A DNA stretch of 32,746 bases from a virus. The translations under genes were made by a program, and so were the position numbers. The notes beneath the pieces were generated by a model, which was not told the DNA's origin, did no database searches, and saw only the letters and a list, made by a program, of their open reading frames with translations. Positions 1 to 32,746 of this stretch are shown here, one piece after another (the first letter of the stretch is position 1; every line of letters begins with the position of its first letter). Location of the stretch: the IMG/VR virus record IMGVR_UViG_3300042731_006430, positions 1 to 32,746 of that record. One strand, 5' to 3'.

Positions 1-19
1 GGCGAAAAGAGGACACGAC

Positions 20-82
20 ATGAAGGTTAAATACAAATGGGAAAAATGGTGCCCTCAACCCAATCAGAGGAAAAGAAAATAA
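20..82 (+). CDS. Possible micro-ORF or C-terminal end of an upstream gene
   Basis: A 20-codon frame starts at ATG 20 behind an AGAGGA-like ribosome site and ends at TAA 80-82; the predicted peptide is Lys/Arg-rich with two Trp. The frame is open to the window edge, so it may be the tail of a longer gene. A competing frame, 37-105, has 22 codons and ends in a TAGTG overlap with the next start. I cannot decide between them, and either may be non-coding leader. Confidence 0.22.
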   Translation: MKVKYKWEKWCPQPNQRKRK

Positions 83-104
83 AGGAAATCATCAGGAGGT
101 TGTA

Positions 105-464
105 GTGAGTCTACTCGCGAAATTTATCGTGGTGATGGGCACTTTTCTTCTCTTCTGGCTATCAGTAGTCTACCTCACCAGGAAGACCCCGGTCAGGGAA
201 AAACCCAAAGGACATATAGACCCGACTTACCTGGACGAAGTATACGCAAAAGCCGCTGCTCGGAGGGATAAACTAGAACACCTGGGAAAGAAGAAACGCC
301 AACAGTACCGTGGAGTAGACGCTTATAGGTGTATGGGATGTGGAGAGGTTGGGGCACCATGGTCCTGGCTTCCTGCTACAGGGGTGGATCTAGACGAGGT
401 TGAGGAAGACATCATCCACAATGTTTGTCCTTGTGGTGGTGTAATTGTTTTGATTGATGACTGA
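105..464 (+). CDS. Membrane-anchored small zinc-ribbon protein
   Basis: The start is GTG 105, chosen because AGGAGG lies 7 nt upstream. Residues about 5-25 form one hydrophobic helix followed by a basic stretch, which predicts an N-terminal membrane anchor with the bulk of the protein on the cytoplasmic side. The C-terminal half carries a C-x2-C pair (CMGC) and, about 30 residues later, a CPCGG pair, the four ligands of a rubredoxin-like zinc ribbon. The family is not recognised. It opens the run of small accessory genes and is followed after 13 nt by the next start. Topology and zinc binding are inferred from sequence pattern only. Confidence 0.75.
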   Translation: MSLLAKFIVVMGTFLLFWLSVVYLTRKTPVREKPKGHIDPTYLDEVYAKAAARRDKLEHLGKKKRQQYRGVDAYRCMGCGEVGAPWSWLPATGVDLDEVEEDIIHNVCPCGGVIVLIDD

Positions 465-477
465 TAAGGAGTCTATT

Positions 478-720
478 ATGGTGGGAGTAAATTTAGTTTT
501 GGATGGAGATGGGGCCTTTCCAGAGATGGAAGACGCGACGATTCATCATTTCAAAGGATTCACCCTCTCTGCTCTCAAAGGCGGGATGACTAGTGGTAAG
601 CCATCAGTAGCAGTGATGCTTAAATTGGACGATGGTTCCTATGTCATGGCCGAGGCTTCCCTGCGGCAGTTGTTGGCCGCTGTAGATGTTCTGAAGGAGA
701 AGTACAAAGACGACTTGTAA
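478..720 (+). CDS. Small conserved-looking protein of unknown function
   Basis: The start is placed at ATG 478 because AAGGAG sits 6-7 nt upstream; in-frame TTG 454 and ATG 457 lack such a site and would overlap the previous gene. The product is 80 residues: an N-terminal acidic strand segment, a central beta-rich part containing LDDGSYVMAEASLRQ, and a C-terminal amphipathic helix. This resembles small phage proteins in which a regulated-value strand pair precedes one helix, but I do not recognise the family. No Cys cluster, signal peptide or membrane segment is present. Its position between two zinc-ribbon genes suggests an accessory, early-type role. Confidence 0.7.
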   Translation: MVGVNLVLDGDGAFPEMEDATIHHFKGFTLSALKGGMTSGKPSVAVMLKLDDGSYVMAEASLRQLLAAVDVLKEKYKDDL

Positions 721-740
721 TTGATTGTGAGGAAACTTTC

Positions 741-962
741 ATGTCCATCATTGTCTACGGCGGAGACAGGGCCAGGGTTGAACAACAGCTAAATTGCCAG
801 CACCAGTGGCATGGTCCCTGTATCGATTGGGTTAGCCGCTATTATAAGTGTGTCCAGTGTTATTGTATGGAAAGAGATTTGAATTCCATTGAAGAGTATT
901 GGCAGGTTCTGCGAGATCAAGATCAGCCTGATGATTCTGCTGAACCTGGTCGAGGTCTTTAA
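741..962 (+). CDS. Cys/His-rich mini-protein, probable zinc binder
   Basis: This 73-residue product starts at ATG 741 behind a GAGGAAA site. Ligand-like residues are C19 and H21 (CQHQW) and the later YKCVQCYC cluster, a pattern that fits a compact C/H-x2 zinc knuckle. The tail is acidic and polar. The next gene overlaps its stop by one base, so the two are probably translationally coupled. The family is not recognised; zinc binding is inferred from residue spacing. Confidence 0.7.
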   Translation: MSIIVYGGDRARVEQQLNCQHQWHGPCIDWVSRYYKCVQCYCMERDLNSIEEYWQVLRDQDQPDDSAEPGRGL

Positions 963-1234
963 TGGCATCGTTTTATCCAAATAGACGAGGAAAATTACTG
1001 GGCGCTAAGCAGGAATTTTCGCCATCCAATAGTGTTTCAATCCCTAACGGATTTTGTACACAGTGTCGCCAATGCCGGTTTTGGTTGAAAATCGGAGAGA
1101 TTGTCGATTCAGAGATGGAAGCGACCTACTCGATCAAAGCGTGCATAAGGAAAGCTGCGGGCGTAGAATTCAAGGTAACGAATTCTACATGTCCTGAATA
1201 TGCAACGCGCCCATGGTGGAGGTTTTGGTCATGA
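962..1234 (+). CDS. Cys-rich mini-protein of unknown function
   Basis: A 90-residue product whose ATG overlaps the preceding stop by one base (TAATG). Cysteines occur as CTQCRQC, then single Cys near residues 60 and 78, enough for one structural zinc site. The C-terminus is aromatic (RPWWRFWS). There is no membrane segment. It is probably made by coupled re-initiation after the gene before it. Function unknown. Confidence 0.68.
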   Translation: MASFYPNRRGKLLGAKQEFSPSNSVSIPNGFCTQCRQCRFWLKIGEIVDSEMEATYSIKACIRKAAGVEFKVTNSTCPEYATRPWWRFWS

Positions 1235-1497
1235 AAATAATAATGGCCAGAATCGGGCGATTCTTCCATTCTTTGTGGTGGGGCCTTCGTCCGTGGAGGT
1301 GGAATAAAGTAGTTTGCCAATCAGTCACCCATTATGATGTAACCCCAGGAAAGTACGGAATAACGCTCATAGCTTGTACGTGTAAGAAGGAATGGTACAG
1401 AAGACCGGGATACGACGAAACTGAATTAGTGTCGGTGCACCGGCTCAACAAATTGGTAGATGAATATCAGAAGTCTAAAAAGGGAACAAATGACTGA
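1231..1497 (+). CDS. Small Trp-rich protein of unknown function
   Basis: The start ATG 1231 overlaps the previous TGA (ATGA) and has GGAGG about 9 nt upstream; the in-frame ATG 1213 is less well placed. The 88-residue product begins with an amphipathic, Trp-rich, basic segment (residues 1-30) that could associate with membrane or nucleic acid. A beta-rich part with three Cys follows, including CTCKKEW. The C-terminus is a basic helix. Not recognised. Confidence 0.68.
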   Translation: MKIIMARIGRFFHSLWWGLRPWRWNKVVCQSVTHYDVTPGKYGITLIACTCKKEWYRRPGYDETELVSVHRLNKLVDEYQKSKKGTND

Positions 1498-1639
1498 GAG
1501 ATGTAAAGTCTGTGATTTGAAACACCCTGGTGGCAACGTTGGCAGTGAGGGTCAAAACGAGCCACTTTGCTTTGATTGCTACCGCTGGGGGTGGCGCTGC
1601 CCGGTATTAATTGTACTTGGAATATATTTAGATGACTAA
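1490..1639 (+). CDS. 49-residue zinc-ribbon mini-protein
   Basis: Too short for a usual ORF cut-off but well supported: ATG 1490 has AAGGGA upstream, overlaps the end of the preceding gene and is itself overlapped by the next start at 1632. The product has two C-x2-C pairs, CKVC near residue 5 and CFDC near residue 27, plus a further Cys near 37, ending in a hydrophobic stretch. This is the ligand layout of a small zinc ribbon. Function unknown. Confidence 0.6.
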   Translation: MTERCKVCDLKHPGGNVGSEGQNEPLCFDCYRWGWRCPVLIVLGIYLDD

Positions 1640-1865
1640 ACGATTCTACTGGACTACTTTACCTCACTATGCCGCTTATTGTGAGGTCTGTGGTTGGGAG
1701 TGTACTGCTAAGAATGCCCAGGGCTTAGCTGCCCAACATCACGACAGAACTGGACACAAAGTGACTGTTGAGGTATGTAGGACGATAGTGTACGAAAAGA
1801 AAGAGGACTACGATAAATGGACCAAAGAGATGAAGAAAAAGAAAAATTCGAAGTCGAAAAAATAA
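1632..1865 (+). CDS. C2H2-like zinc-finger mini-protein
   Basis: 77 residues. CEVC at about 17-20 followed by a further Cys and then paired histidines (QHH and GH about 6 residues apart) fits a C2H2-type finger. The C-terminus is almost pure Lys/Glu/Ser, suggesting nucleic-acid or RNA contact. The start overlaps the preceding micro-gene by 8 nt. Its 3' end is overlapped by 49 nt by the NADAR gene in another frame, an unusually long overlap. The DNA- or RNA-binding role is inferred. Confidence 0.68.
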   Translation: MTKRFYWTTLPHYAAYCEVCGWECTAKNAQGLAAQHHDRTGHKVTVEVCRTIVYEKKEDYDKWTKEMKKKKNSKSKK

Positions 1866-2545
1866 AGGAATACATCAAGTCCTGTTGGAGGGAAGGCCTA
1901 AAAGAATACAGGGTTTTTGAGATAAAGGGTACTGAAAAAATAAAGGATAATTTAAAGCTTCAAACTAGCAAGGCACTGGAAGAACTGCTGGGCGCAAACG
2001 AAGCATCCGAAATCCACATTTCTGTTGAAGTAGACAAGCAGGATCCACAAAAGCTAAATGTTAATTTTTATGGTCCGCGATACATACTGAGGAAACTTGA
2101 AGGTATGACCGGTAAAATAGAGATCTTGGAATTTAAGGATGAATACGAATTTTTGAGCAATTTTTACTATTCGCCGTTCACATACAAGGACAAGAAGTAC
2201 AGCACCGTAGAACACGCCTACCAGTCTTTCAAAACACTAGATGAAAGACAGCGGAATCGTATATGGCTTGCGGAGTCACCAAACCGAGCCAAGAGACTGG
2301 GCAGGCAGGTGGATGTCCGGGAAGACTGGGAGGACATAAAGTTGGGCCTGATGTTAGACCTGGTAAGAGCTAAATTTCAGCAAAATCCTAAATTGGCGCA
2401 GAGACTGATCGGTACCGGAAACGCAAATCTGGTTGAAGGCAACAACTGGGGTGATACTTACTGGGGCGCTTGCCAGGGTTGGGGCGAGAATCACCTGGGT
2501 AAGATACTGATGCAGGTAAGGGACGAAATGCAGGAGGATAAATGA
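1817..2545 (+). CDS. NADAR-domain protein (YbiA-like N-glycosidase / ADP-ribose processing)
   Basis: Residues about 103-238 match the NADAR (YbiA/DUF1768) fold. Visible blocks are the FLSNFYYSPF strand, the STVEHAYQSFK block with its catalytic-region Glu-His, the AKRLGR turn, the DWEDIK helix, the AKF helix and the closing WGDTYWG motif. The family hydrolyses N-glycosidic bonds in riboflavin intermediates, and some members remove ADP-ribose from guanine in DNA, opposing DarT-type toxins. Phage copies could therefore counter ADP-ribosylation defence; this is inference. Residues 1-100 form an extra helical and beta N-terminal region not typical of short NADAR proteins. The gene overlaps its neighbour by 49 nt and couples to the next through ATGA. 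Confidence 0.88.
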   Translation: MDQRDEEKEKFEVEKIKEYIKSCWREGLKEYRVFEIKGTEKIKDNLKLQTSKALEELLGANEASEIHISVEVDKQDPQKLNVNFYGPRYILRKLEGMTGKIEILEFKDEYEFLSNFYYSPFTYKDKKYSTVEHAYQSFKTLDERQRNRIWLAESPNRAKRLGRQVDVREDWEDIKLGLMLDLVRAKFQQNPKLAQRLIGTGNANLVEGNNWGDTYWGACQGWGENHLGKILMQVRDEMQEDK

Positions 2546-2832
2546 TCACTCCAGAAGATCGTAGGGATCCGAGATTTTCCGGTTATACTGACTTATCCAT
2601 CCTTGGGACTAAGCTCGTCGAAAGTCTCACTGATGACGTGTTGTCTATTCTGCTCCGTTCTATGGTTGACTGTGCAGGACCAGAACACACGCCCGAATTT
2701 CGGGCCATTCATACACTCATGGGATCCGACACTAATCCCACTTGGATCATGGCGCGGGTCATTGACGAGTTGCAGGCCAGGAGGATGCTTGGAGCAGAGG
2801 CGTGTGATACTTTTAGGAAGGTATGGGCATGA
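2542..2832 (+). CDS. Small helical protein of unknown function
   Basis: 96 residues. ATG 2542 overlaps the NADAR stop (ATGA) and follows GGAGGAT, so it is coupled to that gene. Predicted mostly helical, with no obvious motif, signal or membrane segment. It is placed directly between NADAR and another small helical protein, so it may belong to the same functional pair, but nothing in the sequence shows its job. Confidence 0.72.
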   Translation: MITPEDRRDPRFSGYTDLSILGTKLVESLTDDVLSILLRSMVDCAGPEHTPEFRAIHTLMGSDTNPTWIMARVIDELQARRMLGAEACDTFRKVWA

Positions 2833-3026
2833 ACAAATTTTACAAATCCCTCACCGTGTCTTTGACTCTGGAGGAATGGGATTTATTTCTGGCTGCTGCC
2901 GAGCACGGCTTGGACCATGGTTCTTTTAGTCGTGAAGAAATTAAGGATATCGGTCGGATCTTGGGGATTATTGGTGCCAGGATAGTGAAGGAGAAAGAAA
3001 ACAAGAAGCAAGGACGAAAGAAATAA
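2829..3026 (+). CDS. Small helical protein with basic tail
   Basis: I chose ATG 2829 because it overlaps the previous TGA and sits 7 nt after AGGAAGG; the in-frame ATG 2823 is too close to that site. The 65-residue product has a hydrophobic helical core (LTVSLTLEEWDLFLAAAEHG) and a Lys-rich C-terminus. Such short proteins occur widely in phage accessory regions, but I do not recognise a family. Confidence 0.68.
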   Translation: MNKFYKSLTVSLTLEEWDLFLAAAEHGLDHGSFSREEIKDIGRILGIIGARIVKEKENKKQGRKK

Positions 3027-3044
3027 CCCTAAGGAGGGAGTAAG

Positions 3045-3332
3045 ATGAGTTTGTGGGGAGAATGGACGTGTCCCCATTGTGGTAGGTATTGGGAAGGAGG
3101 GATAGGTTATTTTGCAAGTGAACACCCGAGCGGTAAAGAGGTCTGGGATCGAATAGCCAAGATTTGCGGTTGTAAATCGAAGATGACTGAACAGGATGCT
3201 AAAGAAGCTAAAATATTTTTTGTTGTAAATACGGATAACAATAGCGCTGCTTCAAGCAGTGTAGAAATGAAGATAAAACCAGTGACGTGGGAGTCCATCC
3301 AGGAAAAAGTACGAAGTAGGCTAGGAGGATAG
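3045..3332 (+). CDS. Zinc-ribbon mini-protein
   Basis: 95 residues, ATG 3045 after AAGGAGGGAG. The N-terminus has TCPHC at about residues 8-12 and a later CGC near 40-43, sufficient for a four-ligand zinc site in the first 45 residues. The C-terminal half is a polar linker and one helix. Family not recognised; it is part of the Cys-rich mini-protein cluster. Confidence 0.7.
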   Translation: MSLWGEWTCPHCGRYWEGGIGYFASEHPSGKEVWDRIAKICGCKSKMTEQDAKEAKIFFVVNTDNNSAASSSVEMKIKPVTWESIQEKVRSRLGG

Positions 3333-3336
3333 CATA

Positions 3337-3705
3337 GTGATCCCACTAATCAAGTCGGAATGGAAAAAGTATAGAGATTTTTGGCTATTAGTTGACTCCA
3401 ATGATCGGGTGTGGGCAAGGGTCAACTCATACCTTCATTATTCATGCAGTTTGACCGAATTTATGACTGAATCTGGGGATCACAGAGAACAAGGACCTCG
3501 TTTTACGGAATTGGATTCAGCCAAGTGTTATGCTGAAAGAACGTGGGGTCCTAATCATCATTTGGACCTCTTCCGGCTTTCGCTCATTGGGTTGAAACCG
3601 GAAGAGCGGATCGAATTCTTCGAAGCTATTATGGAAGGCTACTGCAAGCACTGCGGGTACGAGACACCTGAGGGTAAAGAATGCTATTGTGAGAGGGATG
3701 AATAA
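3337..3705 (+). CDS. Protein of unknown function with C-terminal zinc knuckle
   Basis: The start is GTG 3337, about 9 nt after AGGAGG. The 122-residue product has a beta-rich N-terminal half with an aromatic strand (RDFWLLVDSNDRVWARV), a helical middle and a compact C-terminal CKHCG-x8-CYC cluster. The last 15 residues look like a detachable zinc knuckle. Not recognised. Confidence 0.7.
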   Translation: MIPLIKSEWKKYRDFWLLVDSNDRVWARVNSYLHYSCSLTEFMTESGDHREQGPRFTELDSAKCYAERTWGPNHHLDLFRLSLIGLKPEERIEFFEAIMEGYCKHCGYETPEGKECYCERDE

Positions 3706-3721
3706 GGGAAAGGGATAGGAC

Positions 3722-3973
3722 ATGAAATTCAACATTTCGTTCAAAACTCCGGATGCTTCCGAAAGAGCAGCTTCAGAAAACGCCTATAACCTCGCCGATT
3801 TGACTGTAGATGATTTTGATGGCATGTCGGACGAAGAGACAGAACAAGTACTGGAGCAGAAGGAGAAGGAAATAGAGGAATTCCTAGAAGCTTGGATTAG
3901 TTACGGTGAGTATATCACTATCGAATTTGACACTGAAGCCAAGACGGCTACAGTAAGGAGGAGTAACCCCTGA
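3722..3973 (+). CDS. Small acidic protein of unknown function
   Basis: 83 residues, strongly acidic in the middle (the DDFDGMSDEETEQVLEQ region) with a beta strand at each end (MKFNISFKT and YITIEFDTEAKTATV). The acidic helix flanked by strands suggests a DNA-mimic-like or protein-interaction role, but that is speculation. The final codons contain AAGGAGG, which acts as the ribosome site for the next gene and its CTG start. Confidence 0.68.
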   Translation: MKFNISFKTPDASERAASENAYNLADLTVDDFDGMSDEETEQVLEQKEKEIEEFLEAWISYGEYITIEFDTEAKTATVRRSNP

Positions 3974-4158
3974 CTGAGGAAGAAAAATATAAGCTGCATG
4001 GTATCTGTTATCGTTCAAAACTAGGACAGCCGATTACCGAGGAAGAAAATAAGTGGATACAAAAGATGTATAAGAAGTACCCCGATGAGTATAAGGTCGT
4101 CCAGGAAAAAGCAGCTAAAGAAGCTATGGAATCTGTAAATCCTTTCAACCGGAAATAA
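3970..4158 (+). CDS. Short gene with probable CTG start codon
   Basis: A 62-codon frame lies between TAA 3964-3966 and TAA 4156-4158. There is no ATG, GTG or TTG at its start. CTG 3970 overlaps the previous TGA (CTGA) and sits 8 nt after a perfect AGGAGG (3956-3961), exactly where a start should be. The only in-frame ATG near the middle (4069) has no ribosome site. The product is helical, polar and Lys/Glu-rich. The frame fills an otherwise empty 186-nt gap in a tightly packed region. Confidence 0.55.
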   Translation: MTEEEKYKLHGICYRSKLGQPITEEENKWIQKMYKKYPDEYKVVQEKAAKEAMESVNPFNRK

Positions 4159-4159
4159 C

Positions 4160-4477
4160 ATGCCAGACTTGCGTGCTTGTCAAAAATGTGCTATCGTTAA
4201 CGAATCGGTGGAACTTTATTATCACGACGAAAGGCTGCTGAAGCCAGAGTATTTATGTACTAAGTGCCAGAAACAGGCCTTCCACGTTTGGATAAAATTG
4301 ATGCTCCTCGCCATAACGACCGACGATAAAAGCAAATTAAGAGAGAACATCGATGACCTGAGGGTCAAGACAGAGGCCATGGCTAAGAAGAACAGGATCA
4401 CTGAAGACTACTGGACGAAAGCCATCACCTATGAAGTCAACCAAATTTTGGGGAAGAAAAATGTGCCAAGCGAGTGA
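4160..4477 (+). CDS. Zinc-ribbon protein with helical tail
   Basis: 105 residues beginning 2 nt after the preceding stop. CQKC (7-10) and CTKC (33-36) give a clear two-knuckle zinc ribbon over residues 1-40, followed by a hydrophobic helix and a charged helical C-terminus. The spacing is like small phage zinc ribbons that bind host RNA polymerase or nucleic acid, but no specific family is recognised. It overlaps the next gene by 17 nt. Confidence 0.72.
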   Translation: MPDLRACQKCAIVNESVELYYHDERLLKPEYLCTKCQKQAFHVWIKLMLLAITTDDKSKLRENIDDLRVKTEAMAKKNRITEDYWTKAITYEVNQILGKKNVPSE

Positions 4478-4724
4478 CGACTATAAAGAATATAAAGCCA
4501 TCAACCAAAGTATAGCCGAAGGGGATAAACTAAGAAAATACATATCTGGCGTCTTCTTTGTTTGTCCCTCCTGCAGCCGCAAAGCCTTTGATGGTAAGAC
4601 ACCAGACGATCCGGCTGAAGAGTTAGTTATGCGGGTAGGCGATGAGTTGACTTGCTGTTGGTGCGATGCCACTTTTACTTTATGCCTGACTACTACAGAT
4701 AGCCGGTTTGACTTTGAGGAGTGA
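4461..4724 (+). CDS. Zinc-ribbon mini-protein
   Basis: I place the start at ATG 4461, 5 nt after GGGGAAG, rather than the in-frame ATG 4431 inside the previous gene. The 87-residue product has CPSC (about 35-38) and CCWC (about 65-68), a classic two-knuckle zinc ribbon separated by an acidic loop. The C-terminus is acidic. Function unknown. Confidence 0.7.
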   Translation: MCQASDDYKEYKAINQSIAEGDKLRKYISGVFFVCPSCSRKAFDGKTPDDPAEELVMRVGDELTCCWCDATFTLCLTTTDSRFDFEE

Positions 4725-4728
4725 AAAG

Positions 4729-4935
4729 ATGTCCGACGTCCAAATCATCAGGAATTGTGAAGACTGTCCTCTATTGCACCTCTTGATCCAGGGTGACGGG
4801 CATATCTGCAAACACCCTACCTTTCCTGAAGGGATGATCATCGATCTATCACACCACGTGCCGCCTCCACCTGATTGCCCTTTGCGCAAGAAAGACCTGC
4901 GCGTATACATCGACAAAAGACTGAAAAACCCCTAG
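4729..4935 (+). CDS. Cys-rich mini-protein of unknown function
   Basis: ATG 4729 follows GAGGAG; the in-frame TTG 4708 is less likely. The 68-residue product has CEDCPLL near residue 10, CKHP near 28 and PPPDCPL near 50. This four-Cys layout with Pro-Leu after the Cys is common in small phage and MGE proteins of unknown function. It is the last gene before the promoter at 4946. Confidence 0.7.
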   Translation: MSDVQIIRNCEDCPLLHLLIQGDGHICKHPTFPEGMIIDLSHHVPPPPDCPLRKKDLRVYIDKRLKNP

Positions 4936-4945
4936 ACTAAATTAC

Positions 4946-4973
4946 TTGACAAAACCACCCTCGGTGGTATAAG
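4946..4973 (+). promoter_or_regulatory. Sigma70-like promoter with operator-like inverted repeat
   Basis: The -35 box TTGACA (4946-4951) is perfect and the -10 box TATAAG (4968-4973) has one mismatch, with a 16-nt spacer. A perfect 6-bp inverted repeat, ACCACC-CTC-GGTGGT (4954-4968), fills the spacer and touches the -10 box, which could be an operator. It lies 43 nt upstream of the gene at 5016 and is the clearest promoter in the window. Confidence 0.7.
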
Positions 4974-5015
4974 TTCCCCAGACCAATTTCCACGACCCAA
5001 CAAAAGGAGGAGGTC

Positions 5016-5795
5016 ATGGCTACTGAAAACGGAAAACGGGCACTGCACGCTCTACTGGCTGTCGAGTCGGACCTCAAAGGGGAATTCGACAAGATCGTGG
5101 TGGAAGCAAAGAAAACCTTCAAGGACAAGCAGAAGCATTTCGAGTCCTGGCACCGGACCTTGAAGATGAAGGATCAGACCCGAGAGCAGGAGGAAGCCGC
5201 TGGTGAAGAATACCAGGCCATGGTGACCACTGTTCCGGCCAAGCTGGAGTACACCGGCAAGGCTTTTGCCAAGTACATGGATGCCTTGTTCCAGAAAGAG
5301 ATGACCAACCAGACGGCCAATGCAGACCTGGTAGTCGATGGTGACGTCATCGCCCAGCAGGTACCGGCTACCTGTTTGCTGGCCCTGGAAAACAAGCTCA
5401 AGATGTATCGGTCCATGGTCGAGTTGATCCCGACCTGGGCACCGGGCATCGAGTGGGTACCCGATTCAGCCCAGGGCGAGGGTGTATTCCGGGCCAAGCA
5501 CCCGGAAACTGCTCTGAAGACGGAGCAGATCCTCAAGCCCTTCACGCTGTACGAGGCCACCCCAGAGCATCCGGCCCAGGTGGACAAGTTGACCGAGCAG
5601 GTATCGGTCGGACTTTTCACCCGGCAGAAGTGGACGGGTACCATCTCACCCGCGCAGAAGTCCAGGCTGCTGGGCACCATCGACAACGTCATTCGCTCTG
5701 TCAAGCAGGCGAGGATGAAGGCCAATGAGACCGAAATCATCTCTGGCCAGATCGGTGAGAAGCTGTTTGATAAGATCATCAATGCAGTGAAGTGA
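5016..5795 (+). CDS. Conserved phage/bacterial protein of unknown function (DUF7873-like)
   Basis: 259 residues, ATG 5016 after AAAGGAGGAGG. I recognise blocks shared with a family of unknown function found in actinobacteria, cyanobacteria and phages (I believe DUF7873, not checked): an N-terminal LLAVE, a central VVDGDVIAQQVPATCLLALE followed by a hydrophobic helix and PTWAPGIEW, then FTLYEATPEHPAQ and a long C-terminal basic helix. It has no membrane segment. It is a single-gene transcription unit, with its own promoter upstream and a hairpin terminator directly after the stop. Its codons are visibly more GC-ending than its neighbours', like the capsid genes further on, which suggests high expression. 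Confidence 0.82.
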   Translation: MATENGKRALHALLAVESDLKGEFDKIVVEAKKTFKDKQKHFESWHRTLKMKDQTREQEEAAGEEYQAMVTTVPAKLEYTGKAFAKYMDALFQKEMTNQTANADLVVDGDVIAQQVPATCLLALENKLKMYRSMVELIPTWAPGIEWVPDSAQGEGVFRAKHPETALKTEQILKPFTLYEATPEHPAQVDKLTEQVSVGLFTRQKWTGTISPAQKSRLLGTIDNVIRSVKQARMKANETEIISGQIGEKLFDKIINAVK

Positions 5796-5799
5796 TCTT

Positions 5800-5868
5800 G
5801 AGGAGTCGGTTGGTTTCCTAGCCGCGCACTGGCGAATAAACTAAATCCGGCTCCTCGTTTTGTTCTTT
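5800..5868 (+). terminator. Probable rho-independent terminator (long loop)
   Basis: GAGGAGTCGG (5800-5809) pairs with CCGGCTCCTC (5847-5856) over 10 bp with one G-U, followed by a T-rich tail GTTTTGTTCTTT. It begins 5 nt after the stop at 5795. The 37-nt loop is long for a terminator, and the same bases can form an alternative H-type pseudoknot (AGGA 5801/TCCT 5816; CGGTT 5807/AGCCG 5820), so the stem may instead belong to the structured RNA that follows. Confidence 0.55.
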
Positions 5869-6073
5869 GACAAGGTGATTAGCTTTGGGCCAAACTCAGG
5901 CTCTGATGTTGGTGTGGTCGCCCCTACACGCACCAGATTTGGCTCCTCAAAACTTTATATAGGTTCAAGGGGAGTCAGACTGGAAAATTCGGGATAACGA
6001 CCGTTAGCCTAGGTGTTTTGCCCACAGCTTCATAGTCTGATCTTGCTTTCAGTTCATCGGTAGCGTATTCTAT
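5869..6073 (+). ncRNA. Structured RNA with group I intron-like core pairings (candidate 3' intron half)
   Basis: No credible ORF. Pairings seen, in order: GGGCCAAA (5887) with TTTGGCTC (5938), P4-like, enclosing TGGTG (5910)/CACCA (5931), P5-like; CTCCTC (5943) with GGGGAG (5969), P6-like, with AACTT/AGGTT inside; a TCA joint; then TCAGACT (5975) with AGTCTGA (6034), a 7-bp helix with the sequence character of group I P7, including CATAGTC on the 3' strand as in known introns. Between the P7 strands lies a hairpin GGATAAC-GACC-GTTAGCC. A convincing P3, a P1 guide and the terminal G of a group I intron were not found, so this is a candidate only. Confidence 0.5.
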
Positions 6074-6155
6074 CAAGCTCCAGGTCGCCGGTTCAAATCC
6101 GGTCCCGGCCTCCATTTTATGGCCGGGTAGCTCAGGGTTTAGAGCGGGAGTTTTA
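6074..6155 (+). tRNA. Circularly permuted tRNA gene (3' half upstream of 5' half)
   Basis: 3' half: anticodon-stem strand GCTCC (6077), variable AGGTC, T stem GCCGG, loop TTCAAAT, CCGGT, acceptor strand CCCGGCC (6104-6110), T73 and encoded CCA (6112-6114). Linker TTTTAT (6115-6120). 5' half: acceptor strand GGCCGGG (6121-6127), TA, D stem GCTC, loop AGGGTTTA, GAGC, G26 and anticodon-stem strand GGAGT (6147-6151). Acceptor 7/7, D 4/4, anticodon 5/5 (one G-U) and T 5/5 (one G-U) all pair, and every segment has canonical length. Only the 7-nt anticodon loop is split, by the outer ends. The anticodon depends on the unknown splice points: UUC (Glu), AUC or UAA are possible. Confidence 0.78.
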
Positions 6156-6208
6156 ATTGTCAATCTTAGGATTGCTATTCGACGGACCAAGCGAGTAGGA
6201 CGACCCCA
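6156..6208 (+). ncRNA. Downstream flank of permuted tRNA (candidate 5' intron half)
   Basis: Non-coding between the tRNA 5' half and the terminator hairpin. It contains a small hairpin CAATC-TTAG-GATTG (6161-6174), the nonamer ATTCGACGG (6177-6185) that is also a tmRNA signature, and GCGAGTAGG (6191-6199), which can pair 8 of 9 with CCTACACGC (5923-5931) in the upstream flank. That long-range pairing would bring the two flanks together. Function inferred from position only. Confidence 0.4.
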
Positions 6209-6276
6209 GGCCAGCGTGAGAATAAATATTTTGGAGATAAATACTTATCTCGACCGCTGGCCTTGTTTTATTTTTG
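6209..6276 (+). terminator. Rho-independent terminator closing the structured RNA
   Basis: GGCCAGCG (6209-6216) pairs perfectly with CGCTGGCC (6255-6262) and is followed by TTGTTTTATTTTT. The loop holds a nested hairpin GAGATAA-ATAC-TTATCTC (6234-6251). It would end a transcript carrying the permuted tRNA. From 6277 to 6353 I see no further feature. Confidence 0.6.
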
Positions 6277-6353
6277 AAACGCACCTTAACTCCACTAATC
6301 CTATACATAATAAGATCTGTCGGGAAAGGTTAGTTTTATGCCTAGGAAACCCG

Positions 6354-6692
6354 ATGGGAAAGAAGAAAAGCAAAGACGACTCCACTCTACTTCAAAAGAT
6401 GTATATCACTATGAAGAAAGTGCGGGCGGAATTGATTCAGCGGGAGAAGACTATAAGACATCTGGAAGGTATCATCAAGAAGCTGCAGCAAGACCTGGAA
6501 TTGGAACGTGATAACAGAAAGCATTGGTACGAGAAGGCAACTGATCTGATGTCTGAACTAGTGGTAACACGGGAAAATCTGCGGCACGCTGAGGACAGGA
6601 GGGATTTCTTCAAACGAAACCTCCTGGAATATAAAAAGACTCGCGAGGCGGATATAACCGTTAAGGAGATAAAAAGTGAAAATCATACATAA
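6354..6692 (+). CDS. Small coiled-coil protein
   Basis: I start the gene at ATG 6354, 6 nt after AGGA; the open frame extends to GTG 6216 but that part lies in the terminator and has poor coding character. The 112-residue product is almost entirely a Lys/Glu/Arg-rich heptad coiled coil (residues 15-100) after a KKKSK N-terminus. No enzyme motif. It may be a structural or scaffolding peptide; the family is not recognised. Confidence 0.68.
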   Translation: MGKKKSKDDSTLLQKMYITMKKVRAELIQREKTIRHLEGIIKKLQQDLELERDNRKHWYEKATDLMSELVVTRENLRHAEDRRDFFKRNLLEYKKTREADITVKEIKSENHT

Positions 6693-6888
6693 AGAGACTT
6701 GGATAATCGACGTGACGGCCATAGCAGTGTTGCTTGTCCTTTTTATTATAGGGGCCTGCGGCATCTGTAGTAGTTGTGCTTCCGATAAAGGTGCCAAGAA
6801 GGACGACAAATTGGAAGAGCCAAAGAACGGGGAAGAAGAGGGACCCGCCTGGTCAAAATTTCCCATGCCCGACGAGGAGGAGGAATGA
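6676..6888 (+). CDS. Single-span membrane protein
   Basis: GTG 6676 is preceded by AAGGAG. The 70-residue product has one hydrophobic helix (about residues 9-30), ending in a Cys-rich CGICSSC, then a strongly acidic, Pro-containing tail. The Cys cluster at the membrane boundary could be a lipobox-like or metal site, but a standard lipoprotein signal is not clear. It overlaps both neighbours slightly. Spanin or holin roles cannot be supported. Confidence 0.68.
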   Translation: MKIIHKETWIIDVTAIAVLLVLFIIGACGICSSCASDKGAKKDDKLEEPKNGEEEGPAWSKFPMPDEEEE

Positions 6889-7295
6889 AATCTCTCAAAA
6901 AAGTAATAGCCCAGTTGAAAGAGTATGAAGAGCCGACCATAGAAAAAGCCCCATCTGAGGTTTATATTAATGTTGGTGATGTTAAAAATTTTAATGAATT
7001 CAGAAGACTTGTTTCTCAGGACATGAGAAGGGAGATGAAAGAACTTGGGCTAGGATATCCAGAAGTTTTCAATGAGAAAGGTGTACATGATGATGCCCAT
7101 TTAACTGTTATAGCATGGGACGAATGGGACAAAATCAAGGAATTTGCAGAAGACTTTTTGACATCCAACGGGTATGCTGTTGAACAATCGGAAATTAGGC
7201 AGTTTCCTTCAGAAGGAAGACTCAGTTATTATAACCCAGAGACTGGTAAATATTTTGATCCGACAAGGACTTGGGGACCGAAAAGACGAGGATAA
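6885..7295 (+). CDS. Protein of unknown function
   Basis: ATG 6885 overlaps the previous TGA (ATGA) after GAGGAGG. 136 residues with alternating helix and strand character: an N-terminal helical segment, a central LTVIAWDEWDKIKEF helix and a C-terminal Tyr/Pro-rich region ending in basic residues. The 5' part is noticeably AT-rich compared with its neighbours. Not recognised. Confidence 0.7.
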   Translation: MKSLKKVIAQLKEYEEPTIEKAPSEVYINVGDVKNFNEFRRLVSQDMRREMKELGLGYPEVFNEKGVHDDAHLTVIAWDEWDKIKEFAEDFLTSNGYAVEQSEIRQFPSEGRLSYYNPETGKYFDPTRTWGPKRRG

Positions 7296-8255
7296 ATGAG
7301 AATCCTAGCCAAACTCACTAAGTCCGAGCTTGAAGAGATCTACGAGCTAACGTATAAGTACGGATGGCTCGTAGCTATTGAGCGGGAAAAGGGTGGTTGG
7401 CTGCCGGATAAAGCCTACATGGAAAAGGCCCGTATTGAGCATGAACTGGGACCTATAATCGATTATGCGCTAGATGAAATGATAGAGACCTACGACCACT
7501 GGCTGTATGACCATGTAAAAGAGACCTGGCTAGAAGCTGATCAGGAAGAAGCTGAAACTAGGACGGAAAATCCCTTGGCTTATATAATCGATTTGTTTGT
7601 TCACTGGCAAATAGACCCAGAGAACGTGGTAAGGGATGTAATCCTTGAATACGTCAGTGAGGGCATGAACGATGAGCAGTGGCTCCTCCAGAACGAAGAT
7701 TCGACAATGTTGGCGGAGCAGTATGGTGAAGACTTCCTGGAATACCTGGCTAACGAATCTCTCACTGAAGAAGAGGGAATTAGGTATTTGGACGTAGCGG
7801 AATCGTCCACTGAAGAAATCGTCCAGTTTATAAAAGATAACGATCTCATCGAGGCTCTGGTTGAATACATAGTGGAAGAACAAGGTTGGACTCTTAAGGA
7901 ATACTTGGATAATCACAGTTTCGATGAATTAGTACACATGTACGGTCCGGGTGTCGATGTCGGTGTTGTCCTGGATGAGATGTACCAGCTTTACCTTGAT
8001 AAGTTCCCTGGTCTTGAGAAAGAGATTGAAAATATAGGAAACACAAAAGAAGACCTGGAAGAAGCCCAGGACGGTAGCCTGAGTGACCGAATTATCGCTT
8101 TCCAGATTGGACTAACTACGGCACACCACCACGGTATCATGGCCGACCATCTCTTAGAAACAGACCAGGGCGAAGGCGAAAAGATCCTGGATGAAATATC
8201 TAGTGGGCCTAAGGTAAAGACCTGGGATCGGGAGTTACGAAGAGTACTGACTTAA
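7296..8255 (+). CDS. Large acidic helical protein upstream of terminase, unknown
   Basis: The ATG immediately follows the previous stop, with GAGGATAA as ribosome site. The 319-residue product is very rich in Glu, Asp, Leu and Tyr and predicted nearly all helical, with a His-rich TTAHHHGIM segment near residue 275. No zinc ligands, Walker motif or membrane span. Its place directly before the large terminase makes a small-terminase or packaging-regulator role conceivable, but it lacks a visible helix-turn-helix and is longer than usual small terminases. I do not assign it. Confidence 0.72.
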   Translation: MRILAKLTKSELEEIYELTYKYGWLVAIEREKGGWLPDKAYMEKARIEHELGPIIDYALDEMIETYDHWLYDHVKETWLEADQEEAETRTENPLAYIIDLFVHWQIDPENVVRDVILEYVSEGMNDEQWLLQNEDSTMLAEQYGEDFLEYLANESLTEEEGIRYLDVAESSTEEIVQFIKDNDLIEALVEYIVEEQGWTLKEYLDNHSFDELVHMYGPGVDVGVVLDEMYQLYLDKFPGLEKEIENIGNTKEDLEEAQDGSLSDRIIAFQIGLTTAHHHGIMADHLLETDQGEGEKILDEISSGPKVKTWDRELRRVLT

Positions 8256-8277
8256 TTAGCTGGACGAAACGATACGC

Positions 8278-10185
8278 ATGGTAGACAGCCTAGACATTTT
8301 TTCGGACATAGACCGTCTTATCGACGGCAACATGCCAAAAAAAGATAAACACGTCTCGGGAGGCCTGGTCACTCTCAAGAGAGCACCTAACCCCGTAGTC
8401 TTTGCCGAAAGTGAAGAATTTATCTATCTGGAAGAGCCTCTGTTTCCGTTCCAATTTAAAACCCTGCGGGATTTCTTTGAGCTACTTTGCCCAGTTTGCA
8501 ATGACGTAACCAGGATTCAGACTAAGGATGACGTGCCCAGGGCCGACCAGATCCTATTTGAATACGATAAATGTCCCTATTGCGGTCTATATAAATTCGA
8601 TATAGAAGATCACTGGTATATGTACAGTGAATTCGTTGGCTGCGGGGGTATGAGAGGATCGAAGAGTACATTAGCTGCTCTTATAGCCCACTGGTTAACG
8701 CATGAGGCTCTTTGTACTGAAAATCTCCAGACTAAACTGGGTTTGCTCAAAACCCAGACAATAGAAGGCGCTTTTGTAGCAGTCTCCTTGGAGCAAGCTG
8801 AAGAAACAGTTTGGGATCATTTCCTCAACATGTACAGGGAAAGTCCTTGGTATAGAAATTATAAGAAAGCGTTAAAGCAGATAGAGCGTTCTCACGATAA
8901 TGACCATCGAGCAGGTGATCTGCTAAAAGATGATGCAACTACTTATATTCATTTCAAAGACCGAAATCTGAGACTCCGCGCATTACATTCTAATTCCGGT
9001 TCTATCGCCGGTCGTACTCGTCTGTTTTCCATTATCGATGAGCTTTCCAGGTTTGACAGTGGTGAGAGCAGGCGGAGTGCTAACGAAGTCTACCGGGTGA
9101 TGAAGCGATCCTTGGCTACCTTGACTGCTGCTGTCAACAGACTGAACAAAATGGGAGTATATAACATACCGCTGGCCAGAATGATCAGTATCTCCTCCCC
9201 GTTGTATAAAGAAGACAAGACTATGCGGCTGGTAGGTCAGTCGTCTGACATCGATCGGATGTACTCTTTCCATGCTACCACCCTGGAGATGAACCCAAAT
9301 ATCACTATGGAGGATCTCCAGCCAGAATTTGACGCGGATCCGGTCGGTGCTGAAAGAGACTATTTTGCACAGCCCCCTGGCGCTGAAAATCCTTTTGTCA
9401 GGGACAAGAACCTGATACAAGCCTGCACCGATCCGGATAGACCCAACATGTTCGATTTGAAGGAAGTCCCGTTTGAGGTAAAACACGATAAGACTGGAAT
9501 GGTCTTCAATTACATCCGAGTCGATGTCATCAACATGCGCTGGCAGAATCTGTTGGACTACTTTATTCATTGCGATGCTGGTGAAACAGGGGATTCTTTC
9601 TGTATAGGTATCGGTCATGAGGAAGACGGGGTAGCTGTAATTGATGGTGGTATAGAAATTCGGCCTATACCAGAAAGAAATCGTATGGGCCTGGACCCGA
9701 GGAAGGTCCATTTTCCCTCGGTAACCCAGCTACTATTGGATCTGAACGATACTCTGTCGATTTCGGCTATTTCTTATGATAAGTGGAATTCTGTGGATCA
9801 AATCCAGCGGTTGATCGACTCGGGGATTTTAGCTATTTCTAAAAATATAAGCCGCGACCACCATGTAAAATTCTTGAACAGTATGAAGAGCGGAAAAGTC
9901 CGATTTCCCAAAAAAGAAAAGGATAATGTCGATCCTAAGTTAGACCGAAACATTCCCTGTGCGAAGGCGTTATACGAGCTAAACCGTCTCAACGATAATG
10001 GTGTAAAGGTAGACCACCCATCGGATTGTAGTAATGATATGATCCAGTGCTACATCGGAGTGCACAGGTTGATACTTACTCCTGAGGAAGTCCTGGGCAA
10101 AAAAGCAGTAGATAAAGTCAGAAAGAAACCGCCTGTATATACTAAACCGCGCTCTATCGGACGTGTGGTGCGTCTAAGACGGTGA
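8278..10185 (+). CDS. Terminase large subunit (DNA-packaging ATPase/nuclease)
   Basis: 635 residues. The ATPase domain has a Walker A, GCGGMRGSKST (121-131), a Walker B, LFSIIDE (249-255), and the coupling motif ISISSP (303-308). The RNase H-like nuclease domain shows Asp433 in FIHCDAGETGD, an Asp501 block (ISYDKWN) and Asp587 in SNDMI, the three metal ligands expected. Unusually, CPVC (71-74) and CPYC (99-102) form a zinc ribbon before Walker A, inside the region that normally holds the adenine-binding motif. The C-terminus is basic. It pumps phage DNA into the prohead through the portal. Portal lies 8 kb downstream rather than adjacent. Confidence 0.95.
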   Translation: MVDSLDIFSDIDRLIDGNMPKKDKHVSGGLVTLKRAPNPVVFAESEEFIYLEEPLFPFQFKTLRDFFELLCPVCNDVTRIQTKDDVPRADQILFEYDKCPYCGLYKFDIEDHWYMYSEFVGCGGMRGSKSTLAALIAHWLTHEALCTENLQTKLGLLKTQTIEGAFVAVSLEQAEETVWDHFLNMYRESPWYRNYKKALKQIERSHDNDHRAGDLLKDDATTYIHFKDRNLRLRALHSNSGSIAGRTRLFSIIDELSRFDSGESRRSANEVYRVMKRSLATLTAAVNRLNKMGVYNIPLARMISISSPLYKEDKTMRLVGQSSDIDRMYSFHATTLEMNPNITMEDLQPEFDADPVGAERDYFAQPPGAENPFVRDKNLIQACTDPDRPNMFDLKEVPFEVKHDKTGMVFNYIRVDVINMRWQNLLDYFIHCDAGETGDSFCIGIGHEEDGVAVIDGGIEIRPIPERNRMGLDPRKVHFPSVTQLLLDLNDTLSISAISYDKWNSVDQIQRLIDSGILAISKNISRDHHVKFLNSMKSGKVRFPKKEKDNVDPKLDRNIPCAKALYELNRLNDNGVKVDHPSDCSNDMIQCYIGVHRLILTPEEVLGKKAVDKVRKKPPVYTKPRSIGRVVRLRR

Positions 10186-10269
10186 TTAAATAATCCTTCA
10201 TCCTTACATGTATGATCGGTAGAGCAAGAAATGGAATCTATATATCAAATCTTAGAAGGAGAATAAGAC

Positions 10270-10836
10270 ATGTTCAAAGTCCGAAATAACCTGTCCGGTA
10301 CTTTCAGTTTGACGCTGGAAAAAGGCTCTATCACCCTCCAGCCCGGAGGGTCTTTTGATATTGAGGGTGATGGGGGTTGTTCCCGCAAATGGATCAAATC
10401 AGACCCTATCTTGAATAGTCTCCTGCGTACCGGTACGCTGTCCCTGGTGCATGATTCAGCTAAAGGATTGCCCAAGGCTCCCATCGGAGATGCTACCGCT
10501 TCTAAGAAGGCCGGGAAGCCTGGAAAGCCCAAGAAGCCGCCAAAGCCTACCATCGTGGATTTTGGAAAGGGTGAGGACATAGACCTAAAGAAGCATAAAG
10601 AGGAAGCCAAGAAAGCCCCTCCCCCGCCTCCTCCTAAGCCCAAGAAACCTGGGGAGGAACTCCCCGATGTATTTAACATGAAGAAGTACGAATTAATTGA
10701 ATGCGCCGAAAGCCACGGCATTGCCCTGGAGGAAGGGGCTTACAAGGACGAAGTTCGCGAGGCCATTTTGGAATCTGATTGGTATAAAGACTTGGAAAAG
10801 GCCTGGGGAGAGTATGAAGCCGCTCAGGAGGGGTAA
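10270..10836 (+). CDS. Virion-associated-type protein with Lys/Pro linker and SAP/HeH-like C-terminus
   Basis: 188 residues, ATG 10270 after AGAAGGAGAA. Residues 1-65 are beta-rich with an LTLEKGSITLQPGGSF pattern typical of small phage structural domains. Residues 75-130 are a low-complexity Lys/Pro/Ala linker including a run of seven Pro. Residues 136-170 (KYELIECAESHGIALEEG followed by KDEVREAILES) look like a helix-extended-helix/SAP/LEM fold that binds nucleic acid. This suggests a head- or packaging-associated DNA-contacting protein. Inference only. Confidence 0.75.
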   Translation: MFKVRNNLSGTFSLTLEKGSITLQPGGSFDIEGDGGCSRKWIKSDPILNSLLRTGTLSLVHDSAKGLPKAPIGDATASKKAGKPGKPKKPPKPTIVDFGKGEDIDLKKHKEEAKKAPPPPPPKPKKPGEELPDVFNMKKYELIECAESHGIALEEGAYKDEVREAILESDWYKDLEKAWGEYEAAQEG

Positions 10837-11135
10837 TGACTCTTAACGATCTGTTGATACTGTGTGAGCGCTGGAATAACTTAGGTCCGGCAGTTCAGAA
10901 GCAACTGGACCTGGTTCAACGGCAAAGAAGTTCTGGAGATATTGTCAAACTAGTGTACGACGCCAGAATAAACCCAAATGCCATTCCTGTCATTGCGGAT
11001 TTTTTAGACAGCTTGGCGGATAAATTTGACGGTGAAGAACTCGGCGATGAGGCTATGTCTGTTTTGATGAGCATAGATGAAGCTGCAGACGACGTTACAG
11101 AATTTGAGGACTTGGAGTTTGAACCGGAGATCTGA
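10836..11135 (+). CDS. Small acidic helical protein
   Basis: Start overlaps the previous stop by one base (TAATG), with AGGAGGGG ahead, and its stop overlaps the next start likewise. 99 residues, mainly helical with an acidic tail. It is one of several such proteins in this region and probably translated in step with the giant gene that follows. Function unknown. Confidence 0.72.
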   Translation: MTLNDLLILCERWNNLGPAVQKQLDLVQRQRSSGDIVKLVYDARINPNAIPVIADFLDSLADKFDGEELGDEAMSVLMSIDEAADDVTEFEDLEFEPEI

Positions 11136-14100
11136 TGAAGGTCAAAGCACAGGATGTAGCGATGCCCATTCAGGTTATCAATGCACCGGAAGATCTGAAT
11201 GGTGTATTGGATCTGTCGGTAGATGAAGCTCTAGCCATTGCTCTTCAGAAGACGGATGAATCGGGTAATCTTTCGAATGTCTGGTACGAACAACTCCTGA
11301 GCAAGCTGGGTGAAACAGAGCAGAATAGTTTCACTATGGGGATAGCTGGTGAGGGAATCGTGGTGAGGTCTGGTATGACAAAGTCAGAAGTCGAAAAGCT
11401 TAAAGCCAAAATGATGAATCTATTCAAATTGCAGGGTTGCATTTATGAAGATCAATACCGCGACCTAACTAAGAATTTGAGTGTCCAGGCAGACCCCATC
11501 TTGTTTGACTGGTTTATGACTGCTGGCATCCCTCTTAAGAAGAACCAGCCTAAAGTGGATCGGAAGAAGAAAAAGACCAAATATAAGGAAGAAGTGGAAG
11601 ATCTTGCCAAACATCCGGACATTCGTAAGATCAAGAGTAGGGACATGAAAAAGACAGCTACCATCAACCTGCAGCCCGTCATTGAGGAGTTGAAGCATTG
11701 CGAGAGCGAGTACCTACCTGCTTGGAAGAAGTGGGATAAGAAGCGTGCTCAATACATCGATATGAATGCCGTTAAAGCCTGGATGCGGGAGAACGCAGAG
11801 AACTTTGCTGGGGGAGGTTATTATTATCCTGATCGTCGTGGATTGGTAGACGCTGCGGTTAGGGAGTTTGGTCTGGAGAATCAGCCAGACAGGGGCTGGA
11901 TTCGTACACTAGCCGATGAAGTGCTGGATGAATACAATGCCACGCTTCAAAAACAAGCCGATCTCCGTTTGTCCCCCTCAGACAAACGGGTAATCATGAA
12001 GTTTATTGATAGAGAACCGGCCGAAAACAGAAAATTCCGCTCTGATGGTGAAAGGTTAGACGGTTTGTGGGCGGGTGGGAACGATTTGGCTGTATGGGAA
12101 GAAGACAGACTAGTGATTTCTGAGCCTACCGGTAGGGCTTCCCAGACTGTGGCTCGTTTCATCCGCAAGAATACTCCGGACAGGTGGCTGCTAGGTGTGG
12201 AAGAGGAAGCATGCGTAGAGGAAGATGCCTGTAGGGCAGGTAACGAAAATCTTATGACCGAAATGAAACAGCAGAAACCCGATATGGTGTTGTCTGGCGC
12301 TAAGGACTCGGGAGGCCGGGATCTGGCTGTAGGTGATCAGGTCTTGTATTCAGAACACGGGGCCAGTTCCCCTTATCATTGTCGGATTGAAGAGATTAAT
12401 GAAGAGACTGGAGAAGTCACTATCGTTGACGACAGCAACAACATCGATACGGTGAAGAGCGACCGGCTGACCAAGAAGTCCAGGTTTATCACTGAGAGAG
12501 AGTTGCGAGAAATTGGTAAGACTCCAAGGGCACAGGAAGCTTACGAACGAGCTAAGGAAAGAACGGAGAACTTGAAGAAAAAAGCCTATGGAGACATTGA
12601 ACTACCTGAATACTCAAACGATTATCACTGGGTTGATCTGGCTCTTATGTTGCAAGGTTACCACGAGGGTCAGGCTGATCCTGTTTATGCTTTCACCAGC
12701 AGGGAAGAAAACACGATGTCTCTCGAAGAATTATACGCTATTACCGGCGTAGTAGAGGACATCGTAAGCGGTAAGTATTTGGATCAATTTGATGTAGGTA
12801 TAGAGGACGAGAGTGAATGGGATGAGGAAACAGGCGAGGTATACGACCAACTGATAGATGAAATAGCCATCGCTAGCGCTTGGCTGCCAACTTTGCAGAA
12901 TTTGGGAGACGAGCACGGTGGGATAGATGAGGAAGCCTGTGTTGAAACTGAGGGATACATGGGTCAGAAGATCGGACCCAATATCGAAACAAGGGGACAA
13001 TTAGACGACCTTAAAGTGGGCGACAAAGTTAAGTGGTCCAAACAGCCGACCTTTACCGGGCACTTCGTGATATCAGACATAAAGACAGACACAAAGGGTA
13101 ACACCTTTTACGAATTGGAAGTACCACCTCACATAATGGATAAGATGGGTGGATATTTGCCTCCTGTGTTAGTTACTAGAAACGAGATCACGAGAGTATC
13201 CCGCGAAATTAGGGGACCGACCGACGTGGAGACAGAAAGAGAAGAAGTACGGCAACGCCACAGACGAGAAAAGCTGAGGCGGAAAGACGCTCATGGAAGG
13301 AGAGTCAAAGCCGACAAACAATATGTGTTGAGATCTAAAACTGACAAAAAACAGTACTATTCTGGTGGGAAATTCAACGCACCACAGACTACCATCGACC
13401 CGGATACGGCTGTATTCATAAACGGAAGTGAACTCCTATCCATGACTTATAATTGGAACCATGCCTGGGAAGCTTTGACCGAGAAGGATTGGCAGAGACT
13501 TCCCAGGACTGCCAATATCGACCTGGAGGCTTGTGATCTGATAGTCAAACACGCATTGCCCCAGGGAGGAGACGTGTCGGTCTACACCGATCATGTAGGC
13601 AATTTTCTGATTTATGAGGGAAATGAACTATATGGTCAGGCCCATAGCCAGGAGATGGCTGAGGAGATAGCCAGTGATTTGTTCGGTCAGTTGCGTGAGC
13701 ATGTGCCTTACAAAAAGCAAGTGGCTATGAAAGTAAAGCTTGATAGTACGGATAAAGAGGGCATGGTTTTAGCTTTGGCTGATTGGTCTGACGCTGAAGA
13801 GGATCAGTCTATTGCTGGCTCCAAGTGGGAACATGATGGGGATTTTGCTTATGCGCTGATTGGTGATCATCCCGGTCTGGTGAGTGAACTTGTAAAGGAT
13901 GGTTATGATCTGGATCTGGAGGAATATAGCGCTCCAGGCGAAGTTCCTCCTAAGAAGCCTAAGACGAAAGGTGCTGGTATGCCAGATAAATGTAAAGGTT
14001 GCAATTCCTTCCTGCCAGCCGACAATGAAAGCGGTTACTGCAGCAAATGTGAGAAAGGTAATAAGGAAGCTCAGCTTTCCAGAACCGGTATAGAATTTAT

Positions 14101-15268
14101 AGACAAGATGAAAGGAGATGCCCCGTACGTAGTAATATTCACCCCTACGGGAAAAGCTGGTACGGGGGAAGATATGTACACAGCTACCGTTCACGATGAA
14201 CATATGAATAGTATGGCCATAGACACACAAAATGGCACAATGGCACAATTGCTTCCTATTATGGTGAAGGAATATCCAAATATTATATACCAATACAGTA
14301 ATGGGGAGAAATTTGATCCTGAAGTGACATTACAAACGCTGCAGCAAACTGCTCAACTATCTATGAGTGAGGGTGCGCTGGAGTTGCAGAAGAAGGAACT
14401 CATCCAGAATATTGAGTCTACCTGGGGAGCCAGGGACGAAAATGCCGCTAAATGGATAGAGATCGTTGAGGAATCAGAGTCCTGGGCCGAATTGATGCAA
14501 ATCTGGAAACAGTTGTTTGGCGCTTCCAGTGACGTACCCATGCCCACCGAGCAGCGTTGGAAAGACGTGGCTCCGGAGGAGTATGGACTGATCGAACTAC
14601 CTGCCCGTGCCCATAAGACCGCCAAAGCTGATGTCAAGTATTTGAAACTGGAAAACCCAGAACTTAATGCTTTGGGTTGGATAGCTTATAACGTAGAATC
14701 GGGACTGACTGATATAGCTCACTCCGCCAATCACCAGGGAGTGGTCGAAGTTCCTCTGGATAAAGTCAGTTTTGTCAAGAAGATACTTAGAAAACAACTG
14801 AAAGCAGACCGTCCTCGTAACGCTCATTACACTAAGGACGTGCTTAAAAGATTGCTGGAAAAGTTTGAGACCCTGTCAAAAATAAAGCGTACTGTGGCTA
14901 GCGAATTTGACTGGGTACCTGTAAAATTCGGGGAAAGGACTTTCAAGGTCCTGTTGGCCGATTCGGATGAGAAAAAGACAGCCGGTCTTGAACCTCTGGA
15001 TGATCTGGATGATGATCAGGGTATGTTGTTTCCCTTTGGTGATCCCCAGCACGTGACCTTTCACATGGGCAAAGTCAAGTTCCCTATTGATATTCTATTC
15101 CTGCAGGAAGACGATATCATGGGGTTGAAGGTGGCCAAGATTATACACAATGTCCAACCGGGAGCAGTGGAGAGGTGGAGTAGTCCCAGAACCAAGCTGG
15201 TAGTGGAATTTCCTGGTGGAACTTGTAAAGCCAACAGTATCAAGGTGGGATCAGTCTGCGAGATCTAA
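11135..15268 (+). CDS. Giant multidomain virion-type protein with C-terminal DUF192 domain
   Basis: 1377 residues. Parts I can see: a helical N-terminus; SH3/KOW-like beta barrels at about 396-445 and 625-670 (both open with a VGD turn); a four-Cys zinc ribbon (CKGC near 953 and CSKC near 969); and a C-terminal DUF192 domain (about 1262-1377) recognised from KTAGLEPLDDLDDDQGMLF, the following FPIDILFL block and the LVVEFPGGT strand. EEAC-type segments recur near 358, 599 and 798. Short [K/R]-T-A or [K/R]-T-V-A motifs occur near 173, 791, 1161 and 1252 and may be protease sites dividing the chain. DUF192 function is unknown. The gene lies between terminase and portal, so I infer a virion or internal head protein. 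Confidence 0.8.
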   Translation: MKVKAQDVAMPIQVINAPEDLNGVLDLSVDEALAIALQKTDESGNLSNVWYEQLLSKLGETEQNSFTMGIAGEGIVVRSGMTKSEVEKLKAKMMNLFKLQGCIYEDQYRDLTKNLSVQADPILFDWFMTAGIPLKKNQPKVDRKKKKTKYKEEVEDLAKHPDIRKIKSRDMKKTATINLQPVIEELKHCESEYLPAWKKWDKKRAQYIDMNAVKAWMRENAENFAGGGYYYPDRRGLVDAAVREFGLENQPDRGWIRTLADEVLDEYNATLQKQADLRLSPSDKRVIMKFIDREPAENRKFRSDGERLDGLWAGGNDLAVWEEDRLVISEPTGRASQTVARFIRKNTPDRWLLGVEEEACVEEDACRAGNENLMTEMKQQKPDMVLSGAKDSGGRDLAVGDQVLYSEHGASSPYHCRIEEINEETGEVTIVDDSNNIDTVKSDRLTKKSRFITERELREIGKTPRAQEAYERAKERTENLKKKAYGDIELPEYSNDYHWVDLALMLQGYHEGQADPVYAFTSREENTMSLEELYAITGVVEDIVSGKYLDQFDVGIEDESEWDEETGEVYDQLIDEIAIASAWLPTLQNLGDEHGGIDEEACVETEGYMGQKIGPNIETRGQLDDLKVGDKVKWSKQPTFTGHFVISDIKTDTKGNTFYELEVPPHIMDKMGGYLPPVLVTRNEITRVSREIRGPTDVETEREEVRQRHRREKLRRKDAHGRRVKADKQYVLRSKTDKKQYYSGGKFNAPQTTIDPDTAVFINGSELLSMTYNWNHAWEALTEKDWQRLPRTANIDLEACDLIVKHALPQGGDVSVYTDHVGNFLIYEGNELYGQAHSQEMAEEIASDLFGQLREHVPYKKQVAMKVKLDSTDKEGMVLALADWSDAEEDQSIAGSKWEHDGDFAYALIGDHPGLVSELVKDGYDLDLEEYSAPGEVPPKKPKTKGAGMPDKCKGCNSFLPADNESGYCSKCEKGNKEAQLSRTGIEFIDKMKGDAPYVVIFTPTGKAGTGEDMYTATVHDEHMNSMAIDTQNGTMAQLLPIMVKEYPNIIYQYSNGEKFDPEVTLQTLQQTAQLSMSEGALELQKKELIQNIESTWGARDENAAKWIEIVEESESWAELMQIWKQLFGASSDVPMPTEQRWKDVAPEEYGLIELPARAHKTAKADVKYLKLENPELNALGWIAYNVESGLTDIAHSANHQGVVEVPLDKVSFVKKILRKQLKADRPRNAHYTKDVLKRLLEKFETLSKIKRTVASEFDWVPVKFGERTFKVLLADSDEKKTAGLEPLDDLDDDQGMLFPFGDPQHVTFHMGKVKFPIDILFLQEDDIMGLKVAKIIHNVQPGAVERWSSPRTKLVVEFPGGTCKANSIKVGSVCEI

Positions 15269-15280
15269 AGGAGCGTTATT

Positions 15281-15574
15281 ATGCCTATGCCGGATGAAAG
15301 AGCCTGGATCAAGTTTCAAAATACGTTGGCACGACTGTCCAAGAAAATTCAAGCTGTCTATCAACAGGTTGACACTTTAGGTACGGAAGCACAAAAAGTA
15401 TCGGAATTTCTGCTTGAATGGGACCAAAAATACAGTTTTGAGATGGGCGAAGCTGGAGAAGCTGCATATTTAGAGGCCGAACAAGCTGTATATGATCTTG
15501 AAGAGGCTTTACAGCATTTGCCCAGTCAACTGGACGGTATTGTTGATCAGCTAGAATCTGCCCAAGGATTGTAA
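15281..15574 (+). CDS. Small acidic helical protein
   Basis: 97 residues, ATG 15281 after AAAGGAG. Predicted as two long amphipathic helices (about 8-45 and 50-95) rich in Gln, Glu, Ala and Leu, that is a helical hairpin. No Cys or motif. First of four consecutive small helical genes, each with its own strong ribosome site. Function unknown. Confidence 0.72.
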   Translation: MPMPDERAWIKFQNTLARLSKKIQAVYQQVDTLGTEAQKVSEFLLEWDQKYSFEMGEAGEAAYLEAEQAVYDLEEALQHLPSQLDGIVDQLESAQGL

Positions 15575-15585
15575 AGGAGGCTGGT

Positions 15586-15798
15586 GTGTCAAGAAAAAGA
15601 TCTCAATACAATGTTTCCGAGCAGGAGCACTTCAAGAGACTGGATGTCCTGTTGAAGGTCATCAGCGATGCGTTTTATGGTATCGAGGAAGTGATCGATC
15701 TTCTCGGCACCGAGGATGACATTTATGAAGCTGTTTACAAAGCCGAGGAGATGCTAGAAGAAGTCAAAAAAGACATCCTCGGTCCGCATGTCCGTTAG
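15586..15798 (+). CDS. Small acidic helical protein
   Basis: The start is GTG 15586, after AAAGGAGG. The 70-residue product is a helical hairpin with an IEEVIDLLGTEDDIYEAV turn, similar in layout to the proteins at 15281, 16001 and 29463. The N-terminus is basic (SRKRSQY). Function unknown. Confidence 0.7.
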   Translation: MSRKRSQYNVSEQEHFKRLDVLLKVISDAFYGIEEVIDLLGTEDDIYEAVYKAEEMLEEVKKDILGPHVR

Positions 15799-15807
15799 GA
15801 GGACGGT

Positions 15808-15987
15808 ATGGCTCTTTCAGGTAAACAAAAGAATAAAATCCTGGCTGAACTGGCTAACGCTGTTATTGGTCTGAAGGAAAAATACGAGGAGTTCTTGTTG
15901 ATGGCCGAAGACGCAGACGACGAGGAGTTCTCTTACGAACTTGAAGAGGCTTTTAGCGACCTTATGGAAGAGTGGGATCTGAAATAG
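15808..15987 (+). CDS. 59-residue acidic helical protein
   Basis: ATG 15808 follows TTAGGAGGA, 9 nt after the previous stop; the stop is TAG 15985-15987. The product has a basic N-terminal decapeptide and then two acidic amphipathic helices (LAELANAVIGLKEKYEEF and FSYELEEAFSDLMEEW). Same plan as its neighbours. Confidence 0.65.
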   Translation: MALSGKQKNKILAELANAVIGLKEKYEEFLLMAEDADDEEFSYELEEAFSDLMEEWDLK

Positions 15988-16000
15988 AAAGGGACGAATC

Positions 16001-16273
16001 ATGGCTGATATCACTTCCCCCGCTGAAATACCGAAGGACTGGCACCAAAAGTGGTTGCAGGTTTATCTTACTGGAATCGAGGAGGCCATCGAAAGACTAG
16101 AGCATGTGGCTATGGACTCCGAAGAGTACCAGTTCGAATTGAGTCCTGAGGACAGAAAACGGGATGTGGACGGTGCTTTGCAAAGAGCTTTCGAAGCTGT
16201 GCAAAACTGTTTGGACGTGCTGGAGGATACGCACAACTATTTGAACGTTGATCCCCGACATGTCGGCAGTTGA
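16001..16273 (+). CDS. Small acidic helical protein
   Basis: 90 residues, ATG 16001 after AAAGGGA. Two long helices joined by a proline-containing acidic loop, with one Cys. It resembles the three genes before it in size, charge and predicted fold but not in obvious sequence identity. Its stop overlaps an in-frame ATG of the next gene. Function unknown. Confidence 0.7.
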   Translation: MADITSPAEIPKDWHQKWLQVYLTGIEEAIERLEHVAMDSEEYQFELSPEDRKRDVDGALQRAFEAVQNCLDVLEDTHNYLNVDPRHVGS

Positions 16274-16290
16274 TGAGTATAGGAGAGGAT

Positions 16291-17577
16291 ATGGACGCCT
16301 ATAAGGTATTCGGGTCTCCTGAAAAGTTCCTGAAGGATATAGCCGCCCAGGCTGTGGAGCGGCCTAAAATTCTCAAGGTAGCTCAGGAGGAGAAACCACT
16401 CACTCCCCAGGAGGAAGCCAACGAGCATGCCCAGGCTTACTGGTGGATGGGTTATAACTGGGACGAAATTGAGGCAATCCTAATTGATATGGAATTCCCT
16501 GAAAACGTAGTGGATAGCGCTGTCCAATCGGCGAAGCGTTATGCTACTGAAGTGTTGAAGGGTCCGTTCCAGAAGATTAAGGAAGGCCAGTATATTAAGC
16601 TCAAGAATGGAGCAGTGGGCGTCGTTGATTGTGTTACTCCCAAGGCAGTAGTGGCTTTTCTTAATGACGAGACCGTTGATATTACTGAGAACCACATTGA
16701 CTGGGAAGCCACCAACAAGCTGTCGGAAGCCTACACCCTGCGTAAGTCTGCCGATGAAATGGTTCGTTCGGCCCAGAAAGACTATCTGGTCCCCGATAGA
16801 CCGGAAGAGTTCGTACCGGCAGAGGTTCAACCAGGCGAGGGGGAGGAATTCACTACCACTATCAAGAAAAGCCCCGGTGCTCCCCCTAGTTGGGGAGAAT
16901 ACCCCCACGAAAAGGAAGTGCGCGAGGTCAGTAGCTCTATCACCAAGATGCTGGACCAGATAGAAGCTGCTGAGGAGCAATTGTTAGAGGTCAAAGAAGA
17001 ATTGAAAATAGCCAATGAAATGGCTACCGAGGTGCGGGAGAAGAGAAAGAAGCTGATGAAGGAACAGCGCGAAGCCGCGCAGAATGTATTTGCCATTCTT
17101 GGTTCTCAGAATCGGGAATTGAAAGAATTGGAAGGAACTTACTTCCGCAAGTACAAGGATAAGCTGATCGGATTGCGCCGAGCAGTGGTTGAGAAACCGC
17201 AGGCCCCTGGGGTAATCGAAGAGTTGCAAGTCCTCAAGCAGATCCTGGAGGACAATCACCCTCGGATCTTCAAAGCGGTCATGGCTGCTTTGGAGGAGTA
17301 CATGGAAGCCAACACCACCATCATCGAGCAAGTGGAAAAAGCCTTTGCCATGTTCCCTCCGCGAAAGAAAAAGGTGTCTCAGCTTATAGATAAAGTAAAA
17401 GAATGGGCGGCTGTTACCTGGGATAACATCAAAGACATCGCTGACGAATTGCACGAGTTTATCTTCCCGACTATGGATGAGACCATCGCGGCTATTGATA
17501 ATTTCGAATCCGCAGTTGGTAAGTCTACCGCCAAGGTCCAGGCCGAAGCTGTGATTCGGCAGATGTTGAAAAAGTAA
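16291..17577 (+). CDS. Coiled-coil virion-type protein with UBA-like and SH3-like parts
   Basis: I place the start at ATG 16291, 5 nt after GGAG; ATG 16273 in frame has no ribosome site. The product is 428 residues. After an N-terminal LKVAQEEKP motif (about 28-36) comes a three-helix UBA-like segment (MGYNWDEIEAILIDMEFPE, about 54-72, then AKRYATEVL). A small beta barrel follows (about 100-145), then a long coiled coil (about 220-300) and helices to the end. LKVAQEE nearly matches LKTAQEE of the scaffold protein, suggesting a shared processing site and a virion location. Not recognised beyond that. Confidence 0.75.
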   Translation: MDAYKVFGSPEKFLKDIAAQAVERPKILKVAQEEKPLTPQEEANEHAQAYWWMGYNWDEIEAILIDMEFPENVVDSAVQSAKRYATEVLKGPFQKIKEGQYIKLKNGAVGVVDCVTPKAVVAFLNDETVDITENHIDWEATNKLSEAYTLRKSADEMVRSAQKDYLVPDRPEEFVPAEVQPGEGEEFTTTIKKSPGAPPSWGEYPHEKEVREVSSSITKMLDQIEAAEEQLLEVKEELKIANEMATEVREKRKKLMKEQREAAQNVFAILGSQNRELKELEGTYFRKYKDKLIGLRRAVVEKPQAPGVIEELQVLKQILEDNHPRIFKAVMAALEEYMEANTTIIEQVEKAFAMFPPRKKKVSQLIDKVKEWAAVTWDNIKDIADELHEFIFPTMDETIAAIDNFESAVGKSTAKVQAEAVIRQMLKK

Positions 17578-17588
17578 GCAGGGACGGC

Positions 17589-17873
17589 ATGCAAATCCGG
17601 GCTAAACTATATTGCGACACTCACGGCGACGGTGAACTTCACTTTATAGATAAGGGTGTAGGCGAGATATACAAGCCCGAAATACGCGGGGACAAACGAA
17701 CCAGGGATATCATCAAACCGCATATAACGTTGAGAATGGGGAAATACCGGTTGCAGCTAAACCAGGAAGACTTTATAAAATTCGCACGACAGGTTGTGTT
17801 TGATAAAAGTGGAGAGGCAAATGAACTTGTATTACGAGAGAGTCTCCGGGATGTTCACTCTGGACACGGGTGA
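17589..17873 (+). CDS. Small beta-rich protein of unknown function
   Basis: 94 residues, ATG 17589 after AGGGACGG. The N-terminal half is beta-rich with a CDTHGDGE loop; the second half contains ITLRMGKYRLQLNQEDFIKFARQV, a strand-then-helix unit. Overlapped for 53 nt by the next gene in another frame. Function unknown. Confidence 0.68.
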   Translation: MQIRAKLYCDTHGDGELHFIDKGVGEIYKPEIRGDKRTRDIIKPHITLRMGKYRLQLNQEDFIKFARQVVFDKSGEANELVLRESLRDVHSGHG

Positions 17874-18051
17874 GGAAGTACAGTTTTTAGGTCCCCTTAC
17901 CCAGGCCATGTTGAAGCTCAAAGAGGTGGCTACTTGTACCATGAGTCAGGCCCGTGAGGCGATCCTTCGTGCCTTTTTCAACGGAGGTGAGGCTGTGCCG
18001 TTGGACCAGGTAAAAAAGATGGCTAAGTTGATCCGCAAGGTTGACTCTTGA
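17821..18051 (+). CDS. Small helical protein of unknown function
   Basis: I start at ATG 17821, 4 nt after GGAGAGG; the frame is open from TTG 17794. 76 residues: an N-terminal strand pair (LYYERVSGMFTLDTGEEVQFLG) followed by two helices and a basic C-terminus. It overlaps the preceding gene by 53 nt and the next start by 4 nt (TTGA). Confidence 0.66.
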   Translation: MNLYYERVSGMFTLDTGEEVQFLGPLTQAMLKLKEVATCTMSQAREAILRAFFNGGEAVPLDQVKKMAKLIRKVDS

Positions 18052-18242
18052 CGAATGTACAGAAAAGGTCACATGGAAAGGTATTGAATCCCCCTTGCAG
18101 GATCGAGAATTGTGTATATTTCAATCCCAACTGCCCCTACACAGGATGTAAAAATTGCAATGAATGTGTACCCACGAAGCAGGACTTGGTGTATCTGTTC
18201 TGTTTGAGGGATATTTGGGAATATAAGCATGGTAGAGCTTAA
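18048..18242 (+). CDS. Cys-rich mini-protein with TTG start
   Basis: TTG 18048 overlaps the previous TGA (TTGA) and follows AAGG. The 64-residue product packs seven Cys into about 36 residues (CRIENC, CPYTGCKNCNEC, then FCLRD), enough for two metal sites or one cluster. Stop overlaps the portal start by one base. Function unknown; it is adjacent to portal, so it is probably expressed late. Confidence 0.65.
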   Translation: MTNVQKRSHGKVLNPPCRIENCVYFNPNCPYTGCKNCNECVPTKQDLVYLFCLRDIWEYKHGRA

Positions 18243-20191
18243 TGGCTTCTAAGAAAACTAAAAAGAAAAGCTCCAAGAAGAAAACAGCGGCGAAGAGGAA
18301 ATCCTCGCCGATAATGTTCTACAGTAGCAGACATGCGGGAATGCGTAGGACCGCCCAGCAGGTTCCATTAGGTACCGCTGGTGGTGGCACCTCTGGGTCA
18401 GCTTCGCCCCAGGGCGCAGCTATGTCACCATTGTATTATGACTACCGGTGGAGCACTCCAGATAAATTCTACTTTCCACGAACCAGGGCAGTAGCCAACC
18501 GGATCTGGCGGGAAGTTTACATGCGGGACGCGGCAGTAGCAGCCGCTACCGATGTGTACGCGGAGCTTCCCTGGTCGAAGTTCGACTTGATAGGTATAGA
18601 TGATGGGGATGTGCGCAAGCTGTATGAGGACATGTTCAATGAATTGAACCTGGTCCCTAAATTCCCCAATTACACCAGGGATTTTATGCTCACTGGTGAG
18701 TTCATACCTCACGCGATCTTCAATTCCCGGCGTGGGATCTGGGAGCGAATAATCTCCCACAATCCCGATTACGTCCGAGTGGAAGGTCTGGGTCTGGCTT
18801 TTGAACAACCGTTGCTCTGGCTCAGGCCCACCCCGGAAATCAGAAAACTGTTGAATTCCCCAGACCCCCGAGTCAGGAAATTCCAGAAGCTGATACCCAA
18901 GGACATCCTCAATGCTTTTAGGATGAACCAGGAAATAGCCCTGGATCCACTGAATACGACCTATATCCCCAGGTTGAACAACTCCAATAACGTACGCGGG
19001 ACTTCCTTGTACACCAGGTTATTCCGCGTAATTATGTATGAGGACTTCATCGTAAATGCATCCCTGGCTGTCGCCCAGAGGAACGCTGCACCCCTGCGGA
19101 TTTTCAAGCTAGGTGACCCGAATACTGGCTGGTTGCCTGATGCAGACGCAGAATCGCAGTTTGCGGAAATGCTGGCTTTGGCAGAATCTGACCCTATGGC
19201 TGCGATTATTATGCACCACAACGTGACTGCTGAACTGGTCGGAGTATCAGACCGGGTGCTGCTGATTTCCCGGGAGTGGGATTTCATTGAAAGAGTCAAG
19301 CTCCTGGCCATGGGGGTGGCTAAATCCTTCCTGGTCGGCGAGACTTCCTTTGCTGCTGCGGTAGCAGGTCTGCAGACTTTGCTGGAAAGACTAGCTGCAT
19401 TACGTTACAAATTTGAGCATGAATGGATTATAAAGAAGCTCTGCGAACCAATTGCGGAGATGCACGGTTTCCATCGGCGTACTCAGTCCGAGCTTGAGCA
19501 TCGTATTCGTATTCAGAAACCAGAAGAGCGGGAATTGCTCATTCCGCAATTGAAATGGCATAAGAGCTTGGAGCCTACTCAGGAATCCTCCATCCTGGCG
19601 GTCTGGGACCGGCTATACGAATATGGTATCCTGTCCGAGCGTACTTATAGCTCCGGTGCCGGAATTGACCTGGAATTGGAGCGGAAGAACATCGTTGAGG
19701 AAGCTAAGTATAATCAGGAAAAGAAAGAAAAGTTCCAGGACATGGGTATTGAAACGGAAGAGGAAGAAGAGATGGGCGGAGGGGGGTTAGGCCTTCCCCC
19801 GGCACCAGGCGGAGGAGGGGGTCCGGGGGGCGCTCCGAAGCCCCCGGAGGCATCCAGACGGATTCGTAGGAGGGGTAGGACGAAGAAGGAGAATATTCGT
19901 CAGCGGAAGGCCAACCCGTATATAGATTACGAAGCCGAGGAACAGGTGGAACAACTGGACCGTATGCATGCCCAGCACGACAATGGAGTGTATGGTCTCA
20001 AAGACCAGGACGAAATAGAAGCTCGTATCGAGGAAATGGCCGATTCCCAGAATAAAATTGATGTGAACGATGTGAAAGATATACTCCGTAGGGAAGATGA
20101 TGGAGTATTGAAGGCGTCTGATAAAGCCAAACTCGACCAGATAGAAAAGCAATTACCCTCGGCAGGTGGTAATCTACTATCTGGCGTATAA
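18242..20191 (+). CDS. Portal protein
   Basis: 649 residues. The N-terminus is Lys/Ser-rich, then contains MRRTAQQ (34-40), a candidate processing site. The central 60-490 region has the portal pattern: a WREVYMRDAAVAAATDVYAE helix, the DFMLTGEFIPHAIF strand, DPLNTTYIPR, the GTSLYTRLFRVIMYEDFI helix and an active-type GVAKSFLVGETSF stretch near the stem helices. A Gly/Pro-rich linker (about 511-540) and an acidic/basic C-terminal tail follow; such tails reach into or out of the channel. The portal forms the dodecameric vertex where terminase docks. Recognised from phage portal families; subgroup not assigned. Confidence 0.9.
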   Translation: MASKKTKKKSSKKKTAAKRKSSPIMFYSSRHAGMRRTAQQVPLGTAGGGTSGSASPQGAAMSPLYYDYRWSTPDKFYFPRTRAVANRIWREVYMRDAAVAAATDVYAELPWSKFDLIGIDDGDVRKLYEDMFNELNLVPKFPNYTRDFMLTGEFIPHAIFNSRRGIWERIISHNPDYVRVEGLGLAFEQPLLWLRPTPEIRKLLNSPDPRVRKFQKLIPKDILNAFRMNQEIALDPLNTTYIPRLNNSNNVRGTSLYTRLFRVIMYEDFIVNASLAVAQRNAAPLRIFKLGDPNTGWLPDADAESQFAEMLALAESDPMAAIIMHHNVTAELVGVSDRVLLISREWDFIERVKLLAMGVAKSFLVGETSFAAAVAGLQTLLERLAALRYKFEHEWIIKKLCEPIAEMHGFHRRTQSELEHRIRIQKPEERELLIPQLKWHKSLEPTQESSILAVWDRLYEYGILSERTYSSGAGIDLELERKNIVEEAKYNQEKKEKFQDMGIETEEEEEMGGGGLGLPPAPGGGGGPGGAPKPPEASRRIRRRGRTKKENIRQRKANPYIDYEAEEQVEQLDRMHAQHDNGVYGLKDQDEIEARIEEMADSQNKIDVNDVKDILRREDDGVLKASDKAKLDQIEKQLPSAGGNLLSGV

Positions 20192-20218
20192 ATCACGAAA
20201 CGATAAGGAGTGAACCCC

Positions 20219-20500
20219 ATGGCAGATCATCTTACTGGATGGGAAGAGGACATCAACTTGGACGACAAAGGGAAGGAAGCTGATGAACAGCGGCCTACCT
20301 TCAAGGAAAACGTAATCGAGGATCTTCCTCCAGCCGATCCCAGAGACCCCGTCCGACCAATAGGTAACATGTTCAGGAACGTGAGCGGTGCAAAAAACGC
20401 TGCTATGAACAAGGCCGCTGCACAAGTGAATCGATTGGAAAAGAGGCGTGCAAGAAATAAACGGGCAAAACAGTCCCGTCGCAAGAATAGGAAGAAATGA
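20219..20500 (+). CDS. Small protein with highly basic C-terminus
   Basis: ATG 20219 lies 9 nt after AAGGAG; GTG 20210 overlaps the ribosome site and is less likely. 93 residues: acidic and Pro-rich first half, then about 30 residues nearly all Lys, Arg and Ala. This bipartite charge suggests a nucleic-acid-contacting peptide packed with portal or DNA. The next start overlaps the stop (ATGA). Function unknown. Confidence 0.7.
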   Translation: MADHLTGWEEDINLDDKGKEADEQRPTFKENVIEDLPPADPRDPVRPIGNMFRNVSGAKNAAMNKAAAQVNRLEKRRARNKRAKQSRRKNRKK

Positions 20501-20781
20501 GTAGGATTAAAAACGTAGTAGCTCAGTTGAATGAAACTACTTATACTGCCTACCTGTTGGGGCATGTTCCCACAGTCAGGAAGATCATAACCCGAGTCCT
20601 ACGAAAACAATTCAAAATCAAATATCTTGAGTACATCAAACGCGGTGAATACGGGAATCTCGATCCGATGCTGCAATGGCATGCACCTCCGGGTAACTGG
20701 GAAAAATATAAAGACGCCATCGATGCCGAAGCTGAAAAAGAAGGTTGGGACGAGCTTGGCTACGATATGTATGGCGATTAG
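20497..20781 (+). CDS. Small protein of unknown function
   Basis: 94 residues; ATG 20497 overlaps the previous TGA. The N-terminal 50 residues are a basic amphipathic helical region; the C-terminal part is acidic and aromatic with a PPGNWEKYKDAID segment. No motif recognised. It lies between portal and the transglutaminase-like gene. Confidence 0.7.
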   Translation: MSRIKNVVAQLNETTYTAYLLGHVPTVRKIITRVLRKQFKIKYLEYIKRGEYGNLDPMLQWHAPPGNWEKYKDAIDAEAEKEGWDELGYDMYGD

Positions 20782-20790
20782 GAGTAGTAG

Positions 20791-21390
20791 ATGAAACTGT
20801 GGTTTTTGAGAATCTGCGCCTGGTGCGCTTTCAATCTCAGGTTGTATTATGCTTGGAGCAAATTCTATAGGTTTATCTGGGAGCGCAAATATAACGATCG
20901 GGCCTTGCCCAGCTTTGAGACCTTCAGTGGACTCATCCAGACTGTGAACCGGATGAAGTGGAGGCGGGACGACTGGCTAATGTTATGGGATGCCATCTCC
21001 ACTCCCAAGGCTACTTACTTCAGGCATGTGAGCGGGGAAAAGGCGGGGGACTGCGACGATATTTCCCTCTTTGCCGTCAACCGCTTGGCAGACATGATAC
21101 AACGTGGGGTAATCCGAGACATCCGCAATGTTGGTCTGCTCTCAGTACCCTGGGTGGATGTCGAAAACAAAGGTGGCGGTCACAATGTAGGCGTTTATCA
21201 GTATATGGACAAGAACAGTAATTGGCTTTGGGCACACATAAGCAACTGGTACGATGCGACTCCACAAAGAGGGTTTGCTACTGTCAAGGAAGCAGTCAAA
21301 GATGTGCTGAAAAACAAGACTTCTCTGGGCTGGGCCAGGGCTACTATCGATTTGAAACTGGTAGAATACGGGAACGGGAAGGACTTATGA
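20791..21390 (+). CDS. Transglutaminase-like cysteine-protease-fold protein
   Basis: 199 residues. A catalytic triad is visible: Cys88 in AGDCDDISLFA, His131 in GGGHNVGVYQY and Asn152 in HISNWYD. This is the order and spacing of the transglutaminase/papain-like superfamily. Residues 1-30 are hydrophobic and aromatic and could associate with membrane. Phage copies of this fold near portal and tail genes are known but mostly uncharacterised; activity could be peptidase, amidase or crosslinking. ATGA overlap with the next gene. Confidence 0.72.
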   Translation: MKLWFLRICAWCAFNLRLYYAWSKFYRFIWERKYNDRALPSFETFSGLIQTVNRMKWRRDDWLMLWDAISTPKATYFRHVSGEKAGDCDDISLFAVNRLADMIQRGVIRDIRNVGLLSVPWVDVENKGGGHNVGVYQYMDKNSNWLWAHISNWYDATPQRGFATVKEAVKDVLKNKTSLGWARATIDLKLVEYGNGKDL

Positions 21391-21635
21391 GTGAGATCAT
21401 TTGCGGCTGTGACCGACAGGACTGGTCTTCTGATGAATATCAGTCCAGCGCTAGTGGTGGTGTTTACACTTTCATTGGGAATTGTCCTGTCTGTGGTCGG
21501 GGAAAGTATAAGTTTCAACCAAATCTAATCATTACCGGTTCTATGAACATAGATAAATACTTGAAATTTGTAGAGGAGGAAGTAAAATTCCCTTATGAAA
21601 TCTACGAAACGAACTCTCAGTCTGTCAGCTTCTAA
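21387..21635 (+). CDS. Small zinc-ribbon protein
   Basis: ATG 21387 overlaps the previous stop; a longer in-frame extension inside the transglutaminase-like gene is a shadow. 82 residues with CGC at 6-8 and CPVCG near 34-38, a two-knuckle zinc ribbon, followed by a helical tail. The last 41 nt overlap the nuclease gene in another frame. Function unknown. Confidence 0.68.
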   Translation: MSEIICGCDRQDWSSDEYQSSASGGVYTFIGNCPVCGRGKYKFQPNLIITGSMNIDKYLKFVEEEVKFPYEIYETNSQSVSF

Positions 21636-22374
21636 AGTTGACTTGTTTTATGGTTGTAAGCGTCTTTATAAGTACCGATACGTGGATCAACCCTTCCCTC
21701 CCCCCAGGAAGAAAGCCTTTATCATAGGCACTATCGCCCATACTGCCCTGGAATTGTTTCACAAAAGGTCAGCGATGCCTCAGGAGAAATGGCCTTTGAT
21801 CATGTCCAAGGCTTTCAAAAAGGCCATAGAGCGGGAATACGACGAAAAGAAGACCCTACCGCCTCTGACTCGCGCAGAAAAACTGGACATCAAGTCCATG
21901 TTGCAAGCCTACCTGAACGAATACCGGGAGATTGATAGGCCTGAACACCTCTGTTTTGAGAAGAGCTTTGAAATCCGCATAGCTGGTTTCAAGGTACGCG
22001 GTATCGCTGATCGGGTGGATAGGACCAAACGTGGCTCCCTCAAAATTGTAGACTATAAGACCTCCAAGTACCCCATGCGGGCTACTGAGGCCTTTGAATC
22101 TGTCCAATTGCCCACCTATGCTATCTGGGCCAGGCAAGCCATAGAAGATTGTAAAGTCTTCGGTGAATATGTCTACCTCAGGCACCTGGGTACTAAAGCT
22201 GGACATCAGACCTTCAAGATATCCGACGAACTGATCGAAGACGCCATCGAGAAGTACGCTGAAGTAGGCGAAGCGCTAAGTAATGGTTGCAAATTCGTTC
22301 GAAATACTACCTTCAAATGGTGCGGTAATCGCTGTGAATTCCACGATTATTGCATAAAAGACGAGGAGGACTAA
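21595..22374 (+). CDS. RecB/Cas4-like PD-(D/E)XK exonuclease with predicted Fe-S cluster
   Basis: 259 residues. Nuclease motifs: GTIAHTALELFH (His49), GIADRVD (Asp139), IVDYKTSK (Asp153, Lys155) and QLPTYAIW (Gln171, Tyr175), the order of RecB/Cas4/AddB-type nucleases. Cys21 plus Cys243, Cys247 and Cys253 match the split four-Cys 4Fe-4S cluster of AddB/Cas4. Likely a 5'- or 3'-end-processing DNA exonuclease used in recombination or end maturation. The metal and cluster assignments follow the family; polarity cannot be told. It sits, oddly, inside the head-gene run. Confidence 0.88.
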   Translation: MKSTKRTLSLSASKVDLFYGCKRLYKYRYVDQPFPPPRKKAFIIGTIAHTALELFHKRSAMPQEKWPLIMSKAFKKAIEREYDEKKTLPPLTRAEKLDIKSMLQAYLNEYREIDRPEHLCFEKSFEIRIAGFKVRGIADRVDRTKRGSLKIVDYKTSKYPMRATEAFESVQLPTYAIWARQAIEDCKVFGEYVYLRHLGTKAGHQTFKISDELIEDAIEKYAEVGEALSNGCKFVRNTTFKWCGNRCEFHDYCIKDEED

Positions 22375-22376
22375 CC

Positions 22377-22547
22377 ATGGTTTTTCACAAACAGGGTGAC
22401 GTGCCCATTCAAGAAGTCCGCTGCGGGTGTGGTGGAATAATTGACAAGAACACAAAGCGTTGTAAAAAATGTGGGAAGGGCTTAGTTACCCCCGATAAGA
22501 CTTCGAAAGGAGAACAAGAAGATGGCGAAGGCAAAAACGAAGGCTAA
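22377..22547 (+). CDS. Zinc-ribbon mini-protein
   Basis: ATG 22377 is preceded by GAGGAGG and 2 nt after the nuclease stop; TTG 22350 in frame is unlikely. 56 residues with CGCGG near 16 and CKKCG near 29, a two-knuckle zinc ribbon, and a charged tail. Its 3' end overlaps the next gene by 26 nt. Function unknown. Confidence 0.68.
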   Translation: MVFHKQGDVPIQEVRCGCGGIIDKNTKRCKKCGKGLVTPDKTSKGEQEDGEGKNEG

Positions 22548-22728
22548 ACCCAAGAAGAAGGAAGAACCGGCCCTCCCCAAGATCTACGAGTTGATGGACG
22601 CCGTCAGAGAAGAGGACGGCAAGGAATCCAAAGCCGGTTTGCGTCGGCAGCGGGTGGCCCTTTCCGAAATCAGCAAGCTCTGCAAGGTAGCCCGAGTTCA
22701 GATTCTGGAGCAGATGAAGTCCCTGTGA
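22522..22728 (+). CDS. Small basic DNA-binding-type protein
   Basis: 68 residues, ATG 22522 after GAAAGGAG. The first 15 residues are a Lys/Ala/Pro repeat reminiscent of histone H1-like tails; the rest is a helical domain ending RVQILEQMKSL. Likely a non-specific DNA-binding or packaged protein. It ends the upstream operon: a hairpin follows 36 nt downstream. Confidence 0.68.
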   Translation: MAKAKTKAKPKKKEEPALPKIYELMDAVREEDGKESKAGLRRQRVALSEISKLCKVARVQILEQMKSL

Positions 22729-22764
22729 ACCTATTTAGCTTCTCCTACCCTTTGGTTCACACTC

Positions 22765-22801
22765 GATAAGCCCCGGGTGAAGTTTAAACCCGGGGCTTAT
22801 C
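22765..22801 (+). terminator. Strong 14-bp hairpin, probable terminator without T-run
   Basis: GATAAGCCCCGGGT (22765-22778) pairs perfectly with ACCCGGGGCTTATC (22788-22801) around a 9-nt loop, a very stable stem just after the last gene of the operon. The tail is ACTACCAAAAATTT, not T-rich, so it may act as a transcript-end protector, processing site or rho-dependent stop rather than an intrinsic terminator. Confidence 0.6.
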
Positions 22802-22850
22802 ACTACCAAAAATTTATTCCTCTATTTTATCCGTAGGTAAAATCGTGAAT

Positions 22851-22898
22851 GGAGAACGTCTCCTCAATACAAGGAGGGGAGTCATGATCTTTTGGTGA
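22851..22898 (+). promoter_or_regulatory. Alternative hairpins and four-codon ORF behind a strong SD
   Basis: GGAGA (22851) can pair with TCTCC (22859). The overlapping CTCCT (22860) can instead pair with AGGAG (22872), which is the Shine-Dalgarno of a micro-ORF ATG-ATC-TTT-TGG-TGA (22884-22898). AAGGAGGGG is the strongest ribosome site in the region yet has only four codons behind it, and the stop lies inside the next terminator stem. This layout resembles a leader or attenuation device upstream of the capsid operon. Inferred from sequence only. Confidence 0.4.
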
Positions 22899-22920
22899 GT
22901 GAAAGCTCACCCCGTTTTTT
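22894..22920 (+). terminator. Rho-independent terminator
   Basis: GGTGAG (22894-22899), loop TGAAAG, CTCACC (22906-22911), then CCG and a run of six T (22915-22920). A compact, standard intrinsic terminator. It overlaps the stop of the four-codon ORF. Confidence 0.7.
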
Positions 22921-22944
22921 GAGGCCGCTCTTTGGAGCGGCCTC
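22921..22944 (+). terminator. Second tandem terminator hairpin
   Basis: GAGGCCGCTC (22921-22930), loop TTTG, GAGCGGCCTC (22935-22944): a perfect 10-bp stem with a short ATTTGT tail, immediately after the previous terminator. The region 22945-23038 is AT-rich and probably carries the promoter of the protease-capsid unit (a TATACT lies near 22990), but no convincing -35 box is seen. Confidence 0.6.
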
Positions 22945-23038
22945 ATTTGTATCTACGTCCATTAAATCCTAACTAAAGTTATAAGCTATACTAATTCCGT
23001 GAGACTTTTTTGATTAATCTTGTACGGGAGTAGTATAA

Positions 23039-23920
23039 ATGCCATTTTTCAAAACTGCCTCAATTCCAATTGTGGGTATCTATCAATCGTCCGGTAAGTT
23101 CCATAAGCTGGCCAGTAAGCACGCTGATATCGGGGACGAAGACGAGAAATTGATCAATCGGTCTTTGAATCTCGTTTCTGACGGGGTGCTCAAAGCCATG
23201 GCCAAGGTGTACAACATCTCGGACGACATCAATAACTACATCTTCCCTGTACCCCGGGCGGTGACTGCGGACATTTCCAACAATAATGGGGATGTCTTTA
23301 CTCATGAAGAGCTTACTCGTTTCTCCCCTGTGCACAGATGCCAAGTTTATAAGACATTCAAGAATGATCCCATTCACATCGAGCATATGGCATCAGACCC
23401 TAAATCGGCTCGTGGGTTTATTCCAGATGTCTACTATGTGACCGCAGTGCCAGATGATAAGCACGTCCTGTGTGTGGCAGCTATTGATGCCTCCAAAGAC
23501 ATGCCACTGGCAGAGGGTCTGGTCTCCGGAGACATCACCGATTTCTCTATGGGTTGTATCTGCGACGCAGTCAAATGCCGGATTTGTGGCAGCGTAGCCT
23601 ATTCCGACAATGATTTGTGCGAACACCTGATGTGGCACAAGATGTCTCACATCAATGGAAAGCTCGTTTGTGAGGAATGTCTGGGCGTGGAATTCCAGGA
23701 GCTTTCCCAGGTCGGAGAAGGTGCAGACCCCAGAGCGAAGAACCAGGCTATATTACAGTACAATGCCCGACTCCAGAAAATTGCTGAGGCTAAGCAAGGC
23801 TTTTCGCCTATTGCCAGTTTGCTTCCCAAAGATGACCAGGTTGAAGCAGCAGAATACTTCCGCAAAAATATGAACAAGCTTCCCGGATCCGTGGTCAGGC
23901 TGGCGAACAAACTGTTCTGA
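23039..23920 (+). CDS. Prohead maturation protease with zinc-finger insertion
   Basis: 293 residues. The ADISNNNGDVF strand and the FKNDPIHIEHMASDPKSARG block with its catalytic-type His, followed by GDITDFSMGC with the nucleophile Ser, give the His/Ser layout of the T4 gp21/HK97-type assembly proteases. The FQELSQVGEGADPRA block is also typical. Between the two lies a Cys/His cluster (CDAVKCRICG, then CEHLMWH and CEEC), a predicted zinc site not found in the minimal family. Begins MPFFKTAS, itself a candidate self-cleavage site. It trims scaffold, capsid and portal during maturation and heads the capsid operon. Confidence 0.85.
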   Translation: MPFFKTASIPIVGIYQSSGKFHKLASKHADIGDEDEKLINRSLNLVSDGVLKAMAKVYNISDDINNYIFPVPRAVTADISNNNGDVFTHEELTRFSPVHRCQVYKTFKNDPIHIEHMASDPKSARGFIPDVYYVTAVPDDKHVLCVAAIDASKDMPLAEGLVSGDITDFSMGCICDAVKCRICGSVAYSDNDLCEHLMWHKMSHINGKLVCEECLGVEFQELSQVGEGADPRAKNQAILQYNARLQKIAEAKQGFSPIASLLPKDDQVEAAEYFRKNMNKLPGSVVRLANKLF

Positions 23921-24004
23921 TAGGTTTATAGTGAAAGAAAATGCTAACGAGCATTAAACTAAACATTAAATTTTCGTTTACCATTTCAGAACAGGAGATA
24001 TAGC

Positions 24005-25411
24005 ATGAAACTTGTGGCACGTACCAAAGTGGCAAAGAAGCTCAGCAAATTCCTGAAGACAGCCCAAGAGGAAGAGCCAGCCCCTGAGACCGAGGATCTG
24101 GAAGAAATCCTGCCCGATCCTGAGGACTTAGAGGCTCTTGACGAGGCTGGCGAGGAAGTTGAGGAGGAAGAGGGCAAAGAAGAAACTCTGGAAACCGTCG
24201 AGGAGAAAATCGAGGAGATCGACGAAAAGCTGGACACCGTAGTTGATGCTCTTGAAGATCACAAGGAAATCCTTGAGCAGACCCTGTTGGGCGAAACCGA
24301 GTCTGAGGAAGAGTTTGAGGAATTTAAGGAAGATGAGGCAGAGGAAGCCGAAGAGGAGTACACCACTGAGGAATTTGGTCTTGAGACCGAAGCCACTAGT
24401 GAAGAGGAGGATACTGGTATGAAAGCCGGAAGTCTTCGGAGCCAGCGAAAGGCCCGCTTGCAGAAAGCCAGGACGATGTCTGAGGAATTCAACGAACCTG
24501 CGACCACCAAGAAGAAGTTTGCGCCGCAGGCACCGGCACCGACTATCACCAAGGTGAAGAAAGACGACATCCCCGACATGCTGAAGTTGGCCGAGCTTTC
24601 TTTGGAAAGGAAAGCCGACAAGAGTGAGTGGGTGGTGATGGATGGTAAGGATAACCCGTTGTATGCCATTCCTCGTGGAGACATTGATCCTGAGGAATTC
24701 GCTTCCAAGGACTTTGCCACCAAGATTGTCAAGGAAATGGCCAAAAACGGAATCGGTAACACCCTGAAGAAGTATAAGGCTACCAGGATCAAGAAAGCTG
24801 AAGGGGAAGAGGTTGAGCCTGCACCGAAACCCGCAGCCCCCGAGGTCACCGGGACTCCTGAAACACCGGCAGAGCCAGAAGTTCAGGCTGAACCTAACAC
24901 CATCGAGGCTAAGCAGGTGGCCAACGATGTCCGTCGTCGGTTTATGAGAGCAGTGCGCCTGGCCGTCACTGCGATGAACAAGAACCTGACCAAGGTCAAC
25001 CCGCTCAAGGCCGCGCTCTTCCGGATTATGGACGAGATGGGCGTAGAGGATCCTGACAAGATCATTGAATACGCCTTTGCCCGTGGTGGAATGCAGCACT
25101 TCGAAGCCGCCATCGCCCAGGCTGAAAAGTTCATGGATATGAGCGACGAGGCCTTTGTGGAGGCCGAAAGCCTGATTGGTGAGACCGAAGTGAACATGCC
25201 TGCTGTAGAGGACGTCCCTGAGGAAGAGATCCGCGCCACTGCCCGCAAGACTCGCGGTGAGGAGATGAAACGGCGTGCGGCCAGTAAGTCACTGGTCCTG
25301 TCCACCCAGTCCGAAGAGGACTTGGCAGGTGACCGGTCCGAGATGCTCCAAAAGGTCATGCCGAAGCCGAAACTGTTCGGTTTGAACAGACTCAGCGAAG
25401 GCAATATTTAA
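24005..25411 (+). CDS. Scaffold / prohead core protein
   Basis: 468 residues, extremely acidic (long Glu runs, residues 22-150) with a coiled-coil segment (about 60-95), Pro/Ala linkers and a helical basic C-terminal half. It sits between protease and capsid gene, the usual scaffold position. The N-terminus LKTAQEEE (17-24) matches the motif shared with other head proteins and could be cleaved. Codon use is GC-rich as in the capsid genes. Assignment rests on position, composition and coiled coil rather than a recognised family. Confidence 0.7.
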   Translation: MKLVARTKVAKKLSKFLKTAQEEEPAPETEDLEEILPDPEDLEALDEAGEEVEEEEGKEETLETVEEKIEEIDEKLDTVVDALEDHKEILEQTLLGETESEEEFEEFKEDEAEEAEEEYTTEEFGLETEATSEEEDTGMKAGSLRSQRKARLQKARTMSEEFNEPATTKKKFAPQAPAPTITKVKKDDIPDMLKLAELSLERKADKSEWVVMDGKDNPLYAIPRGDIDPEEFASKDFATKIVKEMAKNGIGNTLKKYKATRIKKAEGEEVEPAPKPAAPEVTGTPETPAEPEVQAEPNTIEAKQVANDVRRRFMRAVRLAVTAMNKNLTKVNPLKAALFRIMDEMGVEDPDKIIEYAFARGGMQHFEAAIAQAEKFMDMSDEAFVEAESLIGETEVNMPAVEDVPEEEIRATARKTRGEEMKRRAASKSLVLSTQSEEDLAGDRSEMLQKVMPKPKLFGLNRLSEGNI

Positions 25412-25449
25412 TACTTTGAAGGTCAGAACGAAACTGAGGAGACTTAACT

Positions 25450-26169
25450 ATGGCTATCGACAAAAAGCGTAGAGGTGGGTATGCTTACAGCCGACCGTCC
25501 TACGATGTGGACTCCAATGCCAGCATCAACGCTGGTATGGTCGCTTTTCTGGCGACCTCTGGTGGAGTGGTGGTAGCAACCACTGCTGCATCTGGAGACA
25601 CTCCCATTGGGACGTTCTGGAAGGACAGCAACACCACCTGGCAGCGGGCTACTCTGGACACACGCACTTTCAATGCTCAGAACCAGATTACCCTGGGCCA
25701 TTCCCCGTTGGTTTCGGCCAACAACGTGAAGGTGACTGGAGCGGCCGGTATTACCGTCTTTACCCAGGGCACTGATTACACTGTAAATGCCAACAATGGT
25801 ATCATTACCCGGGTGGCTGGTGGGAATATCCCGGCAGGTGCCACAGTCATTGTCTGGTACGAGTATTCGGTGCCAGCCAGTCAGGTGGCGTATGGCCTGG
25901 GGTCGTTCGATCAGGGTGGCGTGAATTATGACCGCCAGCCTAACGACACCCTGGGCAGCGGAAAGATCGCCGTAGTTGAGGGCTTTGCCCACATCTACAC
26001 CGACCAGTTCGACGTGACTCAGAATTACGCGTTGAATGCTAACTTACGTTCCAACGCCAACAGCCAGTGGACTTCGGCTGTGACGGCTTGGCCCGTTTGC
26101 GGTCGCGTGATCTCTCTTCCGACAGCAGCGTATCCGTACTTGGGGATCCGTCAGATTCCGGTTCCCTAA
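25450..26169 (+). CDS. Putative head decoration / capsid-stabilising protein
   Basis: 239 residues, nearly all beta with many Thr, Val, Gly and Ala, without Cys clusters or helices. It includes a VTGAAGITVFTQGTDYTVN repeat-like strand, common in phage tail and head surface proteins, and an IPAGATVIVWYEYSV strand pair. It is located directly between scaffold and major capsid protein, where decoration or head-fibre proteins are often encoded. GC-rich codons suggest abundant expression. Identity inferred. Confidence 0.65.
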   Translation: MAIDKKRRGGYAYSRPSYDVDSNASINAGMVAFLATSGGVVVATTAASGDTPIGTFWKDSNTTWQRATLDTRTFNAQNQITLGHSPLVSANNVKVTGAAGITVFTQGTDYTVNANNGIITRVAGGNIPAGATVIVWYEYSVPASQVAYGLGSFDQGGVNYDRQPNDTLGSGKIAVVEGFAHIYTDQFDVTQNYALNANLRSNANSQWTSAVTAWPVCGRVISLPTAAYPYLGIRQIPVP

Positions 26170-26216
26170 AGATTAATCTTTTAGGAGAAAAACGATAAAT
26201 TGGAGGAGGTTCCGCA

Positions 26217-27350
26217 ATGAAGATTAACCCTTATAACTTCCTGAAATCCCAGAAGGTCCCGACCGACCAGAAGACGGGTGAGGAGTTCAATCCGTTCAAC
26301 TTTGGTCGGGAGGGCAGATCCGGCACTCGCAAGGTGGCGGCATCAGAACGCCTGTTCAATGATTCAGGCGAGATCAATGCTGGCTCCAAAGTGGAGGTCC
26401 TGGACAAGATCAAGGGGCTGATCGACGGCATGTCTGACGGCACCTATCAGGTCTCTCGCCAGGCCAGCTACGGTGAGGGTATCACCGTAGAGGAAGGCGA
26501 CGCGATCCTGAAGGAGGCCTTTGCGGATCCTTCCTCTGAGGGGTTCAAACAGGTCGGTCAGGCTCTGCTAAACCCCATCAAGGAAATCATCGACTATGAG
26601 GGTGTCGCCCGTAAGGTCCTGGCACCCCGTACGGTGAAATCCGGTGAGGTGGTCCGTTATGACAAGGACGTGTTCGTAGTTGGTCACGTCATTGCCGAGG
26701 ACGGACAGACCCCGCAGTCCGTGGTCGAAGGTCGGTATGTGTATCCGCCTGAGTTCGAGGTCTCGACCTATCCTTCAATTGAATTGAAGGACACCTATCG
26801 GGCGCAGTTCGACATCCTGCAGCGTACGCAGGATAAGGCCCGTCAGGCAATCGAGTACCAGGAAGACCGGGCACTCATCAACCTGCTCCAGGCTGGTGGT
26901 ACGACTGTCAACAACCAGTCGTTCTTTGCCACTCTGAACTTGGCCGCGTTCGAGGCAATGCGGTATCAGATCGAGCGTCATCGCCTGATCTGCGACAAGT
27001 TCATCATCCACCGGCAGGAGGTCTCCGACCTGGTAAACACCCTGTCCACCCAGGTGGACCCGGTGACCCAGCGCGAACTGATCATGGCCGGTTACATTGG
27101 TACCATCCTGAATGCCATGATCGTGACCACTGCGGGTACCAACACCTATGAGATTCTGGATCCTGGTGAGGTTGTTGCCGTCACCGCTCCGGAATACCTC
27201 GGCGGCATGCCGGTTCGTGTCGAGCTTCTGAGTGAGCCGACCAACGAATTCCACGAAGGACGTCCGCGTAAGGGCTGGTTCTGGTGGGAATTGATCAGCC
27301 AGGTGCTGATCACCCCCGCTGGTGTGGCTTTGGGTCTGAAGACTTCGTAA
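26217..27350 (+). CDS. Major capsid protein (HK97 fold)
   Basis: 377 residues, ATG 26217 after GGAGGAGG. Residues 1-41 are a disordered, charged N-arm ending in TRKVAAS, a candidate maturation cleavage site. The rest follows the HK97 order: N-arm helix, an E-loop-like beta stretch (about 140-190, VVRYDKDVFVVGHVIAEDG), the spine-helix region (RAQFDILQRTQDKARQAIE), an A-domain with VDPVTQREL and TNTYEILDPGEVV, and a C-terminal PVRVELLSEP strand. Position after protease and scaffold and strong GC-ending codon use support it. Specific family not identified. Confidence 0.82.
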   Translation: MKINPYNFLKSQKVPTDQKTGEEFNPFNFGREGRSGTRKVAASERLFNDSGEINAGSKVEVLDKIKGLIDGMSDGTYQVSRQASYGEGITVEEGDAILKEAFADPSSEGFKQVGQALLNPIKEIIDYEGVARKVLAPRTVKSGEVVRYDKDVFVVGHVIAEDGQTPQSVVEGRYVYPPEFEVSTYPSIELKDTYRAQFDILQRTQDKARQAIEYQEDRALINLLQAGGTTVNNQSFFATLNLAAFEAMRYQIERHRLICDKFIIHRQEVSDLVNTLSTQVDPVTQRELIMAGYIGTILNAMIVTTAGTNTYEILDPGEVVAVTAPEYLGGMPVRVELLSEPTNEFHEGRPRKGWFWWELISQVLITPAGVALGLKTS

Positions 27351-27383
27351 GCCACTCACTGGCTGACGAAAGGAGATGACGAC

Positions 27384-27809
27384 ATGAATCGCCGTCTGAT
27401 TCAGAAAGAACTAGACACGGCTGCGGAGGAGTTGGATCGCAAGGGTTACCGCGACCTGGCCAATCGGGTGGATCATTACAACGCCCGTCTGATGAAGGCC
27501 AAGCAGGATAGCGAAATCCAGCTTATCGCCCGTGCTCTGGGACGGATCGACAAGGAATCTGATCGCAGGGATGAAGTTTTTACCCGGCGTCCGAAGACCC
27601 ACAAGTCTCAGTTGGATAGGGAGTTGCCGCCTCGGGAGGAAGCCGAGAATCGGAAGGAACGTCTGGCTAAGATTCGTCGCCGGATCGCCTTGCGCCGGAA
27701 AATCCGTGCCCGTAGAAAGGCGCGTGAGGAGGAGCGTGAGGAGCAGAGTCCTCGCTCCCTTCGTAAGTCCAGACTGGCCAGGATGAAGAAAAGGCTGGAA
27801 CGGGACTAA
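27384..27809 (+). CDS. Arg/Lys-rich protein after the capsid gene
   Basis: 141 residues, ATG 27384 after AAAGGAG. The N-terminal third is a helical hairpin (DTAAEELDRKGYRDLANRVDHYNA); the remainder is dominated by Arg, Lys and Glu with almost no hydrophobics. This is typical of nucleic-acid-neutralising or head-internal proteins, and a role packaged with DNA is inferred. Last gene before the strong terminator at 27835. Confidence 0.72.
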   Translation: MNRRLIQKELDTAAEELDRKGYRDLANRVDHYNARLMKAKQDSEIQLIARALGRIDKESDRRDEVFTRRPKTHKSQLDRELPPREEAENRKERLAKIRRRIALRRKIRARRKAREEEREEQSPRSLRKSRLARMKKRLERD

Positions 27810-27834
27810 ACCCGGCTAGGGATGGTGCAGAACG

Positions 27835-27880
27835 AAAATGGGGTATGACCTGTAGTGGGCCATACCCCATTTTTGTGTTT
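27835..27880 (+). terminator. Strong rho-independent terminator
   Basis: AAAATGGGGTATG (27835-27847) pairs over 13 bp with CATACCCCATTTT (27861-27873), with a 13-nt loop and a TTTTTGTGTTT tail. It closes the protease-to-basic-protein unit; the next gene starts 17 nt later and needs its own promoter or read-through. Confidence 0.85.
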
Positions 27881-27896
27881 ATTAAAGAGGGACGCC

Positions 27897-28238
27897 ATGA
27901 CCCCTGAACAAGTAGCCAACAAAGCGCAAAAGATTATCAAGATGAACAAGGCTGAGTCCGTCGTCAACAAAGTGTACTTCAATCCTATGTTTGCCCAGGA
28001 TTTGTCCAGGAAAGTACCCGAGATGAAGGATGGAGGACTGAGCACTTCCCAGACCGAAACTGAAACTGGAAAGGGTACGGTCATTTCTGGAAAGGTCCTG
28101 TCTCCTGGTGGTACAGTGCTAGAATTAGGCTCTGTGCTTTTGGATGGAGAGACTGTAAAAATCAGCAAACCATTGGTGACAGTGGACGAAGTAGTAGACT
28201 TTATTAAAACTGAGTTTAAGGCTGTGCCCGTTGAATAG
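27897..28238 (+). CDS. Small protein of unknown function
   Basis: ATG 27897 follows AGAGGGA; the frame extends upstream into the terminator (GTG 27855) but not credibly. 113 residues: helical N-terminus (MTPEQVANKAQKIIKMNKAE) then a beta-rich middle with GKGTVISGKVLSPGGTVLELGS and a C-terminal helix. The beta part could be a small virion domain. Not recognised. From 28239 to 28277 I see nothing. Confidence 0.7.
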   Translation: MTPEQVANKAQKIIKMNKAESVVNKVYFNPMFAQDLSRKVPEMKDGGLSTSQTETETGKGTVISGKVLSPGGTVLELGSVLLDGETVKISKPLVTVDEVVDFIKTEFKAVPVE

Positions 28239-28277
28239 ACGTGCATTTAATTAAACTATAAATGATGAAGTAAACTG

Positions 28278-28397
28278 ATGAATGAACTGAAAAAGTCCAT
28301 ATCGGACTACGAAACGCAGACGAGGGAAGAACCCTCAAACGAAAAGGAGATTGGTAATGGTACAGGTACAAAAGAAACCGAAGACAAAGAGACTTAA
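28278..28397 (+). CDS. Possible 39-codon ORF overlapping the next gene
   Basis: ATG 28278 opens a polar frame rich in Glu, Lys and Thr, ending at TAA 28395-28397 inside the next gene. Its ribosome site is weak (GAAG) and composition is unremarkable, so it may be chance. It carries the ribosome site of the next gene (AAAAGGAGA). Confidence 0.25.
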   Translation: MNELKKSISDYETQTREEPSNEKEIGNGTGTKETEDKET

Positions 28398-29001
28398 CCT
28401 CCGCGCCCTCTTTGAGGACAGGAAACCCATCTGGGTTGCAAACACTACCGGCACAGAAAACAGTCGTTATGGTCGGTCTGGCAATGTGATCCTTCAGGTC
28501 GGACAGGGGAACCAGACAGATCGTCTGACCATTCCACCCGGTGGTGATCCGGTATGTTTGTCCGACCAGGTTGATTATGATTCACTGAAATCTTGCAATG
28601 ACCTGTTCAAGAGCCTCAGGGCAGAGACTTTGGAATTGCTCGATCCGGAGAAAGCTGAGGAGTATTACTCCAAGCATGAGGGGCGTAGGGACGCTGTAAA
28701 CAAAAAGATGGATGATCTGATGTCTGAGGCCAGGACTTCCGACTCGCCAAAAGAAGAAGTAAGCAGTAGCGTGGTCTCAGTCAATCCTCGGGTCACTGAC
28801 ATTTGCTTGCGCTTGAAGCACAAGGCTATAACAGAGCGTGAGGCCCTGGAAAGACTCATCGAGTCCGAAGGTATGTTTGGCCTGGACGACTACAATTATC
28901 TGTTCACTAACGGTCGAAAGAAGTCCATTAAGAAGTGGGCCAAGGAGAAGATGCTGGACTCCGCCACGGAAGATGACGACGACGAATCTCTGGATGACTA
29001 A
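28357..29001 (+). CDS. Protein of unknown function, late-region
   Basis: ATG 28357 lies 6-7 nt after AAAAGGAGA; TTG 28351 is too close. 214 residues: a basic N-terminus, a beta domain (about 20-75) with NVILQVGQGNQTDRLTIPPG typical of small phage head or tail domains, then helices and an acidic tail. It may bind portal or capsid as a head-completion protein, but no family is recognised. Confidence 0.7.
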   Translation: MVQVQKKPKTKRLNLRALFEDRKPIWVANTTGTENSRYGRSGNVILQVGQGNQTDRLTIPPGGDPVCLSDQVDYDSLKSCNDLFKSLRAETLELLDPEKAEEYYSKHEGRRDAVNKKMDDLMSEARTSDSPKEEVSSSVVSVNPRVTDICLRLKHKAITEREALERLIESEGMFGLDDYNYLFTNGRKKSIKKWAKEKMLDSATEDDDDESLDD

Positions 29002-29018
29002 GTAGGGAGGATTAAGGT

Positions 29019-29453
29019 ATGCATGGCTCAGTGGTAGGAACAATCCAGGCGAATAACCTGGTGGTAGCGGCAGGGCAGGTAGAGACTGTGCGCCCTGTAT
29101 TAACTGCATCGTGTTTCAAAACTCTGGGCATCACGTGCATGCCGGTAGGGGAGGGTGCTTCCACTCACAGTTGGAAAGTGACTGTACTTTTCAATGGGGA
29201 GTCCCAGGAAGAACACACCTATCCCGATGGTACAGACTGGATAGCCAGGATGACCTACCCGGATTATGTTTTTCCGCCTACGCAGAATGTGGAAAACATC
29301 CCTTCATTTGCACAGGCCAGATTTACCGCCTACTTACTCGATGTCCGCGTACAGATCGAGAATTTGGGTGCCTCGGAAAGGTCATTCCTGGTGTTCAGTT
29401 CTTTTGAAGATTTTCAGAACATGCAGTTCAACAAGCTGAACTTTGATTTGTAG
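29019..29453 (+). CDS. Beta-rich structural protein, unknown
   Basis: 144 residues, ATG 29019 after GGGAGGATTAAGG. Nearly all beta strands, with WKVTVLFNGESQEEHTYPDG and a LLDVRVQIENLGASERSFLVFS pair, an Ig-like or jelly-roll-like alternation. Resembles head-completion, neck or tail adaptor domains in general pattern only. Function not assigned. Confidence 0.72.
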   Translation: MHGSVVGTIQANNLVVAAGQVETVRPVLTASCFKTLGITCMPVGEGASTHSWKVTVLFNGESQEEHTYPDGTDWIARMTYPDYVFPPTQNVENIPSFAQARFTAYLLDVRVQIENLGASERSFLVFSSFEDFQNMQFNKLNFDL

Positions 29454-29462
29454 GAGTGAGAA

Positions 29463-29669
29463 ATGCCTAAGATCGTAAGCAGCGATGCGTTGTGGGATGC
29501 TCTAAACGACCTGTTCGCGAACATTAACGAGGTATACGCTGCGGTCGACGAAGGTCTTATCAATCTCGATGATGTTATTGAGTCTATTGGTCCGGAAGGT
29601 GAATCGCGCATGGTTAGGAATTTCCTTAACGCTTTAGAGGACCTAGATATAATCGCTTTGCATAGGTAG
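29463..29669 (+). CDS. Small acidic helical protein
   Basis: 68 residues, ATG 29463 after TAGGAGTG. Two helices joined by GLINLDDVIESIGPEGESR; similar plan to the small helical proteins at 15586-16273. Function unknown. Confidence 0.7.
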   Translation: MPKIVSSDALWDALNDLFANINEVYAAVDEGLINLDDVIESIGPEGESRMVRNFLNALEDLDIIALHR

Positions 29670-29678
29670 GAGTCAGAC

Positions 29679-30389
29679 ATGCCTTTGATGAAGACTGCAC
29701 AATCCCATTCTTGCTTTCGTTTGCCCCCATCGGACCGGTACTACTTTGATGAGAGCCACCGGTCGGGTTGGTCCGAATTCTGGGCTAGTATGTCCGGAGA
29801 TCAGAATAAGATCCTGTCTTGGGCGGAGAAAGCAGAAATTGAGGAGCCTGAAGGCTGGTTCAACGAATTGTACAAATTCCTCTTTGGAAATTACAGCGGC
29901 GATCTCAAGCTGTTGAAACAGGCTGCGGCTAGCAGTTTTTCTACTTTTCTAGTTCAGACTGCGGAAAATCATCTGAATGATCCTAAGGACAAATGGTGGT
30001 ACACAGATCAAGGTTGCAACCACGGCAGTTTTGTGGCTGCGCTGGAGAGGGCTGCAGAGATAGAAAACCTGGAGAATGCTATCTATTACGTCAACGCCCG
30101 AGTCCGCGATTTAGGATTTAAGTTGTATGATGAATACCTGCTAGCCCAGGCTGGTCACCTGGACAAAATCAAATCCGTAGCTTCGGCACTCCGTAAAAAG
30201 GCTTATGACATTGAGGTGGAAGTCTGCGGAGAGTTCGACACTTTTGAACCCAAAGACGTAATCCGTCATGCCAATTTCCCTGGTGAGACTTTTGAAGTTC
30301 AGGACATGGTGGACGGAGTAATTATAGTTACTGACAAAAACGGCGGAGATTGCTACATCGCGGACGTCTGGAACGTAGAACTAGCCTAA
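29679..30389 (+). CDS. Virion-type protein with N-terminal MKTAQ motif
   Basis: 236 residues. It begins MPLMKTAQSH, close to the prohead protease's own MPFFKTAS and the scaffold's LKTAQ. The rest is helical (residues 30-170, with many Trp, Phe and Tyr) followed by a small beta barrel (about 180-235) containing FEVQDMVDGVIIVTDKNGGD. Not recognised. The shared motif suggests it is processed or packaged with the head. Confidence 0.72.
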   Translation: MPLMKTAQSHSCFRLPPSDRYYFDESHRSGWSEFWASMSGDQNKILSWAEKAEIEEPEGWFNELYKFLFGNYSGDLKLLKQAAASSFSTFLVQTAENHLNDPKDKWWYTDQGCNHGSFVAALERAAEIENLENAIYYVNARVRDLGFKLYDEYLLAQAGHLDKIKSVASALRKKAYDIEVEVCGEFDTFEPKDVIRHANFPGETFEVQDMVDGVIIVTDKNGGDCYIADVWNVELA

Positions 30390-30402
30390 CGAAAGACGAA
30401 AA

Positions 30403-30675
30403 GTGAACGATAGTAACACGACCAACGATATGAGTTTTGCCGCTTATCTGATAGCGGTACATAACTTTGAATTGTTGAGTGCTAAGAGGTTAGGAAAGGG
30501 ATTTAGGTTCGTGCTGCGTCCTAGTAACGGTGATAAAAAAAGCATGCAATCGTTGAAGCTAGTATACATGAACTCCGATGTTGCCCGATTCGACAATACC
30601 GTACGGGACATAAAACGTATCCTATTTGACACCCGACCTTCCGACAGGTCTCGGGGTAGCTACGATCAAAGGTAA
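30403..30675 (+). CDS. Small protein of unknown function
   Basis: The start is GTG 30403 behind a weak GAAAAG; ATG 30430 in frame lacks a ribosome site. 90 residues: one helix, two strands (FRFVLRPSNGDK and SLKLVYMNSD), another helix and a polar, basic tail. Start confidence is moderate. Function unknown. Confidence 0.6.
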   Translation: MNDSNTTNDMSFAAYLIAVHNFELLSAKRLGKGFRFVLRPSNGDKKSMQSLKLVYMNSDVARFDNTVRDIKRILFDTRPSDRSRGSYDQR

Positions 30676-30682
30676 AGTCGCG

Positions 30683-30850
30683 ATGATACGTGGAAGAAAA
30701 GATGCCCAAAGAAAGCCAGAAAAGGTATCTTCCTTGCCTTCGACGTATCAGGTGGCCCCCGTAGTATTTCCTGGATATAGGACGCAAGGGAAAGCCTCTC
30801 CTGGCCTCGCAGAGCACCATACATGTATGGTCACGGAGAGGGGTCGATGA
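30683..30850 (+). CDS. Small basic protein, uncertain
   Basis: ATG 30683, with AAAGG 11 nt upstream; the frame is open from TTG 30626. 55 residues, basic N-terminus, otherwise Pro/Gly/Thr-rich with little secondary structure. The next gene's ATG overlaps its TGA stop, which supports a real, coupled gene, but coding character is weak. Confidence 0.5.
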   Translation: MIRGRKDAQRKPEKVSSLPSTYQVAPVVFPGYRTQGKASPGLAEHHTCMVTERGR

Positions 30851-31110
30851 AACGTCTTGGACAGGCTTCCAAAGAACTACTCGGTCTAACCAGGTCAGTC
30901 AGGGAATCCAACGAAGCCCTGGGCAGGGCTTTGGATGAACTCTTCAGGGTAAAAGATCCTGGAATGTCAGACCAGTTATGGGATTGGCAGTATGATTTAG
31001 AATTCCTGTACGAGAATACCGGTGATGTCCTGAACGAGATCTTGTCGATTTCTAACCCGTACAAAATGGGGCACTTAAAGAAAGCTATCAGACTTTTGAG
31101 GACTAAGTGA
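30847..31110 (+). CDS. Small helical protein
   Basis: I take ATG 30847, a few nt after GAGAGGGG and overlapping the previous stop (ATGA), over ATG 30823. 87 residues, mostly amphipathic helix with a WDWQYDLEFLYENTG turn. Similar in style to the other small helical proteins. Function unknown. Confidence 0.66.
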   Translation: MKRLGQASKELLGLTRSVRESNEALGRALDELFRVKDPGMSDQLWDWQYDLEFLYENTGDVLNEILSISNPYKMGHLKKAIRLLRTK

Positions 31111-31113
31111 CAC

Positions 31114-31977
31114 ATGCAGTCTTTTACCGATTTCGACATTCTTATGGCAGGTCAGACCCGCAATTTGACTATTTTTGTCCGGGACCCCCGTAACGACGTT
31201 TTAGTAGACGTACAAGCCAGCAGCGATTTCAGTTTGATGGATATGGATAATAACGCTGTGGTCACTCAGACCTTTGGACCTGAGGGGACTGGGGTGGTGA
31301 CCAGGTCGTCTAAAGGTACCTATCATTTTAATATGAATACTTCTACTTATTCGGATGAATACGTAGCTATGTGGAGGTGCGTACTTGAGCAGGAAGTAAT
31401 AGACATTAACAGCTATGTAAAATCCGTGTCTGCCAAGTACTATAAATACGCTGCCGCGCTTAGAAATCAGATAGATAAGTCACAAAAGAGCATTGTGGAT
31501 TATATTGAAAACATAGATCGTCAGTCTGTGGAAGAACCAGCTATTAGATTCTTTTATGGCTATGACGACAGACACCTGTTTTTCTACCTGGAACGGGGAG
31601 TTCAGTATCTCAACGCCATACCTCCCTATACTGCTTTAACTGTAGACGATTTCCCGTTTGATACTTACGGGACTTTGTTGGTAGACGCGGCCACCATCGC
31701 CGCTCTGGAAGCTCAAGGCCTGTTCGCCGTAGATACCGATTATAATTATGCTCTGGGCGGCAACAGTATGGTGGTTGAGCATTTCGGAAAGTTGAATACT
31801 TACCTAGCTAGTTTGCTGGCCAGATTTGACAAACTTTCCGTTTCCTTTAAACAGCAGTATCGGTCGTCTGGTACTGTTCTCTATCAGTTTCTGCCAGGTG
31901 GTGTCAGAGCAGCTAGACAGTTGCAAGCTATGCCGAGCGGCTGGTGGTCAAGATTACTGTCAGGTATGGGGGGTTAG
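31114..31977 (+). CDS. Virion structural-type protein (connector/neck-like), unknown
   Basis: 287 residues, ATG 31114, GAGGA about 11 nt upstream. The N-terminal 85 residues form an Ig-like beta domain (LTIFVRDPRNDVLVDVQ and a GTYHFNMNTSTYSDEYVAMW edge). The middle is helical and aromatic, and the C-terminal region is helical, ending GWWSRLLSGMGG. The all-beta entry domain followed by helices resembles head-to-tail or tail-fibre-associated proteins. Not recognised. 31978-32020 is a short gap with only the next ribosome site. Confidence 0.7.
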   Translation: MQSFTDFDILMAGQTRNLTIFVRDPRNDVLVDVQASSDFSLMDMDNNAVVTQTFGPEGTGVVTRSSKGTYHFNMNTSTYSDEYVAMWRCVLEQEVIDINSYVKSVSAKYYKYAAALRNQIDKSQKSIVDYIENIDRQSVEEPAIRFFYGYDDRHLFFYLERGVQYLNAIPPYTALTVDDFPFDTYGTLLVDAATIAALEAQGLFAVDTDYNYALGGNSMVVEHFGKLNTYLASLLARFDKLSVSFKQQYRSSGTVLYQFLPGGVRAARQLQAMPSGWWSRLLSGMGG

Positions 31978-32020
31978 TACATGGGTTATTGCAGAAATTT
32001 TAAGTGCGGAGGAATAACCA

Positions 32021-32746
32021 ATGGCAATTGCTGACGATGTTTCCATTGATATTAGTGGTAACATTCGCTGGACTGGAGGAGCATCAACTTATTACACCGT
32101 CCTTGAGTTGCACCGGTTTGTACAGGATCTGGCTGACGATGCACAGGCCAGTGGTGATGATCTGATTGATATTACCAGTGAGACTCCCTCGGATCGTTCC
32201 ACCGACAAGATTATCACACTCAATTCGCCTTACAATATCGACGACACTATGGCCAGACACCTGTACGGCGGATCTATCACGCAGGATGGCGGCGATACCG
32301 AATACGGCGGTCTCAAGATCCTGGGTGTGGTCGAGTCTGGCACTGAAATCATGGTTGTTCAAGACGGTAAGGTGCTACCAGGATGGTGGGGTACCGGTGT
32401 CAACGCCGACGCTGCCAATCAGGTTATTTCCCAGTTCTTGGTGAAAACCAGGGCGGATGGTGCTGATATTGATGGTAAGAGGATCCTGGTTCTGTCCCGG
32501 GAGCTTGGCGATCAGTACAAGGAATTTCCGGTTACCCTAGGACTGGCCGATTCAGTCGCGGCTATTTCCACTGCCGCAGATCTTAATAACACCAGCACCG
32601 ATTCCACCATCCAAGGCTGGAGTACCATCACCAATGCCGAGGGATACGTACTAATCGATATTGATGGTGACACTGTTGATGAGGAGTATTACACCAAGCT
32701 GGATAAAGGTTCTCAGTCTCTGAATGATACTTACGAAAGAGCCAAG
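32021..32746 (+). CDS. Virion protein of a widespread marine-phage type, 3' truncated by window
   Basis: Starts at ATG 32021 after GGAGGAA; the frame is open to the window end with 242 codons visible. Blocks such as IRWTGGASTYYTVLELHRF, YNIDDTMARHLYGGSI, FLVKTRADGADIDGKRILV and LDKGSQSLNDTYERAK resemble large structural proteins I associate with marine phage metagenomes, of unknown exact function. It is beta-rich with many Gly/Asp turns. It may be an adhesin, fibre or baseplate-type protein. Confidence 0.8.
   Translation, partial: MAIADDVSIDISGNIRWTGGASTYYTVLELHRFVQDLADDAQASGDDLIDITSETPSDRSTDKIITLNSPYNIDDTMARHLYGGSITQDGGDTEYGGLKILGVVESGTEIMVVQDGKVLPGWWGTGVNADAANQVISQFLVKTRADGADIDGKRILVLSRELGDQYKEFPVTLGLADSVAAISTAADLNNTSTDSTIQGWSTITNAEGYVLIDIDGDTVDEEYYTKLDKGSQSLNDTYERAK

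Follow-up and report, generated by a model that had tools for sequence, protein, structure and literature searches.

Circularly permuted tRNA genes have been described from algae and some archaea (PMC3978253, PMC3218864). A related arrangement is found in YrlA, a bacterial Y RNA that mimics a tRNA with circular permutation (PMC11472068, PMC8394870) and has been noted in phages as well (PMC7765460, PMC12282133). Permuted tRNA genes as such have not been reported from phages in the open-access papers that our search covered. An earlier note on the DNA described here, which pointed to a permuted tRNA gene, knew of none confirmed in a phage, but it overlooked YrlA as a permuted mimic already known from bacteria and their phages.

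The DNA analysed here (the window) is the whole 32,746-nt viral contig IMGVR_UViG_3300042731_006430 from IMG/VR. At positions 6077–6151, on the plus strand like the other parts of the locus described below, it encodes the 3′ half of a tRNA complete with CCA, a 6-nt linker and then the matching 5′ half. The 3′ half (6077–6114), which was identified from the sequence, the fold and the match to the covariance model R1 described below, is made up of the anticodon-stem 3′ strand GCTCC (6077–6081), a variable loop AGGTC (6082–6086), the T arm GCCGG-TTCAAAT-CCGGT (6087–6103), the acceptor 3′ strand CCCGGCC (6104–6110), the discriminator U73 (6111) and an encoded CCA (6112–6114). The linker TTTTAT (6115–6120) joins the CCA to the 5′ half (6121–6151, from sequence and fold), consisting of the acceptor 5′ strand GGCCGGG (6121–6127) followed by U8-A9, the D arm GCTC-AGGGTTTA-GAGC (6130–6145) followed by G26, and the anticodon-stem 5′ strand GGAGT (6147–6151). 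The earlier note had placed both halves correctly to the base, and the four stems that it paired across them are complete, with 7/7 acceptor, 5/5 T, 4/4 D and 5/5 anticodon pairs (G-U included).

ARAGORN, and Rfam at its gathering threshold, gave no match anywhere in the window, as is expected for a permuted gene. No arrangement of equal grade occurred in 60 shuffled copies of the window. The covariance model R1, built from 19 other phages with the window sequence left out, matched at 6072–6161 with 67.5 bits (E 1e-19) and had no second match in the window. Since R1 also scores ordinary tandem tRNAs, if more weakly, and is thus not specific to permuted genes, the case for the window is made by this score and by the way its own two halves pair. 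A DNA-level search of phages with the window RNA as query found no match, nor did a scan of IMG/VR for exact 27-mers.

The immediate upstream neighbour of the RNA is a gene at 5016–5795 that encodes a 259-residue protein of the family DUF7873 (PF25283, Pfam 3.1e-65). In total, 95 DUF7873 loci were collected, including 80 from IMG/VR and others from GenBank, with Rhizobium, Klebsiella, Vibrio, Arthrobacter, Gordonia and Rhodococcus among the hosts of the phages. A permuted tRNA-like gene lies downstream of DUF7873 in 92 of these 95 loci (91 found by scan and one, L048, by hand), several of which are near-identical contigs and therefore not all independent. The remainder comprises one locus that ends at a contig edge (L036) and two with only ordinary tRNAs downstream (L041 and L053). 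The same scan found 0/95 on the reverse strand and 4/92 on the upstream side of the gene; its 100 matches include some poor ones. In GenBank phages of Rhizobium, Klebsiella, Arthrobacter and Vibrio, the permuted tRNA lies in a non-coding gap after DUF7873, with no Ro60 nearby, and some loci carry two permuted copies in tandem. The pair of gene and RNA is also present on Streptomyces and Nonomuraea replicons and on two MAG contigs. This linkage, which the earlier note missed, makes DUF7873 the likely protein partner of the RNA. One CCA-bearing permuted tRNA-like gene (L136, G003 194641–194770) was found on a 356-kb contig that has neither DUF7873 nor TROVE/Ro60.

The arrangement scan requires acceptor pairing, and the 99% paired acceptors among its matches are thus partly so by construction. 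When the T arm with CCA and the next downstream D arm were instead chosen blind to the acceptor, 6–7 of 7 acceptor pairs formed in 41 of 45 distinct loci, compared to none of 10 ordinary tRNAs from elsewhere in the DUF7873 loci. Swapping acceptor halves between loci left at least 6 pairs in 9.1% of combinations. Scored in the best register on both sides, the anticodon stem had 4 or more of its 5 pairs in 94% of the true combinations, compared to 45% of the swapped ones. Of the IMG/VR tRNA pieces of the same spacing, nearly all (73/80) were ordinary tandem tRNAs, with 0–5 acceptor pairs. The counterpart of the window RNA in a relative (G001, described below) differs from it by compensating changes in both the acceptor and the D stem. 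The two halves covary across phage loci, and the permuted order is real and conserved. That part of the earlier note stands, and the two outcomes it had named as fatal, homologues lacking covariation or decayed tandem copies, are both contradicted by these comparisons.

In the homologues, the linker is 2–92 nt long and often ends with TTAT ahead of G1; the nucleotide at position −1 is U in 52%, similar to the 53% counted for the true tRNAs in these loci. In one exceptional case (L048:3414–3976), the linker reaches 531 nt, CCA included, and encloses an ORF (L048:3501–3956) that by eye looks like an HNH endonuclease and has no Pfam match. The acceptor (7/7) and anticodon (5/5) pairs are kept around this insertion, which argues that the linker is excised. 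Removal would presumably be carried out by RNase P and the tRNA 3′ maturation enzymes, with RNase P cleavage predicted from the shape of the substrate. CCA is encoded in 71/100 scan matches, indicating that the 3′ end of the RNA matters.

The RNA does not end at the anticodon stem. When region 6040–6200 is folded as a single strand, this stem is extended outwards to 6042/6195 (MFE −58.2 kcal/mol, z −3.9), so that the modelled feature is larger than the earlier note gave. The 5′ strand of this basal stem (6042–6072; helices 6042–6048, 6052–6055, 6057–6060, 6061–6065 and 6067–6072) pairs in the MFE fold with a 3′ strand at 6167–6195 (6167–6172, 6173–6177, 6179–6182, 6184–6187 and 6189–6195). Between the anticodon stem and the basal stem, the fold leaves 6154–6166 as the unpaired strand of an asymmetric loop, which in homologues is typically 11–14 nt long and often reads TNANNNTGA. 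Across 78 homologues, the flanks of the anticodon stem reach a helix score of 17.0, compared to 13.3–14.6 for swapped partners. Downstream, a terminator-like hairpin (AGGCCAGCG/CGCTGGCCT, 6208–6216/6255–6263) followed by TGTTTTATTTTT was read from the sequence at 6208–6275; it is not listed by the automatic scan, for which its loop is too long.

Upstream of the stem is a further domain (5881–6029), in which a closing helix of 9/10 pairs, read by eye, between AGCTTTGGGC (5881–5890) and GCCCACAGCT (6020–6029) encloses motifs of a hexamer type, such as CAAACT (5891), CAGGCT (5897), CAGACT (5976) and CAGCTT (6025). Nineteen nucleotides of this domain, GGTGTTTTGCCCACAGCTT, are identical in G001. 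In 77 homologous regions between DUF7873 and the stem, the identity at lag 6 is 0.307, against a mean of 0.263 and a maximum of 0.273 in shuffles. The motif YA[AGT]N[CGT]T is enriched 1.9-fold in the upstream regions and 1.6-fold just past the 5′ anticodon strand, with no enrichment in coding or downstream DNA. A helix of the GGGNCA/TTGNCCC type brackets the repeats in many loci, with a modest excess over swapped partners (17.7 vs 15.7–16.7). A match between CAGACT and AGTCTG also prompted a search for a permuted group I intron–exon arrangement, which was rejected because Rfam yielded no group I intron match within 5700–6400 even at E<10.

The regular 6-nt spacing suggests that a repeating protein is bound along the RNA, for which DUF7873 would be the natural candidate. 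The AF2 model of DUF7873 has a pLDDT of 90.6, yet neither a known fold nor a catalytic motif could be recognised in the protein, and a Foldseek search with the model had no match at E≤0.001. Cas7, the Cascade backbone subunit that spaces RNA by 6 nt, accounts for many of the entries at the head of the Foldseek list; their TM-scores (<0.15) and E values (>0.04) are not significant, and a Cas7-like identity was not retained. The 6-nt repeat nevertheless makes DUF7873 worth a structure.

The relative G001 (IMGVR_UViG_3300017963_000201) is a phage contig whose terminase is 52% identical to that of the window. Here, a Ro60 gene overlaps the start of the orthologue of the window's DUF7873 gene (51% identity), and just 3′ of DUF7873 is a permuted tRNA, TCCGACC-A-CCA-TAT-GGTCGGA, that corresponds to the window feature by synteny. 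About 5 kb of this contig (L006:748–3103 and L003) holds Ro60/TROVE, three permuted tRNA-like RNAs, two of them YrlA-type and one CCA-type, and four ordinary tRNAs. Ro60 is rare in this setting, being near DUF7873 in 1/94 loci, and no Ro60/TROVE gene is present in the window, which is a 32.7-kb fragment of its phage. At Ro60 loci, the permuted RNAs have closed loops of 4–9 nt and no CCA. An exception is G004 (L139, G004 58586–58934), a contig without DUF7873 in which two permuted tRNA-like RNAs lie by Ro60, one with CCA and the other with a closed loop. This pair may bridge YrlA and the DUF7873 type, and the border between the two is not sharp. Among the control bacteria, Deinobacterium chartae alone gave matches to TROVE as well as to DUF7873, a hint that the two families may be connected outside phages or in a prophage.

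Several other readings of the locus have to be weighed. Phages of this kind often carry tRNA arrays, which speaks for decayed tandem copies or a chance match. The shuffled windows, the swapped partners, the poor pairing of ordinary tandem tRNAs and the covariance across phages, as scored by R1, are all contrary to such an origin, whose probability we consider negligible. A permuted two-piece tmRNA has the same order of halves and a removable linker, and two homologues do match tmRNA weakly (16.7–18.8 bits). However, the best of these scores is far under the 47-bit cutoff, the D arm is a canonical 4-bp tRNA D arm rather than a reduced one, and the anticodon stem continues outwards. The alanine identity pair G3-U70 is not conserved either, with G-U at 3-70 in 1/70. 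With none of the marks of a tmRNA present, from Rfam match to reduced D arm and G3-U70, this identity is very unlikely and was dropped on the D arm and the scores.

More serious is the reading of the earlier note, a tRNA gene with nothing but its anticodon loop interrupted. The flanks would be removed and the anticodon loop joined to give a decoding tRNA; the splicing would fall to DUF7873 or to a phage ligase. The cloverleaf keeps the T loop, the D-loop GG, the variable loop GTC and the CCA, the loci often lie within phage tRNA arrays, and both the 3′-half-first order and the covariation of a circularly permuted tRNA gene are present. Nevertheless, joining the halves does not give a canonical anticodon loop of 7 nt with its U33: among 50 homologues, 44% have U at nucleotide 33, compared to 188/199 (94%) of true tRNAs in the same loci. 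The flanks pair, prolonging the anticodon stem as a conserved stem, and the spacing from the stem to the conserved TNANNNTGA varies. N73 is mixed (T33/A30/G27/C10) and drifts freely, without holding to any one synthetase identity. As for splicing, there is no group I intron match around the window feature even at E<10, and we know of no bacterial counterpart of the archaeal/eukaryotic bulge-helix-bulge endonuclease. To judge from these sequence features, the permuted element is probably not a decoding tRNA, and we regard a genuine permuted tRNA gene as unlikely. A plain YrlA-type Y RNA, which would bind a Ro60 encoded elsewhere in the phage or in its host, was favoured at first on account of the Ro60 and true YrlA genes in G001. 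The shared architecture speaks for it, including the circularly permuted tRNA-like domain itself, as does the CCA-bearing, Ro60-linked RNA of G004. The sole informative Rfam match of the window is also to YrlA (RF02553; 30.3 bits against a gathering threshold of 69, model positions 23–85 of 114), with 32–49 bits in homologues. This match covers the tRNA-like part alone, though, and ordinary bacterial genomes also yield sub-threshold YrlA matches. The whole YrlA model, including the Ro60-binding stem, is not matched, and the stem pairs of YrlA are violated in L052. The reading was dropped as DUF7873 loci without Ro60 carry the RNA all the same, and it now appears improbable. Since the Ro60 neighbour and the stem of YrlA are both absent, we do not call the window RNA a member of YrlA, but place its family among the Y-RNA-type permuted tRNA mimics, set apart from YrlA.

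The explanation that we favour, with somewhat better than even confidence, is that the window RNA belongs to an unannotated family of structured RNAs that many large phages encode just 3′ of DUF7873, a Y-RNA-like tRNA mimic with DUF7873 as its partner. It starts from what the sequence analysis shows: the permuted cloverleaf with its covariation, the DUF7873 linkage, the stem and the lack of a canonical anticodon loop. The RNA would have three parts, with the 6-nt-repeat domain upstream, the long irregular stem and the permuted cloverleaf as a cap. DUF7873 would bind the RNA, probably at the repeats and/or the stem, while the cloverleaf would take on the fold of a tRNA and mimic one. The linker would probably be excised by RNase P and 3′ maturation enzymes of the host, so that the RNA ends up in two pieces and with its CCA end free, similar to the maturation of permuted tmRNA. 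Through its tRNA-like head, the RNP would engage a tRNA-handling host factor during infection, and its overall action might be like that of a bacterial Y RNA, with DUF7873 in the place of Ro60. A bolder version, which we put forward tentatively and with clearly less confidence, is that this is a new class of viral RNP: DUF7873 would be arrayed along the 6-nt repeats, the two-piece head cut by RNase P would have a free, possibly aminoacylated CCA, and the complex would act on host translation or tRNA surveillance independently of Ro60.

Permuted genes of this kind are overlooked or misannotated by standard tRNA finders. In Klebsiella phage FBKp24, the annotated "tRNA-Sup-TTA" (L114:3509–3588) overlies upstream sequence and the 3′ half of a second such gene, and the suppressor-tRNA label is apparently a misannotation. 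That phages of such varied hosts retain this pair of gene and RNA suggests that imitating a tRNA answers a need common among phages. The pair provides a lead to the function of a so far uncharacterised protein family, takes the Y RNA theme beyond Ro60 and offers a clean test case for the action of bacterial RNase P and CCA enzymes on permuted substrates. As a separate observation, the 1377-residue protein encoded at window positions 11135–15268 has DUF192 as its C-terminal domain, seemingly an unusual find among the structural genes of a phage.

The phage RNA thus shares features with three known systems. Like the permuted tRNA genes of algae and archaea, it has the 3′ half before the 5′ half with a short linker between them, but it lacks a canonical anticodon loop and any sign of splicing, and it is found in bacterial viruses with a dedicated neighbouring protein gene. 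Permuted tmRNA likewise has a 3′ tRNA half with CCA, a removable linker and a 5′ half, whereas the phage RNA has a full tRNA D arm and no tmRNA match above the cutoff. YrlA, too, carries a permuted tRNA-like head (T arm, acceptor and D arm) on a long stem and is encoded beside the gene of an RNA-associated protein. In the window, however, this partner gene is DUF7873 instead of Ro60, and the stem is not matched by the YrlA model; the RNAs of the DUF7873 type have CCA and a linker of 2–92 nt in place of the short closed loop, and a domain of 6-nt repeats upstream.
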